NCBI RefSeq assembly: GCF_026427595.1
Contig: NZ_CP101527.1
Location: 4,025,001 to 4,089,000 of the forward strand
Length of the DNA: 64,000 nucleotides
Reading direction: 5' to 3'
Source: Alkalimarinus sediminis
Lineage (GTDB): Bacteria; Pseudomonadota; Gammaproteobacteria; Pseudomonadales; Oleiphilaceae
Part shown: piece by piece, positions 1-64,000 of the stretch
How the letters are laid out: each line of letters starts with the position of its first letter
How positions within the stretch are numbered: position 1 is the first letter of the stretch
Translations under genes and position numbers: made by a program
The notes under the pieces: model-generated
Databases searched by the model: none
Seen by the model: only the letters and a program-made list of their open reading frames with translations
What the model was told of the DNA's origin: nothing

Positions 1-821
1 AGGTCAACATTATCACCACCCAACATTAAGTGGTTACCCACTCCAACACGGGTTAGTGTGAGTTGATCATCCTGACCTTTTGCCACTTTAATCAAGCTTA
101 GGTCTGTGGTGCCGCCACCCACATCACACACCAGCAATAGTTTAATTTTGGCTAATGCGGCTTGTGCATCATCGCCTTGCCGGGCATACCAGTCATAACA
201 AACCGCTTGAGGTTCTTCGAGCAATAACACCTTACCAAAACCTGCACGCTCCGCCGCCTCGACCGTTAGCGCTCTGGCACCTTCATCAAACGAAGCCGGT
301 ACGGTAATGACCACCTCTTGATGCTCCATCAAGGCATCAGGGTGCTCGGTATTCCAAGCTTTGCGCACATGATATAAATAACTTGAAGAGGCTAAGACCG
401 GTGACACCTTCGCCACCCCTTCAGCCCCCGCCCAAGGCAGAATGTCAGCACTACGATCAACCTGAGGATGAGATAGCCAGCTTTTTGCACTGACCACTTG
501 GCGACCATCAACCTTAGCACCAAGCTCTCTTGCCCACTCCCCGACTACCACCTGCGAAAGCTCACCCGCTAGTTCATCACCTGCTAAGCCTGACCAAGGT
601 AAAACCATATCCGACTCATTCAGCTCTCCCACGGTGGGGTGATACCTAAAAGACGGTAACATCGGTCGTTTGGCCACTTCGCCTGCCGCAACCAACTGTT
701 CGATTGCAAAGATCTGGCAGTTATCGGGAGTTAATGGCTGCTGCATATCCGCATAAGCCACAACAGTATTAGTCGTACCTAAATCGATACCGATTAGATA
801 TTGGGGCTGTTGATTTGTCAT
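1..821 (-). CDS. Hsp70-family ATPase, C-terminus cut by window edge
   Basis: The N-terminal ~273 residues of an Hsp70/actin-fold chaperone ATPase are visible; the rest lies before base 1. The phosphate-1 motif IGIDLGTTNTVVAYAD follows the start and the phosphate-2 motif CDVGGGTTDLSL lies near residue 210, so nucleotide binding looks intact. The ATG (821) directly abuts the stop of the upstream Hsp70 paralogue, and both follow a DUF2760 gene, so the three are probably co-transcribed. It resembles its neighbour along its whole visible length, for example in SAKSWLCH, VDRSAD and the EEPQA segment, which points to an old tandem duplication. No DnaJ or GrpE gene is nearby. Family assignment is secure; the client is unknown. 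Confidence 0.93.
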   Translation of the reverse strand, partial: MTNQQPQYLIGIDLGTTNTVVAYADMQQPLTPDNCQIFAIEQLVAAGEVAKRPMLPSFRYHPTVGELNESDMVLPWSGLAGDELAGELSQVVVGEWARELGAKVDGRQVVSAKSWLSHPQVDRSADILPWAGAEGVAKVSPVLASSSYLYHVRKAWNTEHPDALMEHQEVVITVPASFDEGARALTVEAAERAGFGKVLLLEEPQAVCYDWYARQGDDAQAALAKIKLLLVCDVGGGTTDLSLIKVAKGQDDQLTLTRVGVGNHLMLGGDNVD

Positions 822-2762
822 TTAATCTCGTACATCCAATTCAATCTGCCAACGCTCTGCTTCACCATTGCTATCGGTACTATTGACCGAGATGGCTTCT
901 AGTTTAAGGGTGCCAACTTCGGTTACTTTTGACATCAGGCGCACCGGCACCACTTCACCTTTGCGACGACCATTGGCAGAACCGTTTGCGTCTATCGACA
1001 GGGTTGCTTGTAGTTCTGGTAACTCTTCTAACTCTCCGTCTTGCCAGTGATCAAGCTGAACACCTGCTTCATCATGGCGTCGTGTGTTGGAGCCAAAAAA
1101 TCTAAATCGAACCGGCTCGCCCACGACCAGACCAAACTCAGCGCTACCTGCTGCAGTTTCAGACCCTTCTTCCATGCCAAAAGGAGCAATACATAACGCT
1201 TCTAACGGTGGCTCCATACCAGGTATCGCAGGCATTGAGCTTTCAATACCGACATAATAAGTGCTCGCTAACCCCCCTCGAATACGCACACCTTGGCCTT
1301 TTCTAACGTAGCCGTAATAGCTCGCGCCACTGGCAACTGCCAAGTCCAAATCCGCATCAGAGAGCAACCGCGCAGGTTCAGAGCCGGCATCGGTAAGCCA
1401 TTGGTTGATAATCGACAACGTTCGGTTAGCCAGCGCAGGAGCCTTCAAAACGCCACCATTAAACAAAATCGCAGTGGGTTTTATAAAATTAGAGGCTTGG
1501 GGCGTATCAAAGCTCGCAGCCAGAGGGTCAAACGGCATCTCATCGGCAGGCGCACTGCCCAACACGTCGCTTGCAGCATCGACTTGTCGACTTAAAAACG
1601 CTGCTAAATGTCGTGATACTGCAGGATCTTGCGCGTAAGGTAAGCCTTTCTGTGTCAATGCACTACGACGAGCAGCTCGAGGGTGGTCATTAATGCCCAC
1701 TTGGGGGAAGAACCCTTCCACTAAGGTCTCGCGGACCTCTGTGCGTGTAAGTTCTGTGCGTAGCGTATTACCGAGTAACTTGGAGCCGCGACTAGGCACG
1801 GTAATCGGCACACTTTCGACATCGTTATCGAGCAGTAGCTGCTCTTTGGCATCACGACAGGCGTGGGTAATCGCTTGAATTTGCCAAGGTTGTAACTCTT
1901 TGCCTTGTTCTGCCAGTTTGGCCTTAACCCGATAAGCGAGGGCTAAATCCATATTGTCGCCACCTAACAGAATATGGTCGCCGACAGCCACTCGATTAAG
2001 AGTTAAGCTGCCCTCTTCTTCTGTGACCGCCACTAACGATAAATCTGTCGTGCCGCCACCGATATCAACCACTAATATAATATCGCCAATATTAACCTGT
2101 TCGCGCCACGCTTCTCCGCTGGCATGCACCCAGTTATAAACCGCCGCTTGAGGCTCTTCGAGCAAGGTTAGATGATCAAGTCCCAACGCACTAGCCGCCT
2201 CTGCCGTTAATTCACGAGCAGCGGGGTCAAAGGAGGCAGGAATAGTAATGGTGACCTCTTGCTGATCAAGCGGAAAGTCAGGAAATTGATGCTCCCAAGC
2301 TGCACGCAAATGGTCTAAATATTCAAATGTCGCGGTTAACGGGGATATTTTAGCGACCTCTTCAGGGCTGCCCGCCGGCAAGAAATCTGCGTGGCGGTCA
2401 ACACCACTATGACAGAGCCAGCTTTTAGCACTAGCTACCAGTCGTATAGGCGTTTTACTACCCAAGCTGCGTGCAATGTTGCCAACTATCTCATCAGGCT
2501 TGTCATTCCAAGGCAGTGCAATATCTGAAGGGTTGAGTTCGGATTCATGGGGTCGATAGATAAATGACGGCAACTGCTTTTGCTCTTCTATCACTCCAGG
2601 CTGACTCAGTTGAGGAATCGACATAATCGTCAACCCTGGTTCAACCGATGGGTTTTCGGCTGCCGCTTTTAAATCTAAATAAGACAATACACAGTGTGTT
2701 GTGCCCAAATCGATACCAACCGAGTAACGAGCACCCTGCTCTGTAGATACTGGGTCTATCAT
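822..2762 (-). CDS. Hsp70-family protein (DnaK-like, non-canonical)
   Basis: This is a 646-residue Hsp70-type ATPase, close to DnaK in length but divergent. Phosphate-1 is VGIDLGTTHCVLSYLD (about residues 16-31), phosphate-2 is VVDIGGGTTDLSL (about 237-249), and the adenosine-region motif is LFNGGVLKAPAL. The C-terminal part contains an insert-rich beta domain rather than a clear DnaK lid, so a classical substrate-binding domain is doubtful. Its start overlaps the stop of the DUF2760 gene by ATGA, indicating translational coupling, and a second Hsp70 paralogue follows without a gap. From recall, such Hsp70 pairs with DUF2760 occur in other proteobacteria; their function is not established. 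Confidence 0.93.
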   Translation of the reverse strand: MIDPVSTEQGARYSVGIDLGTTHCVLSYLDLKAAAENPSVEPGLTIMSIPQLSQPGVIEEQKQLPSFIYRPHESELNPSDIALPWNDKPDEIVGNIARSLGSKTPIRLVASAKSWLCHSGVDRHADFLPAGSPEEVAKISPLTATFEYLDHLRAAWEHQFPDFPLDQQEVTITIPASFDPAARELTAEAASALGLDHLTLLEEPQAAVYNWVHASGEAWREQVNIGDIILVVDIGGGTTDLSLVAVTEEEGSLTLNRVAVGDHILLGGDNMDLALAYRVKAKLAEQGKELQPWQIQAITHACRDAKEQLLLDNDVESVPITVPSRGSKLLGNTLRTELTRTEVRETLVEGFFPQVGINDHPRAARRSALTQKGLPYAQDPAVSRHLAAFLSRQVDAASDVLGSAPADEMPFDPLAASFDTPQASNFIKPTAILFNGGVLKAPALANRTLSIINQWLTDAGSEPARLLSDADLDLAVASGASYYGYVRKGQGVRIRGGLASTYYVGIESSMPAIPGMEPPLEALCIAPFGMEEGSETAAGSAEFGLVVGEPVRFRFFGSNTRRHDEAGVQLDHWQDGELEELPELQATLSIDANGSANGRRKGEVVPVRLMSKVTEVGTLKLEAISVNSTDSNGEAERWQIELDVRD

Positions 2763-3352
2763 AGCTCCACCTCAGCCGGTGCCACTATTGAAGTATCATG
2801 ACCGTCCGCCAACTTAGGTAATCTAATATCGGTAACCTTCCAACCTTTGTGGATCAACGAACCCGTAAACGGTGCTTCACCCACCACATTGCCAGTTAAA
2901 CGAACTTCTGAGGCGTTAAAGCCAGCCGCTAACGTAATTCGGGTCTCTTCATTTTCATTTCTAACCGGCGCAAAGGTAAAGTAAGTCTCAAGGGCTTTCT
3001 TGCTTCCTTCATGCACTACTCGGGCAGCAGCACCGATATCCGCATCAGAATAACCAGCAAGATCTTCTTGGGTAAAATCGATAAAACGAGCTTCTTGTTG
3101 CAACAACGTGAGTAACTGTAAAGCCGCATCAGGGGTTGCCTCTTTTAACTGGGCAGGCTTTGGTGCTTCTGCTGCGGGTGTTTCAACGCTGGGCTTTACT
3201 GGCTCGGGTGCGCTTGCATGTTGATTGCCCAATGTTGGCTGCTGAGCCGGTTTTTTAACTAAGAACAAAACAAAAAATATCACCGCAACAATAGCCAACC
3301 CTAAATGAAGCATGTCAAATGTAGTCGGGGCTGCGGTTAAATTAATGTTCAT
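2759..3352 (-). CDS. DUF2760 domain protein, membrane-anchored
   Basis: This 197-residue protein has one N-terminal membrane segment (about residues 12-32, rich in L, V, I and F), a Pro/Ala/Glu-rich linker (about 40-75), and a compact C-terminal domain of DUF2760 type (about 75-197). The anchor and linker suggest a cytoplasmic domain tethered to the inner membrane. It is the first gene of a minus-strand operon with two Hsp70-like ATPases and overlaps the next gene by four bases. A plausible role is membrane adaptor or client of the Hsp70 pair; that is inference from context only. Confidence 0.85.
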   Translation of the reverse strand: MNINLTAAPTTFDMLHLGLAIVAVIFFVLFLVKKPAQQPTLGNQHASAPEPVKPSVETPAAEAPKPAQLKEATPDAALQLLTLLQQEARFIDFTQEDLAGYSDADIGAAARVVHEGSKKALETYFTFAPVRNENEETRITLAAGFNASEVRLTGNVVGEAPFTGSLIHKGWKVTDIRLPKLADGHDTSIVAPAEVEL

Positions 3353-3608
3353 AATTCGTTTCCTTGTTATTCGCTATAAGTAAAAACAAAAGATTTTACA
3401 GGGCTGTTTACGATATTTGTCAGCTCACTGGACATATGGTGCGCTATTTTACGACAAAAGCAGAGTATTGGGCAGATTAGTTGTAGAGAGATGCTCGTTT
3501 ATCTAAGACTTATCAATAGAGGTGATCCAATATTGCTATTTATCAGTAAATAACTACACACCCGCGACATTGTTGGCTGTTTTTTGCGTGATAGTAGAGG
3601 ATTATTTT

Positions 3609-3785
3609 ATGTTTGGACTGTTTAAGTCTGACCCGGTCAAAAAGTACCGAAAAGAATACGAGAAAGTATTACAAGAGGCGATGCAAGCTCAGCGCAGCGG
3701 CGATATTAGACTATATTCTGAGTTAAGTTCAGAAGCTGACAAGCTATACCAGAAACTCAAAGCCTCTGAGCCATCACACCCTTAG
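3609..3785 (+). CDS. DUF6435 (Lacal_2735-like) small protein
   Basis: This 58-residue, highly charged, helical protein begins MFGLFKSDPVKKYRKEYEK. The opening MFGLFK plus a Lys/Glu-rich amphipathic helix is typical of the small DUF6435/Lacal_2735 family, whose role is unknown. The ATG at 3609 has an AGAGG ribosome site 8-13 bases upstream; an in-frame alternative start at 3522 would add 29 unrelated residues and is less likely. Only 19 bases separate it from the photolyase gene, so the two are probably co-transcribed. Confidence 0.8.
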   Translation: MFGLFKSDPVKKYRKEYEKVLQEAMQAQRSGDIRLYSELSSEADKLYQKLKASEPSHP

Positions 3786-3804
3786 GCTTTGTGAGCTTAA
3801 CCTT

Positions 3805-5415
3805 ATGAATAAACTGTTCGATACCATTTCCAACCGCCTGAGTAAGACAGAGTTTACGACTATTCGCCTTATTCTCGGCGACCAATTAAATGCCGAGCAC
3901 AGTTGGTTTAACACAAAAGACCCCGAAACTTTATACCTGATAGCCGAACTGCACCAAGAGCAACACTACGTAAAACATCATGTGCAGAAAATATCTGCTT
4001 TCTTCAAGTCGATGGAGAACTTTGCTCAAGCGCTTAATCAAGCAGGCCATCAGGTTTTGCACCTAACCCTCGATGACACCGAAGGCGTTGCTACTCTAAA
4101 TGAGCTGCTGTTAGCGCTCGCAACTCGATTTAAAAGCACTCAAATCCACTATCAACGGCCTGACGAGTTCCGTTTAACCCAACACTTTGATGCATTACAA
4201 CAAACACTATCGACACAGACAGGCCAACAGATAGTGCTAACCTGTTTTGATAGCGAGCACTTTATTCTCCCTATTGAAGATATACCCCAATATTTCAAAA
4301 AGGGTAAGCATGTACGGATGGAGAATTTCTACCGTGCCATGCGCAAGCGCTTTAATGTTTTAATGGAAGGTGACCACCCTGTAGGCGGCCAATGGAACTT
4401 TGATGCAGATAACCGTAATCACTTTAAAAAAGCTGACCTATTGGTTATTCCCGAGCCACTGATATTTGCAAACGACGTTAAAGAGGTCATTGAACGCATA
4501 AAGCGCCACAACATCCCAACCATGGGGCATACTGAAACAGAGCTTCTCTGGCCTTGTAGCAGAGCCCAAGCAAGACAACTTCTTGAGTACTTTTGTCAGA
4601 CCTGCCTACCTAACTTTGGCCGCTTTCAAGATGCCATGACCGAGCACTCGGCCTATGCTTGGAGCCTCTACCACTCACGGCTGAGTTTTGCCTTAAACGC
4701 TAAGATGATCCACCCTCTGGATGTAATTGATGCCGCTATAGAACAGTTTCATCAGGCAGAAGGGGAGATCAATATTGCCCAAATTGAAGGCTTTATTCGG
4801 CAAATACTAGGCTGGCGTGAGTATGTTCGTGGCATGTATTGGATCAACATGCCTGATCTATCAACTCTCAATGCGCTGCAAGCTGAGCGGCCGCTTCCTC
4901 GGTGGTTTTGGGATGGCAACACTAAAATGAACTGTCTCAGCAAAGCCATTTCACAATCATTAGATTATGCCTATGCCCATCATATTCAGAGATTAATGAT
5001 CACCGGCAATTTTGCCTTATTGACAGGGTTAAACCCAGATGAGGTTGATGAGTGGTATTTAGGTATTTATATAGACGCCATAGAGTGGGTTGAGATGCCC
5101 AACACCCGAGGCATGGCACTATCAGCTGATGGTGGTTTGATTGCGACCAAGCCCTATGCCGCGAGTGGCAATTACATCAACAAAATGAGTGACCACTGCA
5201 AAAGCTGCCACTACTCAGTAAAAGAAAAAACAGGTGAAAGCGCTTGCCCGTTTAATAGTCTGTACTGGAACTTTTTAGATCAGCATAAATCTTACTTTCA
5301 GCAAAATCCTCGCATGGCCTTCCCGTATAAAACATGGCAGCGTATGGATGCGGTTCAGCAGGCCGATATTTTACAGCATGCAACCAAACTACTAGGCAAC
5401 CTCGATGCACTTTAG
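3805..5415 (+). CDS. Iron-sulfur bacterial cryptochrome/photolyase (FeS-BCP, PhrB-like)
   Basis: This is a 536-residue member of the deoxyribodipyrimidine photolyase-related family. The N-terminal Rossmann domain starts TTIRLILGDQLNAEHSWF, and the C-terminal half is the FAD-binding helical domain. Four cysteines, at residues 377, 465, 468 and 481, have exactly the spacing (88, 3, 13) of the 4Fe-4S ligands recalled for Agrobacterium PhrB (350, 438, 441, 454). This marks it as FeS-BCP type, members of which repair (6-4) photoproducts using FAD, a lumazine antenna and light. Its closeness to DUF6435 and a secreted glutathione peroxidase suggests a light/oxidative stress setting. Repair versus signalling cannot be decided from sequence alone. 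Confidence 0.93.
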   Translation: MNKLFDTISNRLSKTEFTTIRLILGDQLNAEHSWFNTKDPETLYLIAELHQEQHYVKHHVQKISAFFKSMENFAQALNQAGHQVLHLTLDDTEGVATLNELLLALATRFKSTQIHYQRPDEFRLTQHFDALQQTLSTQTGQQIVLTCFDSEHFILPIEDIPQYFKKGKHVRMENFYRAMRKRFNVLMEGDHPVGGQWNFDADNRNHFKKADLLVIPEPLIFANDVKEVIERIKRHNIPTMGHTETELLWPCSRAQARQLLEYFCQTCLPNFGRFQDAMTEHSAYAWSLYHSRLSFALNAKMIHPLDVIDAAIEQFHQAEGEINIAQIEGFIRQILGWREYVRGMYWINMPDLSTLNALQAERPLPRWFWDGNTKMNCLSKAISQSLDYAYAHHIQRLMITGNFALLTGLNPDEVDEWYLGIYIDAIEWVEMPNTRGMALSADGGLIATKPYAASGNYINKMSDHCKSCHYSVKEKTGESACPFNSLYWNFLDQHKSYFQQNPRMAFPYKTWQRMDAVQQADILQHATKLLGNLDAL

Positions 5416-5481
5416 TGATCTATTTTCCTGTTATCCGCGTAGTAGTATAAAGTCGTTCAGCCATTCAGAGGAATATTGAAC

Positions 5482-6051
5482 ATGCATGTAAGTAAACACG
5501 CAACAACATTAATAACGAGCCTAGCTTTGTTGGTCTTAACTCTATTCTCCAGTGTTGCTAACGCAAGTTGTGACCCTCTACTTGAGTTTGAAACTAATAA
5601 GCTTCACTCACAAAAAAGTGTAAATTTCTGCGAGCAGTTTAATGACAAAGTACTGCTAGTGGTTAACACCGCCAGCCACTGCGGCTATACGCCTCAATTC
5701 AAAGAGCTTGAAGGCCTCTATCAAAAATACAAAGACCAAGGTTTAGAGATTGTAGGGTTCCCCTCGAATGATTTCAGACAGGAATATAAATCTGAAGAGC
5801 AGACCGCGAGTGTATGCTATATCAACTACGGTGTAAGCTTTACGATGGTATCTACAAGCTCTGTAAAAGGTGAAAGCAAGAATAGTTTTTACCAAAAACT
5901 GACAGATAGAACAGGCAAAGAGCCCGGATGGAACTTTAGTAAGTTTTTGATCAGCAAAGATCGAAAAAACATTGAGTACTTCCGCTCAGCAACCGAGCCC
6001 ATGGACAGCCCTCTTGAAGCATTAGTAGCTCAGTATGTTGGCCGCGACTAA
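5482..6051 (+). CDS. Secreted glutathione peroxidase-family thiol peroxidase
   Basis: This 189-residue protein has an N-terminal signal peptide (hydrophobic core about residues 9-24, likely cleavage near NAS-C). The glutathione peroxidase core carries the peroxidatic cysteine in TASHCGYTPQF (Cys67), a second cysteine at 112, and the WN pair in GWNFSKFLI (Trp150, Asn151). The usual NQF motif that supplies the catalytic Gln reads SNDF here, with Asp97 at that site. ATG 5482 is preferred over an in-frame TTG at 5476 because AGAGGA lies nine bases before the ATG and only three before the TTG. It probably detoxifies peroxides in the periplasm, using thioredoxin-like partners. Its 3' end overlaps the convergent flavodoxin gene by four bases. 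Confidence 0.9.
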   Translation: MHVSKHATTLITSLALLVLTLFSSVANASCDPLLEFETNKLHSQKSVNFCEQFNDKVLLVVNTASHCGYTPQFKELEGLYQKYKDQGLEIVGFPSNDFRQEYKSEEQTASVCYINYGVSFTMVSTSSVKGESKNSFYQKLTDRTGKEPGWNFSKFLISKDRKNIEYFRSATEPMDSPLEALVAQYVGRD

Positions 6052-6518
6052 ATCACACCCGCATCCAAACTCGCGGCCATTGTTAACCCCAACTCTTCGC
6101 ACTGGGATATAAAGTCTTCACTAAAGTCACCTCGGCAGACCAGTGGCTCCTGCACCCAGCGCCACTTTAAGCCGGTGAGAATGGTTTCAAGGGCTCGTTT
6201 GGTACCGGTGCCATCTTGCCCTGCGCGAATGTAGGCTGCTGCGGGCAGACCTTGTTTCTTTTCAAGCACTGCATAGTAAGTACGATCAAAGAAGTCTTTA
6301 AGCGCGCCACTCATGTAAGCCAGGTTTTCAGTTGTGCCCAGTATGATGGCGTCTGCGGCTAATACGTCTTCAGCATTCGCATTTAAGGGAGGTATATATG
6401 TAACCTCAACATTTTCGATATCTTCGTGTTGAGCACCTTTTAACACCGCATCCACCATGCGCTGAGTATTAATGGAAGGAGCATGAGCCACGACTAGAAG
6501 CTTTTTTTTGACAGACAT
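6048..6518 (-). CDS. Flavodoxin-fold NAD(P)H-dependent oxidoreductase
   Basis: This 156-residue protein has the flavodoxin/WrbA-like FMN-binding fold. It starts with a beta strand and phosphate loop (LLVVAHAPSINTQRM), and the second FMN loop is ILGTTENLAYMSGALKDFFD, characteristic of NADPH-dependent FMN reductase and flavodoxin_2-type enzymes. A role in reducing quinones or flavin is likely; the substrate is unknown. The start has a GGAGG-like site in the region just upstream (6525-6531, minus strand). It converges on the glutathione peroxidase gene with a four-base overlap, so the two stop codons interlock. Confidence 0.85.
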   Translation of the reverse strand: MSVKKKLLVVAHAPSINTQRMVDAVLKGAQHEDIENVEVTYIPPLNANAEDVLAADAIILGTTENLAYMSGALKDFFDRTYYAVLEKKQGLPAAAYIRAGQDGTGTKRALETILTGLKWRWVQEPLVCRGDFSEDFISQCEELGLTMAASLDAGVI

Positions 6519-6663
6519 GGTCTACCTCCACATTATTAGTTGGTTGCATAATCTACTTATTGACATCGTAGCCCTTGTCGGTAGGATGTTCCAGCAACGA
6601 TTTAACACTGGCGAGTTATTCGTCTTGAGTTTACTCACAAAACCTTACAGGTATTGATAACCG

Positions 6664-7545
6664 ATGAAAAAATTCTGGGTCATTATGACCATTCTATTTG
6701 CATTTACCCTGACCACTTCGCACGTAGAAGCTAAAAAGTTTGGTGGTGGCAAATCTTTTGGTAAATCATTTCTTACCTCACCATCAAAATCTAAAACCGC
6801 ACCGAGCTCAAATAACTCCAAACAGCAGGCAGCTCCCAACACACCTGCTAAAGGCGGCATGATGAAAGGCATGTTAGGAGGGCTACTGGCAGGTGGACTT
6901 ATCGCAGCATTAATTGGTGGCGGCGCATTTGAGGGTATTCAAATTATGGATATTATCTTAATCGCACTGGTGGCATTTATTGCTATTCGCCTATTTAAAG
7001 GCATGGCGCAGGCCAAAATGGCAGCGGCACAACCCGCCTATGCAGGCAACCAAACACGCCAAAATGCTGGCTCAGACATGTTCGGTTCTAGCACCTCAAA
7101 CAACCAACACGGTGATGCGACATTTAGCGAAGAGAAGCCTGCGGGCTTTACCAATGAAGAGTCTGTACCATTTAACCTGCCAGCTGATTTCGATATTAAT
7201 AACTTCTTATCAGGTGCTCGTGACCACTACCGCACAATTCAGAAAGCCTGGAACGAAAATAATATTGAGATGATTAAAGAGTACGTTAACGAAGAGCTTT
7301 TTGCTCACCTTAAACAGGAGCGTGCCTCTTTATCGGGCGAACAACATACTGAAGTAATGTTTGTAGATGCTGAACTCGTTCGTGCAGACCAACAGTTTGG
7401 TATTGCAGAGTTGAGCATTAAGTTTAGCGGTCGCTACCGTGATACGGTTGAGAACGTTGAAGAGGATATTACCGATGTATGGCATCTTGAGCGCGATACG
7501 ACACAAGACAATGCGCCTTGGTTGATCGTAGGGATTGAAGCTTAA
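6664..7545 (+). CDS. Tim44-like domain membrane protein
   Basis: This 293-residue protein has a signal or anchor sequence (residues 3-20), then a Gly/Ser/Lys-rich stretch (FGGGKSFGKSF) and Pro/Asn-rich linker. Two membrane segments follow: a Gly-rich one with GMLGGLLAGGLIAALIGGG (about 75-90) and another with IMDIILIALVAFIAIRLF (about 95-112). The C-terminal 120 residues form a Tim44-like/MlaC-type alpha-beta domain starting near residue 175 (NFLSGARDHYRTIQKAW). Such proteins are widespread in proteobacteria and their function is poorly known. A GC-rich hairpin (7592-7621) follows the stop, so it is probably monocistronic. Confidence 0.88.
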   Translation: MKKFWVIMTILFAFTLTTSHVEAKKFGGGKSFGKSFLTSPSKSKTAPSSNNSKQQAAPNTPAKGGMMKGMLGGLLAGGLIAALIGGGAFEGIQIMDIILIALVAFIAIRLFKGMAQAKMAAAQPAYAGNQTRQNAGSDMFGSSTSNNQHGDATFSEEKPAGFTNEESVPFNLPADFDINNFLSGARDHYRTIQKAWNENNIEMIKEYVNEELFAHLKQERASLSGEQHTEVMFVDAELVRADQQFGIAELSIKFSGRYRDTVENVEEDITDVWHLERDTTQDNAPWLIVGIEA

Positions 7546-7591
7546 TCTGTATTACGTTTGACAGGTGTAAAAACCAACTAAACGACAAAAC

Positions 7592-7624
7592 TAGGCGGCG
7601 GTACTGCTAAAACGCCGCCTATTT
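7592..7624 (+). terminator. Hairpin downstream of Tim44-domain gene
   Basis: TAGGCGGCG and CGCCGCCTA form a nine-pair GC-rich stem with a 12-base loop, beginning 46 bases after the stop. Only three Ts follow, so this is a weak intrinsic terminator or a transcript-end stabiliser. Confidence 0.6.
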
Positions 7625-7668
7625 AACATTTATCACACGACCTTCCTTATTTCGTTTACTAACTTCAT

Positions 7669-7812
7669 TTATAAAGGCTCAACTAAAACGAGTCTCATCT
7701 CGCGGCCTTTAAATATCTCTCCTATTGCTTTTCTAACATCCAAAATATTGTCGCTTTTGATGCGAAAACGAAATTTAGTCCCTTTCTCAGTAAATGCATT
7801 CACTCTAAACAT
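7669..7812 (-). CDS. Small 47-residue protein of unknown family
   Basis: This short ORF, below usual cut-offs, lies in the otherwise empty 7546-8087 spacer. It starts MFRVNAFTEKGTKFRFRIKS and ends RLVLVEPL. The ATG at 7812 is preceded by AGGAG with a good gap (about 6-7 bases). The protein is basic and alternates beta-like and helix-like stretches (FRFRIKS, then DVRKAIGEIFKG, then MRLVLVEPL), suggesting a small beta-alpha-beta fold. No family was recognised. The strong ribosome site and balanced composition favour a real gene; no homology evidence is available. Confidence 0.6.
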   Translation of the reverse strand: MFRVNAFTEKGTKFRFRIKSDNILDVRKAIGEIFKGREMRLVLVEPL

Positions 7813-7979
7813 AACACTCTCCTAATTATCGTTGGGTCGATCTTTTTTCTGTTTACGATAAAGAGTGTATGAATTGAAACGACACATTCTGTCGCTGAAA
7901 TATATTTAATTAATTATTTTTTGATAATTCTAATAAATCGGGGCTAAGAGCTCCTCCTCAATGCCCCTGCAAGTACGAT

Positions 7980-8007
7980 GACCCTGCAAGAACGGCCTTG
8001 CAGGGTC
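7980..8007. repeat. Perfect 11-bp inverted repeat, six-base loop
   Basis: GACCCTGCAAG (7980-7990) pairs perfectly with CTTGCAGGGTC (7997-8007). There is no T tract on either strand. It lies about 80 bases past the stop of the minus-strand NDH-2 gene, so it may be a transcript-end hairpin or a protein-binding palindrome. Confidence 0.6.
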
Positions 8008-8087
8008 AAAAGATCAACATGGAAGCGGCACTGTGCCGCGATTTTAGATATCCAATGAGGGTCAGCTCAACCTCAATCAATGCACCC

Positions 8088-9407
8088 TCAGTGCAATTTC
8101 AATCGAGGGTGTAACGCTTTATTAATTTTATCGCTTAACCAAATCAATGAGGTGCGAAAGACACCATGAAGTGCCACTTGGTGCATTCGATATAGCGAGA
8201 TATAAAATAAGCGTGCGATACGCCCTTCTACCATCAAATTTTTGCCGGTTAGGTTCCCCATTAAATTGCCAACTGCTGTATACCGACTAAAAGATATAAG
8301 CGAACCTCTATCTTGATACACATAGGGTAACGCCTGCTTGTTATTTAACCTTAACTTGATCGATTTGGCTAAAGTAGAGGCTTGCTGATGAGCAGCTTGA
8401 GCTCTTGGCGGTACAGGGCGATCTTGACCCGGCTGAGGGCAGCTCGCGCAATCACCAAAGGCGAAGATATTTTTGTCGTAGGTGGTTTGCAGATCTTGCC
8501 TAACCACCAGTTGATTAATACGGTTAGTTTCAAGGCCATCAAGCTGAGTTAAAAACTCAGGGGCTTTAATACCTGCTGCCCAGACTTTAATAGTAGCCGA
8601 TAAGCGCTCACCATCTGCAAATTCAATATCGGTTTCTGAGATATTGGTGACCCGCTGACCCGACATGACATTAATATTAAGTTGCTTCAGTTCACGGGTA
8701 GCCGCATTCGATAAATGCTCAGGCAAAGCGGGTAGAATGCGGTCAGCCGCTTCAATAACGCTAATATGTACATCTTTTTCTTTGAGGTGACTCAAGCCAT
8801 AAACCGGCAGCTCTTGTGATGCCAAGTGCAGTTCGGCAGCTAGTTCAACGCCTGTTGCGCCCGCACCTATAATGGCGATATCAAGCGAGTGCTTCTGCTT
8901 TTTTTCTGCATCATACTCAGCCTTGAGATAGCTATTCAGTAAATGTCGGTGAAACTTACGAGCCTGTTCCAGGCTATCTAGAAAAATACAGTTCTCTGCG
9001 GCACCCGGAGTACCGAAGTCATTAGCGGTGCTGCCCACCGCAATCACTAACGTGTCATACTTGATACTACGCGCTTCAACAACAATGGTGCCAGTATCAT
9101 CAAGAAGCGGCTCAACAATGACCTGCTTCGTTTCTCGATCAAGGCCTTGCATACGCCCTAACTGAAACTCAAATCCGTGTCGTTTGGCATGAACACGGTA
9201 ATTCACCTCATTCGAACTTGAGTCCATGGAGCCCGCTGCCACCTCGTGCAGAAGCGGCTTCCACACATGGGTTAGACATGCATCAATCAACGTGATCCTT
9301 GCCTTTTGCTTACGCCCAATACTATTGCCTAAAGAAGTTGCCAGCTCCAAACCACCAGCGCCCCCTCCAACAATGACTACATGGTGCAATGCAGATCGGT
9401 TGCTCAT
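8088..9407 (-). CDS. Type II NADH dehydrogenase (NDH-2-like FAD/NAD(P) oxidoreductase)
   Basis: This 439-residue two-dinucleotide-fold flavoprotein resembles Ndh. The FAD site is VVIVGGGAGGLELATSLG at the N-terminus and the NAD site is IAIIGAGATGVELAAELH (about residue 180). The closing FAD motif IFAFGDCAS lies near residue 308. A C-terminal membrane-associating region follows. It would pass electrons from NADH to quinone without pumping protons. ATG 9407 has AAGGG about seven bases upstream; extending to 9473 adds 22 residues before the conserved fold and is not favoured. It stands alone, with no other respiratory genes adjacent. Confidence 0.9.
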   Translation of the reverse strand: MSNRSALHHVVIVGGGAGGLELATSLGNSIGRKQKARITLIDACLTHVWKPLLHEVAAGSMDSSSNEVNYRVHAKRHGFEFQLGRMQGLDRETKQVIVEPLLDDTGTIVVEARSIKYDTLVIAVGSTANDFGTPGAAENCIFLDSLEQARKFHRHLLNSYLKAEYDAEKKQKHSLDIAIIGAGATGVELAAELHLASQELPVYGLSHLKEKDVHISVIEAADRILPALPEHLSNAATRELKQLNINVMSGQRVTNISETDIEFADGERLSATIKVWAAGIKAPEFLTQLDGLETNRINQLVVRQDLQTTYDKNIFAFGDCASCPQPGQDRPVPPRAQAAHQQASTLAKSIKLRLNNKQALPYVYQDRGSLISFSRYTAVGNLMGNLTGKNLMVEGRIARLFYISLYRMHQVALHGVFRTSLIWLSDKINKALHPRLKLH

Positions 9408-9650
9408 ATTATGCCCTTCTCTTTTAAATGATAAATGCACAGCCCGCCCTCTGCATTTATCACTTCTAACCAATATAAGCTCATTTAGCCTTTTTAGGCG
9501 ACGAGCTTAAAAAAAGGGCGCAGTAAACCAAAAAATTGACACAGAATCTAGTCATTACAGGACAGCGGGTTAAATCAGATACTGAATCTAGCAACTTAGG
9601 GAAGAGTGCATAGACAACAGCTCTAGCAAATATGGCGTGACGCTAAACCG

Positions 9651-10412
9651 CTAGTATTGAAGGCTCGCTTCTGCCATAAAAGCGGCATCATCACGAACCT
9701 TGGCAACCTCATGCCATATCTGTAACCGTTTATCTTCAGATAGGTTTGAGTTTTTGGCAATCGCCAAGTAATAAGACTTGGACATAAATGGGGTTTTACT
9801 GACCTTTAATTTACCTTGATAAGCGTCTTGCTCAATGAGCACCTTAACGACTCCAGGGGTCATGACGGCAGAACCCTTACCGACACGCAGAAGCTTTTTA
9901 ATATTGTTTTCATCGCCCGGTGCATTATCGTCAACCTCAACCCCTTGTTTTCTAAGGTCATCAGCCACTGAATAGCCTCTGGGCGTTCTAACAGGTGTTG
10001 GGATAGAGGTAATGTCACCATTAAACTCATATTCGCTCTCAACAGGCGTCACTACTACATACTCAACCTGCATCACACGGAAAGATGAGCTTTGACTGTC
10101 AGCGGCATCAGAAGGGTAATAAAGAAACTCAGCTCGCTCATGTTTAAATGAAGCAGTCGCTACAGCATCGACGCTACCGTGCGCAGCATTGGCCAGACAA
10201 CGCTTCCACGGCAATGGTTTAAACTCAAATTGATAGCCCAAATTGCTTAACGCTTTAGCAATAATATCAATATGTAACCCTGCAGACCGCCCATCTTTTA
10301 CAAATGTAAAGGGGTACCAAAAGTTGCTATCTGAGCAGATCGTAATTTTATCGTTCGCAGCTACACCACTACTTAAAACAACGGTTAGTAGAAGTGCAAA
10401 AATTCTCTGCAT
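9651..10412 (-). CDS. Periplasmic solute-binding-like protein (SBP_bac_3), orphan
   Basis: This 253-residue exported protein has a signal peptide (MQRIFALLLTVVLSSGVAA) followed by a class-3 solute-binding fold (ITICSDSNFWYPFTF...GLHIDIIAKALSNLGY). The start at 10412 has GAGGTG seven bases upstream, better than the in-frame ATG at 10427. There is no permease or ATPase gene nearby. Many such stand-alone proteins bind amino acids or act as sensory periplasmic modules. Three more of the same type occur in this window. The ligand is not deducible. Confidence 0.85.
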   Translation of the reverse strand: MQRIFALLLTVVLSSGVAANDKITICSDSNFWYPFTFVKDGRSAGLHIDIIAKALSNLGYQFEFKPLPWKRCLANAAHGSVDAVATASFKHERAEFLYYPSDAADSQSSSFRVMQVEYVVVTPVESEYEFNGDITSIPTPVRTPRGYSVADDLRKQGVEVDDNAPGDENNIKKLLRVGKGSAVMTPGVVKVLIEQDAYQGKLKVSKTPFMSKSYYLAIAKNSNLSEDKRLQIWHEVAKVRDDAAFMAEASLQY

Positions 10413-10538
10413 TAGTGAGCACCTCAATGCGGGGCAGATATAGTCATAGGGATTAAATATTAGACTAGCTCAATGGCAGATATAGTAAAGCAATACCCCC
10501 CTTAACAGCCCAGAATAACATCCGGGTTCAGGCTTCAA

Positions 10539-11420
10539 CTATACACTGCTTTGACAAAGCTCTAGCCATTTATCAACCCCCGCACTACGGAACTTATCTT
10601 TATGCATAATAAAATAGAATTGACGCTGGAAGTTTCTATGGGGAACCTCAAGCCGGATAAGACTACCTCTTTTAAACGCATCTTCGAGGGTAATGCTCGA
10701 CAAACAACCAATACCAAGCCCTGCTTCTACCGCCCTTTTGATCGCCTCGGTATGCTGTAACTCTAACGAAATATTCAATTCGGGCAACAGTCCATGCATA
10801 GCCCAATCGAATGCCTGCCGAGTACCTGACCCAGACTCTCGCATTATCCAGGCAGCAGATAGTAAATCGTCATCATTCAACGAGCTTTTTTTTGCCAGCG
10901 GATGTGAAGGTGCACAAAACACACATAACTCATCATCCCGCCATGGTATGACATCTAACTCAGGCCGATGCAACTCCCCCTCTACAAGGCCAATATCCAG
11001 CTCAAAATTAGAGATTTTATTAGCAATGGTCGTAGTATTGGCAACCTGCAACGAAACTTCAGCCTCAGGATGAAGGCGCATAAATTCAGCCATGATGTTC
11101 ACTGCCAAGTAGTTACCGATTGACAGGGTAGCCCCTACTTTTAATGCGCCAATATCTTTATGTTGCCTAAACGCATCTTCCAAGTCATGAGCACGCTCAA
11201 TCAATGCTTCAGCTTTAGGTCTCAGCAGTCGCCCTAGCTCATTTAACTGCAAACGTTTACCGATACGGTCAAACAGCTGAATATCAAACTGCTTCTCAAG
11301 CCCCTTCAATGCTTCGCTTGCAGCAGATTGAGAGAGTGAAATACTTTCTGCCGCTTGAGTAATGTTTTCAAAATGGGCAGTGGCCAAAAATACCTCAAGC
11401 TGACGAAGTGTGTATCTCAT
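10539..11420 (-). CDS. finR: LysR-type regulator, FinR-like
   Basis: This 293-residue LysR regulator has an N-terminal winged helix-turn-helix (LRQLEVFLATAHFENITQAAE...LSQSAASEALKGLEKQ) and a C-terminal effector domain starting near residue 90. It is divergent from the ferredoxin-NADP reductase gene fpr, 175 bases apart, the arrangement known in Pseudomonas where FinR activates fprA under superoxide and hypochlorite stress. The symbol rests mostly on this context. The shared intergenic region should hold its operator; no clear T-N11-A palindrome was fixed by eye. Confidence 0.85.
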   Translation of the reverse strand: MRYTLRQLEVFLATAHFENITQAAESISLSQSAASEALKGLEKQFDIQLFDRIGKRLQLNELGRLLRPKAEALIERAHDLEDAFRQHKDIGALKVGATLSIGNYLAVNIMAEFMRLHPEAEVSLQVANTTTIANKISNFELDIGLVEGELHRPELDVIPWRDDELCVFCAPSHPLAKKSSLNDDDLLSAAWIMRESGSGTRQAFDWAMHGLLPELNISLELQHTEAIKRAVEAGLGIGCLSSITLEDAFKRGSLIRLEVPHRNFQRQFYFIMHKDKFRSAGVDKWLELCQSSV

Positions 11421-11595
11421 TGGAGCTCCAGTCTTACACTCATAATATTATTCTTTATATCGGCCATTCCGATTAATTTAATTTATAAAACCTGTTTCAC
11501 AGATAGGTTACCTCGAGCGTATAGTGGTTGCAATTATAAACATCGGTATATGTTCGACCCGTACATAAGGGCGACCACTAATCTGGGAAATCAAA

Positions 11596-12369
11596 ATGGC
11601 TGGATTCGTAAAAGAAAAAGTAACAAGTGTTCATCACTGGAATGACACCCTATTTAGCTTTAAAACAAGCAGAGATCCGGGTTTTCGTTTTAAAAACGGC
11701 CACTTTATTATGATTGGCCTAGAGCAAGAAGGTCGCCCATTGATGCGAGCATATAGCATTGCTAGTGCCAACTATGAAGAAGAGCTAGAGTTCTTCAGCA
11801 TTAAAGTACAAGACGGCCCACTAACCTCTAAGCTGCAAAAGATTCAGGTCGGTGATGAAATATTGATGAGCCGAAAGCCGACTGGAACACTGCTAATAGA
11901 TCACCTTATTCCGGGCCGAAACCTCTATCTCATTAGCACAGGCACAGGATTAGCGCCTTTTATGAGCATTATCAAAGACCCTGAAACCTATGAGATGTTT
12001 GACAATGTAATCTTAACCCACGGCACAAGGGAAGTATCTGAACTGGCTTACCAGGACCTTATTCAGTCAGAACTACCCAACCATGAATATTTCGGTGATC
12101 TGGTTCGAGATAAGTTGATTTACTACCCAACCGTGACAAGAGAACCTTACGTTAACCAAGGGCGCATCACCGAGCTGTTAGATAGCGGTAAATTGGCAGA
12201 CGATATCGGTTTACCACCCATTAACTTAGACGATGATCGTTTTATGATTTGTGGCAGCCCAAGTATGCTTAAAGATACATGCTCAATTCTCGATGCCAAA
12301 GGCTTTAAAGAAGCAAGACATGGTGATCTTGGGCACTATGTGATTGAACGGGCATTTGTTGAGAGCTAG
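11596..12369 (+). CDS. fpr: Ferredoxin--NADP+ reductase
   Basis: This 257-residue FAD enzyme exchanges electrons between NADPH and ferredoxin/flavodoxin. The FAD-binding RAYSIAS motif is seen as MRAYSIASANY (about residue 50), the pyrophosphate loop region follows, and the NADP-binding LISTGTGLAPFMSII lies near residues 115-129. The C-terminal MICGSPSMLKD and the closing HYVIERAFVES fit bacterial Fpr. The length is typical of the bacterial FPR subclass. It is divergent from a LysR regulator resembling FinR, so induction by redox stress is likely. Confidence 0.95.
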   Translation: MAGFVKEKVTSVHHWNDTLFSFKTSRDPGFRFKNGHFIMIGLEQEGRPLMRAYSIASANYEEELEFFSIKVQDGPLTSKLQKIQVGDEILMSRKPTGTLLIDHLIPGRNLYLISTGTGLAPFMSIIKDPETYEMFDNVILTHGTREVSELAYQDLIQSELPNHEYFGDLVRDKLIYYPTVTREPYVNQGRITELLDSGKLADDIGLPPINLDDDRFMICGSPSMLKDTCSILDAKGFKEARHGDLGHYVIERAFVES

Positions 12370-12375
12370 GGACTA

Positions 12376-12405
12376 AGCCTGATTCCGCTCAACTGAATCA
12401 AGGCT
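12376..12405. terminator. Hairpin between convergent fpr and araC-type gene
   Basis: AGCCTGATTC pairs with GAATCAAGGCT (one bulge) in the 59-base gap between two convergent genes. There is no clear T tract, so bidirectional termination is only tentative. Confidence 0.4.
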
Positions 12406-12428
12406 ACAGGGGCAGTCAGATTTTAGTT

Positions 12429-13490
12429 TCAGGCACCCTTTCTGAATTTAGAAGGGGTGGTTCCGGACCAACGCTGAAATGCATGATTAAAACTGGCAGC
12501 TTCTTGATAACCTAAACGGTTGGCAACATCTTCGATCGGCAGATTAGTCGTCTGCAGTAGCTGTTTCGCTTTATCAAATCGCACGCCATCCAATATTTTC
12601 TGGTAAGAGGTCTCTTCACTCTTCAACTGCCTTCTTAAGGTACGTTCAGACACACCAAAGGCTTCTGCCACCTCTACGATTGACGGTAACTCATAGCTAA
12701 ATAGAGCTAGATGTTTACGAACTTTGTCTGGAAGATGGTCGATTGATTCGGTGCGTTTCGCAATAATTTGATCGCATTGAGCACGATAATAATCATAAGC
12801 AGTTTGATTCGCATTCGGGAACGGAATACTCAAGTCAGTATTTTTAATCGCTAACCGACAGTATGGCTGCCCAAACTTAACATCACATTCAAACATATCT
12901 TCATAAGGCTTTATGTCATCAGGTTTAGGGTATGAGAACCAAACTTCAGACAGGCTGACGTCTTGCTCGATATTCATCAAAATATCTTTGATTAAACGAT
13001 ATGTGCCTGAGACATCTCGATCGATAAGAATTCTATTCAACGCCTTAGGTAGGGTAGCAGGTTGCAGGCAAAGTGCGGTTGATTCGTTGCCTAGGTCAAG
13101 TCTCACTTCACCATAAGAGTAACCAATACTCTGATAACGTACTCCGGCTTTACAGGCTTCATAGGCATTCTTGCAAGACATCAGCAGCATGGAAAATGGG
13201 CCATACCCTGCCAACCCAAAGCGAATACCCATTTCGATACCAATATGGGCAGGAGTCACATCTTCAAAAAGCTCACTTAATATTTGAAGCTCCAGCGACC
13301 TCTCAATTTCTGCAAAAGGGTCAAGTTTTTCTAGTTTGATACCGTGACGCTTAAGTATCGGTTGAACCTGATAACCAAGCGACTGCAGGCCGTTGACGGT
13401 ATACGTCAGGCCGAGTATCGAACGAGTGGTCATTTTATTTTTGTTTTGCATATTGGCCGAAATTATCAAATTTGACATCAACTTTACCAT
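12429..13490 (-). CDS. AraC-family transcriptional regulator
   Basis: This regulator of about 353 residues has an N-terminal arabinose-binding-type regulator domain (AraC_N/PF12625-like, starting RSILGLTYTVNGLQSLGYQV) and a C-terminal double helix-turn-helix with VAEAFGVSERTLRRQLKSE and IEDVANRLGYQEAASFNHAF. It is divergent from a monooxygenase-hydrolase pair 114 bases away, so it is the likely activator of that pair. The start is uncertain: ATG 13490 has a GGA about six bases upstream, while in-frame starts at 13535 and 13478 are also possible. Confidence 0.88.
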   Translation of the reverse strand: MVKLMSNLIISANMQNKNKMTTRSILGLTYTVNGLQSLGYQVQPILKRHGIKLEKLDPFAEIERSLELQILSELFEDVTPAHIGIEMGIRFGLAGYGPFSMLLMSCKNAYEACKAGVRYQSIGYSYGEVRLDLGNESTALCLQPATLPKALNRILIDRDVSGTYRLIKDILMNIEQDVSLSEVWFSYPKPDDIKPYEDMFECDVKFGQPYCRLAIKNTDLSIPFPNANQTAYDYYRAQCDQIIAKRTESIDHLPDKVRKHLALFSYELPSIVEVAEAFGVSERTLRRQLKSEETSYQKILDGVRFDKAKQLLQTTNLPIEDVANRLGYQEAASFNHAFQRWSGTTPSKFRKGA

Positions 13491-13604
13491 ATCTTTCCAC
13501 TCAATATCGCAACTATACTGATTAAAAAGTGACACTTAACAAGCAAAATAAAAAAGTTATTGCGGCTGAAACTAGCCTGCAAGAAGTCAACTGGAGAGAA
13601 TACG

Positions 13605-15170
13605 ATGGCCTCACGCACTCAAAGTAATAATAAAGCCCAGTCCAACAAGACTGCCTCAAAAACTGAAGAGTATGATGTTGTTATTCTAGGCTCTGGCTTT
13701 GCGGGCCTATGCATGGCCATTAAACTCAAAGAGGCAGGCATTACATCGTTTATTATCTTAGAAAAAGCGAATGAGGTTGGTGGCACATGGCGAGAAAACA
13801 CTTACCCCGGCTGTGCATGTGATGTGCAATCACACCTATACTCATACTCCTTTGAGGGCAACCCTGATTGGTCTAAGTCTTACGCTGGTTGGCAGGAGAT
13901 TCAGGATTACATTCTGCACTGCACTGATAAATACAAACTACGCTCCTCTATTCGCTTTAATAGTGAGATAAATGAGGCATCGTTTGATGAAGCCAGTGCC
14001 CAATGGAACATTCACACAAAAAATGGCGCACACTATAAGGCCAAATCATTTGTGATGGGGTCTGGGCCACTGCATGTACCGGCCATTCCCAAGATTAAAG
14101 GTTTAGATTCATTCAAAGGTAAGGTTTTTCACTCCGCCCAATGGGATCATAGCTTCGACCTTAAAGATAAAAATGTCGTCTCTATCGGCACAGGGGGCAG
14201 CGCTATTCAATATGTGCCTGAGATAGCGCCAAAAGTGAAACAACTTTATGTTTTTCAGCGAACCCCTGCTTGGGTGTTGCCACGCAACGAGCGCAACTAT
14301 TCATCGTTGGAAAAGCAACTGTTTAGGCGTATCCCCCTGCTCCGTAAACTTCATAGAGGTCGTCTCTACCTAACCAACGAGATGCGTGTGCTTCCTATCT
14401 ATCGCCCTGCACTGGCAAAGTCTCTCTCTAAGTTTGCCAAGTGGCATATTAAAAGCAGCTTAAATGATGCATCCCTGGTTGAGAAAATGACCCCTGACTA
14501 CACTATAGGCTGTAAGCGGGTGCTGATATCCAATAAATACTACCCAGCCTTTAACCGCGACAATGTTGAGCTAGTGACAGATGCAGTTGTAGAAGTAAAA
14601 GAAAACAGTATCGTGACTCAAGATGGTAAAGAGCGGGCCATTGATGCCATTATTCTGGGCACAGGTTTTGTCACCGATCCTCGCAACTATATGCAAGATT
14701 TCACTATTACAGGGTTAAACGGACGAACTCTGATGAAACAATGGGAGAAAGGTGCAGAGTCATACCTCGGCATAAACGTGACAGGCTTTCCAAACTTCTT
14801 CCAACTGGTCGGGCCGAATACCGCATTGGGACATAACTCGGTTATCTTTATGATTGAGTGCCAAGTGCATTATATTATTGAGAGTCTTAAACTGCTGAAG
14901 AAGAAAAATGCCCGCTATATGAATCTTCACCAAGATGCATTAGAGTCATTCAATCAAGAAATTACAGAAGGACTAAAAGATACGGTATGGTCTTCTGGTT
15001 GTAATAGCTGGTACCAACAAGACGATGGCAAAAACTTTACCATTTGGCCCGGTACCACCATAAAATACCGAGCTCGAACTCGGCGTGTTATCGCTGAACA
15101 CTACCACTGGGAAGGTGCTGATAAGCAGAGTGATATGCCCTGTGCAGATGCAGCACCCCAGACACAATAA
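13605..15170 (+). CDS. Flavin-containing Baeyer-Villiger-type monooxygenase
   Basis: This 521-residue FAD/NADPH monooxygenase has the FAD motif VVILGSGFAGLCMAIKL near residue 25 and the NADPH motif VVSIGTGGSAIQ near 191. The fingerprint F-x-G-x-x-x-H-x-x-x-W matches FKGKVFHSAQWD (170-181), diagnostic of class B Baeyer-Villiger enzymes that insert oxygen next to a ketone. ATG 13605 has GGAGAG just upstream, preferred over a TTG at 13560. An alpha/beta hydrolase follows after 38 bases and an AraC regulator is divergent, so ketone to ester to alcohol plus acid is a likely pathway. Substrate unknown; cyclic or aliphatic ketones are both possible. Confidence 0.92.
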   Translation: MASRTQSNNKAQSNKTASKTEEYDVVILGSGFAGLCMAIKLKEAGITSFIILEKANEVGGTWRENTYPGCACDVQSHLYSYSFEGNPDWSKSYAGWQEIQDYILHCTDKYKLRSSIRFNSEINEASFDEASAQWNIHTKNGAHYKAKSFVMGSGPLHVPAIPKIKGLDSFKGKVFHSAQWDHSFDLKDKNVVSIGTGGSAIQYVPEIAPKVKQLYVFQRTPAWVLPRNERNYSSLEKQLFRRIPLLRKLHRGRLYLTNEMRVLPIYRPALAKSLSKFAKWHIKSSLNDASLVEKMTPDYTIGCKRVLISNKYYPAFNRDNVELVTDAVVEVKENSIVTQDGKERAIDAIILGTGFVTDPRNYMQDFTITGLNGRTLMKQWEKGAESYLGINVTGFPNFFQLVGPNTALGHNSVIFMIECQVHYIIESLKLLKKKNARYMNLHQDALESFNQEITEGLKDTVWSSGCNSWYQQDDGKNFTIWPGTTIKYRARTRRVIAEHYHWEGADKQSDMPCADAAPQTQ

Positions 15171-15208
15171 TTATTAATTACTCGAATAAGCAAAGGATTT
15201 TCGCTTTT

Positions 15209-16153
15209 ATGCTCAAGTCTAAACTACTCTTTACCTTTCTGTTCATAGCCGTGCTATGCAGCACACTCTACTGGGCCGGCTCACATTATAAATATGACCT
15301 TTATGAAGCGGCCATGGCGTATGAACGAGAGCAGGCAGGTTTAACAGAAAAACAACTACAGGTAGATGACTTAACGATTGCATATCTTGAGGGGCCCCGC
15401 CGCGCTGGCGAGCAAAGCATTTTGCTGATTCATGGCTTTGGCGCAATTAAAGAAAACTGGATGCGCTTTGCGGCCCAACTCACTAACCGCTTTCACGTGG
15501 TGGTGATCGACCTGCCAGGACACGGAGAGAGCACCAAAGACCTATCATTAAATTATGGTATTGAGCATCAGGTTGAATTTGTTCATCAAATCGCACAAAC
15601 CTTGGGGCTAGGTCAGTTTCATATAGCTGGCAACTCAATGGGGGGAGCAATATCAGCACTCTACGCAGCTAAATATCCAGCAGAGATCAAAACAGCGACA
15701 CTATATGACCCTGCAGGCATCCATGATGTAGAAAGTGACCTCGAGAAACATTTAAGGGAGGGTGACAACCCCCTGATTGTCTCAGATACCGACAGTTTTC
15801 ATCGTTTACTCAAGTTTGCAATGGAAAAGCCACCGTTTATCCCCTGGCCTATTACTGAAGTCGCTGCCGAGATGGCGAGCCAAAAGCAGAAAATAAATGC
15901 CAAAATATTTACCGATATCAGTAGTGGTGACAGAGATTTGTTTAAAGCAGAGATCAGCAAAATCAACACCCCCACATTAATAATTTGGGGTACTGAAGAT
16001 CGCGTTATAAACGTTGCCAATGCTGATGCGTTTGAAAAACTCATTACAGGGTCTAGAAAGATTATCTTGCAGGGTATTGGTCATGTACCGATGATTGAAG
16101 TACCAAAAGAGTCAGCAGAACTGTTAGAAGACTTTATCAACAACCCTGCTTAA
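15209..16153 (+). CDS. Alpha/beta hydrolase, membrane-anchored or exported
   Basis: This 314-residue hydrolase has an N-terminal hydrophobic segment (about 5-24) serving as anchor or signal. The oxyanion HGFG is at 75-78, the nucleophile elbow GNSMGG gives Ser143, the acid is Asp264 in GTEDRVI, and the base is His292 in GIGHVP, so the catalytic triad is complete. It lies 38 bases behind the Baeyer-Villiger-type monooxygenase with an AAGGA site, and most simply cleaves the ester product of that enzyme. An unrelated lipase role cannot be excluded. Confidence 0.9.
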   Translation: MLKSKLLFTFLFIAVLCSTLYWAGSHYKYDLYEAAMAYEREQAGLTEKQLQVDDLTIAYLEGPRRAGEQSILLIHGFGAIKENWMRFAAQLTNRFHVVVIDLPGHGESTKDLSLNYGIEHQVEFVHQIAQTLGLGQFHIAGNSMGGAISALYAAKYPAEIKTATLYDPAGIHDVESDLEKHLREGDNPLIVSDTDSFHRLLKFAMEKPPFIPWPITEVAAEMASQKQKINAKIFTDISSGDRDLFKAEISKINTPTLIIWGTEDRVINVANADAFEKLITGSRKIILQGIGHVPMIEVPKESAELLEDFINNPA

Positions 16154-16189
16154 ACATTAAGCCACCTCTCTTTTAGTAGATTAAAGCCC

Positions 16190-16229
16190 ACCAAGAATCA
16201 GCCACAATAAAGTGATTCTTGGTTTCTTT
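16190..16229 (+). terminator. Intrinsic terminator of monooxygenase-hydrolase operon
   Basis: ACCAAGAATCA (16190-16200) pairs perfectly with TGATTCTTGGT (16213-16223), followed by TTCTTT. It sits 36 bases after the hydrolase stop. Confidence 0.75.
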
Positions 16230-16322
16230 GCATTGCCGTTTTGTTCTCATTGGCTCCCACTGTTACAATATCGCAATAAACACGCTTCACCCTGCTCTCG
16301 TTACTCACTATCAGGTAGCTCG

Positions 16323-16796
16323 ATGAACTACATAGACCTCTCCGAATATCGCAACGCTTGGGTTTTCCGTCATAAAGATATGCCTGTCAGCGCCGATGAG
16401 TTGGCACAAATTAAGCCGCTATCTGAGTCTAGTGCGTATCAACTATGGCGACAGCGTATCAGCAAAGAAGCAGATCACCCTACCGACTGGGAACAAGGTG
16501 ATTGGGCCGCCGATGAGAAGACTTGGAAATATAAGGATATGTGGCAAAAAGCCTGGGACTCCTCTTCACCAGATCTACCTGAACTGATTACTGAGCATAT
16601 AGATTGGGCAGATAATGTCACCGTTTTTTTCTGCTATGAAAGCAGCAAAATCATCGAAACGACTTGGGTTGTTTTTAAAAACAACTGGAAGAACTTTCTA
16701 TTTTTTGATGATGGCCCCGTATTGATTGCGCGCAAGAAAAAACAAGCAGTTCAATTTTTTCAGAATGGCACTTTTGCCATTGGTGAAATGCCATAA
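16323..16796 (+). CDS. DUF2947 family protein
   Basis: This 157-residue soluble protein is rich in Trp and charged residues (starts MNYIDLSEYRNAWVFRHKD). It matches the DUF2947 family known mainly from gammaproteobacteria such as Vibrio, of unknown function. The hydrophobic strand VTVFFCYESSKIIETTW and the end FQNGTFAIGEMP are recognisable. The start at 16323 fits the family length; an in-frame extension to 16212 would add 37 low-quality residues. It appears monocistronic. Confidence 0.82.
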   Translation: MNYIDLSEYRNAWVFRHKDMPVSADELAQIKPLSESSAYQLWRQRISKEADHPTDWEQGDWAADEKTWKYKDMWQKAWDSSSPDLPELITEHIDWADNVTVFFCYESSKIIETTWVVFKNNWKNFLFFDDGPVLIARKKKQAVQFFQNGTFAIGEMP

Positions 16797-16849
16797 CCCT
16801 CCAACCGCTAAGTATTTTTACGAATAATACCTTAGCAACATAATCATGT

Positions 16850-16942
16850 AGTATCGCGACTAAAAATAATATCGCGACTGAAAATGGTGTTGAGACTAAA
16901 AATGGTGTCGACATTAGAAATTAGTATCGACGTTAGAAATCA
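16850..16942 (+). repeat. Five imperfect 18-19-bp tandem repeats
   Basis: Units run AGTATCGCGACTAAAAATA, ATATCGCGACTGAAAATGG, TGTTGAGACTAAAAATGG, TGTCGACATTAGAAATTA, GTATCGACGTTAGAAATCA. They fill most of the spacer in front of the 16968 gene, and could contain its promoter or binding sites. Confidence 0.75.
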
Positions 16943-16967
16943 ATAAAGTATTCGTACAAGGATAGCC

Positions 16968-17489
16968 ATGAGCTTAATTCCCCAAAACATTACCATACGT
17001 TCAGTATTTGCCAGTCTCTTCTCTATTATTTTCTTCGGCCTTTCATTAGTCATGGTCATTTCTGCCTTTGCGATGTTGGCAGAAGGTATTATGGAAGGAC
17101 AGGAGTTAATGCAAATTTGCTTAAAGGCCATCAATACGGGTGTTATTTCATTGGCCGTTTTTGAGCTCGCTATGGTTATTAATAAAGAGTATGGCGGTGA
17201 TGAGCAAGAGCACGATGTAGTGGTCATGCTACGCAGAACTCTGCCTCGCTTTATTGGCACAGTCTGCGTTGCGTTAGCCCTGGAGGGGTTAATTATGGTG
17301 ATCAAATACAGTCAATTGGATTTGGCCGGTAATCTATATTACCCCGTTGCGATTATTTTTAGCGCTGCATTTTTATTGGCCGCATTAGGTGTGTTCTTAA
17401 AACTATCGCCGGATAAATCAAACGTCGCGGCAACCCAGGTTGTAACCCCTCAAGGTGCTGCAGTGGCGTTAAATGATGGCTCAGTGTAG
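16968..17489 (+). CDS. Four-helix inner-membrane protein of unknown function
   Basis: This 173-residue protein has four predicted membrane helices, at about residues 14-38, 52-67, 92-110 and 121-142. The loop between helices 2 and 3 carries an acidic KEYGGDEQEHD followed by basic RRTLPR. Start ATG 16968 has AAGGA upstream. No confident domain name is available; neighbours do not form an operon with it. A preceding block of tandem repeats (16850-16942) may influence its expression. Confidence 0.8.
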   Translation: MSLIPQNITIRSVFASLFSIIFFGLSLVMVISAFAMLAEGIMEGQELMQICLKAINTGVISLAVFELAMVINKEYGGDEQEHDVVVMLRRTLPRFIGTVCVALALEGLIMVIKYSQLDLAGNLYYPVAIIFSAAFLLAALGVFLKLSPDKSNVAATQVVTPQGAAVALNDGSV

Positions 17490-17537
17490 CCAGCAGTCGT
17501 AGGCAGCGAAGAGTATATCCACTGTTTAAGCTGGAGT

Positions 17538-17861
17538 TTACTCTTCAACCCACTCCCATCGGAGTGGTTCACCAAAATCATCGTAGATCATTTTCTTTTT
17601 AGGGGCTGAGCGTCGAGGCCTTTTTTTAACCGGTTCAGGATGTTTGCGCGCTTCAATCGTGGCAACCACATCATTAAGCAACGTGCGGCCTTCTTTTGGC
17701 TCATCGAACACAATGGCGTTGGATTTTATCGGGCCATTCTGATCAAACCGCCCACTCACCCCACTCTCAACCTGCTCAAGACTCCCCCCTTGTTCGAGGA
17801 AATCACGCACCTGAGATTCTAACTCATTTCTGATCTCTGCTTTCGTTGGCCGTTTATTCAC
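17538..17861 (-). CDS. Conserved small protein, possibly SutA-like
   Basis: This 107-residue soluble protein has an N-terminal helix (TKAEIRNELESQVRDFLEQG), a turn motif FLxxGGxxxxVxxGVSGR, and a basic C-terminal stretch (KKRPRRSAPKKK) ending in an aromatic/acidic tail. The FLEQGGSLEQVESG segment recalls the conserved helix of SutA, an RNA polymerase-binding regulator of Pseudomonas, but overall similarity is not proven. GTG start at 17861; no in-frame ATG lies nearby upstream and the ribosome site is weak. It converges with the 16968 gene. Confidence 0.7.
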   Translation of the reverse strand: MNKRPTKAEIRNELESQVRDFLEQGGSLEQVESGVSGRFDQNGPIKSNAIVFDEPKEGRTLLNDVVATIEARKHPEPVKKRPRRSAPKKKMIYDDFGEPLRWEWVEE

Positions 17862-18050
17862 GTTATCGCATCATTAAATAGAAGAGTTAAGCATTTTAGT
17901 GATTAAAGTTGTTAAAAAGCCAGAGTAACAGAAACCGCTGGCTAGAGCTCATGAGTTTTAAGTATTGCCACTTCCATTGGCATTGATGTGAGTTAGTTTC
18001 ATCAGGTTTCATACGGCACTAGAGCTAAGGTGCCATATTCAAGATTTGCC

Positions 18051-18092
18051 CTATACTTTCTATTAAGCGCCTTATACTTTCTATTAAGCGCC
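18051..18092 (+). repeat. Two 21-bp direct repeats upstream of a solute-binding gene
   Basis: CTATACTTTCTATTAAGCG plus CC is repeated at once with a single mismatch (18051-18071 and 18072-18092), ending 34 bases before the 18127 start. It duplicates TATACT-like -10 material, so the promoter may be duplicated. Confidence 0.75.
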
Positions 18093-18126
18093 CTCTAATT
18101 CATATTAAAGTAAACTAAAGGCCCTC

Positions 18127-18891
18127 ATGAACAGACATGTCAAACTGCTGATTTCGTCGATCTGTCTCAGTATGCTAGTTAATTTTAGCAGCTCTGCTAA
18201 CGACATTAAGCCAATTCAGTTCGACATCATAAAATCATATCCGTTCGCGTATATTAACGAGAACGGAAAAGAGGTCGGCACCTATTGGGAGTATGCCGAC
18301 TTAATTGCAGAAGAAACGGGTATTAGTATTGCAAAAAGCATCATGCCGAAGAGCAGACTTATTTCAAATTTAAAATCCGGTCATTCAGACGCAGCAATTT
18401 TATTTAAAACCGATAGCCTCAACAGTCATGTTGAATACATTGTACAGGTGAGGACCATCCCAATTATTGTTGCTACGCAAAAAGGCACCCTCATCAACCA
18501 CTATGATGATCTAAAGTCACTAGCGACTATTGGTGTGTTTCGCTCAGGGGTCATCAACCCAAGATTCGACAATGATAACCAGTTAAACAAAGACTTTATC
18601 TCCAGCTATCCTAAGATGGTAAAAATGCTGGCAGCAAAACGACTTGATGCCATTACCGGCAACGGGGTCGCCCTCAAAGCCCTAATCAATCAAATGTGTT
18701 TGCAAGATAAAGTTGAAATATCCCCGTTACTAATGGGCAAGCGCGAGCAATGGTTGGTGATGTCTAAAAAGTCAGAACATTTAGATCAGGCTCAAACTAT
18801 AAAAGAGTCTATTCTAAAACTAAAAGCCAAAGGGGCATTAGATACCATTTTTGAGGCCCATGTTTCACAACACAATCACACATGTCAGTAA
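18127..18891 (+). CDS. Periplasmic solute-binding-like protein (SBP_bac_3), orphan
   Basis: This 254-residue exported protein has a signal peptide (residues 1-24, LLISSICLSMLVNFSSSA) and a divergent class-3 solute-binding fold (IKSYPFAYINENGKEVGTYWEYADLIAEETGI). No transporter genes adjoin, as with the other three such proteins of the window. Two histidines and a Cys cluster at the C-terminus (HVSQHNHTCQ). Ligand and partner are unknown; sensory or amino-acid binding roles are known for relatives. Confidence 0.82.
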   Translation: MNRHVKLLISSICLSMLVNFSSSANDIKPIQFDIIKSYPFAYINENGKEVGTYWEYADLIAEETGISIAKSIMPKSRLISNLKSGHSDAAILFKTDSLNSHVEYIVQVRTIPIIVATQKGTLINHYDDLKSLATIGVFRSGVINPRFDNDNQLNKDFISSYPKMVKMLAAKRLDAITGNGVALKALINQMCLQDKVEISPLLMGKREQWLVMSKKSEHLDQAQTIKESILKLKAKGALDTIFEAHVSQHNHTCQ

Positions 18892-18984
18892 AAACGTCAT
18901 ATCTCTATTCGTCAATGATGCAGGTTATTTGTTAACCTTTGCATATCCCAAATCGCTAGAGCCAATTTATCATCGAGCCTTCAG

Positions 18985-19872
18985 TTGCCTAATCAACATC
19001 ATTTAAAAGCAGACCTTCTCTTAGTGGTTGTTACCTTACTGGCAGCCGCTGGTTGGATTTTTTCTAAAGAGACACTGCAGGGAATCCCGCCGATTCTATT
19101 TATCGGTATTCGTTTTTTGCTGGCGGGCCTTGTGCTGGCCATGATCGGACTAAGGGCATTCAAAGCTCTATCAGCGCAAGCATTAAAGCGTTCACTGCTC
19201 ACCGGGGCGGTATTTGCTATTGCTATGATGTTTTGGATCATGGGGCTGTTTAATGCCGAACATGTCGGGGAAGGTGCTTTTATTACCAGCATGGGCGTTG
19301 TACTGGTACCCATTATGGCTCGCTGGATATTTGGCGATTCGCCCCCTCTAAGTACTTGGTTGGCGCTACCTGTCGCTATCTCTGGTCTGGCACTTCTCTC
19401 ACTGGATAACGGGCTACATTTAGATGTTAGCCAGATATTCTTTTTAGCCGCCGCTACAATATTTGCGCTACATTTTAACCTCAACACCCGAATGGTGGCT
19501 GAAGTTCCGGTATTGGTGCTGACGTCGATACAATTAATGGTAGTGGGGATTGTAGCGTTTGCTGTTTCTTGGGCTACTGAAGCGTGGCCTACAGAGGTAG
19601 CGGGTAATATATGGGGCTGGTTGCTAGCCAGTGCCATTATCGCCACCAGCCTGCGCTTTTACCTACAGACATTTGCTCAAGGTCTTGCACCTGCTAGCCA
19701 TGCAGCGGTCATTTTAACCCTGGAGCCTATTTGGACAACATTGCTAGCAGGATTGTGGTTTGGGGAGGTGTTAAGTGTAATGCAATGGTTCGGCTGTGGA
19801 TTGATATTCTCGGCACTACTCATTAACCGTTGGCACTGGGTTAAACTAGCCCTAAAAGGGCTAAGATCATAA
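18985..19872 (+). CDS. DMT-superfamily (EamA) transporter
   Basis: This 295-residue inner-membrane protein has ten predicted helices in two EamA repeats, the drug/metabolite transporter architecture. The first repeat is LLLVVVTLLAAAGWIFSKE...GIRFLLAGLVLAMIGL; the second carries the typical ASHAAVILTLEPIWTTLLAG. The start is TTG at 18985: no in-frame ATG exists between the preceding stop (18916) and the conserved helix 1. The 3' end overlaps the convergent lysE-type gene by six bases. Export of an amino acid or metabolite is likely; substrate unknown. Confidence 0.88.
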   Translation: MPNQHHLKADLLLVVVTLLAAAGWIFSKETLQGIPPILFIGIRFLLAGLVLAMIGLRAFKALSAQALKRSLLTGAVFAIAMMFWIMGLFNAEHVGEGAFITSMGVVLVPIMARWIFGDSPPLSTWLALPVAISGLALLSLDNGLHLDVSQIFFLAAATIFALHFNLNTRMVAEVPVLVLTSIQLMVVGIVAFAVSWATEAWPTEVAGNIWGWLLASAIIATSLRFYLQTFAQGLAPASHAAVILTLEPIWTTLLAGLWFGEVLSVMQWFGCGLIFSALLINRWHWVKLALKGLRS

Positions 19873-20505
19873 CCCTTCGAGTACTATTTCATAAGCCAGT
19901 ACAAACAACGACACCGCAATAGACCACATCATCAGACAGATAAGACTATCCAGTATTCGCCATGTGCTTGGTTTCTTAAATAGTGGTGCCAGTTTTTTTG
20001 CTCCCCAGCTTAGTGAAAAAAACCATACAAATGAGGCCAGCGCAGCACCACCTGCAAACCACCATCGCTCTGGCAGTGCGTATTGGCCTCCGATACTGCC
20101 TATTAACACGACCGTATCCAGATAAACGTGAGGGTTAAGCAGACTAATGGCAAGAGTGGTCAAAATCGCTGAAGATCTAGACTTGAGTACGCTTGTATCT
20201 GAGTTTAAAGGCTTTGGGTTGATGGCCGATTTTAATGCTCGAAACCCATATACCGCTAAAAAGAGCCCGCCAAAAAGCGCCGCAGCCAACATTAAATTAG
20301 GTGCTTTAGTAATGAGCGCCCCCATACCTGCGATGCCCGCGAAGATTAGCAGTGTATCCAACGTGCTACAGGTCACTGCGATCAAACCATTAAATTGCTG
20401 CCTTAACCCATGAGACAATACAAAGGCATTCTGAGCACCTATCGCTACAATCAGGCTGCCACTGGTCACAAATCCTTTCATCAACGGTATTAGTAGTTCT
20501 TGCAT
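19867..20505 (-). CDS. LysE/ArgO-family basic amino-acid exporter
   Basis: This 212-residue inner-membrane protein has six predicted helices and the LysE signature at the N-terminus (GFVTSGSLIVAIGAQNAFVLSHGL) plus the ISLLNPHVYLDTVVLIG motif near residue 120. LysE and ArgO export lysine and arginine. It is divergent from an ArgP/LysG-type LysR regulator, the classic arrangement for control by intracellular basic amino acids. ArgO or LysE substrate cannot be chosen from sequence alone. The window also contains an arginine deiminase operon, but far away. Confidence 0.93.
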   Translation of the reverse strand: MQELLIPLMKGFVTSGSLIVAIGAQNAFVLSHGLRQQFNGLIAVTCSTLDTLLIFAGIAGMGALITKAPNLMLAAALFGGLFLAVYGFRALKSAINPKPLNSDTSVLKSRSSAILTTLAISLLNPHVYLDTVVLIGSIGGQYALPERWWFAGGAALASFVWFFSLSWGAKKLAPLFKKPSTWRILDSLICLMMWSIAVSLFVLAYEIVLEGL

Positions 20506-20609
20506 TTGCCCAACCCCATAGAAATGCGTTTTAACTTGATGAAATGAAGTCTATCGTTCAGGCTATAATAAGTTAAATTAATTAATCTACTTATACATAA
20601 GAACTACTA

Positions 20610-21503
20610 ATGAGTATTGAGATCCCACAATTAGAAGCAGTCGCCCAGATCATTGAAACACAGAGCTTTGAGAAAGCTGCCGAACGGCTCTGTATTACCC
20701 AGTCGGCGATCTCTCAGCGGTTACGACAGTTAGAAACACAGTTGGGGCAAAGACTCATCATTCGCTCTAGCCCTCCTACACTCACGGATGCAGGAGTTAA
20801 GATATTAAAATACTACCGGCAGGTCAGTCACCTCCAAGAAGACTTATTAAACAACCTCGCCGGTAGTGGTGATGATGGCATAGCTTCCATAGCCATTGGT
20901 TCAAATGCTGACAGTCTGGCTACTTGGTTATTAGACGCACTCACGCCACTGCTCAATAATGGTAAGACATTTGTTGAGATTCATGTCGATGATCAAGATC
21001 GAACCCATGATCTATTGCGAGACGGCACTGTGGTCGGGTGCATTAGTGCCAGTGATGCACCTATCCAAGGGTGTAACTGCCTCCCTTTGGGTGTGATGAC
21101 CTATCGTTGCTTGGTATCCCCTGACTATAAAAAGCGTTACTTCCCTAATGGCATAACTAGAGAGGCTATGTTGGCTGCACCTTGCGTTGAGTTTAACCAT
21201 AAAGATGATTTACAACGCGAATACCTCTCCCGCTACTTCAAAGGAGGCTACCCTCAAATGAGGCATCGTGTTCCTTCGACTGAGTCTTTTTTGGAGTTTA
21301 TAGCCAGAGGGTTCGGCTGGGGCATGGTACCCGATGTTCAGAGTCAACAATGGCTGAGTGAGGGCAAAGTTATCGAACTGATAGAGGGCAATACGCTGGA
21401 TATTCCGCTCTATTGGCATATCTGGAACCTTCGAACAGACCTTGGCCGGACTTTAACCGACGCCCTCCAAGCCAAAGCAGCCAGTGTGCTCTCCCCGTTG
21501 TAG
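20610..21503 (+). CDS. argP: LysR-type regulator ArgP/LysG family
   Basis: This 297-residue LysR regulator has the helix-turn-helix IIETQSFEKAAERLCITQSAISQRLRQLETQLGQRL and an effector domain matching ArgP/IciA in length and pattern (IAIGSNADSLATWLLDAL, and a C-terminal WHIWNLRTDLGRTLTDAL). It is divergent from the lysE/argO-type exporter. A TATAAT hexamer at 20564-20569 in the shared spacer may be its -10. ArgP senses lysine and arginine and activates the exporter; autoregulation is common. Confidence 0.92.
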   Translation: MSIEIPQLEAVAQIIETQSFEKAAERLCITQSAISQRLRQLETQLGQRLIIRSSPPTLTDAGVKILKYYRQVSHLQEDLLNNLAGSGDDGIASIAIGSNADSLATWLLDALTPLLNNGKTFVEIHVDDQDRTHDLLRDGTVVGCISASDAPIQGCNCLPLGVMTYRCLVSPDYKKRYFPNGITREAMLAAPCVEFNHKDDLQREYLSRYFKGGYPQMRHRVPSTESFLEFIARGFGWGMVPDVQSQQWLSEGKVIELIEGNTLDIPLYWHIWNLRTDLGRTLTDALQAKAASVLSPL

Positions 21504-21590
21504 CAGAGCAATCAACTGTTTAGCTGTGTTAATGGTCATAACATGATAAACTGCGCTGGTTTTTTTAATCTTAAAATTTAAGTGAGTAAT

Positions 21591-22211
21591 ATGTCTGATA
21601 AATACACTACCGTTGAAGAACGTGTAAGCTACGGCATCGGCCGTCAAATGGGCGACCAATTAGCAAGCAACCCTTTTGAAGGTCTACATATCGATTCTGT
21701 ACTAAACGGTCTAGCGGATGCGTTAAATGGTCAGGCGAGCCCTGTTCCACAAGATCTAATGGAAGCAGCGTTCCAAGAGATCAGCGCAAAAATGCAGGCG
21801 CAACAAGCCGAGCAAGCAAAAGCACTATCAGCTGAAGGTGAAAAATTCCTGGCTGAAAATGCCAAGCGTGAAGAAGTCACAGTGACTGAGTCAGGCTTAC
21901 AGTACGAAGTATTAACTGCGGCTGAAGGCGAAAAGCCAAGCCAGGCTTCTACGGTACGTACTCACTACCACGGCACATTGATCAACGGTGAAGTATTTGA
22001 TAGCTCATACGACCGCGGTCAACCTGCTGAGTTCCCAGTAGGCGGTGTAATCGCTGGTTGGACTGAAGCACTTCAGATGATGAGTGTTGGTTCAAAATGG
22101 CGTCTATATGTGCCATACAACCTAGCGTATGGTGAGCAAGGTGCAGGTGGTGTGATAGGGCCATACTCTACATTGATTTTTGATGTTGAGTTATTAGCCA
22201 TCGTAGGTTAA
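21591..22211 (+). CDS. fklB: FKBP-type peptidyl-prolyl isomerase (FKBP22)
   Basis: This 206-residue protein has the FklB layout: an N-terminal dimerising helical domain (VSYGIGRQMGDQLA...; residues 8-70), a long connecting helix (ISAKMQAQQAEQAKALSAEGEKFL), and a C-terminal FKBP domain from about residue 95 (VRTHYHGTLINGEVFDSSYDRG...GWTEALQMMSVGSKWRLYVPYNLAYGE). It has no signal peptide, so it is cytoplasmic. It catalyses proline isomerisation during protein folding. ATG 21591 is preferred to the in-frame GTG at 21582. Two terminator-like hairpins lie 220-340 bases downstream. Confidence 0.94.
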   Translation: MSDKYTTVEERVSYGIGRQMGDQLASNPFEGLHIDSVLNGLADALNGQASPVPQDLMEAAFQEISAKMQAQQAEQAKALSAEGEKFLAENAKREEVTVTESGLQYEVLTAAEGEKPSQASTVRTHYHGTLINGEVFDSSYDRGQPAEFPVGGVIAGWTEALQMMSVGSKWRLYVPYNLAYGEQGAGGVIGPYSTLIFDVELLAIVG

Positions 22212-22433
22212 TTACTGCCGCGTCTGCGTAATTGAGGGGTGTATAAGCGCCTCTTAGTTACGCACTACTCCATTATAGCCACATAATTACCGCTTTGAGC
22301 TTTTCTCCAGCCAACTGATACACCCCGTTACACTCCCTTGCATTTACTCACGCACCCTTACTCTTTTGCCGTAGAACATTCGCCGATCTTCTCTTACTAT
22401 TTAATTGTGGATTTGAGTAGTATCCCCCTTATA

Positions 22434-22467
22434 AGCGGCGGGTTATGTTGTACCGCCGCTGTTTTTT
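22434..22467 (+). terminator. Intrinsic terminator downstream of fklB
   Basis: AGCGGCGG (22434-22441) pairs with CCGCCGCT (22453-22460), followed by G and TTTTTT. It lies 220 bases past the fklB stop in a 405-base gene-free gap in which no protein-coding gene was recognised. A separate short transcript ending here is possible. Confidence 0.75.
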
Positions 22468-22524
22468 CTGGGAGATCAAATCCAACCTTATTCAAGTTTC
22501 ATGCCCTTCTCTTCTGTTATTTTT

Positions 22525-22556
22525 AGGCGACACCTCTTAGAGCTGTCGCCTTTTTT
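22525..22556 (+). terminator. Second intrinsic terminator before PhzF-type gene
   Basis: AGGCGACA (22525-22532) pairs with TGTCGCCT (22544-22551) and a TTTTTT run follows. It is 57 bases after the previous terminator, with nothing recognisable as a gene between them. Confidence 0.8.
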
Positions 22557-22616
22557 ATATCTTTCATCTAACCTAGAAACTCTCAACAGAACACTAATTT
22601 GTACAAGGGCCCGCAC

Positions 22617-23411
22617 ATGTCAGAAATATCCATTTATCAAATTGATGCATTCTCAAATAAGGTATTCAGTGGCAACCCTGCAGCGGTCTGCGTATTAGAT
22701 AGCGCGATAAGTGACGAAGTAATGCAACAAATCGCCAAAGAGAATAATCTATCAGAAACCGCGTTTATTATGGCTAACGAAACGGGGTGGGATATCAGAT
22801 GGTTTACCCCTAAGTTTGAAGTCCCTTTGTGCGGCCATGCAACATTAGCATCCGCTTATGTCATTTATAATGAGCTATCATTTAACGGGGCTGAGATTAG
22901 GTTTCAATCAAAAAGCGGTGAGCTAATCGTTTACCGGTCAAAGGGGTTGCTCACCCTCGACTTTCCTGCCATGCAGTATGTCGATTGCGAGGAATTACCC
23001 ACCCCTCTAGAAGATGGCTTAGGCATACCGCCTAGATCTGTTTTTAAAGTCGATTCAGACCCCAACTACTATGCGGTATACGAATCTGAAGAACAGATTT
23101 TAGCGCTGCAACCGACGTTAGCAAAGCTTGAGGAACTTCACCCTTATGGCGTGATCATCACTGCTCCGGGTCAGCACTATGACTGTGTTTCTCGTTACTT
23201 TTTACCCAGTTTTAATATCCCAGAAGATCCAGTAACCGGCTCAATACACTGCGCTTTAGTGCCCTACTGGTCTCATAGACTGAACAAACGAAAAATTGAT
23301 GCCGCCCAGCTTTCTGAAAACGGGGGCGAGTTGTTTTGTGAGCTTAAAGGCGACAGAGTTTTAATTTCTGGCTATGCCTCTAAATATCTAGAAGGAAAAA
23401 TTTTTATATAA
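22617..23411 (+). CDS. PhzF-family isomerase-like protein
   Basis: This 264-residue PhzF/diaminopimelate-epimerase-fold protein has two pseudo-symmetric domains: IYQIDAFSNKVFSGNPAAVCVLDS at the N-terminus, the ENNLSETAFIM segment with the usual catalytic Glu, and PEDPVTGSIHCALVPYWSHRL in the second half. Phenazine genes are absent, so it is a general PhzF paralogue of unknown substrate. ATG 22617 has AAGGG upstream. It converges on ybaK with 29 bases between stops. Confidence 0.9.
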   Translation: MSEISIYQIDAFSNKVFSGNPAAVCVLDSAISDEVMQQIAKENNLSETAFIMANETGWDIRWFTPKFEVPLCGHATLASAYVIYNELSFNGAEIRFQSKSGELIVYRSKGLLTLDFPAMQYVDCEELPTPLEDGLGIPPRSVFKVDSDPNYYAVYESEEQILALQPTLAKLEELHPYGVIITAPGQHYDCVSRYFLPSFNIPEDPVTGSIHCALVPYWSHRLNKRKIDAAQLSENGGELFCELKGDRVLISGYASKYLEGKIFI

Positions 23412-23440
23412 ATAGACCCTGCCTATTTTTTAAATGATGG

Positions 23441-23905
23441 CTATATCAGCGTGTCAAAAGAGGCTTCCAGCACTGCAGCTAAATCGTTTGGCGAAAGTTC
23501 TATTTCAAGGCCTCGGCGCCCTGCACTCACAAAGATAGTATCGAAACTGAGAGCTTGTTTATCGATCACCGTATGTAGTCGCCTCTTTTGTCCTAACGGG
23601 CTCACCCCACCCAGAACATAACCAGAAGACCTTTCAACCGCTTTAGGGTCTGCCATTTTGACCTTTTTGGTCTTAACGGCAGACGCCATCGCCTTTAAGC
23701 TTAATTGATTTGATACGGGTATAACGGCGACAGCCAAAACACCAGAGTCTAGCGCTACAACCAGAGTCTTAAATACCCTGGAAGCCGGTAGATTGAGTTT
23801 TTCTGCTGCTTCTTCACCGTAAGAGTTGGCATTTTTGTCATGTTCGTAGTGATGGACTTTATAAAATATTTTAGCTTTTTCCGCACAGTTTATTGCCGGC
23901 GTCAT
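23441..23905 (-). CDS. ybaK: Cys-tRNA(Pro) deacylase, YbaK/EbsC type
   Basis: This 154-residue trans-editing enzyme removes cysteine from mischarged tRNA(Pro). It shows the YbaK fold with the conserved KTLVVALDSG strand containing the catalytic Lys, the LAVAVIPVSNQLSLKAMA segment, GYVLGGVSPLGQKR, and the closing IFVSAGRRGLEIELSPNDLAAV. The start ATG 23905 follows GAGGAATAAAAG. It is monocistronic and convergent with the PhzF gene. Confidence 0.93.
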   Translation of the reverse strand: MTPAINCAEKAKIFYKVHHYEHDKNANSYGEEAAEKLNLPASRVFKTLVVALDSGVLAVAVIPVSNQLSLKAMASAVKTKKVKMADPKAVERSSGYVLGGVSPLGQKRRLHTVIDKQALSFDTIFVSAGRRGLEIELSPNDLAAVLEASFDTLI

Positions 23906-24043
23906 CTTTTATTCCTCAGCAAGCTTGGGGCAAATAAAGACTTATAAATTGATCTAAACCAAGTCTAATATCAGATTTCGAACTAAGATAGTAATTATCT
24001 ATTTTTGCGTCTAACACCCGGTTCGCGCTATACGGAGACAACA

Positions 24044-24610
24044 ATGAATAAAAAGCTCAAAGCTTTTGCACTCGCATTCTTACTGTTAACACTCGTTACA
24101 GGTATTTTACTCGGCTTTACACTGGGATTAACTCACCCTCTGCCTTGGGTGCTGATCGTCGCCTTAGCCTTGGTGATTGTGCTCAACAAGAAAGCAACAG
24201 AGAGCCAGTTTGTCACCTGGAAAGATGAATATAGTGTGGGTATTGAGTCTATCGATAATGACCACAAAATGCTGTTAAAGCTGATCAACCAACTACAAAC
24301 ATCATCTTTATACTATACTGGCGAAGACTTTGATAAGGCCGCACTAAACGAACTTATTGAGTACACCAAATTCCACTTCTCTCGTGAAGAGAAGATGATG
24401 GAAGAGAATGGCTACCCAGATTTTGAAGCTCATCGCAAACAGCACGTTAATATGACAGATGAAGTGGTCAGAAAAGTAAAAGAGTACGAGTCGGATAGCG
24501 AAAAAACCGTCGAAGATCTTTTAGACTACCTCAAAAAGTGGCTGATTAACCATATTAATGGCACCGACAAGAAATACAGCGCATTTTTAATTGAAAAGGG
24601 CGTTAAGTAG
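24044..24610 (+). CDS. Membrane-anchored bacteriohemerythrin
   Basis: This 188-residue protein has two N-terminal membrane segments (about 6-24 and 31-47) followed by a hemerythrin domain. The di-iron ligands are visible in order: WKDEYSVGIESIDNDHKML, the TKFHFSREEKMM helix, the HRKQH pair and HINGTDKKY. Hemerythrins bind O2 reversibly or sense it; a membrane-tethered form may deliver O2 to membrane oxygenases or act as a store. ATG 24044 follows GGAG; an upstream GTG/ATG extension is not needed. A 13-bp perfect inverted repeat follows (24632-24667). Confidence 0.9.
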   Translation: MNKKLKAFALAFLLLTLVTGILLGFTLGLTHPLPWVLIVALALVIVLNKKATESQFVTWKDEYSVGIESIDNDHKMLLKLINQLQTSSLYYTGEDFDKAALNELIEYTKFHFSREEKMMEENGYPDFEAHRKQHVNMTDEVVRKVKEYESDSEKTVEDLLDYLKKWLINHINGTDKKYSAFLIEKGVK

Positions 24611-24631
24611 TTAAACCATAAGCCTCTGTCT

Positions 24632-24667
24632 ATACTGTATCAAGCCGTTAAGGACTTGATACAGTAT
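24632..24667. repeat. Perfect 13-bp inverted repeat
   Basis: ATACTGTATCAAG (24632-24644) and CTTGATACAGTAT (24655-24667) are perfect complements around a 10-base loop. No T run follows. It sits in the short gap between bacteriohemerythrin and DUF2970 genes, 20 bases before the latter's start, so it may attenuate the downstream gene or bind a regulator. Confidence 0.7.
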
Positions 24668-24687
24668 TAACTTATTGGGGCTCCAAC

Positions 24688-25023
24688 ATGAATAATCCAA
24701 CCAATATTCCGCACCCCCCCAAAACCAACACGCCTGAACCAAGCAACAGCAAACCAAATTCTACCCATAGCGATGCGCCTAATGCATCTCAAGCAACCTT
24801 ATCAAACAGCACAGATACAATACCCACTGCAACCCATCTCACTTTTTGGCAAACGCTTTCAAGTGTTTTATATGCCATGCTGGGGGTTCAAGGGAGAAAG
24901 AATGCCCAAGCGAGCTTAGAAAAAGGCCGTATTGGCATGTTTATATTGGTTGGGTTGTTAGTAGCGGGCTGTTTCGTTTTAATCGTGGCGCTAGTCGCGT
25001 ATTTAGCTATTACAAGTAGATAA
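24688..25023 (+). CDS. DUF2970 family single-span membrane protein
   Basis: This 111-residue protein has a long Pro/Asn/Ser/Thr-rich N-terminal region (residues 1-50), then the DUF2970 core (FWQTLSSVLYAMLGVQGRKNAQASLEKG...) and one membrane segment (about 83-107) ending near the C-terminus. DUF2970 proteins of gammaproteobacteria are of unknown function. The last two codons and the stop codon are the first unit of an 8-bp tandem repeat. The long acid-poor N-terminal tail is unusual for the family. Confidence 0.82.
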   Translation: MNNPTNIPHPPKTNTPEPSNSKPNSTHSDAPNASQATLSNSTDTIPTATHLTFWQTLSSVLYAMLGVQGRKNAQASLEKGRIGMFILVGLLVAGCFVLIVALVAYLAITSR

Positions 25024-25102
25024 GTAGATAAGTAGATAAGTAGATAAGTAGATAAGTAGATAAGTAGATAAGTAGATAAGTAGATAAGTAGATAAGTAGA
25101 TT
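25014..25102 (+). repeat. 8-bp tandem repeat (~11 copies) starting inside a stop codon
   Basis: The unit TAAGTAGA recurs ten times without error from 25021 to 25100 with a partial leading copy at 25014-25020. The DUF2970 stop codon TAA (25021-25023) is the start of the first full unit. Units of eight cannot change the protein end because the stop is in the first copy, so copy-number change would alter only the 3' UTR. Confidence 0.95.
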
Positions 25103-25191
25103 ATCCGCTAGCGTATTGGAGCGTGTAGGCGAGGCTAAGTATTCTACGTGATTCTTCATTAGAAGGCGTCACACACACGTCAGGACATACC

Positions 25192-25299
25192 AAACAATCT
25201 CCCTACACTAAACAATCTATCTGCGCTAAACAATCTATCTGCACTAAACAATCTATCTGCACTAAACAATCGCCCCAAACTAAGCAATCGCCTCACACA
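25192..25299 (+). repeat. Six imperfect 18-bp tandem repeats
   Basis: Units begin at 25192, 25210, 25228, 25246, 25264 and 25282. The consensus is AAACAATCTATCTGCACT; units 1, 5 and 6 diverge in the second half. The 438-base gap 25024-25461 holds no recognised gene: it contains this array, the 8-bp array and a hairpin. Confidence 0.9.
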
Positions 25300-25307
25300 T
25301 AGATTAA

Positions 25308-25378
25308 GACTCGGCCAGTAAGGCTAACGGAATCTTTCATTCCAAACTCGATTATGAGCGGTCCTTATTAGCCGAGTC
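25308..25378. repeat. 71-base long-stem fold between two gene ends
   Basis: GACTCGGC (25308-25315) pairs with GCCGAGTC (25371-25378). Inside it TAAGG (25319-25323) can pair with CCTTA (25363-25367), and GGAAT/ATTCC (25329-25343) forms an inner hairpin. It has no T tail. It could be a structured RNA end or a small RNA; this is by-eye folding. Confidence 0.55.
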
Positions 25379-25461
25379 ACAGTCTCAAATATGGGTCAGA
25401 GTCACTTAAAAATCAAGGTTCTCTAAAGTTCAAAATTTCATAAAAAAGGTCGTTAACAGAC

Positions 25462-26397
25462 TTAATGATTATGTGGATGTTGATGGTTGTTCTCCTTTTT
25501 GGCATCCTGAACCAAGCTGCTATGCACAATACCGATCCAAACCTTCTCATTTAAAAATCCGTTGCCCCATACCGCCCACTGCTCACTTAGCCCTTTTTCT
25601 TGAATCGCCTCCAAGGTCAGCCCCTTATTCATCATCATCTGAACTTCATCAGCGGTCCCCATTAACATCTCTCTAAACGCCATCAACTCTTTTTTATTTG
25701 AGATCGGCCCATGACCAGGTACAACAATGGTATTGTCATCAATCTTGTGAAGCATTTCTTCGATATTGTCTGCGACTCCATGCACACTGCCGTTGGAGTC
25801 CACATCCACAAACGGGAACATTCCATTAAAATAATGATCACCCATATGCACAATATTGGCATTTTCGAAAAAGATAATACTGTCACCGTCGGTATGGCCA
25901 TTAGGCATATGCAGCGCTTTTATAGTCTCACCGTTAAAGCGTAATGTCAGTGAGGTATCAAATGTAATATTGGGCAAAGCATGAGCTTCATAAGGTTCGG
26001 ATACCATATTAAACAGCTTTACTTCCTGGCGGCTATTGAGACGCGTATAGACGTTATCGTGTGCAACGATCTCCGCTTGATGACCTAATGCTTTATTACC
26101 TTCAGTGTGATCGCCATGCCAGTGTGTATTAAGTACATATTTAAGACTCCCTTCATATTTACCTAATGTCTCTTCTAGCGCTGGCGTCATCTCACTATAG
26201 TCACTATCAACAATTAGTAACCCCTCTTTACCGTCAGACAACAGGATATTCCCGCCTTTTCCTTGTAAGAAGTGAAAGCCAGGTTTGATTTCGGTAACAC
26301 TAAATATTTTTTTATCGGAGTGGTGGTCTTCAGCCAACACTGTATTGGCTGAAAAACAAAATGTTGCAGCCACTACATGGGATACTAGTCTATTCAT
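25462..26397 (-). CDS. Exported metallo-beta-lactamase-fold hydrolase
   Basis: This 311-residue protein has a signal peptide (VSHVVAATFCFSANTVLA) and an MBL fold with the zinc motif NTHWHGDHTEGN (HxHxDH, about residues 99-105). The other zinc ligands are supplied by MPNGHTDGD and VPGHGPISN. The His-rich C-terminal tail NNHQHPHNH is unusual and could bind metal. Stem-like SoxH/quinoprotein-associated MBLs are its nearest kind; the substrate is unknown. ATG 26397 has AAGGAAG upstream; longer starts are not favoured. Confidence 0.88.
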   Translation of the reverse strand: MNRLVSHVVAATFCFSANTVLAEDHHSDKKIFSVTEIKPGFHFLQGKGGNILLSDGKEGLLIVDSDYSEMTPALEETLGKYEGSLKYVLNTHWHGDHTEGNKALGHQAEIVAHDNVYTRLNSRQEVKLFNMVSEPYEAHALPNITFDTSLTLRFNGETIKALHMPNGHTDGDSIIFFENANIVHMGDHYFNGMFPFVDVDSNGSVHGVADNIEEMLHKIDDNTIVVPGHGPISNKKELMAFREMLMGTADEVQMMMNKGLTLEAIQEKGLSEQWAVWGNGFLNEKVWIGIVHSSLVQDAKKENNHQHPHNH

Positions 26398-26616
26398 AAC
26401 GTATTCACTTCCTTGAGGTTTTAAGTAGCGATTCGAGTATAGCAACAAAAATCAATAATGCCGATTGGCGCTTAACCATGGCAAAGAAACTGCCAAAACA
26501 ACAGGTTATGATGTCATCTATCAGGGTCGCAATCGGCATAGGTCGCTCAGTTAGACGTGAGCCAACACTAGGTTATACTTCTATGTATTGATCTCTAGTT
26601 TTTGGTAACACCATTT

Positions 26617-27369
26617 ATGATAGATAAAGCAGTAAAAACCATCTCTCTCCTGTTGTTGATTGTGCACGCAAGCACAGCCATTGCAAAAGAGTATAGGGTA
26701 ATCGGAGACCACTACCCTCCTTACCAATATAAAGAGCACAATAATGTCAAAGGCTTCAGCCTTGATGTTTTGCATGCTGTATTAGGGATGAATGGCGATA
26801 GTATAGCCAAATTCGAGATCTACCCCTGGAAACGAGCACTCCATATGCTCAAAGCTAACCAAGCAAATATTCTTATCAGCGCTAACTATCACAAAGATCG
26901 GGAGCTCTTTGCTCGATACCCTGACGAGCCTATTATTACTACACCTTGGTACTTATGGAGAAGAAAAGGCGAAGATATACAGCCTAACTCTTTAGACGAT
27001 TTACTTGGCAAAAAAATTGGCGTTGTACAAGGGTATTCCTACACAGAAGCATTTTGGGCATTCATTAAAGACAATAGACTTTATATCGATGCCGAAAACT
27101 ACAGTGACGATATAAACCTCGGCAGATTGAACCAGGGGTTTTATGATGCCGCAGTAGCAGAGCTAGGTAATGGAATGTATCTTAGAAACAGCCTGAAACT
27201 CAGAAAAATAGAGCCTATAACCTCAATGATCATTAAAGAGGACGGACTTTATGCCATTTTTAATAAAAGCCAAATCTCTGAAGAGGCCGTTCAGGTATTC
27301 TCTGAGAACCTTACTCAATTCAAAAAAACACCTGAATATAACAAGATTTATAAAAAATACTTCTATTAG
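26617..27369 (+). CDS. Periplasmic solute-binding-like protein (SBP_bac_3), orphan
   Basis: This 250-residue exported protein has a signal peptide (IDKAVKTISLLLLIVHASTAIA) and a class-3 solute-binding fold (EYRVIGDHYPPYQY...GFSLDVLHAVL; KIGVVQGYSYTEAF). No permease is nearby. It is divergent from the MBL gene 25462-26397. Its stop codon starts a 20-bp tandem repeat (27369-27428). Start at 26617 (ATG) is preferred over the in-frame TTG at 26602. Confidence 0.84.
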   Translation: MIDKAVKTISLLLLIVHASTAIAKEYRVIGDHYPPYQYKEHNNVKGFSLDVLHAVLGMNGDSIAKFEIYPWKRALHMLKANQANILISANYHKDRELFARYPDEPIITTPWYLWRRKGEDIQPNSLDDLLGKKIGVVQGYSYTEAFWAFIKDNRLYIDAENYSDDINLGRLNQGFYDAAVAELGNGMYLRNSLKLRKIEPITSMIIKEDGLYAIFNKSQISEEAVQVFSENLTQFKKTPEYNKIYKKYFY

Positions 27370-27428
27370 TATGTTTTATAACCCAGTCGTTCACTTTATA
27401 AACTAATCGTATGATTTATAACCTAACC
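27369..27428 (+). repeat. Three 20-bp imperfect tandem repeats starting at a stop codon
   Basis: Units GTATGTTTTATAACCCAGTC, GTTCACTTTATAAACTAATC and GTATGATTTATAACCTAACC run from 27369, the last base of the TAG stop, to 27428. They share the TTTATAA core. Confidence 0.75.
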
Positions 27429-27555
27429 ATAGGGAATTCAATATGCCTGCATCCAGTCTCGTTATGCTATGTTTTCTTTACTCCTATGGTTTTTATTAGT
27501 ATAAATCAGTCTATTATTACTCGTATCCCCATTTAAACTGGAGTCATCCCCGCTT

Positions 27556-30351
27556 ATGAACCTGCTATGGGTTGTACTACTACCGCTTATTGGCACTTTA
27601 GTCCCCTTGTTAACGGAGCGTTTTGGCCGTAGTTTTTGTGCGTTTTCTGTTGCCATACTACCTGCCTGGTCACTAGCTCTGGTATTGATGTATGCAGGTG
27701 ACATATTTGACGGAGAAGCCATTCGACAATCCATTGATTGGATTCCCGCGATGGGGTTAGACCTCTCATTTCGCCTAGATGGACTTTCACTGCTATTTCT
27801 GTTTTTGATTCTCGGCATTGGCCTGTTGGTAATTCTGTACGCTCGCTACTATCTATCCAGCAATGATTCGATGGGGCGGTTTTATGCTTATTTGATACTC
27901 TTTATGACGGCGATGGTCGGCATAGTCATATCAAATAACCTAATTCAGTTATGGATGTTTTGGGAACTCACCAGTATTAGCTCGTTTTTGCTAATCAGTT
28001 TCTGGTCTCATAAATCAGAAGCTCGCAAAGGTGCCAGAATGGCACTCACAATAACGGGTGCAGGAGGGCTTGCACTACTAGCTGGCTTACTGTTAATCGG
28101 CAACATTGTCGGCAGTTATGATCTTGATACGGTGCTCGAAAATGGAGACCTGATTCGTTCACACTCAACCTACCCTATCGCACTCATACTGGTGCTTTTG
28201 GGCGCATTTACCAAATCGGCCCAATTCCCGTTTCACTTCTGGCTACCCCACGCCATGGCAGCACCAACACCAGTGAGTGCTTACCTGCACTCTGCAACAA
28301 TGGTTAAAGCGGGTATCTTCCTGATGGCTCGTTTTTATCCGGTGTTAGCGGGTACTGACCTTTGGTTTATGATTGTCAGTCTAACGGGTCTAACTACACT
28401 GCTCTTAGGAGCCTATATCGCTCTGTTCAAGCATGATCTAAAAGGTCTGCTGGCATACTCAACGATCAGTCACTTGGGACTTATTACCCTTCTGTTAGGT
28501 CTTAACTCAGACCTCGCTGCGGTTGCTGCTATTTTTCATATTATCAACCATGCAACCTTTAAAGCGTCTTTGTTTATGGCTGCGGGTATTATCGACCATG
28601 AGTCAGGTTCGCGAGATATGCGCAAACTCAACGGTCTCTGGAAATACATGCCCTATACTGCTACGTTGGCGATCGTTGCAGCACTCTCGATGGCTGGCGT
28701 ACCGCTGTTAAACGGGTTCCTTTCAAAAGAGATGTTTTTTGCCGAAACGCTAAATCAGAGCATATTGGGGTCACTCTCTTGGATGATTCCCCTGCTGGCA
28801 ACCATTGGTGCGGCTTTTTCTGTTGCCTACTCGCTACGATTTATTCACGATGTATTCTTCAATGGCGAGCCAATCGACCTACCCAAAACCCCCAAAGAAC
28901 CGCCTCGCTACATGAAAGTCCCTGTAGAGATTCTTGTCGCGCTTTGTTTACTGGTAGGTATTTTTCCCGCCTTCGTCGTTGGCGATCTATTAGAAATCGC
29001 CTCTACATCGGTGCTGTTGCATGGTGTGCCGGTGCATAACCTGGCCGTATGGCATGGCCTTAATATACCGTTGTTTATGAGTGTATTGGCGATGATCGGG
29101 GGCGCAACGATTTACTATAACCGTCGCCACCTGTTTCAGTTTCAGTCACACTTTGACGAGCCGGATGCAAAACAGATTTTTGAAGGTGTAGTTCAATCTA
29201 TTGTCCGATTCACCCAACGCGTTATAGACACGCTAGAAAATGGCTCCCTGCAACGATACATCTCATTATTGCTGTTGTTCACCTTGGTGATGGCAGCATT
29301 TCCGCTACTTGATCTGACCCAGAATACCGGTTCACGCCCTCAAATACCGGTCGATGGTGTAGCACTAACGGGTGCATTCTTGATGATATTAAGCGCTATC
29401 GCCACCGTGATTTGGCACCGAAAGCGTTTTCTTGCGCTGATATTCTTATCGGTGGTGGGGCTGATCGTATCGTTAGTCTTTGCTCAGTTTTCGGCGCCAG
29501 ATTTGGCCCTTACGCAGCTATCGGTAGAAATAGTGACCATTATCCTATTGCTACTGGCCTTGTTCTTTTTACCCCAAAGTACACAAAAAGAGTCAAGCCC
29601 AAGCCGTTTAAGCCGCGACCTGCTGGTTTCGGGGCTCATAGGTTGCGTAATAGGCACTATCTGTTACGCCATGCTAACAATGCCGCTGAGTACCATATCT
29701 GACTTCTTCTTGGCCAATAGTAAAACCGGTGGCGGAGGAACCAACGTCGTCAATGTTATTCTGGTTGACTTCAGAGGGTTCGACACGCTGGGCGAGATTA
29801 CAGTATTAGGTATTGCGGCTCTGGGTATTTTCAAACTTATCGCCAAAATGCGCATCTACATGCCTATTAGCGATGATAAAGGGCGAACATGGAGCAATGA
29901 CCCTCACCCTATGATGTTAGAAATGGTGTCCCAAAGCCTTCTACCTTTGGCGATACTCGTATCAGTTTATATTTTCTTGCGTGGCCATAATGTACCGGGT
30001 GGAGGTTTTATTGCTGGCCTAATTACGGCTGTCGCGATTATTCAGCAGTATATCGCCCACGGTGTTAAATGGATAAAACCGCGAATTAGCATTGATTACC
30101 AATGGCTTATTGCAGGAGGCATATTAATAGCCACAGTGACTGGCTTAGGTAGCTGGATTTTTGATAAGCCATTCCTAACTACTTGGTTTGACTACTTCCA
30201 CTGGCCGTGGATAGGTGAGTTTGAACTCGCTAGTGCAATGTTATTTGATTTAGGCGTTTACCTCACCGTTGTGGGTGCCGTGATGTTAATTCTGGCTAAC
30301 CTGGGTAAGCTAACAACCAGCGAGCGCGCTGAGATTAAGGAGAACGATTAA
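27556..30351 (+). CDS. mrpA: Mrp Na+/H+ antiporter subunit A (fused A-B)
   Basis: This 931-residue, multi-helix membrane protein is the large subunit of the seven-subunit Mrp/Mnh antiporter, homologous to complex I NuoL. The [15 protein letters not shown] segment, the [30 protein letters not shown] helix-rich core and the C-terminal MrpB-like domain ([22 protein letters not shown]; about residues 790-930) show that A and B are fused. It couples proton entry to Na+ export and supports salt and alkali tolerance. It leads a six-gene operon and its stop overlaps the mrpC start by one base. Confidence 0.95.
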
Positions 30352-30716
30352 TGGAAGCTGTATACGCGTTCTGTGTTGGCATGTTAACGACATGCGGCCT
30401 TTTCCTCGTATTAAGAGGGCGGACATTTACAGTGGTAATGGGGCTAACCCTGCTATCATATGCGGTAAACCTCTTTCTATTCGCCAGTGGCCGCTTAAAA
30501 CTTGATGGGGCAGCGGTGCTCGGCCAGTCAACCGATTACAGCGATCCGCTACCTCAAGCATTAGTATTAACAGCCATTGTAATAGGCTTTGCGATGACTG
30601 CATTTGTGGTGATATTGGCCATGCGTTCTCGGGCAGATCAAGGGAATGACCATGTAGATGGGCAGATACCCACTCGACCAAACAGCATCACCGCTTCAAG
30701 CAAGAGGAATAGTTAA
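30351..30716 (+). CDS. mrpC: Mrp antiporter subunit C
   Basis: This 121-residue, three-helix membrane protein is homologous to NuoK. The helix with LTTCGLFLVLRGRTFTVVMGLTLLSYAVNL and the PLPQALVLTAIVIGFAMTAFVVIL segment are typical of MnhC/MrpC. It overlaps both mrpA and mrpD by one base (TAATG), so translation is coupled. It forms part of the membrane antiporter complex with MrpA and MrpD. Confidence 0.94.
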   Translation: MEAVYAFCVGMLTTCGLFLVLRGRTFTVVMGLTLLSYAVNLFLFASGRLKLDGAAVLGQSTDYSDPLPQALVLTAIVIGFAMTAFVVILAMRSRADQGNDHVDGQIPTRPNSITASSKRNS

Positions 30717-32233
30717 TGCAGCACCTACCTATTCTTCCTATTTTATTACCCATGTTGGCGGGCGTATTAATGCTACTTCCGCCGCTGACGAACACCATTA
30801 ATCGCCACCGTGTTTTTGCCGTTTCAGTGATGACCGCTCTTGTGGTCGTGTCAGCTATGCTGTTACTTTCCAGCCACCAACAAGGCACCCAAATGTATGT
30901 TCTCGGCGGTTGGCAACCACCTTTTGGGATCGTATTGGTCGCGGATCGGCTGTCGACCATGATGGTATTGCTGACATCACTCTTAGGCTTGGGAGCACAG
31001 CTATATGCCTGCGCTGGTGATGATAAGGGCGGGATGTATTTTCACCCCTTATTTATGTTTCAGATCATGGGTGTTAATGGCGCATTTCTAACCGGCGACA
31101 TATTTAATCTGTTCGTTTTCTTTGAAGTACTGCTGATTGCCTCTTATGCATTGCTGATTCATGGCGGCGGTAAACAGAAAACAAAAGCCAATGTGCACTA
31201 TGTCATTCTAAACTTGGTAGGCTCTAGTATTTTCTTATTTGCCCTAGGTATTCTGTACGGCACGATCGGTTCACTCAATATCGCAGATATGGCGGTTAAA
31301 GTACGTCTATTAGGCGAACATGAACAAGCACTGGCAAAAGCTGGTGGCTTATTGCTATTAGTGGTATTTGGGTTAAAAGCAGCACTGCTACCATTACATT
31401 TTTGGCTACCAAAAACTTATGCAGCCGCTAGCGCACCAGTTGCAGCGTTATTTGCCATAATGACAAAAGTAGGTATTTACAGTATTTTACGCGTACATAC
31501 CGTCATTTTCGGCGAAGATGCCGGCGCATTAGCAAGCATCGCCATTCCGTGGTTATGGCCTTTAGCCCTATTAACATTAGTTATCGGAGCAGTCGGCGTA
31601 CTGGCGAGCCCTAACTTAAGGTTAACCGTTGCTAACTTAGTGATAATCTCGGTGGGCACATTAATGGTAGCCATTGCGATGCAAAGAGAGTCTGCAACCT
31701 CTGCAGCACTCTATTATATGATACATACCACTCTCGTCTCTGGAGCACTGTTCTTACTGGCAGACCTCATCAGCAAACAACGAGGCAAAGCAGAAGATCG
31801 CTACGTTGTGGCTCGTAAGATGAAACGCGGCACACTCATAGGCATTGCATTTTTTATCGCTGCACTCACCGTAGTAGGCATGCCTCCATTATCGGGCTTT
31901 GTAGGCAAAACACTGCTGCTACAAGCGACCCAAGGTATGGCAGAGATCGCTTGGGTCTGGCCCACTATCTTGATTGCAGGGCTCGCTTCACTGATCGCGA
32001 TATCGCGCGCGGGTACGACTATTTTCTGGCGTCATGCAGGGGAAAGCGCTATCGATGAGCCCATATCGCCATTAAAAATTATTGCCATTGCCATACTTCT
32101 TGCGGCATCCCCGCTACTTGTAATTTTTGGTGGCCCCATCACCGAATTTACCAACTTAGCAGCCGCCCAACTGCATGACACCACTCAATCGGTTGACGCC
32201 TTGCTACAGGGAGGGATGAATAATGAAAACTAA
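30716..32233 (+). CDS. mrpD: Mrp antiporter subunit D
   Basis: This 505-residue membrane protein has about 14 helices and is homologous to NuoM/N antiporter subunits. Conserved features are FNLFVFFEVLLIASYALLIHGG and the LPLHFWLPKTYAAASAPVAALFAIMTKVGIY segment, which carries the lysine and proline pattern of the channel. It is one of the two putative ion-translocating subunits. Its end overlaps mrpE by 11 bases. Confidence 0.95.
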   Translation: MQHLPILPILLPMLAGVLMLLPPLTNTINRHRVFAVSVMTALVVVSAMLLLSSHQQGTQMYVLGGWQPPFGIVLVADRLSTMMVLLTSLLGLGAQLYACAGDDKGGMYFHPLFMFQIMGVNGAFLTGDIFNLFVFFEVLLIASYALLIHGGGKQKTKANVHYVILNLVGSSIFLFALGILYGTIGSLNIADMAVKVRLLGEHEQALAKAGGLLLLVVFGLKAALLPLHFWLPKTYAAASAPVAALFAIMTKVGIYSILRVHTVIFGEDAGALASIAIPWLWPLALLTLVIGAVGVLASPNLRLTVANLVIISVGTLMVAIAMQRESATSAALYYMIHTTLVSGALFLLADLISKQRGKAEDRYVVARKMKRGTLIGIAFFIAALTVVGMPPLSGFVGKTLLLQATQGMAEIAWVWPTILIAGLASLIAISRAGTTIFWRHAGESAIDEPISPLKIIAIAILLAASPLLVIFGGPITEFTNLAAAQLHDTTQSVDALLQGGMNNEN

Positions 32234-32726
32234 TCCTCGTTTTCGCTTATTGCCCATGCCGGTTCACTCGCTACTATTATTTGTAGTCTGGTTACTACTC
32301 AACAACACAGTAGCACCAGGACACTTGGTACTGGCTACACTTTTGGCAATAGGTATTCCACTGCTCACGTCTGGTATGCAAGACCCTCAACCCGGCTTTC
32401 GTAAACCCTTGCAAACTATGCGTTATGCACTAATGGTGATTGGTGACATTATTGTCGCTAACTTTGAAGTCGCGCTACTGGTTATCGGTCCATCGAAAAA
32501 GCTAAACCCTGCGTTTATCGCTGTACCGCTTGATATTCAACATGAGTTTCCCATTACCATTCTTGCAAGCACAGTATCACTAACACCCGGTACGGTAAGC
32601 GCAGAAGTATCCGACAATAAACAGTGGCTCTATGTGCATGTGCTACACCTAACCGATAAAGATGAGCTTATTTCGCTAATCAAGCAACGTTATGAGCGGC
32701 CGCTTATGGAGATTTTCGGATGTTAA
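32223..32726 (+). CDS. mrpE: Mrp antiporter subunit E
   Basis: This 167-residue membrane protein has two to three N-terminal helices and a cytoplasmic C-terminal domain. The segment PITILASTVSLTPGTVSAEVSD (about residues 113-134) is the MrpE signature. MrpE is required for assembly and full activity of the Mrp complex. It overlaps mrpD by 11 bases and mrpF by seven bases. Confidence 0.94.
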   Translation: MKTNPRFRLLPMPVHSLLLFVVWLLLNNTVAPGHLVLATLLAIGIPLLTSGMQDPQPGFRKPLQTMRYALMVIGDIIVANFEVALLVIGPSKKLNPAFIAVPLDIQHEFPITILASTVSLTPGTVSAEVSDNKQWLYVHVLHLTDKDELISLIKQRYERPLMEIFGC

Positions 32727-32989
32727 ATATCGCAATAACCATAGCCGCTACATTAGTTTGCATATCGTTAATTCTCAATTTATGGCGACTATTTATAGGG
32801 CCAAATAGACCTGACCGCATACTAGCCCTTGATACCATGTACATTAATAGCATTGCATTAATTGTACTATTTGGTATCTCATCAGGTTCAACGCTCTACT
32901 TTGAAGCGGCGCTACTTATTGCCATGCTAGGGTTTGTCAGTACCGCAGCTATGTGTAAGTACATTTTACGTGGCGACCTGATCGAATAA
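32720..32989 (+). CDS. mrpF: Mrp antiporter subunit F
   Basis: This 89-residue three-helix protein carries the MnhF hallmark GPNRPDRILALDTMYIN between helices 1 and 2. MrpF belongs to the small-subunit part of the Mrp complex that has been linked to ion translocation. It overlaps mrpE by seven bases; mrpG follows after 55 bases. Confidence 0.94.
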   Translation: MLNIAITIAATLVCISLILNLWRLFIGPNRPDRILALDTMYINSIALIVLFGISSGSTLYFEAALLIAMLGFVSTAAMCKYILRGDLIE

Positions 32990-33044
32990 ATGCTTAAGCA
33001 AAAAGAGCAAAACCAAAAGTGGTATCGAAAATAGTTAGGATAAA

Positions 33045-33416
33045 ATGATGGAATTTTGGATTGAGTTGGTGGTATCAGTATTTCTAGTCGCAGGGGCTGT
33101 GTTTGTGTTTATTGGCTCTTTTGGCCTTGCAAAACTACCTGACTTTTATACTCGTCTTCATGCCCCTACCAAAGCAACAACCCTCGGAATGAGCTGTCTG
33201 CTTATCGCCTCAATGATTTTAGTCACCTATCAACAGGGTTACTTAAGTCTTCACGAACTGCTTATTACATTATTTCTGCTTATTACAGCACCGGTCACTG
33301 CCCACATGCTGGCTAAAACCGCGATGCATCATAAACTAGAGATACTTGATAAAACCACAGAACAAGAGCTAGCAGCCCGTGCCCGAGAACGAATGAGCCC
33401 TCAGCAGAGCGAATAA
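33045..33416 (+). CDS. mrpG: Mrp antiporter subunit G
   Basis: This 123-residue three-helix protein is the last Mrp subunit. The conserved GSFGLAKLPDFYTRLHAPTKATTLG segment sits between helices 1 and 2, and the AHMLAKTAMHHK motif follows helix 3. The complex is thus complete as A(B)CDEFG, without a separate mrpB. The gene converges on a small minus-strand hypothetical. Confidence 0.94.
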   Translation: MMEFWIELVVSVFLVAGAVFVFIGSFGLAKLPDFYTRLHAPTKATTLGMSCLLIASMILVTYQQGYLSLHELLITLFLLITAPVTAHMLAKTAMHHKLEILDKTTEQELAARARERMSPQQSE

Positions 33417-33453
33417 GCCACGCCCTGAGCAAGTTAGTTCTCAGCTGAGCTTA

Positions 33454-33663
33454 TTAACCCGCACAACCACGTTGCCGCTCATCTTCAAACAGATGAGTAT
33501 CGATCATCTCAACTAGTTGAGTGTTGCGGCGCACCGTATCCATATAATAATTAAGAATCTTAAAGTCAGGATATGGCTGAACCTTTATCAGCGCTATCTG
33601 CTCATGAGCTTGGCGCAACTCTTCGAGTAACCTCATCTTTTGGGCTTCAAGTGTCGTCATCAT
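33454..33663 (-). CDS. Small helical protein of unknown function
   Basis: This 69-residue protein is rich in Glu, Gln, Leu and Arg. It is predicted largely helical (LEAQKMRLLEELRQAHEQIALIK) with an aromatic middle segment (YPDFKILNYYMDTV) and Cys near the end. ATG 33663 has GAGAGG about seven bases upstream, better than the in-frame extension to 33687. No family was recognised. It converges on mrpG. Confidence 0.7.
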   Translation of the reverse strand: MMTTLEAQKMRLLEELRQAHEQIALIKVQPYPDFKILNYYMDTVRRNTQLVEMIDTHLFEDERQRGCAG

Positions 33664-33876
33664 ATCGCTACCTCTCAACATCAACACCCAGTCATTAGCT
33701 TTGCTGTCATCACCACGACATCACTATCATGCCATAACAGAAAGCCTACCTTTTAAGTATACGGTGCGATTAATAAGTAACCTGTGCACAGTTAACAGAG
33801 AGGGGTAACACTGTGTAGTGATTGGTATCGGTAGGTGAGGTATTGTTACTCAGTAGAAAGACTTATAACGATAGCA

Positions 33877-33913
33877 ACACAGTCAAATAACCTTTTACGT
33901 TACCTGACTGTGT
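33877..33913. terminator. Hairpin downstream of PstS-like gene
   Basis: ACACAGTCA (33877-33885) pairs perfectly with TGACTGTGT (33905-33913). It lies 17 bases past the minus-strand stop at 33930. The T tract is poor, so termination is only likely. Confidence 0.45.
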
Positions 33914-33929
33914 AAAATATACAGATAGC

Positions 33930-34355
33930 TTAGAACGTTGCTAATACCTTAACCCCATCGGTCACGCTAGCACTACTCACGTAACCAATAACGCCTGGTT
34001 CTGCAGACACCGCTGCGACAACATCAGCATCGCTACCAAGCTCTTTAGGTGGCTGGCCTTTACCGGTAAATACTAACTTAGACCAGTAAGACTTTAGCTG
34101 ACTGTTCGATTTACTCAGTACTTTATCATTAAACTCATCACGCGCAGAGTTGCCTTCTGCCAAGCTTACTGGGGTCACTTTCTGGCCACCTGGTAAACTC
34201 TTAGACTTACCTAGAAATATCCGGCTGATATCTTTCTTAGAAGCACTATCCGCTATAGATGGGTGAACAATAACCGCCACTTCAGCCCAAGTTTGCGCAG
34301 CAAAAACGGAGGAAAGCAGAACAGCAAATATCAATTTAAACACATTGGTTTTCAT
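33930..34355 (-). CDS. Small PstS-like periplasmic binding protein
   Basis: This 141-residue exported protein has a signal peptide (FKLIFAVLLSSVFAAQTWA) and roughly one lobe of a PstS-type phosphate-binding fold (VAVIVHPSIADSASKKDISRIFLGKSKSLPGG; VSAEPGVIGYVSSASV). It is half the length of true PstS proteins. The porin gene ends 12 bases upstream, so the two are co-transcribed. The pairing with an outer-membrane porin suggests passage or sensing of an anion; the ligand is not shown. Confidence 0.82.
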   Translation of the reverse strand: MKTNVFKLIFAVLLSSVFAAQTWAEVAVIVHPSIADSASKKDISRIFLGKSKSLPGGQKVTPVSLAEGNSARDEFNDKVLSKSNSQLKSYWSKLVFTGKGQPPKELGSDADVVAAVSAEPGVIGYVSSASVTDGVKVLATF

Positions 34356-34366
34356 GTCTATCCTCC

Positions 34367-35542
34367 TTAGAATACAAAGTCGATGCCAGCAGAGATAAGG
34401 TCAGCATCTGCGGTTTTATCGAGGTCATCACTATACGTCGTATAATCCGCCTTTAGTGCAACACCTGTATCAACTTCCCATCTTACGCCTAAAGAGTAGG
34501 TCTCGCTGTCTTCCACCTGTTGAGATACAGCACTTTGGACAGACGCTTGCAATGCAGCAGGTACTCGTTTGTAGACATCGGAACTTGGGTCGTTTTTATC
34601 CATGCCATAAGTACCATGGACCGTGAATTGATTTATCCTTACGCCAGCAGAAACGTAAAACGACTCTTGATCAGCAAAGGCGTTTGCTTCATCAAATTCA
34701 TAATAAGTATATTCTGCAAGTAGAAACCAGTCGCCAGGATCATATCCGATATAGGTCCCATAGAAGTTCAGCTTTTCATCGTCAACCCAAACGTCAGACA
34801 TAATAGTGTTTCGTTGTGCATCTGTCAGGCCGGCAGCTTGCAACCCAGCATTAAGCAGCACCAACCCAGGAGCGTCATAACTAAGCTCTGGGACCAAACC
34901 GTAGTTCGCTCCAAAATTCAAATCATTCCAAGTAAAGTCAAAATTGACCAAATGGCTCATTGTGACTTTAAAATTAGCAGGTGTAACATCTGTCCCCGAA
35001 GGCACATAATCTGATATCTCTTCGCCAATAAACTTATAGGTAAAGTTAAAGTCGACATCCCCTAGTGCAGTGTTATACAAGAAGCCCAAACCATTACCCG
35101 AATTAAACGGAATTGAGTAAACACCTTGAGGTGGGCGTATCCAATGGTAAGCATACCCTACATCAACATAGTCCGAATATTTATAGAGATTAAAACGCTG
35201 TCGACCCGCCATCACAATAAAGTTATCAGTCGCTTGATAGCTGATATAAGCCCATTCAAATTCAGGAGAGAACTCATCCTCTCCTTTTGCCATTATCTGA
35301 GCTGTTGCTGAAAACTTTTCGCCAATAGGCGCTGCTACTTGCAAGGCAAAACGTGATTCATTCTGGAATGACAAATCATTATCGTTACCATATAAAGCTT
35401 CATCATTATCTAAGGTTTGTGCAGCGATAACTGAACCAAAACCATTAATCGATATTTGTTCAAAATCATAGGCCGAGACGGGCAATGTAAGTGCGGCCCC
35501 TAAAACGGCAACACTAGGCATCATTTTATTCTTAATTGGCAT
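34367..35542 (-). CDS. Outer-membrane porin
   Basis: This 391-residue beta-barrel protein has a signal peptide (about residues 7-25, PSVAVLGAALTLPVSA). It shows alternating hydrophobic strands and aromatic girdles throughout (FIVMAGRQRFNLYKYSDYVDVGYAYHW, WFLLAEYTYYEF) and a C-terminal Phe (SAGIDFVF) as expected for Bam-dependent insertion. The start has AGGAG upstream. It is first in a two-gene unit with a PstS-like protein and divergent from a chemotaxis receptor 177 bases away. Confidence 0.88.
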   Translation of the reverse strand: MPIKNKMMPSVAVLGAALTLPVSAYDFEQISINGFGSVIAAQTLDNDEALYGNDNDLSFQNESRFALQVAAPIGEKFSATAQIMAKGEDEFSPEFEWAYISYQATDNFIVMAGRQRFNLYKYSDYVDVGYAYHWIRPPQGVYSIPFNSGNGLGFLYNTALGDVDFNFTYKFIGEEISDYVPSGTDVTPANFKVTMSHLVNFDFTWNDLNFGANYGLVPELSYDAPGLVLLNAGLQAAGLTDAQRNTIMSDVWVDDEKLNFYGTYIGYDPGDWFLLAEYTYYEFDEANAFADQESFYVSAGVRINQFTVHGTYGMDKNDPSSDVYKRVPAALQASVQSAVSQQVEDSETYSLGVRWEVDTGVALKADYTTYSDDLDKTADADLISAGIDFVF

Positions 35543-35719
35543 TTAAACACTCCTGACTAGTCATCTCTCTCGACTTATAAGGAAAGTACCGAACCCTGTT
35601 TTTGTCAACTGGAAAAACAGATAAATTTCATCCGGTTATTGGACGAATATAAAGCTATCAGCTACCTTTTATTCAGGGCTTTCTAAAAAATATTCCATGT
35701 CTAAAATTCAGGATTCCAA

Positions 35720-37339
35720 ATGAGCTGGTTCAAAAATCTAAAGATCTTTTACAAGATTATGTTGATTCTGGGTGTCTATGTTGTTGCTCTAGCCATTAAT
35801 ACCACCATTGGTGTTAGCTCACTGCTTTCAACTCAAGGCCATCTGGTTAAGCTTGAACAGAAGATTTATGACTCGGTCATACTCGCCACGGTTAACGATA
35901 CACTATTAAAACGTGCTGATGAGCTACTGACTCAGGCCGTTAGCTTCTCAGAAGACGACCTGAAACTACAGGGCATTGAGAGCATTAACCAACTGACTAA
36001 AAACTTACAACAACTTGAAAAACTTGATACTGAACGACTAACAGAGCTGAAAGATATCGACAGCAATGTTAAGAAGTACCAAGCGATTGCCGTTCCCCTT
36101 GTGGAAGCCATGCTTAGTGACGAAGCCGACTTTTCAGCACTTCAAGGCCAGATAAAAGCCAAAGCAGAGCTATTCGAAGCCACCAATAAAGCGCTCACTC
36201 ATTACCAACAGATTGTTAATAAAGAGTTTAAAGTAACAATTGGAAAAGCGGTCGCCAGTGGCGAAGATGCACTTTATACTAGCAGCGCCATCAGCGCGGT
36301 ATTTTTTGTGGTCTTAGCATTGTTTATTACCTATATCGCCTCAGCCATCAGTAGCACGGCTAATCAGTTAAGTGGTTCATTGAAAGAGTTGTCTGAGGGC
36401 GAAGGTGAACTTAGCCAGCGTATTCCGGTCAACGGTCGTGATGAGTTAGGGTCAACGGCCTCTAACTTCAACAGTTTTATGGACAAGTTGAGCAGTATCG
36501 TTCGCAGTATCATGAATGTGTCGAACCCATTACTTGAAACCGCTAATGATCTCGACTCAAATACTCAGCAGGTTCGAAGCGTCACCGACCAACTCGGTGT
36601 AAAAGCCCGCGAAGCAAAACAAGCAATGGACGAGATCACGCAGTCCATCTCTGAAATCAGCACCTCAGCCTCTGATGCCAGTGTTGCAATGCAAGACACC
36701 GAAGACCGCACAAATAAAGGCTTGGAAATAGTTACCACTACGATTGCCAATTCTAAAGACCTTAACTCACAAATCATTAATGCGGCTGAACTGGTTGAGA
36801 GACTCGCTAAAGACACAGAGAACGTCGCCAACATTCTAGATGTCATCTCAACAATTGCAGAGCAAACCAACTTGCTTGCACTCAATGCGGCTATTGAAGC
36901 CGCTCGTGCAGGTGAGCAAGGCCGAGGGTTTGCAGTGGTCGCAGACGAAGTACGTGCACTAGCCTCAAAAACCGGTGATGCCACCACCGAAATACGCAAT
37001 GTTCTTAATCGCCTTGAAGAGGCCGCTGTCTCAACCGTTAATGCCATGGAATCTGCCAAGGGGCAGTCTGAAATGAGCGAGAACTGCGCGGTTGAGACAG
37101 GAGATTATCTAGAGCAGATTAAGCAACAGGTCGAGCAGGTTAACGGAATGAACATGACGATTGCTGCCGCTACCGAAGAGCAAACCATGGTGGTGTCAAA
37201 CGTGAGTGAAATTATTACCGCGATGGTTGAGTCAGTTGAGTCCACCGAAGTTTCATTCAGTGAGTTAGCTGTCCTAGCCAATAAACTATTGAGTGCGTCT
37301 GATTCACTTAAAGAGTCAACATCGCAATTTAAATTATAG
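35720..37339 (+). CDS. Methyl-accepting chemotaxis protein
   Basis: This 539-residue receptor has two membrane segments (about 9-33 and 190-211), bounding a periplasmic helical ligand domain of about 155 residues. HAMP follows (about 212-265; [21 protein letters not shown]), then a signalling coiled coil with the hallmark [37 protein letters not shown] near residues 383-419. The next gene on the other strand is a porin/PstS-like pair, which could relate to the same ligand. Its stop codon is inside a 20-bp tandem duplication. Confidence 0.94.
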
Positions 37340-37370
37340 TTTTCTTAATTAAATTACAGTTTTCTTAATT
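37331..37370 (+). repeat. 20-bp tandem duplication across a stop codon
   Basis: AAATTATAGTTTTCTTAATT (37331-37350) is repeated with one change at 37351-37370. The receptor's last codons and TAG stop (37337-37339) lie in the first copy. In the second copy TAG reads CAG, so the duplication did not change the protein end. Confidence 0.9.
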
Positions 37371-37503
37371 CACCGTGAATCCCAGCATTCAACTACCCCT
37401 GCTGGGACTCTCCCCTTCACAAGAATGAAAAGTACAACTATTTGCAGAGTGTTGCTTGGTTAGCACTCTAACTGAGTGGCCACCACAACGCTCAATCAGA
37501 GAC

Positions 37504-37722
37504 TTAACGCGCCGCCCGATCTGCCATTTTCCAATCACGCATAAAGTGCTGTTTCTGATCTATCATCTTCTGATAGACAGAAATAATCACATCTCGATTT
37601 CGACTGGAAGACTGTTGCAGTTGACTGACCCGGTGCTGAAGCTCTACCACTTCATTTACCAGGCGACTTTTGACATGATTCCTATAAGAATCATACTGAT
37701 GCATATTCGGCTTTATATCCAT
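37504..37722 (-). CDS. Small helical protein of unknown function
   Basis: This 72-residue basic protein is largely helical (VKSRLVNEVVELQHRVSQLQQSSSR, then a second helix). Heptad-like Leu/Val spacing suggests a coiled coil. ATG 37722 has GGGAAG upstream. No family was recognised. Its neighbours are a chemotaxis receptor (convergent) and the arc operon end; no functional link is visible. Confidence 0.68.
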   Translation of the reverse strand: MDIKPNMHQYDSYRNHVKSRLVNEVVELQHRVSQLQQSSSRNRDVIISVYQKMIDQKQHFMRDWKMADRAAR

Positions 37723-37905
37723 AACTCACTTCCCTTTTGAGTAATGTCATCTAAATCGTTTAAATTATTATATTAATATCACCCTCAAGTATAGAGGGCC
37801 CGTTTAAGAATTTCACTATTCGAAGCACTAAAAAACATACATTTACCGCACAATTTGATCATTTTATGTACGGGGTCTCATATTTTTTATCTATAACAGC
37901 TCATA

Positions 37906-37944
37906 AAGCCACCTTGAATGACACAAAAACAGACAAAGTGGCTT
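37906..37944 (-). terminator. Hairpin at end of the arginine/V-ATPase gene run
   Basis: AAGCCAC and GTGGCTT pair around a 25-base loop (inner AA/TT pairs can extend it). It lies about 13 bases past the minus-strand stop at 37957. The T run is weak. Confidence 0.45.
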
Positions 37945-37956
37945 GAGTTAAAGCTA

Positions 37957-39366
37957 TCAACTTACCAGTACACCTACCGTTAAAGTCGCCATAATTAGCG
38001 CAGTTATCAATAACATTAGGGGCCAGATAAACTTTAACCATCGTTCATAGGGTACACGCCCAATAGCCAGACCACCCATCACCACAGCAAATGTTGGGTT
38101 AATCAAGTTTACCAACCCACTGGCCGATTGAAATGCTGTAACGGCTAAATGGCTTGCTACACCTGAAAACTCCGCTAGTGGTGCCATAATAGGCATAGAA
38201 AGCACAGCAAGACCCGATGAAGAAGGCACAAAGAAGGATAACATTACCTGCACTCCAAACATTGCATTAACAAAACCTGCTTCAGACAGCCCGCTGACCA
38301 TTCCTTCAGATGCATGCAGTATGGTGCCAGTCAGATGACCGGAGTCCATAATCACCACAATACCTCTGGCCAACCCGATAACTAAGGCCACACCTAGCAA
38401 CTCCCGCGCGCCCTCTACGAAAGTATCGGTGTACTCTTGCTCACCCATTCGAGCCACAATCGCTACCACAATTGAGGCAGCTAGAAACAGTGCAGACATT
38501 TCTGCCATCCACCAACCTAGTACCGAAACACCGTATACTAGCATCCCGAATGAGGCCGCAAAGATAGCCATAATGATCTTCTGCTTGCCAGTAAAGGTGC
38601 TAATAGTGGTATGGTCTCGGTCTTTCAGAAAGTGTGTTTTATTGCTTTCGGCCATATCGCTAACAATTGAGCAGGTAGGGTCATTTTTTACTTTAGACGC
38701 ATAACGCATCACATACCCAATACAGATCAACAGCCCCGCGATAAGAATAAACAAGCGGAAGCCCATGCCTTCTGTGAACGGTATGCCCGCTGCATCAGCA
38801 GCGATAACCGTCGCAAAGGGGTTGATCGTCGAACCCAGCGTACCAATTCCAGCTCCGATCAAAATGATAGCGACAGCAGTAACCGAGTCATAACCCGCTG
38901 CAATGATGACAGGGATAATTAACGCATAAAATGCCAAGGTTTCTTCCGCCATTCCATAAATAGTGCCACCCGCTGCAAACGCTGACATCAAAATGGGGAT
39001 CATCAAAATTTCTTTGCCTTTTAACTTAGCGGTTACTCGCCCTATACCTGCATCAATGGCGCCTGTTTTATTCACAACACCTAAAAAGCCGCCAATAAAC
39101 AACACGAATAACGCCACATCAATGGCACTCGCTTCGTAACTGTCAGGGTCATAGAACCCCGCTACAGGCGCTTTGAGCACATCTGTAATGCCTTGAGGGT
39201 TTTGCTCAACCAGATGATAAGAACCTGACACTGGAACATCCTTTCCCAGCTTTTCATTCTTAACCATTTCGTATTCGCCTGCCGGCACTACCCAAGTCAG
39301 CATTGCCATCAGCACAATGAGCCCGAACAGAATCGTGTAGGCAGTAGGAAACTTAAAATGTCCCAT
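37957..39366 (-). CDS. YfcC-family carrier (C4-dicarboxylate/basic amino-acid type)
   Basis: This 469-residue inner-membrane protein of the YfcC/DcuC family has about 12 helices. Features are FPTAYTILFGLIVLMAMLTWVVPAGEYE at the N-terminus, AEETLAFYALIIPVIIAAGYD and FVPSSSGLAVLSMPIMAPLAEF. It is the last gene of a run with arcC, arcB, arcA and arcD (42-base gap), a position in which YfcC-type carriers recur with arginine deiminase operons. It could exchange ornithine, citrulline or a carboxylate; not settled by sequence. Confidence 0.85.
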   Translation of the reverse strand: MGHFKFPTAYTILFGLIVLMAMLTWVVPAGEYEMVKNEKLGKDVPVSGSYHLVEQNPQGITDVLKAPVAGFYDPDSYEASAIDVALFVLFIGGFLGVVNKTGAIDAGIGRVTAKLKGKEILMIPILMSAFAAGGTIYGMAEETLAFYALIIPVIIAAGYDSVTAVAIILIGAGIGTLGSTINPFATVIAADAAGIPFTEGMGFRLFILIAGLLICIGYVMRYASKVKNDPTCSIVSDMAESNKTHFLKDRDHTTISTFTGKQKIIMAIFAASFGMLVYGVSVLGWWMAEMSALFLAASIVVAIVARMGEQEYTDTFVEGARELLGVALVIGLARGIVVIMDSGHLTGTILHASEGMVSGLSEAGFVNAMFGVQVMLSFFVPSSSGLAVLSMPIMAPLAEFSGVASHLAVTAFQSASGLVNLINPTFAVVMGGLAIGRVPYERWLKFIWPLMLLITALIMATLTVGVLVS

Positions 39367-39408
39367 ATGTCACCTCTTTCCGTTTATTGAATTTATCGAG
39401 TTTGACTG

Positions 39409-40338
39409 CTACCAGTACTCAATCGCTCCACAGCGGCTACTTATTGTTGTACCCGCTTCACCCTTGAGCATTTTTACTGCATTTTTTAAATTACCAATAC
39501 AGGCCACCCCACCGGTTGCACGCGCAAAGTCGCAGGCTGCTTCAACTTTAGGCCCCATCGAGCCATCGGCAAAACTCAGCTCAGATATTGCATTAGGAGA
39601 AGCTTTACTAATCGCCTGTTGATTCTCTTGACCCCAGTTTGTGTATACAGCCTCCACGTCGGTGAGAATTAAATAGGCATCTGCACCCAGCTCTTTAGCT
39701 AACAAGGCACCCGCACGATCTTTATCAATGACCGCTTCAACACCCGTTAGCGTGCCGTCATTCTTATACATGGTCGGGATACCCCCGCCACCCGCACAAA
39801 TAACGACGACATGTTGGTCTGCTAACATCTTGATTACATTGATTTCAAAAATACGTTTGGGTAACGGAGACGCCACCACGCGTCGCCAATGCTCACCGTC
39901 CGGTTTAATGGCCCAGCCTCTAGAGGCGGCTAGTTGTTCAGCTTTCTCTTTGCTGTAAACAGGCCCAATAAACTTGGTGGGGTTCTGAAACGCTGGGTCA
40001 TTAGGGTCTACTTCAATTTGAGTCAGCAGCGTGGCAAAACGTTGCTCCGCAGGCATCAAATTACCCATCTGCTGCTCAATCATATAGCCAACCTGACCTT
40101 CTGATTCAGCCCCTAATACATCTAGCGGATAAGCATCTACTTCTTCATAAGCTGCCGCCTGCAGTGCTAGTAACCCCACCTGAGGACCATTACCATGGGC
40201 AATGATCAACTGATGGTCTTTAGCAATTTCTGCCAGTGACTCTGCGGCAATACGAATATTCTCTTGTTGATTTTCAGCCGTCATCGGCTGCCCTCTTTGG
40301 AGCAACGCATTGCCCCCAAGTGCTACAACAACTTTCAT
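39409..40338 (-). CDS. arcC: Carbamate kinase
   Basis: This 309-residue amino-acid kinase-fold enzyme carries the N-terminal [13 protein letters not shown], the [16 protein letters not shown] loop and [11 protein letters not shown], plus [18 protein letters not shown] in the ATP site. It converts carbamoyl phosphate and ADP to ATP, ammonia and CO2, the energy-yielding step of arginine fermentation. Start directly follows arcB with a five-base gap. All active-site stretches look intact. Confidence 0.96.
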
Positions 40339-40343
40339 ATCAA

Positions 40344-41342
40344 TTACCCCAGCGTTGCGACTAGAACCGCTTTTATGGTGTGCATGCGGTTTTCAGCCTG
40401 CTCAAATGCAATATTGTAATCAGACTCAAATACGCCATCATTTACTTCTAATCCGTTCAGGCCATACTCTTCTTCAATCTCTTTACCAACCTCGGTTTCG
40501 TTGTTGTGAAACGCCGGTAAACAGTGCATAAACTTAACGTGGTTATTATTGGTTTTAGCCACCACATCAAGGTTCACCTGATAGGGTTTCATTAATTTAA
40601 CTCGCTCAGCCCAGGCCTCTTTAGGCTCACCCATTGAGACCCACACGTCGGTATATAAGAAATCAACACCATCAACCCCTTCATCTACACTTTCAGTTAA
40701 GGTTATTTTGGCTTCTGTCTTTTTTGCGATCTCTTTACAGGTTGCAAGCAGTTCATCAGACGGCCAAAACTGTTTCGGCCCGACTAAACGAATATCCATC
40801 CCCATTAAAGAAGCACCTACCAGAAGCGAGTTGCCCATGTTATTGCGAGCATCACCCAGGTAGGCAAATTTAATCTGATGCAACTCTTTGCCCCGGCCAT
40901 ACTCTTTCATCGTCAAGAAGTCAGCCAGAATTTGGGTGGGATGAAATTCATCTGTCAGGCCATTCCACACGGCAACACCAGAGTATTTAGATAACGCTTC
41001 AACATCATCTTGACGGAAACCTCTAAACTCTATGCCGTCATACATTCTTCCCAATACTCTAGCGGTATCTTTAACTGACTCTTTCTTGCCCATTTGAGAG
41101 CCACCGCCGATGTAGGTGACGTTAGCCCCTTGATCAAAAGCGGCGACTTCAAACGCACAGCGGGTACGGGTAGAGTTTTTTTCAAAAATCAGGCAGATAT
41201 TCTTACCCTTCAGTTTTTGAGTCTCTGTTCCTGCATATTTTGCGCGTTTTAGGTCACGGGCAAGGTCTAACAGGTATTCAATTTCACGAGGGGTAAAGTC
41301 GAGTAGTTTGGTGAACCCACGCATTTTTAAGTTGAATGACAT
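40344..41342 (-). CDS. arcB: Catabolic ornithine carbamoyltransferase
   Basis: This 332-residue transferase has the carbamoyl-phosphate motif [13 protein letters not shown] (STRTR), the [12 protein letters not shown] segment and the ornithine-site [16 protein letters not shown]. In this operon it runs in the catabolic direction, splitting citrulline into ornithine and carbamoyl phosphate. It sits between arcA and arcC, the usual order. The anabolic ArgF is expected elsewhere in the genome. Confidence 0.96.
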
Positions 41343-41380
41343 AGTGCTATCTCCTTGAATGAAAGTTGAGTAACTGCTGT

Positions 41381-42619
41381 TTAGATATCATCTCGATCAA
41401 TTGGGCAGCTCATACAACGAGCACCGCCTCGGCCTCGTCCTAATTCATCGCCGGGTATGGCAATAACCTTAATGCCTTCTTTCTGCATTCTATCGATGGT
41501 GTAGTGGTTACGCTCATAACCAATGACCACGCCAGGTCTGATGGTTAATACGTTATTGGCGTCGTTCCATTGCTCACGCTCTGCTGCAAAAATATCACCA
41601 CCACCCGTCGGCACCATGCGTACTCGTTCAACGCCCGCTAAATGGGCTAACGTTTTAAAGAAGCTCTGCCGTTCATGAACAATAACGTCACCATCATCAC
41701 CTGGCGTCAGGCTAAAGTGTCGACTATCGTCATTCACCACAGCGGGGTAATAGGTAAACGCATCATGATCAAGCATGGTCAATACTGTGTCTAAGTGCAT
41801 AGCCGCACGAGATTGGCCTAAATCAACCGCCACTACTTCGTTTGCTGCGCCATTGGCAAATAGTGATCTCGCCAAAGCTTCAATTCCTTGAGGAGTGGTT
41901 CGTTCTGATATGCCTATCAGCACCTTTCCTCGACCGATAACCTCTACATCACCCCCTTCAATGGTGGCACCTTCATAGTTCTTATCTTCTTTACCGTACC
42001 AGTATTCGAAATCGCCATTTTTGAACATGGGGTGAAACTGGTAGATCGCTTTTAAGTGTACCGTTTCTCTGCGACGAGCAGGTTTGGCCATTGGGTTAAC
42101 TGACACCCCGCCATACACCCAACAAGAGGTATCTCGAGTAAACAGGTGGTTAGGTAAAGGCTCAATCACGAAGCTGTTTTCTTGCAGCATGTGCCCCTTG
42201 AGACTCTTGGGTGTGGTTTTTAGCAGCTCAGGATCGATATCAACAATGGCAACTCCGCCGGTAAGGCGCTTAGATAGCTCACGATTATCGAACTCTTCCA
42301 TATAGCTGCGAACTTCCCGAGCCATAGTGGCACCAAATCTGAGCTCAGAGCATTGTTGATCAAGCACCCACTTTTTAGCCTCGGGGTCCGCAAGCGTCTC
42401 TGCCAACAGGTCGTTGAGCAAAAAGACCTCTACGTCATGCTCAACCAAGGTGTTATGAAACTTGTCATGCTCTTCACCCGCCTTACCAATGCGCAAGACA
42501 TCATCAAACAGCAACTCATCGCAGTTACTCGGCGTTAAACGAGCAAGGCCTAATTGAGGGCGATGCAATATCACTCGGTTTAACTTGCCAATCTCTGATC
42601 CAACATATAGCCGACTCAT
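41381..42619 (-). CDS. arcA: Arginine deiminase
   Basis: This 412-residue guanidine-group hydrolase converts arginine to citrulline and ammonia. It begins [17 protein letters not shown]. The catalytic cysteine is Cys402 in [13 protein letters not shown], and substrate-binding signatures include [48 protein letters not shown] and [18 protein letters not shown]. arcB follows after 38 bases. Confidence 0.97.
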
Positions 42620-42666
42620 AACACTATCTCCTTACCCATTTCAATTTGCTTTCAATAGATCAAGTT

Positions 42667-44040
42667 CTAACTCTTTTTACGCTGCCAGCGAGCCCACACA
42701 TAGACCGGTACACTTGCTAGTAACAATATAGTTCCCCAATACACTACTTCTTGCCCCGCACCGATAATGGCACCAATGACATAGGTGAATGAGAAAATCG
42801 TGATGAATAGTTGCTTGCCCCACTCAATTTCGCTAGTTCTGCCTTCGATAACACTAATCATGATGCTGGCTAGAGAGCAAAATAGATATGGGATCAGACT
42901 TGAGAGTGTTGCTAATAGAATTATGAAGGTAAACAGGTCAACCAAATCACCTGAAAAGTTGCTCATAATAAGTAACGATAGCAACACTGTTGAGATAAAC
43001 ATCCCTGCCACAGGACGCCCTCGTGAGTCTTGCTTACCAAATACTTTGGGGAATAACCCCGCCTTGGCCGCTGCCATAGGGACCTCTGCCTGAATAAGCA
43101 ACCAACCATTTAACGAACCTAAACAAGAGACAACCGCGCCCACCGCGACAAAATAGAACCCCCAGCTACCCCAAACCCGTTGCGCCGCATCTGCGAAAGG
43201 TGCATTTGACGCTTGCAGCTCAGCAGGAGTCATAATGCCGTAAATTGAAATAGAGACCAGCAGGTAAATAATGGCGACAAACCCGGTGCCAAATACAGTT
43301 GCTCGTGGAATCGTGCGTCTAGGGTTATCTACATTGCCTGCAGGTACAGTGGCAGACTCAAGCCCTAAAAATGCCCATAGCGTTAGAGCACAGGTAGCAA
43401 AGATAGCCGTAATATTACTCTCTTCACTGGTATTAACATCTGCAAAATTGGCCGGCTCAAAGTAGGCAAAACCTATCGTGGCAAATGCTAGTAAAGGCAA
43501 AATTTTAAGTATTGTTGTAGCTAACTGAATAGCACCAACAGCCTTAACACCTCGAAGATTGACAAAGAACAGCCCCCACACTACAGCCATTGTTGCGCCT
43601 ATCGCCATTAGCGAGTCTGTTTTTAAGACTGGAAAAAACACCGTTAAATAGCTAATAAAGGCGACCGCCAATGCCGCATTACCAGTCCAGGCCGCTATCC
43701 AGTGCCCCCAAGCCACAAAGAAGCCTGCTAGATCTCCAAAACCTGCTTGAGCATAGGCGAATGGCCCACCGTTTTTAGCTGACTGTAACGTCAACCTTGC
43801 AAATACCAGCGCCAGAATAATCGAACCAACGCCTGTAATTAGCCAACCAAACAGACTAATGGGGCCATACTGGCCGAGTGAAGCCGGCAGTAGGAAAATG
43901 CCAGAGCCAATCATATTGCCAACCACTAACGACGAGCATACCCATATACCTATGCGTTTAGTGTCGCGCTTTTTTTCAACCGCGTTATTACTTGCCTTGG
44001 TCACCAACGGAGGCTGACTAATAGTAGTTTCGGTATTCAA
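42667..44040 (-). CDS. arcD: Arginine/ornithine antiporter (APC superfamily)
   Basis: This 457-residue amino-acid/polyamine/organocation transporter has about 12 helices, the first with the substrate-binding GSGIFLLPASLG. It resembles the basic amino acid antiporters, and its place next to arcA fits exchange of external arginine for internal ornithine. It lies only 15 bases after V-ATPase subunit A and 47 bases before arcA, so it bridges the two gene groups. Confidence 0.93.
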   Translation of the reverse strand: MNTETTISQPPLVTKASNNAVEKKRDTKRIGIWVCSSLVVGNMIGSGIFLLPASLGQYGPISLFGWLITGVGSIILALVFARLTLQSAKNGGPFAYAQAGFGDLAGFFVAWGHWIAAWTGNAALAVAFISYLTVFFPVLKTDSLMAIGATMAVVWGLFFVNLRGVKAVGAIQLATTILKILPLLAFATIGFAYFEPANFADVNTSEESNITAIFATCALTLWAFLGLESATVPAGNVDNPRRTIPRATVFGTGFVAIIYLLVSISIYGIMTPAELQASNAPFADAAQRVWGSWGFYFVAVGAVVSCLGSLNGWLLIQAEVPMAAAKAGLFPKVFGKQDSRGRPVAGMFISTVLLSLLIMSNFSGDLVDLFTFIILLATLSSLIPYLFCSLASIMISVIEGRTSEIEWGKQLFITIFSFTYVIGAIIGAGQEVVYWGTILLLASVPVYVWARWQRKKS

Positions 44041-44055
44041 TAGAAAAACCTTTCA

Positions 44056-45960
44056 TTACACTTCTGTTTGCTCAGGTGACTCAGTAGCCACCTTTGACTG
44101 CGTTGTTGACTCGGCTAGTAAGCCATCTATCTGATGCAGATATTTTTTATAGGCATCACTATTCATTTCTGAATAGTTCAAGTTTTTGAAGGTGTCGGTC
44201 ATTCGACTAAACCAACGTCGCGTCACCGCTTTAGATTCAAACACCATGTCGGTATCTACAATATTCACCAGCAACGAAAAGCTATCTTTCTGGCGTTCAA
44301 TACTGGTTGAAACATCCACCGAATCAAACGCATCTTGCTGTAGGTAAACCATATCCACTAACGTTGATTTCTGTTGGGTAACAAAGTCATCCTGACTAAC
44401 ACCTTCTTCGCCCGTTACCTGCATCATGCGGGATATTTCATCCCCTCTTATAAGCAAACCATTAATATGCTTAACGCCGTCTAGCCAAGACGCCCCCATG
44501 TTCTCTAAAAACCAGGGCGCCAACTGCTCCGCGTAGCGGCTCCATGACTGTAAAGGGTCAACGGCAGGATAGAAGCGCTTATAAGCTCGGTCATAACTAA
44601 GCCCCAAAAAGGTTTTGACGGTATTCAGTGTGCCCTGTGTTACGGGTTCTTCGAAGTTGCCCCCTGCTGGCGACACCGTGCCAATGAGCGTTAGTGAACC
44701 TTCACTATTGTCATTAGTTTTAATAACGCCGGCTCGCTCATACAGATTACGTATGGATGATTCCAGATACGCCGGAAATGCCTCTTCGCCGGGTATCTCT
44801 TCTAATCGCCCTGAGGTTTCTCTCATGGCTTGGGCCCAGCGAGAAGTAGAGTCTGCAATCAGCAGTACTTCATAGCCCATCTGACGGTAATATTCACCGA
44901 GTGTAACGCCGGTATATATCGAGGCTTCACGAGCGGCCACGGGCATTGATGAGGTATTACAGATAATGATGGTACGATCCATCAGGGTGCCGCCCGTATG
45001 GGGGTCTTGTAATTGGGGGAACTCAGTAATGGTTTCAACTACCTCGCCAGCTCGCTCTCCACAGGCCACCACGATAACGATATCGACATCTGAATAACGT
45101 GATATGAGGTTTTGCAGTACGGTTTTTCCCGCGCCAAATGGGCCCGGTATACACCCCGTTCCGCCTTTAGCAATCGGGAAGAACGTATCAATGAGCCTTA
45201 GTGTTGTGATCATGGGTGATGTGGGATATTGACGTTCACTGCTGCCATTTTTGATTAAATTCACCGGCAACGGCATACGCACCGGCCAACGCTGCACCAT
45301 AGAAATATCGTGGAGTTTGCCCTTATCATCACGAAGTCTGGCGATAACTGTCTCAACGGGGAAGGTTCCTTCCTGAATCCACTCTATCGTCAATACCCCT
45401 CGCAACCTAAACGGCACCATTATTTTGTGATTAAAGCGCCCCTCTTGAACCGTACCGAGCACATCACCTGGCATGACCTGATCTTCAACCCGCCCTTTTG
45501 CTGAAAACGCCCATTTAGCATTTCTATCCAGTGCCGCAGCCACTTCACCACGCAATAGGAACTTGCCATTCATAACTTCTAAACGATGCAGTGGGTTTTG
45601 AAGTCCATCATACACTTGGCGCAATAGGCCAGGCCCTAGCTCAACAGACAATAACTGACCGCTCTGCTCTACCGGGTCACCAATAGCTACGCCTGTGGTG
45701 TCTTCATAAACCTGAACATCCGCGCGCTTGCCTCTTACTCTAAGTATTTCAGCTTTGAGTCTCTCCTGCTTACCTGCACCATTAGGTTTAGGGCAGATAA
45801 ACACCACTTCGTTTTTAACCAGCGGAATCGTTGCTTCACCTAATGGCAGTGTTTCGATGGTTACAACATCATCACTTACAGACACAACACGAGCCGTGGC
45901 AGAAATGGTATTGTTTTCCATCGGTTCCTCACTTATACCGTTATTTTCAGTCCCGCTCAT
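44056..45960 (-). CDS. ntpA: V-type ATPase catalytic subunit A
   Basis: This 634-residue catalytic subunit has the Walker A GPFGAGKTVLQN (about residues 270-281), the Walker B-like region with VLLIADSTSRWAQAMRE, and the non-homologous insert typical of V/A-type A subunits (about 120-200). It hydrolyses ATP to drive the membrane rotor. Its start overlaps the DUF2764 stop (ATGA); an internal ATG at 45921 with GAGGAA upstream is a possible alternative. It is last of the V-ATPase set and followed directly by arcD. Confidence 0.94.
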   Translation of the reverse strand: MSGTENNGISEEPMENNTISATARVVSVSDDVVTIETLPLGEATIPLVKNEVVFICPKPNGAGKQERLKAEILRVRGKRADVQVYEDTTGVAIGDPVEQSGQLLSVELGPGLLRQVYDGLQNPLHRLEVMNGKFLLRGEVAAALDRNAKWAFSAKGRVEDQVMPGDVLGTVQEGRFNHKIMVPFRLRGVLTIEWIQEGTFPVETVIARLRDDKGKLHDISMVQRWPVRMPLPVNLIKNGSSERQYPTSPMITTLRLIDTFFPIAKGGTGCIPGPFGAGKTVLQNLISRYSDVDIVIVVACGERAGEVVETITEFPQLQDPHTGGTLMDRTIIICNTSSMPVAAREASIYTGVTLGEYYRQMGYEVLLIADSTSRWAQAMRETSGRLEEIPGEEAFPAYLESSIRNLYERAGVIKTNDNSEGSLTLIGTVSPAGGNFEEPVTQGTLNTVKTFLGLSYDRAYKRFYPAVDPLQSWSRYAEQLAPWFLENMGASWLDGVKHINGLLIRGDEISRMMQVTGEEGVSQDDFVTQQKSTLVDMVYLQQDAFDSVDVSTSIERQKDSFSLLVNIVDTDMVFESKAVTRRWFSRMTDTFKNLNYSEMNSDAYKKYLHQIDGLLAESTTQSKVATESPEQTEV

Positions 45961-46652
45961 GACATCACCCTCAATTCTTCTAACGGTGTTTTCAAACCGT
46001 TTTGCACCAGTTGTTCAAAATGTTGTTTTGCCACCTCAGCGTTATAACGACACCACCGGTCTACCAGATCCCATTTCATGGCGTATAGCCATACATCTGA
46101 CAGTGAGTATTGCTCATCCGGTTGAATCCTTGAGTAGTAGTGCCACTCAGTGCTTAACAAGTGGCGTTCAAGGCCATAGCTATCCCCTGACTCCAGTCGT
46201 TCTCTCGCATCTATCAACCAAGGAAAGCGTGACTCCAGTTTGAAGGTAGGATGACTCCAATTATTCACAATATGACCAACGTAATGACCGTAACCCCAGA
46301 CAGTATTCTGTTGCGGTGCTGACTGCCCCTGCTTTCTGCGTCTAAGTGCAGACATAATTGTGCGCATATCCATCCGCCACATCTGCCACTCGCGTATGTC
46401 TGATGACCCCAGCTCATCCATCAATCGGTTGGCCTGTCTAACTAGCTTTTCATCACTATCATCAAACGCTATTTGCCCCCAATAAAAAGTAGTGGCGAGC
46501 TTTTTCAACAGCGTTCGCGATTCAAAGTCCAACATATTAAAACGCTTACGCAATTGGATAGCCGTAATTGGAGGTCGCTTGCGTACAAAGGGGTTCTCTA
46601 AGTACGGCAGCGAGCAGAGCAAGTCGATATATCGTCCATTACCGTTAGCCAT
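45957..46652 (-). CDS. DUF2764 V-ATPase-associated subunit
   Basis: This 231-residue soluble, Trp- and Arg-rich protein (YIDLLCSLPYLENPF at the start) matches DUF2764, known from V-ATPase operons of chlamydiae, spirochaetes and Bacteroidetes that lack canonical subunit C. A place in the central stalk or V1-V0 junction is the simplest idea. ATG 46652 has AAGG eight bases upstream; ATG 46658 and GTG 46661 are alternatives. It overlaps subunit A by four bases. Confidence 0.82.
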   Translation of the reverse strand: MANGNGRYIDLLCSLPYLENPFVRKRPPITAIQLRKRFNMLDFESRTLLKKLATTFYWGQIAFDDSDEKLVRQANRLMDELGSSDIREWQMWRMDMRTIMSALRRRKQGQSAPQQNTVWGYGHYVGHIVNNWSHPTFKLESRFPWLIDARERLESGDSYGLERHLLSTEWHYYSRIQPDEQYSLSDVWLYAMKWDLVDRWCRYNAEVAKQHFEQLVQNGLKTPLEELRVMS

Positions 46653-46675
46653 AGTCATCACCTTAGGGTTATCGG

Positions 46676-47353
46676 TTACCCAACAACACCTTCAAGAATG
46701 GCTCTAAAACGTGGCTGTAGATGCTGCAATAACATCTCCGATAATGAGTCATCAGTCATCTCTACGCTCACTTCGCCCTCTTTAAGCAAGAACGTAAGGC
46801 CACTATTTATGTTCTTATCAAATCGTATCTGCACGCCTTTGCTGAGCATTTTTTTCGCGGTATCTGATACCAGCTCTACCAGCTGCCCTTGTTCGAGTAG
46901 TTTTGGATCTTCCCGCAGCTCGTTCACCCCTTTTACAATGTCCGGCAACATAATCGTGACAGCTTCATCAGGAATGTTGGTTTTAGAGACTGCTGAAACC
47001 AATAAGAACTTGAGTGTGTTCGGGTCTTGTAGCTCTTGGGCGACCAACTTGCGTAGTTGCTCAGAAAACTGCATCGACAACTCGTCTTTCAGCTTTAATT
47101 TGATATCTCTGAAGGCGAGCCCTAGTGCGTCCTTTCCGGCATCCTTAACAAACGAGGCTTGCTGCTCAGCCTCTTTGCGAATAGCTTCGGCTTCTTCTTT
47201 CGCCTGTTTAATGATCCACTCTGCACGCTGTTCAGCATCTTCTACAATTCGGGTACCAGCTTCTTTCCCCGCATTAACACCTTTTTCACGAATCTGATCA
47301 ATCAACTCTTGCACGCCACTGGAAGACTGTTTGGTATCTAAGGACTGTGACAT
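46676..47353 (-). CDS. ntpE: V-type ATPase subunit E (peripheral stalk)
   Basis: This 225-residue protein has a long N-terminal helix rich in Glu, Lys, Ala and Gln (about 25-85; AGTRIVEDAEQRAEWIIKQAKEEAEAIRKEAEQQ) and a C-terminal alpha/beta domain, the V-ATPase E-subunit plan. It forms the stator with subunit I. A G/H partner subunit, which normally pairs with E, is not in this operon. The start has GGAGAAG upstream. Confidence 0.85.
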   Translation of the reverse strand: MSQSLDTKQSSSGVQELIDQIREKGVNAGKEAGTRIVEDAEQRAEWIIKQAKEEAEAIRKEAEQQASFVKDAGKDALGLAFRDIKLKLKDELSMQFSEQLRKLVAQELQDPNTLKFLLVSAVSKTNIPDEAVTIMLPDIVKGVNELREDPKLLEQGQLVELVSDTAKKMLSKGVQIRFDKNINSGLTFLLKEGEVSVEMTDDSLSEMLLQHLQPRFRAILEGVVG

Positions 47354-47377
47354 TTCGACTTCTCCTTTAACGGCCTT

Positions 47378-47824
47378 TTAAGCGGGAATTGAGCCTGCGA
47401 GTACCAAAGCAAATACAAACGCAAACACAGCAAAACCTTCCACTATGGCGGCAGGTGCAATCGCTAAACCAAAAATTTCTGGCTTATTTTTGGCTGCATT
47501 TATCGCAGCGACTAACGCTTGACCTTGGTAGACAGCACTTAGCATGAGCGCAAGCCCTGTAAGCAACCCAATGGCGAAGATACCCGGTGCATTATCGGCG
47601 GTAATCTCACGGTTAAGCGTAAACATCACCACAATCCCCAGAATAACTTGAGTGGACGGCATAGCTGATAGGCCAATGTATTTACCGTAACCGCTCTCAG
47701 TATCCAGTAACGCACCCGCTGCGGCTTGACCTGCGCGAGCACAGCCATAGCTGCTGCCAATAGCACCCAGTGCTGTAGGTGCAAATATACCTACCCACCC
47801 CAAAGCGATTACGAATTGTTCCAT
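47378..47824 (-). CDS. ntpK: V-type ATPase proteolipid K (rotor ring)
   Basis: This 148-residue proteolipid has four helices in two hairpins. Residues matching the Na+ site of Enterococcus hirae NtpK are all present: Thr58 and Gln59 in MPSTQVILG, Gln100 in AVYQGQA, and the essential Glu129 in AIVEGFAV. That pattern predicts Na+ rather than H+ as coupling ion. The start overlaps the end of subunit I by 16 bases, and its ribosome-site leader (GGAGAGTCGAA) nearly repeats that of subunit E. Confidence 0.93.
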   Translation of the reverse strand: MEQFVIALGWVGIFAPTALGAIGSSYGCARAGQAAAGALLDTESGYGKYIGLSAMPSTQVILGIVVMFTLNREITADNAPGIFAIGLLTGLALMLSAVYQGQALVAAINAAKNKPEIFGLAIAPAAIVEGFAVFAFVFALVLAGSIPA

Positions 47825-49623
47825 TTCGACTCTCCTCGTTTCTTAAAAGCTTTAAAGGGGTAGCCTTCGCCTTTAACACCCCAGTTGTAGAACTCAAGCA
47901 GATTCAGGCGCAGACCATGAATCACTCCACTCATAATGCCGAGCACAAAATTTAGCCCATGCCCCAACAGAATAATCAGTGCAAACAGAATAAACCCGCC
48001 TGCTGAAACCGAATCTCTAGCTTCTATCGCCAGACTATTAAATGTCACAGCAAGGGATGCGCTCGACAGGCCTAGTGCAAACAACCGCATATAACTCAGC
48101 ACATCACCAAACGCTTTAGACAATCCGTATAGTGCCGACACACCATCAAATAGCTGCAAAAACAGCTCTTTGCCACTGCGCAGCTTTCGTGCCCCTGAGA
48201 ACAGCAGAATAAACAGAATACCCATCACAATGACTTTAAATGAAAATGCACTGCGTAAGTCAAAGTCATCTACCTGCATATACCCGAGCCATAAAGTAAA
48301 CGCTCCAGCTATGGTCATCACCCATCCAATCGACGCGAGCGCCACCCAGGAGTTTCGCTGAACCCATGCCACCATTGCGTTAGCGATAACCAAGTGCAAC
48401 ACCCCAGCACCAATAGATAGCTTCATCATCGACGAGAAATCATTCATATCAATCACATGTAACGTGCTGAGCAAGTGCCCATCTGGTGGTGTTATACCGA
48501 AATAACTGCCCACCATCACACCATAGACAAACGCTGATGCCACTAACGCCAGCCATAAATTACGAATTCTGACTGAGGTAACACTGGTTCGAGTCAGTTT
48601 CGGCCAAGCTGTCATCAAAATACCCCCTAGAATTAGGGCATACCCGGCGTCAGCTATGATCATTGAAAAGAACAGAGAGAATGAGAAAAAGATCAGCGTC
48701 GACGGGTCCCAAGACCGATAGCCCGGTAACTGAAAAAATGAAACCGCTTCTTCTCCACCACCTAAAGCATCGCTGTTTTTTAGCAGCGTGGGCGGCAACT
48801 CTTCTGATGTTGGTGAAACCAATTGGTAGGCAACGGGTAGATGAGTTGCCCACTCCTCTAGTGTATTGATGCTGTCTTCTGGCACCCATGCCTGCAAAAC
48901 AAAAAAATCCCCCAGATCCAACACTCGTTGTTCAGCAGATTTGAGTTCATGTTTGTTGATCGCCTCATTCAGTGACAACCTCAACGTCAAAATCCAGCGT
49001 GTCAACGCTTCACGCTCAGCATTAAGGTTTTCGAGCTTTACCAACGCTTCTTCTTTGAGCGATTCAAGTCTGGTAAGTGAATTTGGCCCGACATGAGCTC
49101 GTCTAAATGGAACCTGCTCAGCGTCTGGCTCTTCCACAGCAACCACCACAAGGTAGATATTTTTATGGTCACGGTTGATGACCTTCCAAGGTAGCGCAAT
49201 ATCTTTCAGTTGAGGCTCTTTACTCAACGGAACAAGGTAGAGCCATAGCCGATTTTGATCGAGCTCTTCGAGGGGAGGAAACTCAAAATCACCCCACTGC
49301 ATGAGCTGTCGTCGGCGACTGCGAATCAGATCAATTTGGTCGACGGTATCTTCACGAGCAATTTTATTCTTTAACACCTGCTCGGTTACGTCTTTTAACG
49401 ACAAGCCTTCAGCAGGCAACTGAATTCGTCTTTTATTGGGAGCACTGTTTAAATAATTAAGTGCTTCACGAACGCCATCAGCGACATCAGGCGAAAGCTC
49501 TAATTTCTCTTCTACTAAGGTGATAACATGAGCCAGCCCAAAGGACTGGAATTGCTCTAGTATGGCGCGTTTTTCACTCGTTTCACCGATCAGAGTCAGT
49601 TTTTTAAGTGCCGCTATACTCAT
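47809..49623 (-). CDS. ntpI: V-type ATPase subunit I (a-subunit)
   Basis: This 604-residue protein has an N-terminal soluble half (about 1-310) with coiled coil, then a C-terminal membrane half with about seven to eight helices (LIFFSFSLFFSMIIADAGYALILGGI; DVLSYMRLFALGLSSASLAVTFN; GHGLNFVLGIMSGVIHGLRLN). The C-terminal helices with conserved Arg in SYMRLFALG line the ion path. The length and plan fit the bacterial a-subunit. It is 11 bases from subunit D and overlaps subunit K. Confidence 0.9.
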   Translation of the reverse strand: MSIAALKKLTLIGETSEKRAILEQFQSFGLAHVITLVEEKLELSPDVADGVREALNYLNSAPNKRRIQLPAEGLSLKDVTEQVLKNKIAREDTVDQIDLIRSRRRQLMQWGDFEFPPLEELDQNRLWLYLVPLSKEPQLKDIALPWKVINRDHKNIYLVVVAVEEPDAEQVPFRRAHVGPNSLTRLESLKEEALVKLENLNAEREALTRWILTLRLSLNEAINKHELKSAEQRVLDLGDFFVLQAWVPEDSINTLEEWATHLPVAYQLVSPTSEELPPTLLKNSDALGGGEEAVSFFQLPGYRSWDPSTLIFFSFSLFFSMIIADAGYALILGGILMTAWPKLTRTSVTSVRIRNLWLALVASAFVYGVMVGSYFGITPPDGHLLSTLHVIDMNDFSSMMKLSIGAGVLHLVIANAMVAWVQRNSWVALASIGWVMTIAGAFTLWLGYMQVDDFDLRSAFSFKVIVMGILFILLFSGARKLRSGKELFLQLFDGVSALYGLSKAFGDVLSYMRLFALGLSSASLAVTFNSLAIEARDSVSAGGFILFALIILLGHGLNFVLGIMSGVIHGLRLNLLEFYNWGVKGEGYPFKAFKKRGESKWNNS

Positions 49624-49634
49624 AAAAGCCGCCC

Positions 49635-50231
49635 TTAACCTGCATGCTGCTTCTGTTTGGCCAGTTTCGAACGCACGACTCCCGCTCGCTCCTGATCAGC
49701 CAGAAACAGTCCAATTTTTTTAATGTTGCTTTCCGCCTCAGGAATCAACACTTTTGAAAACAAGTTCACTCGCTGGGTAATCGTTCTAACGGCGACCTTG
49801 AGACGAGCTAGACGAATATTCAACACCTGCTCCTGCATCTTCAGCTTCATCACCTTCTCAAGCACCAACGCCAACTCATCAAACCAGTGAGGTCGTGCCA
49901 GATAACCATACTCTGCGCGTTTAAACACAATACTCTCTAAGTACGGAACCTTAGTACCTAGCAAATTCTCCTCTTCCAAATTGAAGCTCTCTACAACCAC
50001 TAAGCCATCCATTTGGATATTTTCAACCGCCAACATCGGAAGTTGCTGGTAGATGCTTGCTTCTACTGATGAAATCTCAGAACGACAAAGGGCTAAGGCC
50101 TCTTCTGCTTTCTTACGCTCAAGCAAAAGCTGTTTCTGCTTCATCTCTAAAGAAGGCAGATAACGGCCATAGGAGACTTTTCGCTGCTTCTCCTTGCTCA
50201 AGGCACTTTTGTTAAGCGCTAACTTTGCCAT
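49635..50231 (-). CDS. ntpD: V-type ATPase subunit D (central axle)
   Basis: This 198-residue protein is a pair of long helices with a central globular part (LNKSALSKEKQRKVSYGRYL at the start; IRLARLKVAVRTITQRVNLFSKVLIPEAESNIKKI near the C-terminus), the subunit D plan that turns inside A3B3. The N-terminus overlaps subunit B by 20 bases. No separate subunit F, its usual partner, is seen in the operon. Confidence 0.9.
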   Translation of the reverse strand: MAKLALNKSALSKEKQRKVSYGRYLPSLEMKQKQLLLERKKAEEALALCRSEISSVEASIYQQLPMLAVENIQMDGLVVVESFNLEEENLLGTKVPYLESIVFKRAEYGYLARPHWFDELALVLEKVMKLKMQEQVLNIRLARLKVAVRTITQRVNLFSKVLIPEAESNIKKIGLFLADQERAGVVRSKLAKQKQHAG

Positions 50232-51567
50232 TCTCTTCGGCCCAGTATTTGTCTTTGAGTGTCTGTTTAATCACCACTTCTTCTTTATCAAAACACTCAG
50301 CCAAAAGCGCCCAACAAGCATCCAGTGCCTCCTCTAGGGGCATTGAAATATCTAACCGCATAAAACGCGCTTTAAACAACTGGCTAAACTTTAATAACTT
50401 GTGATCAAACTCGCTAAGATCAAATGCCATCGCTTGCTTCTGCTCTGCTTCAACGCCTTCAGAGTAATAGCGAATCATGGTATTCATAATCTGGCCGTGG
50501 TCTTCTCGTGTCTGTTGGCCGATTACATGCTGTTTTAGACGCGACAACGAGCCAAAGGGGTCAATAACACCATTGTGTAGATAGAACTGCCCTTCGGTAA
50601 TATAGCCGGTATTGTCGGGTACTGGGTGCGTCACATCGTCACCCGGCATAGTGGTCACGGATAAAATGGTGACCGAACCTGCACCTCTAAAATCACAAGC
50701 TTTCTCATATCGACGAGCCAACTGAGAGTAGAGATCGCCCATATAGCCACGATTAGAAGGGATATGCTCCATCGCGATACCAATTTCTTTCATCGCATCA
50801 GCGTAAGCAGTCATATCGGTCATCAACACCAATACTCGCTTGCCTTCTTCAACCGCTAGCTTCTCGGCTACCGCTAATGCGAGATCAGGCACCATCAAAC
50901 GTTCGACTACTGGGTCTGAAGCAAGATTGACGTACATAACGGTTCGCGACATGACGCCAGCATCTTCAAACATCTGCTTGAAGGCATGATAGTCATCAAA
51001 AATAAGACCTAAACCGGCAAACACCACAACATCGGCATCCGCCTGAATACCAATACGGGCCAAAAATTTATTAAACGGTTCACCTGCCACTGAAAAGATA
51101 GGGATTTTTTGGCTTTCAACCAGGCAATTAAACACATCAATCATCGGCACATCAGTGCGGATCATTCGAGACGCAAGCACGCGGGAGGTAGGGTTAACGG
51201 TAGGACCGTTAATCGCTACTTTAGGTTCGTGAGTTAAGCTAGGGCCATTATCAATTGGCGCTCCAGAGCCATTAAAAATACGACCAAAAATATTATCGGA
51301 ATAGATCGCCTGCATGGTTTCGCCCAAAAAGCGCACCGATGCATCGTTAGATAACCCTTTGGTTCCAGAAAATGCCTGTAGCGACACAATATCATCAGAC
51401 AGTTTGATAATTTGCGCTAGCGAGAAGAACTCACCATGTTGTTCAATAATCGCGAGATCGCGATTACGTGGGGGCGTTTTCATACTAGCGGTATCATCAA
51501 CCCGCAGATTGACGATATCACCTACAATACTGGCGATTCCTTGGTAACGAGTAAACCCGAGGTCCAT
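50212..51567 (-). CDS. ntpB: V-type ATPase regulatory subunit B
   Basis: This 451-residue non-catalytic nucleotide-binding subunit lacks a P-loop Lys, as in the B family (FSVAGEPFNKFLARIGIQAD replaces Walker A). It has the GRIFNGSGAPIDNGP and VLMTDMTAYADAMKEIG signatures. It leads the twelve-gene run, so the promoter should lie in 51568-51733. That spacer holds an imperfect AT-rich palindrome (51639-51657, TAGTAATTATAATTAACTA), a possible operator. The start follows GGGAG. Confidence 0.92.
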   Translation of the reverse strand: MDLGFTRYQGIASIVGDIVNLRVDDTASMKTPPRNRDLAIIEQHGEFFSLAQIIKLSDDIVSLQAFSGTKGLSNDASVRFLGETMQAIYSDNIFGRIFNGSGAPIDNGPSLTHEPKVAINGPTVNPTSRVLASRMIRTDVPMIDVFNCLVESQKIPIFSVAGEPFNKFLARIGIQADADVVVFAGLGLIFDDYHAFKQMFEDAGVMSRTVMYVNLASDPVVERLMVPDLALAVAEKLAVEEGKRVLVLMTDMTAYADAMKEIGIAMEHIPSNRGYMGDLYSQLARRYEKACDFRGAGSVTILSVTTMPGDDVTHPVPDNTGYITEGQFYLHNGVIDPFGSLSRLKQHVIGQQTREDHGQIMNTMIRYYSEGVEAEQKQAMAFDLSEFDHKLLKFSQLFKARFMRLDISMPLEEALDACWALLAECFDKEEVVIKQTLKDKYWAEENGKVSA

Positions 51568-51733
51568 CTATTAACGCTCCCATTTTCACTGATACTTTAC
51601 GTTTAATATACCTACTTTTTAGTATTTGTCGAAGCTATTAGTAATTATAATTAACTATTATTACACCAATATTTAAGCGTAGTCGATGAGATAATAATCG
51701 CAACATATTGTTACAAATTTTCAGGTAACGTTT

Positions 51734-52657
51734 TTAATAACTGTCGCGACAGCTCTCTTCAGGCTGCTCAAACTCAATGGTGGTATGTGCAATTCTGTAG
51801 GGTTCAAGCCCTTTAGCAAGATCTAACTTAACAGCCGCTTGCAGACCATTATCCAACGGCTGACTGAGGACTAAGTGGGCAGTCAACACATGGCTTTCAC
51901 CATCTAGCGACCACAAGTGAAAGTGATGTACCTCTGCCACTTGTTCTAGTGCCAAGAGCTGCTGGTATATCTTCTCACGCAACGCTTGATCTGGAGTTGC
52001 CTGCAAAAACAGTTTTACGGTTTCTTTTAATGTTCGCATGACATTAATAAGAATAAACAGCGTGAACGCAATTGAAAGCAGCGGATCAAGTATCGGCCAG
52101 TCAACAAACATCAGCACTACACTGACGATCAATACAGCTACCCAGCCCAAAACGTCTTCCATCAGGTGCCAATTCAACACTCGCTCATTCAGCGTTTTAC
52201 CATCACTTAATTTGTAGGCGGCATAACCATTCACCACTACACCCAAAATAGCCAAACCAAACATTCCTTGAGCGTGAGGCATTTCAGGGTTTGCAAGACG
52301 AGGCACAGCTTCAAATAGCACCCATGTAGACCCTGCAACTAACACGGCACCATTGACCAGCGCTCCCAATAACGATAGGCGCCGGTAACCATAACTAAAA
52401 GCGTTATCGGCGCCTTTGTCGCCCATTTTTCCTAACAACCAACCCAAGCCTATAGAGAGTGTATCACCCAGATCATGCACCGCGTCAGCCATGATCGCGG
52501 TACTATTTGTCAACCAGCCACCAATAAACTCGATGATGGTAAAAAATAGATTTAGGAAGAATGCCACACCCATTCGTCCAGACGCTGCATGCGCATGTCC
52601 ATGGGCATGCGCATGTGTATGAGCGTGGCTATGTCCTGATTTTGCATGGCTATGCAT
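51734..52657 (-). CDS. Cation diffusion facilitator (Zn2+/Co2+-type) with His-rich tail
   Basis: This 307-residue membrane protein has six helices. An N-terminal His-rich tail (HSHAHTHAHAHGHAHA) sits before helix 1. Helix 2 has the HxxxD pair in AVHDLGDTLSIG and helix 5 has HLMEDVLGW, the metal-site pattern of Zn2+ facilitators. A C-terminal cytoplasmic ferredoxin-like domain follows. It overlaps the upstream cation transporter gene by eight bases, so they are one operon controlled by the CadR-type regulator. Confidence 0.92.
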   Translation of the reverse strand: MHSHAKSGHSHAHTHAHAHGHAHAASGRMGVAFFLNLFFTIIEFIGGWLTNSTAIMADAVHDLGDTLSIGLGWLLGKMGDKGADNAFSYGYRRLSLLGALVNGAVLVAGSTWVLFEAVPRLANPEMPHAQGMFGLAILGVVVNGYAAYKLSDGKTLNERVLNWHLMEDVLGWVAVLIVSVVLMFVDWPILDPLLSIAFTLFILINVMRTLKETVKLFLQATPDQALREKIYQQLLALEQVAEVHHFHLWSLDGESHVLTAHLVLSQPLDNGLQAAVKLDLAKGLEPYRIAHTTIEFEQPEESCRDSY

Positions 52658-53279
52658 TGCTCTTCACCTCTTGACACTCCCCCTTCTCTAAAGCCATTTT
52701 TGCATCACGAATGACTGAGCGTACACTGCGTAAAATGACGATGGCAACCACAACCCCGATCACAAGGTCGGGCCAGCGATCGCCTAAAATACCTACTAGC
52801 CCACCCGCAGCAATCACACCCGCATTGGCTATCACATCATTTCTTGAACATATCCAGCTGGCACGCATATTTACGTCACTGCTCCGGTGTTTCTGAATTA
52901 ATAGCAAACAAATGACATTTGCAATCAGCGCGGCAAACCCCACCATCATCATTAGCTCTGACTCAGGCTCACTTCCGAACAGCAACCGCCTTAGGATATC
53001 GAACACAATCAATATCCCCAAAGCGCCTTGAAAATAACCGCTCAGTAGCGCCGCTTTAGCTTTATAAGTACTTGAGCGGCCAACAGCATAAAGCCCAATT
53101 CCGTACACTACGGCATCGGCCAGCATATCCAGCGAGTCAGCAATTAATGCCGTCGATTCAGCAATCCAGCCGAATCCCAGCTCAATCACAAACATGAGTA
53201 CATTAATCACTAACAGTATGATCAATACTCTTTTCTGCGAGTTATCTTTAATTTCTACTTCACAACCACAGCCTGACAT
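52650..53279 (-). CDS. Short CDF-family cation transporter
   Basis: This 209-residue protein has a short N-terminus with MSGCGCEVE, a Cys pair, and then six helices of the CDF fold. Helix 2 has ALIADSLDMLADAVVYG (DxxxD) and helix 5 has SRNDVIANAGV (NDxxxN). The C-terminal cytoplasmic domain is almost missing, which sets it apart from the 51734 gene. It is first in the operon under the MerR-type promoter. It probably moves Cd2+, Zn2+ or a related ion out of the cytoplasm. Confidence 0.88.
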   Translation of the reverse strand: MSGCGCEVEIKDNSQKRVLIILLVINVLMFVIELGFGWIAESTALIADSLDMLADAVVYGIGLYAVGRSSTYKAKAALLSGYFQGALGILIVFDILRRLLFGSEPESELMMMVGFAALIANVICLLLIQKHRSSDVNMRASWICSRNDVIANAGVIAAGGLVGILGDRWPDLVIGVVVAIVILRSVRSVIRDAKMALEKGECQEVKSNA

Positions 53280-53370
53280 TCTTGCCCCTCTAGCCTTTGC
53301 GTCGATAACGACGACCCACCCTAGTCAATTTCGGTCAACCTTGTGTTAACCAAAACTCTCAACTATCTTA

Positions 53371-53401
53371 ATTAAAAACCCTGTAGTCACTACAGAGTCA
53401 A
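53371..53401 (-). promoter_or_regulatory. CadR/PbrR-type promoter with operator dyad
   Basis: Read on the minus strand, TTGACT (53401-53396) and TTTAAT (53376-53371) are separated by 19 bp. The spacer contains the dyad CTGTAGT-x-ACTACAG, the recognised MerR-family operator form. It sits between the two-gene CDF operon and the regulator gene, and would be remodelled by metal-bound CadR. The overlong spacer is the MerR-family hallmark. Confidence 0.85.
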
Positions 53402-53456
53402 GAAAAAGCAACCGTCTTGATACTAAAAAACTGCAACCTTTATATGAGACAGCCTA

Positions 53457-53891
53457 ATGCGGATAAGCCAGCTAGCCAATGCAGCGCACTGTGACCTTGA
53501 AACCGTGAGGTATTATGAAAAGATAAAGCTCATGCCAGAACCGGCACGCAGTGACTCCGGTTACCGGATCTACAACCACGACCACTTAGAGCGGCTTAAC
53601 TTTATTCGTCACTGCCGCTCTCTCGATATGCCATTAAGAGAGATCACCTCACTGCTCCACTTTCGAGATAACCCGACACTCAAATGCGATCAAGTGAATC
53701 AGCTTATCGATGAACAGCTCGTTTCAGTAGCCAAGAAAATAAAAATGCTGAAAGGACTAAAAGAGCAGCTAAACTTACTGAGAAGCCGCTGCGATAACGA
53801 CCACACAGCGGGTGATTGCGGAATTCTCAAAGGACTTGATAGTGATGCAGTAATTGGCAAGTGCCCTTGTCATCATGAGCTAAAAAAGTAG
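53457..53891 (+). CDS. cadR: MerR-family Cd(II)/Pb(II)-responsive regulator
   Basis: This 144-residue MerR-type activator has the helix-turn-helix ISQLANAAHCDLETVRYYEKI and a dimerisation helix. Cysteines at 77, 112 and 121 match the metal site of CadR/PbrR proteins; a C-terminal KCPCHHELKK (Cys136, Cys138) adds extra possible ligands. It is divergent from the two CDF genes across the MerR-type promoter at 53371-53401. The start ATG 53457 has a weak ribosome site. Cd(II) versus Pb(II) or Zn(II) is not resolved. Confidence 0.92.
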   Translation: MRISQLANAAHCDLETVRYYEKIKLMPEPARSDSGYRIYNHDHLERLNFIRHCRSLDMPLREITSLLHFRDNPTLKCDQVNQLIDEQLVSVAKKIKMLKGLKEQLNLLRSRCDNDHTAGDCGILKGLDSDAVIGKCPCHHELKK

Positions 53892-53913
53892 GCGTTGTTT
53901 TGGGGAGAGCAGT

Positions 53914-54798
53914 ATGACCATAAAACTAACTCATCTGCAGCGGATAGCCTGCTTTGCTTTGCTGTATTCGATACTGTTAGCGCCAGCCCTTAACGGGGCA
54001 GAGTTAATTCTGGTCAATAAACCTCGTACAGCTGAAGACAAACGCTATGAATACCCAGAAAAGCTCTTGAAGGCGATTTTATCAACCACCGAACAACAGT
54101 ATGGCCCTGCCAAAATAAAACACTCGCAAATGCCAATGCAACGTAATAGAGCACTGCTAGAGCTTGAACTGGGTGAGAATATTCATGTTATGGCCACCGC
54201 TCTTAAACCTGAGTGGGAAAAGCGATTAACCCCTATACGGATACCCATTCATAAAGGGTTGGTGGGTTATCGTATATTTCTTATCCTTGAAAAAAATCAG
54301 CCAATGTTGTCCAAAATCACCACTATCGAGCAACTGAAAGAAATCTCTACCGGGTCAGGTCGACAGTGGTCAACGACCCGAGCGCTCAAAGAAAGTGGAT
54401 TTAACGTTATGGAAGGCATCAACTATGAGGGGTTGTTCTCAATGTTGGCGAGAGAACGCTTTATCACCTTTAGCCGAGGCATTAATGAAGTCTTCGCGGA
54501 GTATGAGAGCCATCGGCATACGCTTCCTACGCTGGCTATCGAAGAAGAGTTGTTGCTGTATATCTCCCTCCCTACTTACTTCTTCGTTACCCCTAATCGC
54601 CCCGATCTGGCAAAACGTATAGAAGAAGGGTTGCTTGCCATGATAGACGATGGCTCATTTGATGAGATGTTCAATGCCGAGTTTGGAGGGTTAATCGAAC
54701 ATACCAACCTTCCTAACAGAAGAGTCTTTAGTATCGACAACCCCAACTTATCGCCAGAAACCCCTCTTGATATAGAGCACTACTGGTATCGACCATAG
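53914..54798 (+). CDS. Periplasmic solute-binding-like protein, orphan
   Basis: This 294-residue exported protein has a signal peptide (IACFALLYSILLAPALNGA) and a divergent class-3 solute-binding fold (LILVNKPRTAEDKRYEYPEKLLKAIL...). No transporter gene is nearby. It starts 22 bases after cadR, but a functional link is doubtful. The stop codon starts a 7-bp tandem triplication. Fourth such protein in the window. Confidence 0.78.
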   Translation: MTIKLTHLQRIACFALLYSILLAPALNGAELILVNKPRTAEDKRYEYPEKLLKAILSTTEQQYGPAKIKHSQMPMQRNRALLELELGENIHVMATALKPEWEKRLTPIRIPIHKGLVGYRIFLILEKNQPMLSKITTIEQLKEISTGSGRQWSTTRALKESGFNVMEGINYEGLFSMLARERFITFSRGINEVFAEYESHRHTLPTLAIEEELLLYISLPTYFFVTPNRPDLAKRIEEGLLAMIDDGSFDEMFNAEFGGLIEHTNLPNRRVFSIDNPNLSPETPLDIEHYWYRP

Positions 54799-54818
54799 AT
54801 ACTTGATACTTGATACTT
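54798..54818 (+). repeat. 7-bp tandem repeat (3 copies) starting at a stop codon
   Basis: GATACTT is repeated three times from 54798, the last base of the TAG stop, to 54818. It fits a pattern seen at three other genes in this window. Confidence 0.85.
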
Positions 54819-54846
54819 GAAAAAGGCTCGCTTCTATATTCTGCCT

Positions 54847-55533
54847 CTACGCCCAATCAACCACGCAATTAAACGCAATCACGACTCTGTCTTTCTGGCC
54901 AAAATACGGCAGTGCCGAATGCTTTAAATACGACGGGAATATAACAATTTGACCACTCGTCGGTACAAAGTCCCACACGCCTGTAGCGTCGAGGTATTGT
55001 GTACCCGCATCATGATATTGATTAGCGCAGTTTCGAGGGTCATAGAAGCGATTAACGCCACTGCGGCTATTTAGCTCACAGTCACCGGCATCAAGATAAT
55101 AGATACCACACCACGAACAGTTAGGGTGAGAGTGGGCATCATGATAACCGCCATTTTCAGTAATATGACACCAAGACTCGACAATCGAGGCATCCAAGGC
55201 CTGCCCCTCTTCCATAGAGCCACTATTCACCTGCTCGACCACTGCCGATACGAGCTCTTCAAGAATTAGTTTTAATTCGTTAACTCCTTGGGCGTCTGAC
55301 TCAAGAAAATCAAGCCGACTTTCAAACAGGTTATTTTTAGCACTCACTGCCACCTGGCTCGCAATAGCCGAATCAGATGAGTCTCGCTTTTGATAGGCGT
55401 AAGATAATAAGTCTTCTTTTAAGACATCATGCTCAGGCAATTCGACAACAAACATCGATGTTGTCCACGCAGCGATACTTTCGACATTGGGTTCTTGCTG
55501 CATTTGCAATGTACTTAGATCAATTGACTCCAT
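54847..55533 (-). CDS. Putative 2OG-Fe(II) oxygenase, TIGR02466 family
   Basis: This 228-residue protein (from ATG 55533) belongs to the TIGR02466 type of 2-oxoglutarate/Fe(II)-dependent oxygenase. Iron-site residues lie in NGGYHDAHSHPNCSWCGIYYLD and the distal HSALPYFGQKDRVVIAFN, where His and Arg complete the site. The substrate is unknown; some relatives are linked to hydroxylation of nucleic acid, protein or small molecules. Starts at 55599 (GTG) and 55572 (ATG) are also possible; none has a clear ribosome site. Confidence 0.8.
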   Translation of the reverse strand: MESIDLSTLQMQQEPNVESIAAWTTSMFVVELPEHDVLKEDLLSYAYQKRDSSDSAIASQVAVSAKNNLFESRLDFLESDAQGVNELKLILEELVSAVVEQVNSGSMEEGQALDASIVESWCHITENGGYHDAHSHPNCSWCGIYYLDAGDCELNSRSGVNRFYDPRNCANQYHDAGTQYLDATGVWDFVPTSGQIVIFPSYLKHSALPYFGQKDRVVIAFNCVVDWA

Positions 55534-55649
55534 TGCCTCTATACCTGTTATGTGACCGTTGAATCTGTGCATTCTACTATGCGATAAGGCTAGCTGCACC
55601 CGATATACGACCCATCAGTCACGACAAAACCGCCCAGAGTAGTATTTAG

Positions 55650-55811
55650 TTACATTTGTACATGAAACACCAACAGACTTAAGAAGCAGACAGGACTAAT
55701 CTATAGATATTGAATTTCGAGAGACAGAATTCAGGCCCTGCCTCTCAAATGTTTTTATTTATACCTTTCTTTAACCCGACTACTCGTCGGGTTTTTTTAT
55801 GCCTGTCATTT
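55650..55811 (+). ncRNA. Candidate small RNA, copy 1, with its own terminator
   Basis: A 162-base element is repeated almost exactly at 56963-57125. The conserved core includes TCTATAGATATTGAATTTCG and GAGAGACAG/CTGCCTCTC, which forms a hairpin (one mismatch). An intrinsic terminator AACCCGAC-TACTC-GTCGGGTT plus seven Ts ends it (55773-55798). It lies between two divergent genes, so no upstream protein gene on this strand could use the terminator; an independent transcript is implied. Promoter candidates are TTGTAC/TTAAGA (17-bp gap) but weak. Confidence 0.7.
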
Positions 55812-55956
55812 ACCCATGAACTAAACTCACATTAACCCAGCAAGATGACGAGTAAAGTTCAGCAATAACGGTTACATATTATCCATCAATATGATCTGAA
55901 CCCTCAGTCACTGCGTAATACTCAACAGTAAAACTAGTCGCTCAGAGGGTACAGAT

Positions 55957-56931
55957 ATGACATTTAGCATACGCAACCTATTGTTTACGTCGGCACTAAT
56001 AGCTTTATCTCTGCCAATGCATGCAGCCAACACCGCAGAGGTTAAGATTACGCCGTTAGGCAGTATGGATGGCGAATTCTGCCAACTAGACAGAGCATTG
56101 ATCTTCGAGGATCCAGACGGCACTCGTGTACTTTACGATCCTGGCCGTACTGTAGCAGGCCCAAAAGATAAGCGCCTGGGTAAAGTAGACGCGGTATTGG
56201 TCAGCCACATGCATGGCGACCATGTCGGAGACAAGCATATTAGCGAACCCGGCAAAGGCGACTGTAAAGGCACGACCTTCCCCATTAATGCCCTCCCCAA
56301 CACTAATGCCGTCAATATTGCCCACGCAAAGGGCGCAAAAATAATCACCGGCAGCGAAATGCCTAAGTTCTTCGCCGCTAAACTAAAAGCCCTCGGTAGT
56401 GACCCCAAAAACTCCCAACTCGTGCGCTTTGGCGCCTCAACCATGATTGGTGGTATCACCATCACTACGGTTCCAGCCGTCCACTCTAATGGAATAGCGG
56501 GCGATATGATTGGAGGTGAACTTGGTGAGTTACTTAACGCTGCAGGTCTTACCGCCTATGCAGGGCCACCAACAGGTTATGTACTAACATTCTCGAATGG
56601 TTTGGTAGCCTATCTCTCAGGCGATACAGGCATCACGGCTGAACAGGAAACCGTTGTGCATGATCACTACAACGCAAAGCTAGTCGTCATTAATATTGGT
56701 GACACCTTCACCACCGGCCCTAAAGAAGCCGCGTGGGTCGTTAATGACCTTATCGAACCAGAATCAATCATCGCCTCTCATGCGAATCAACCATCGACCT
56801 TAGGAGGTAAAGTGATTGAAGGTACACGCTTGGCGCAATTTAAAGAGATGTCCAAGGCAGACGTTCATATTCCGTTGAGCGGACGCACCATGTCTTTCAA
56901 CGGTAAGGGCAAGTGTACTAACGGATGTTAG
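55957..56931 (+). CDS. Exported metallo-beta-lactamase-fold protein
   Basis: This 324-residue protein has a signal peptide (NLLFTSALIALSLPMHAA) and an MBL fold with VLVSHMHGDHVGDKHI (HxHxDH), VPAVHSNG, and SGDTG as later zinc ligands. A C-terminal His and the SGRTMSF region follow; it ends GKCTNGC. The substrate is unknown. It is framed by two copies of the candidate small RNA element, the second serving as its terminator. Nothing else in the neighbourhood points to its role. Confidence 0.87.
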   Translation: MTFSIRNLLFTSALIALSLPMHAANTAEVKITPLGSMDGEFCQLDRALIFEDPDGTRVLYDPGRTVAGPKDKRLGKVDAVLVSHMHGDHVGDKHISEPGKGDCKGTTFPINALPNTNAVNIAHAKGAKIITGSEMPKFFAAKLKALGSDPKNSQLVRFGASTMIGGITITTVPAVHSNGIAGDMIGGELGELLNAAGLTAYAGPPTGYVLTFSNGLVAYLSGDTGITAEQETVVHDHYNAKLVVINIGDTFTTGPKEAAWVVNDLIEPESIIASHANQPSTLGGKVIEGTRLAQFKEMSKADVHIPLSGRTMSFNGKGKCTNGC

Positions 56932-56962
56932 TAGTAGAACTAACACGTTTTAATGCATTTCA

Positions 56963-57125
56963 TTACATTTGTACATAAAACACCAACAGACTTAAAAGGC
57001 AGACAAGACTAATCTATAGATATTGAATTTCGAGAGACAGAATTCAGGCCCTGCCTCTCAAAAGCATTCATTTTCTACCCTTCTTTAACCCGGCTATTAG
57101 CCGGGTTTTTTTATGCCTGCCATTT
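56963..57125 (+). ncRNA. Candidate small RNA, copy 2, with its own terminator
   Basis: A second copy of the 55650 element, about 90 percent identical by eye. The terminator stem reads AACCCGGC-TATTA-GCCGGGTT: relative to copy 1 an A-U pair has become G-C on both sides, so pairing is kept while sequence changed. The loop differs freely. It lies 31 bases past the MBL stop and converges on the P-type ATPase gene, so it can also end MBL transcripts. Confidence 0.65.
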
Positions 57126-57157
57126 GCGGCCGTTCCTTTTTGCAAGTGAGCATTGAA

Positions 57158-59857
57158 CTACACCCACTTCAACCTAAAGACTTCTTTCAAGCCTGACAGT
57201 ACGAAAGTGGGCAGCGCGGCGATACAAAATACCATTAATAAGTGTTTAAACTGCAAGGGCACTGTACCGAACACAAGAGAACCTAGAGGGCTATATATTA
57301 AGCCTAATGATAAGAGCAACGAACCCGCCACAGCTACTAGTAGATATTTGTTACTAAAGGGACTGCGACGAAACAGTGAGGTGAATGTTCGTGCATCAAA
57401 AATATGGAATATTTGGCCGAAGATAAGCGTCATAAAGGCCACGGTTTGTGCATATGCTAAGGTGGCACCATTGTCTAACGCCACTTGGAATAAGTAGTAA
57501 GTGATAAACCCCATGACTAAACCGCGCAGCAGTATTTTACTGGCAAGACTATCGGCAAAGAAGCCTTCACTGCCAGCCACAGGTTTACGCTGCATGATAC
57601 CGGGCTCTTCGTTATCAACCCCTAAGGCAAGAGCGGGAATACCATCACTCACGAGATTTACCCATAAGATCATCAAGGGCGCGAGAGTCAGCAGAGGGTC
57701 GTCCCCCATCAACAAAAACGCAAACAACAGGGCACTGACTTCACTGACGTTAGCAGTCAGTGCTTGTCGAATAAACTTGCGCATATTGTCGTAAATACGA
57801 CGACCTTCTCGTACCGCCTTTACAATCGTTGAGAAGTTATCATCTAACAGAATCAAGTCTGCAGCGTCTTTGGCTACATCGGTGCCCGTGATACCCATGG
57901 CAACACCGATATTAGCTGAGCGCAATGCAGGCGCATCGTTAACGCCATCCCCTGTCATGGCAACCACTTCACCATTTGACTGCAGAGCCTTCACGATTCG
58001 TAATTTGTGCTTAGGTGTCACACGGGCAAACACAACGGTATTTTTGACGCGTTCTTCTAGCTCTTTATCACTTAGAGCATCAAGCTCGGTACCAGTGATA
58101 ACATTTTCGCTTTCGTTGCGTTTTACGCCGATTTGCTTAGCAATCGCTTCTGCGGTGCCAGCATGATCACCGGTAATCATAATGGTTCGAATGCCTGCTG
58201 TGTGGCATTCATCCACTGCGACAGGCACTTCTATACGAGGCGGGTCCATAATGCCGTGTATACCTAAGAAGGTAAAATCGCTCTCAAGTTCTTCTTGAGG
58301 TTTACCCAAGTCGCTCTCATCAATTTGTTTAAACGCTACGGCAAGGGTACGCAAAGCTCTAGCTGAAAAGCTGTGCATCGCGTCCAGAGCAGGTTGGGCG
58401 CTTTCATCTGTTAAGGGTTGCGCTTCGTCACCACTAAATACCGAAACACTTCGCTTTAAAATCACATCTGGTGCACCTTTGGCCACCAAATAGTAGTTAC
58501 CGTCTGCAGCCTTGGCGATAACACTCATTAGTTTCCGTGTTGAATCAAACGGGAAGCTTTTGAGTAGTTCACTCCCCTCATCCAATACACTTTGCTTGGT
58601 GATGCCAGCCTTGGCAGCCACCACAGCCAAAGCGCCTTCAGTCGGCATGCCCTGTATACTGTGCTGACCATTTTCGCTCACTAAAATGGCATCATTACAC
58701 GCTGCGGACATTTTTAATAAATGCAGAAGCGAACGAGTCTCTTGTGCATCCACTTCGCCGTCGGAGTTATCTAGAAATTTACCTACAGGTTCATAGCCTT
58801 CGCCTGTGACTGAAAAGTAGTCGCCACCACTATAAATAGATAAAACCTGCATTTTATTCTGAGTGAGCGTGCCGGTTTTGTCTGAACAGATAACCGTAGA
58901 AGACCCCAAGGTTTCAACTGAGGCGAGTTTTCGGGTGAGCGCCTTATTAACCACCATACGCTTAGCGCCAAGCGTTAGTACAATGGTGACGACTGTGACC
59001 AAGCCTTCTGGAATAGCCGCAACAGTCAGCGAAATACCAGTATTAATGATCTCTATCCACTCCATTCCTTGGTGGATACCAATACCAATAATCGCGGCGA
59101 CAATAATAAGTGCTGCCGCAATTAGTATGCGAGAGAGCGCATCAACCCGTTGTTGCATCGGTGTTTTAGTCTCTTCGGCACTGTACAACATGGTGGCAAT
59201 CTGACCCATTTGGGTATCCATCCCCGTACCTACGACGATGCCAATACCGTGACCGGTGGAAACAACCGTCCCCATGAAGGCCATATTGAGTTGATCACCC
59301 AGCGGTACTTCTTGTTCTGCAATAGCCGCAATGTCTTTTTCTGATGGCACCGATTCGCCTGTTAACGCGGCTTCATCTATTTGCAGCTGAGTCGCTTCAA
59401 TTAGACGCATGTCGGCAGGCACAATAGAGCCGGTATCGAGCTTTACGATATCCCCCGGCACAATATTAGACGCGAGCTTTTTACACCACTCACCGCCACT
59501 GCGCACTAACGCAGTCGGCGCAGACATATCATTCAGTGAGTCCATCGATTTTTGCATGTTAATTTCCTGCACAAAAGAAATTAACACGTTGATTAAGACG
59601 ATAACTGCAATGGCAATCGCATCGATCATATGGCCGGTGTAGAGCGACAACAGCGCGCCAATAAAGAGGATAATAATCAGGGGGCTTTTAAGTTGGTTAA
59701 ACAACAACATGTACCACGGTGTTTTCTCTTCACCGCTGAGTTCGTTTAAACCAAATTTTTCTATACGAGCAGAGGAGACATCTTGGGGCAGCCCACTCAA
59801 TTGATTTGAATCGAGCTTTTCAATAGCCTCATCAACAGAAACGCTATACCACTTCAT
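57158..59857 (-). CDS. P2-type cation-transporting ATPase (Ca2+-like)
   Basis: This 899-residue P-type ATPase has ten membrane helices. Actuator TGES, phosphorylation CSDKTGTLTQN, hinge GDGVNDAPALRSANIGVAMG and helix-4 PEGL are all present. Helix 5 NVSEV and helix 6 NLVSDG supply the Asn, Glu, Asn and Asp of Ca2+ ATPases. At the position of the eighth-helix Glu the residue appears to be Gln (LIFGQIFHIFD), as in single-site pumps such as PMCA. This suggests Ca2+ export with one ion per cycle. It is divergent from nhaD over a 525-base structured spacer. Confidence 0.93.
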   Translation of the reverse strand: MKWYSVSVDEAIEKLDSNQLSGLPQDVSSARIEKFGLNELSGEEKTPWYMLLFNQLKSPLIIILFIGALLSLYTGHMIDAIAIAVIVLINVLISFVQEINMQKSMDSLNDMSAPTALVRSGGEWCKKLASNIVPGDIVKLDTGSIVPADMRLIEATQLQIDEAALTGESVPSEKDIAAIAEQEVPLGDQLNMAFMGTVVSTGHGIGIVVGTGMDTQMGQIATMLYSAEETKTPMQQRVDALSRILIAAALIIVAAIIGIGIHQGMEWIEIINTGISLTVAAIPEGLVTVVTIVLTLGAKRMVVNKALTRKLASVETLGSSTVICSDKTGTLTQNKMQVLSIYSGGDYFSVTGEGYEPVGKFLDNSDGEVDAQETRSLLHLLKMSAACNDAILVSENGQHSIQGMPTEGALAVVAAKAGITKQSVLDEGSELLKSFPFDSTRKLMSVIAKAADGNYYLVAKGAPDVILKRSVSVFSGDEAQPLTDESAQPALDAMHSFSARALRTLAVAFKQIDESDLGKPQEELESDFTFLGIHGIMDPPRIEVPVAVDECHTAGIRTIMITGDHAGTAEAIAKQIGVKRNESENVITGTELDALSDKELEERVKNTVVFARVTPKHKLRIVKALQSNGEVVAMTGDGVNDAPALRSANIGVAMGITGTDVAKDAADLILLDDNFSTIVKAVREGRRIYDNMRKFIRQALTANVSEVSALLFAFLLMGDDPLLTLAPLMILWVNLVSDGIPALALGVDNEEPGIMQRKPVAGSEGFFADSLASKILLRGLVMGFITYYLFQVALDNGATLAYAQTVAFMTLIFGQIFHIFDARTFTSLFRRSPFSNKYLLVAVAGSLLLSLGLIYSPLGSLVFGTVPLQFKHLLMVFCIAALPTFVLSGLKEVFRLKWV

Positions 59858-59895
59858 GTTTTCTCCTTACATGCTCTATATTCATCACAATCATG

Positions 59896-59955
59896 CAGAG
59901 CAGGAATCTAAAAAAGGTACATAATCACAGCCCATTCGGTAATGGGTAATTTCAC
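59896..59955 (+). repeat. Diverged direct repeat A in ATPase-nhaD spacer
   Basis: About 60 bases from CAGAGC to TTTCAC share pattern with 60137-60197, including AAAAAGGTA and CCCATTCG. Copy A contains the hairpin CCCATT-CGGT-AATGGG. Most differences are transitions. Confidence 0.5.
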
Positions 59956-60046
59956 CTATTTTGAAAGAGAGCATAGGCAAACAGTGATTTGTTTATAACA
60001 AACCCGCGTTGAACTGCCCACTTATTATTGGCGCAGCGCAGTACAG

Positions 60047-60086
60047 ATGTAGCATTTTTTTATGTACTCCATAAAAAATGCTACAT
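60047..60086. repeat. Long inverted repeat between divergent genes
   Basis: ATGTAGCATTTTTTTATG (60047-60064) pairs with CATAAAAAATGCTACAT (60070-60086) around TACTC with one extra T. It lies between the divergent ATPase and nhaD genes and could be a two-way transcription barrier or a cruciform. Confidence 0.75.
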
Positions 60087-60136
60087 GAACACGACATCAC
60101 AGCAAACTATTTAGAACAACGCTCTGATTAAAATAT

Positions 60137-60197
60137 CAGAGCGAGCACCTTCAAAAAGGTATAGAATTGCGACCCATTCGATGACCGGGACATTTAC
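60137..60197 (+). repeat. Diverged direct repeat B in ATPase-nhaD spacer
   Basis: Partner of 59896-59955. It starts within a hairpin GCTCTGAT/ATCAGAGC (60121-60142). It lies 186 bases before the nhaD start on the same strand, and may be part of its leader. Confidence 0.5.
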
Positions 60198-60254
60198 TCG
60201 TCATTTACAGTATTGAAATTACCGTACTGTAACTTGGTCAATATCAATTACTAA

Positions 60255-60291
60255 CTGATCAGAAATGATCAGAATACGCATAATTACGTAT
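60255..60291 (+). promoter_or_regulatory. Two hairpins in the nhaD leader region
   Basis: CTGATCA-GAAA-TGATCAG (60255-60272) is a seven-pair stem with a GAAA tetraloop, followed by ATACG/CGTAT (60274-60291). They lie 92 bases upstream of the nhaD start and could be a cis-acting RNA element. No riboswitch class could be named by eye. Confidence 0.45.
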
Positions 60292-60382
60292 CCTAACCGA
60301 TTCTGAAACGGGGTTTTTACTACTAGACTCTAGCCCATAAGCGTTTCAACAAAGATTTATTGTTTAAAAATGAGGACGAAAC

Positions 60383-61762
60383 TTGAAAACCTTAATGCAC
60401 ACTCTGTTGTTATATTTCGCAACAACCCTCCCCGCTGCAGCATCAGGCGCACCTTCTGGTGAAAGTAGTTTGAACATGATGGGCTCCGGTTTAGGTATTG
60501 CTGCACTGGTAATATTTGTACTGGCTTATGGGTTGGTCATCGCTGAAGAATTTATCCATTTAAGAAAATCAAAACCCGTTATATTTGCAGCAGGGGTTAT
60601 CTGGGTTTTTGTGGGTATTCTCGCTAAGCAGGTCGAAAATGGTAACGAAATAGTTTCGGCAGCACTTGATCACAACTTATTGGAGTATGCGGCTCTATTA
60701 CTGTTCCTGCTCACGGCCATGATCTATGTAAACGCTATGACAGATAGAAACATCTTTGAGGCGCTACGATCTTGGTTGGTTCGAAAAGGCTTTAGCTACC
60801 GCAAGCTATTCTGGATCACAGGCTTTTTAGCATTCTTCATTTCCCCTATTGCCGATAACCTGACCACCGCGCTATTAATGGGTGCCGTTGTATTAGCTGT
60901 AGGCTCAGATAGGCCGAAGTTTGTAGCCGTTGCCTTTGTAAATATCGTGGTTGCCGCCAACGCCGGTGGTGCATTTAGCCCGTTTGGTGATATTACTACG
61001 TTGATGGTTTGGCAGTCTGGCCATATCGACTTTTTTGGGTTTTTCGCCCTATTTGTACCCTCTTTGGTTAACTTCTTAATCCCTGCAGCCATCATGCATT
61101 TTGCAGTACCTAATGAGACACCTCCTCCAGGGGATGAAGATGTATCTATTAAGCGTGGTGGTTTAATCATTTGTGCTTTGTTTATGTGCACAATCATCAC
61201 CGCCGTTAGCTTTGAGCAACTTCTGCACCTACCACCTTTCTTGGGTATGATGACAGGGCTTTCTTATTTATTCTTCTTCTCTTATTACATCAAAATTACC
61301 GAAAGAAATGTGTTCGACCATACTGCCGAATTCAACATCTTCAACAAAGTAGCCCGTGCCGAGTGGGATACGTTATTGTTCTTCTTTGGTGTTATTTTCT
61401 GTGTGGGTGGTTTGGGTACGATTGGTTACTTAGGTTACGTGTCACACTTTATGTATGAAGGCTGGGGGCCAACCAACGCCAACATCGTTGCAGGTTTACT
61501 CTCTGCTGTAGTCGATAACATCCCGGTAATGTTTGCAATCTTGTCTATGTCACCAGACATGGATAACTATCAGTGGTTGCTAGTTACCATGACCGCGGGC
61601 GTGGGTGGTAGCTTACTCTCAGTGGGGTCAGCTGCAGGTGTGGCTCTCATGGGACAGTCTCAAGGTATGTACACCTTCTTCAGCCATATGAAGTGGAGTT
61701 GGGCCATTGGTTTAGGCTATGCGGGTAGTATCTACACTCACTATTTGATTAATGGCGTTTAA
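60383..61762 (+). CDS. nhaD: NhaD-type Na+/H+ antiporter
   Basis: This 459-residue ion transporter has a cleavable or anchor N-terminal segment (about 3-19) and about 12 helices. Conserved stretches are SPIADNLTTALLMGAVVLAVG, NIVVAANAGGAFSPFGDITTLMVWQSG and AVVDNIPVMFAILSM, which carry the acidic and polar residues of the NhaD family. It exports Na+ in exchange for H+ in alkaline, salty conditions. The start is TTG 60383 with GAGGA six to seven bases upstream; ATG 60395 is an alternative. A strong terminator follows. Confidence 0.94.
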   Translation: MKTLMHTLLLYFATTLPAAASGAPSGESSLNMMGSGLGIAALVIFVLAYGLVIAEEFIHLRKSKPVIFAAGVIWVFVGILAKQVENGNEIVSAALDHNLLEYAALLLFLLTAMIYVNAMTDRNIFEALRSWLVRKGFSYRKLFWITGFLAFFISPIADNLTTALLMGAVVLAVGSDRPKFVAVAFVNIVVAANAGGAFSPFGDITTLMVWQSGHIDFFGFFALFVPSLVNFLIPAAIMHFAVPNETPPPGDEDVSIKRGGLIICALFMCTIITAVSFEQLLHLPPFLGMMTGLSYLFFFSYYIKITERNVFDHTAEFNIFNKVARAEWDTLLFFFGVIFCVGGLGTIGYLGYVSHFMYEGWGPTNANIVAGLLSAVVDNIPVMFAILSMSPDMDNYQWLLVTMTAGVGGSLLSVGSAAGVALMGQSQGMYTFFSHMKWSWAIGLGYAGSIYTHYLINGV

Positions 61763-61787
61763 TCGCTCTATTTAGTCAAAAAGCATT

Positions 61788-61823
61788 AAAAGGGGGGCAT
61801 GTATCACATGCCCCCCTTTTTTT
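61788..61823. terminator. Bidirectional intrinsic terminator
   Basis: AAAAGGGGGGCATG (61788-61801) pairs with CATGCCCCCCTTTT (61807-61820) around TATCA, with T runs on + and, by symmetry, on - strand. It separates nhaD from the convergent thiQ gene. Confidence 0.92.
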
Positions 61824-61876
61824 GTTGGTGTCTCGCTCTTAAATACACTCACACCGTAAGAGTGAGCGGTTTAGTT

Positions 61877-62491
61877 TTAGTTAGACGTTGCGCCTTCTAA
61901 TATTAAACACTCATCGGCTAGTTGCTCTGCATCTTCGGCCTGGTGTGTCACCATCAGCACGGTTTTACCGTTTGCTTTTGCTGTCTTTTTAACCCAGTTA
62001 ACGGTTAAATGTCTGGTTTCAGGGTCGAGTTCGGCAAAGGGTTCATCTAACAGTATCAATGGTTCTGGTCGTAACAGCGTGCGAATCAGGGCGATCCTTT
62101 GACGCTGTCCTCCTGACAGTTTACCAGGGCGCTTTTCCAACTGCTCTAGTACCTTTAATTCACTGGCAGCTGCAATCAATTCGTCTTTGGGTGCTGGCCC
62201 GGCAAAGCCCAGCGAGAGATTCTCTATCACCGATAGATGCTCAAATAGGTTATGGTCTTGAAATAGATAACTTACCGGGCGCCCTTCAACGGGTAGATGG
62301 TTAAGCGGCTCATCGTTCCAGTTAATCGTGCCTGCCAGCGGCTCAACAAAACCCGCAATAGCACTGAGCAGTGTCGACTTACCGACGCCACTAACCCCTT
62401 GTATCGCCAATACCTTCCCTTCTGCTAGCTTCAGCTCGTAGCTCAGAACTCTACCCTCTCGGGCTATTTTTAGCTGACTAATATTAAGCAT
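61877..62491 (-). CDS. thiQ: Thiamine ABC transporter ATP-binding protein
   Basis: This 204-residue ABC ATPase has Walker A GVSGVGKSTL (about residues 35-44), Q-loop FQDHNLFEHL, signature LSGGQRQRIALIR and Walker B PLILLDEPFAELDPE, with the closing H-loop VTHQAEDAEQLA. The short length and partner ThiP-type permease point to ThiQ, which powers thiamine uptake. ATG 62491 overlaps the end of thiP by eight bases; the longer start at 62533 is unlikely. Confidence 0.93.
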   Translation of the reverse strand: MLNISQLKIAREGRVLSYELKLAEGKVLAIQGVSGVGKSTLLSAIAGFVEPLAGTINWNDEPLNHLPVEGRPVSYLFQDHNLFEHLSVIENLSLGFAGPAPKDELIAAASELKVLEQLEKRPGKLSGGQRQRIALIRTLLRPEPLILLDEPFAELDPETRHLTVNWVKKTAKANGKTVLMVTHQAEDAEQLADECLILEGATSN

Positions 62492-64000
62492 GGCGGGCTT
62501 GTACCTTTTCAAATAACCATAAAATAAATGCACACAATGAGAGCAATACTATCGATGCAATACTCGCTTCTGCAATACGGTAAGTACCCGCATAACCATA
62601 AATCAGCCAAGGTAGAGTAGTCCAATCTTTGGTGCCAAAAATCGAAAAGATCGCCACATCTCCCATCGATAGCACCAACACTAATGCATAAGTCGAGAGA
62701 AATACCGAGCGTATAAAGGGCCATTCAATCGCCCAGCGCTGACGCCCGTTTAACTTTAATGATCGTGTGAGTGCGTTGTATTGTGCATCAAACTGGTACA
62801 GCCTTGGCTTGAGCTTTTGTACTGCAAATGGCACCACTAATGCAGTATTGAGAATGCCCACAAAAACAATCCCCCAGCGATCTATATCAATAATGGGTAG
62901 TAGAAATATAAATAACCCCACTGACATCACCATCGCAGGAGCAACAAGGGCATGTGTCGCCACCCATTCAAAGAGCACTCGCTTTCGAGGTTGTGCCGAT
63001 AAATTCATCTGCCTAATAGGCGTTAACATGGCATAAGCTAGCGCCATACCTATTGAGGCTGACAATATACCCAAACCTACCGTAATGAGTGTGGGCTTAA
63101 GCAATGAGCCCCACTCAATACGCAGCAAGTCTCCTTGGGTTACACCCGAAAATAAGGCTAACAATGGCAGAAGCAGTGCCACCCAAATCATAAAATAACT
63201 GCATTGCATCATCCGCGCGCGCCAACCAGTAGGCACAGGTCTCCACTCTTCTCGTGCAGTATCAATAGATAACCAATGACTGCTGCCAAAACGAGACACC
63301 ATCAAAAACAGGCCTCCCGCTATCAACAGCTGAGTCCAGGCCAACATTAAGGCTTCGGGTATATTAAAGTCATACTTCAGGGCTTGATAAATCGCCACTT
63401 CAAGTGTGGTCGATTTTGGCCCACCCCCCAGCGCTAAAACAATGGCAAAACTGTTAAAACACAGCACAAACACAAAACCAAAAAGCACCAGTGCAGTGCC
63501 ACGTAAGCTGCGCCACTCAATAATGCGTAGTTGCTGCCAGCGGCTTAATTTGAGCTGCATCGAAAGCTTCCAGCTGCTGTCTGGAATACTTTTAAACTGT
63601 TGGTAAAACACCCTAACCGCAAAAGGCATATTGAGGTAGATATGTGCTAATAATATGCCGTTTAAGCCATAGAGGTTCCAATCGCCTCCAAAAATAGTGG
63701 CGACCAAAGGTGAGAGTGCGCCAGAGCGCCCTAGCAACGACACCAACCCCGTAATCAAAACCAGTGTTGGCATCACAAAACAGAGCAAACAAAGAGCTAA
63801 AAATAGTCGGCGAGCGGGAAGGTCAGGAAGGTAGTACAACGCTCTGGCAATGGGCCACGCTAATAAGACGGATAATAATGCACTCAACAGTGCTTGCTTG
63901 AGTGAAAAGGCCAGTATGCTGTGAAAGTAACTATCGCTTAACAGCCCCCAGTCAGGGCCCTGATCGCTAAAACCAATTAGCCCTTGAAAGGCCAAAATGG
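62484..64000 (-). CDS. thiP: Thiamine ABC transporter permease, N-terminus cut by window edge
   Basis: About 505 residues of an ABC permease with two homologous halves, each with a permease (EAA-like) loop, matching the ThiP plan of a single fused permease. Recognisable parts are LLSVLLAWPIARALYY, the first-half loop region near IIEWRSLRGTALVLF, and the second-half WPFIRSVFLSTYALVLVLSMGDVAIFSIFG. The true start lies beyond 64000, since ThiP is usually about 530 residues. thiB is expected just upstream. Confidence 0.9.
   Translation of the reverse strand, partial: ILAFQGLIGFSDQGPDWGLLSDSYFHSILAFSLKQALLSALLSVLLAWPIARALYYLPDLPARRLFLALCLLCFVMPTLVLITGLVSLLGRSGALSPLVATIFGGDWNLYGLNGILLAHIYLNMPFAVRVFYQQFKSIPDSSWKLSMQLKLSRWQQLRIIEWRSLRGTALVLFGFVFVLCFNSFAIVLALGGGPKSTTLEVAIYQALKYDFNIPEALMLAWTQLLIAGGLFLMVSRFGSSHWLSIDTAREEWRPVPTGWRARMMQCSYFMIWVALLLPLLALFSGVTQGDLLRIEWGSLLKPTLITVGLGILSASIGMALAYAMLTPIRQMNLSAQPRKRVLFEWVATHALVAPAMVMSVGLFIFLLPIIDIDRWGIVFVGILNTALVVPFAVQKLKPRLYQFDAQYNALTRSLKLNGRQRWAIEWPFIRSVFLSTYALVLVLSMGDVAIFSIFGTKDWTTLPWLIYGYAGTYRIAEASIASIVLLSLCAFILWLFEKVQARHA

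Follow-up and report, generated by a model that had tools for sequence, protein, structure and literature searches.

Two candidate sibling small RNAs flanking an MBL-fold gene in Alkalimarinus sediminis, and their probable relatives in the family Oleiphilaceae

The stretch of the Alkalimarinus sediminis genome analysed here (the window, 64,000 nucleotides) carries two similar intergenic elements, one on each side of a gene for an MBL-fold protein. The question is whether these elements are small RNA genes in their own right, regulatory leaders of the gene between them, or a repeat. A sequence-only reading of the window had taken them for a duplicated small RNA selected for its structure, and the analysis below follows that proposal through the own genome, the genus and the family.

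Two copies around one gene

The description of two similar elements flanking one MBL gene was borne out, the copies, of ~165 bases, lying at 55649-55804 and 56962-57118. When copy 1 was compared by BLAST with its own genome (4,226,946 bases), these two were the only full copies (89% identity, E=2.2e-58), and beyond copy 2 there was no match longer than about 30 bases. The similarity is thus due neither to chance nor to a dispersed repeat. The sequence-only reading had itself named many dispersed copies as the outcome that would count against it, and the genome-wide count returned two. The similarity appears as direct repeats at 55644-55760/56957-57073 (91%) and 55758-55811/57072-57125 (87%), with 56 bases of uninterrupted identity from GACTAATC to CTCAAA. 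By segment, the identity is 100% in the hairpin, 72% in the linker and 85% in the terminator, in line with the earlier remark that the middle hairpin is near-identical and the stretch before the terminator has drifted.

Copy 1 has a 2OG-Fe(II) oxygenase-like gene (PF13759; 54847..55533, - strand) on one side and the MBL-fold gene (Lactamase_B_2; 55957..56931, + strand) on the other. Copy 2 lies between the stop codon of the MBL-fold gene and a convergent gene, the product of which looks like a P-type ATPase on inspection of its sequence. The position of copy 1 between divergent genes was correctly described, but the conclusion that its terminator cannot serve a coding gene does not hold, since the terminator faces the MBL gene, which starts at 55957 on the + strand. 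Position alone therefore does not decide against a leader or attenuator; the comparison of relatives does. By themselves the original arguments, a single swapped base pair and a position that overlooked the MBL gene on the same strand, were weak. From promoter spacing and terminator, small RNAs of about 91 nt (55709..55800, + strand; +1 placed 7 nt past the -10 element) and about 92 nt (57022..57114, + strand) are predicted for copies 1 and 2, respectively.

Promoter, structure and loop

The 14 members of the alignment A6 have in common a gap-free promoter composed of GTNACA, CAACAGAC and C-TAnnnT. In copy 1 the upstream box GTTACATTTGTACAT (55649..55663, about -60 to -46) is likely to be an activator site. 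It is followed on the + strand by the CAACAGAC box (55671..55678), which overlaps the -35 position and keeps a constant spacing to both the upstream box and the -10, and by the -10 element TAATCT (55697..55702) with a C just before it. Comparison of the copies and A6 place the corresponding elements of copy 2, also on the + strand, at 56962..56976 (ATTACATTTGTACAT), 56984..56991 (CAACAGAC) and 57010..57015 (TAATCT). In the upstream box T2 and A4-C5-A6 are invariant, columns 2-6 reading T-[TA]-A-C-A, and A12 and A14 are each present in 13 of the 14 members. CAACAGAC occupies columns 23-30, with A25, A27, A29 and C30 invariant, and is separated by 17 variable, ungapped bases from [C]TAnnnT (columns 48-54). 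Within the -10 (columns 49-54) T49, A50 and T54 are invariant, the preceding C occurs in 12/14 members, and ATTGAA begins, again ungapped, at column 61.

Counting a 17-bp spacer back from the -10 (columns 49-54) puts CAGACT, a weak sigma-70 -35, at the -35 position, and the promoter looks like one of the activator-dependent type. A C ahead of the -10 is a known feature of sigma-S promoters, and here it gives a hint only of such a promoter. With up to three mismatches allowed, the only matches to the promoter box in the own genome are the two at these copies. Activator sites of the OmpR, RstA, Crp/Vfr and GacA types were compared with the promoter, and none of them suits all members.

Downstream of the promoter, the 14 aligned members consist of a 5' hairpin, a U-rich linker and an intrinsic terminator. 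In copy 1 the hairpin is placed by folds, stem covariation and loop conservation at 55719..55746 (+ strand; loop core TTCAGGCC at 55730-55737), and the terminator, with a covarying stem, at 55773..55800 (+). In copy 2 the hairpin is placed by folds and stem covariation at 57032..57059 (+; loop core TTCAGGCC at 57043-57050), and the predicted terminator at 57087..57114 (+) could end MBL transcripts too. The hairpin proposed from the letters, GAGAG-A-CAG/CTG-C-CTCTC, does fold as claimed, with an A.C mismatch, and the reported swap from A-U to G-C in the terminator was found to be exactly one pair (AACCCGAC..GTCGGGTT vs AACCCGGC..GCCGGGTT), the loops being different.

Across the alignment the evidence for structure is broader. 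Folding z-scores were between -2.4 and -4.7 in 14/14 members, each of which formed the 5' hairpin and the terminator hairpin. Standard pairs filled 89.2% of the pair cells in A6, compared to 78.9% after shuffling (reached in 0/500 shuffles) and 33-53% with slid partners; as the members are related, the significance from shuffling is overstated, while the slid control retains the relatedness. Two-sided compensatory changes numbered 26 vs 9.0 in the shuffles, and the covariation score was 0.421 compared to 0.221 in the control. Covariation was seen in 6/8 pairs of the 5' hairpin and 3/8 pairs of the terminator; within the genus, the changes in part of the stem are only one-sided or tolerated.

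The apical loop (A)UUCAGGCC is constant in the 14 members while the stem sequence varies. The stem extremes are GAGAGACAG/CUGCCUCUC in the window and UUGAGGUGC/GCACCUCAA in G154, both displaying the loop UUCAGGCC, and small loop variants occur in G4c2 (UUCAGCCC), G22 (UUCAGACC) and G21 (UUCAGGAU). UCAGG was present in the RNA part of 38/38 family elements, a count that excludes six RNA-less promoter-pattern matches from other taxa and that describes the family rather than serving as a blind test. At one locus, L147, the hairpin's own motif is UUUUUAAGGC and UCAGG sits near the terminator. There was no ORF shared across genera in the RNA part, and a small protein was rejected for this reason.

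Distribution in the genus and the family

The element was present in 5/5 genomes of the genus searched, in one or two copies each, and adjoins the oxygenase gene in four of the five. In the window's genome (G000) and in G004 the order is copy, MBL gene, copy; the other three genomes have a single copy. In G001 and G002 this copy adjoins the same oxygenase gene, the locus lacks the MBL gene, and in G002 the element precedes a convergent gene, whereas in G003 the context is different. The MBL gene thus lies outside the core unit of the RNA. The simplest history would have copy 1 as the ancestral element, with the MBL gene and copy 2 as later additions; the MBL gene, found between RNA copies in two species and missing there in two others, appears as a gene gained together with a small RNA copy. 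The overall identity was 90% between G0c1 and G0c2, 84% between G0c1 and G4c1, 82% between G0c2 and G4c2, and 88% between G0c2 and G4c1. As the two copies of the window are closer to each other than either is to its positional counterpart in G004, duplication with some gene conversion is suggested, though not settled. As a separate observation, G001 has two similar divergent NhaD-like antiporter genes near the RNA locus (L048 3204-4583, 5491-6861), where the window has one (60383-61762).

A covariance model search of relatives, which had been proposed as a check, found members in further genera of the family. The model of the RNA part (R1) placed these members, with E values from 2e-8 to 6e-6, in G022, G021, G154 and G159 and more weakly in G155; among the three copies in G159, two are separated by 205 nt. 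A second model, R2, built from the 14 members of A6 with the promoter included, matched 70/163 family genomes, about 55 of which belong to Marinobacter (genus g10). Since R2 itself contains the promoter, a promoter-only pattern was used as a cross-check; most Marinobacter genomes showed a single match, with 0 mismatches, whereas the reversed pattern gave scattered matches with up to two mismatches. At the Marinobacter loci examined, an RNA-like element with a UCAGG loop and a terminator lies downstream of the promoter and the neighbour is a REC-GGDEF gene; other genera have different neighbours.

In the Marinobacter form, about 150 nt long, a 5' domain whose hairpins repeatedly show (A)GCAGU loops lies ahead of the UUUCAGGC-loop hairpin, AACGAA-UUUUUCAGGCACU-UUCGUU, and the terminator. 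The 5' domain was seen at L112-L129, L147-L156 and L166-L186, and L147 adds GGGAG-UUAAGCAGU-CCCUC-like units. The shared promoter and the shared loop argue for homology of this form to the A6 members, which on account of the extra domain is held less firmly than the membership of the A6 sequences themselves. Tandem promoter/RNA copies 205-398 nt apart were observed in G159 (C83), G158 (C28) and the Marinobacter genomes G060, G079, G139 and G147, and the gene seems to have been duplicated repeatedly in relatives.

Beyond the family, order-wide model searches brought up terminator-like matches or PrrF-like tails but no convincing member, and the exact core hairpin had 0 matches in a collection of genome contigs that may omit the own genome. 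Promoter-like matches at L139-L142 (f8, genus g23) were excluded as members, as they have a protein gene downstream and no such RNA. The box there is one mismatch off the family pattern and is kept in four genomes upstream of the protein gene, possibly as a site of the same activator acting elsewhere.

Sibling small RNAs and the alternatives

A small RNA under structural selection is supported by the ungapped promoter of the 14 members, the excess of two-sided changes, the invariant loop and the lack of conserved neighbours or ORF. We consider it likely that the copies are sibling genes of one ~91-nt small RNA that acts in trans by pairing via its loop, probably with the help of Hfq. The comparisons support the predicted promoter, structure, loop, terminator and copy number; transcription, Hfq dependence, pairing and the direction of regulation we infer. 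An activator-dependent promoter, with boxes at about -60 and -37 and a -10 of the type C-TAnnnT, would initiate just ahead of AUUGAA, and the RNA would fold into a 5' hairpin displaying the (A)UUCAGGCC loop, a U-rich single strand and an intrinsic terminator with its U tail. The loop would pair in trans with mRNAs that have (G)GCCUGA(A) within the coding region or close to the ribosome site, assisted by Hfq, which is encoded in the genome, on the U-rich linker and the tail, and the translation or decay of the target mRNA would be altered. Recent duplication or gene conversion has probably kept the copies alike.

Sibling small RNAs are expected to have at least two related genes per genome, and such were found in G000 and G004 and as tandem pairs in G158, G159 and some Marinobacter. 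They should also have their own promoter and intrinsic terminator, which the comparison indicates here (ungapped promoter, covarying terminator), and no conserved coding frame, the ORFs of the RNA part differing between genera. An accessible conserved seed is indicated by UCAGG, which lies wholly within the predicted apical loop in 34/38 elements. Among 15 places from the matches listed, the anti-seed GGCCTGAA occurred ≤22 nt before an ATG only in coding-region or repeat matches, and there was no conserved 5'-UTR target for it. The matches at L223 and L224 are coding-region matches, in the same gene of two species according to the translations, and one match group is a dispersed palindrome. 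A dispersed palindromic repeat around GACATAAACGGCCTGAAGGTTTATGTC was observed at L218-L222 (G001, G002).

The constant loop amid variable stems would also suit a site for an RNA-binding protein, titrated by a logic like that of CsrB/CrcZ, rather than a pairing seed. The Marinobacter hairpins with recurring (A)GCAGU loops and the extra repeat units in one genome favour such titration, but the window's form has a single such loop, this loop has no GGA/CsrA-type motif, and the U-rich linker and terminator suit an Hfq-type RNA; we regard this explanation as rather unlikely. A slightly less likely variant is a protein-titrating family in which duplication tunes the number of displayed loops, by whole genes here and in relatives and by hairpin units before the UUUCAGGC hairpin in Marinobacter. 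Such a family, if real, would act as a sponge RNA of a new type, with an RNA-binding protein or an RNA as its ligand.

It is improbable that copy 1 controls the MBL gene through a regulated terminator, as an attenuator or riboswitch. Copy 1 lies on the MBL strand with its terminator about 157 nt ahead of the MBL start, and there is a weak sub-threshold Trp_leader-like score. However, the gene downstream of copy 2 is convergent, as is the next gene in G002; the downstream genes vary in kind and strand in Marinobacter and other genera, and no alternative antiterminator pairing was seen in the folds. The lack of conserved neighbour genes argues against a leader in general, and for the MBL gene in particular an attenuator or riboswitch is rejected by the elements of G001 and G002, which stand without that gene. 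A functionless old duplicated intergenic or mobile repeat, although consistent with duplication around an inserted gene and with tandem copies in several relatives, is highly improbable, as conservation already contradicts it: the genome has just two copies in 4.2 Mb, not many at unrelated loci, the element is kept in every genus genome, and promoter and structure are clearly constrained.

For the sibling small RNAs preferred here, the enterobacterial OmrA/OmrB pair, which is response-regulator-driven and shares 5' and 3' ends, offers a comparison (PMC4211561): both systems have two linked intergenic copies, an RNA of 80-90 nt, identical functional parts and a drifted remainder, and the likely activator-type promoter of the window's copies is a further resemblance. 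The two systems differ in that conservation here is highest in the 5' hairpin and its loop, and no sequence relation was detected (no Rfam match). The csRNAs of streptococci and AbcR1/2 of Rhizobiales (PMC4211561) likewise have several related copies per genome but come from other phyla or classes, again with no sequence relation (no Rfam match). The family, then, appears new and its kind known (sibling small RNAs, PMC4211561). With the tandem pair PrrF1/PrrF2 of Pseudomonas (RF00444) the elements share the broad bacterial group and a similar terminator sequence, but the score, 26.9 bits compared to a gathering score of 90, is mainly due to the terminator, and the body is different. PrrF is under Fur control; no Fur-type site was noticed at the window's copies.

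At the gathering cut-off, Rfam 15 gave no family in the window and none at the loci of seven relatives, and the best sub-threshold scores (PrrF, suhB/mmgR and rseX) were largely terminator-driven. No description of this RNA was found in the literature searched. The elements very probably represent a real RNA family missing from Rfam, which would add a conserved small RNA family, with no Rfam match and no paper found, to Marinobacter and the Oleiphilaceae. With a constant loop, a fixed promoter and one gene per genome in culturable Marinobacter, its target and its regulator would be directly testable, and its repeated duplications would offer a natural case for the evolution of sibling small RNAs.
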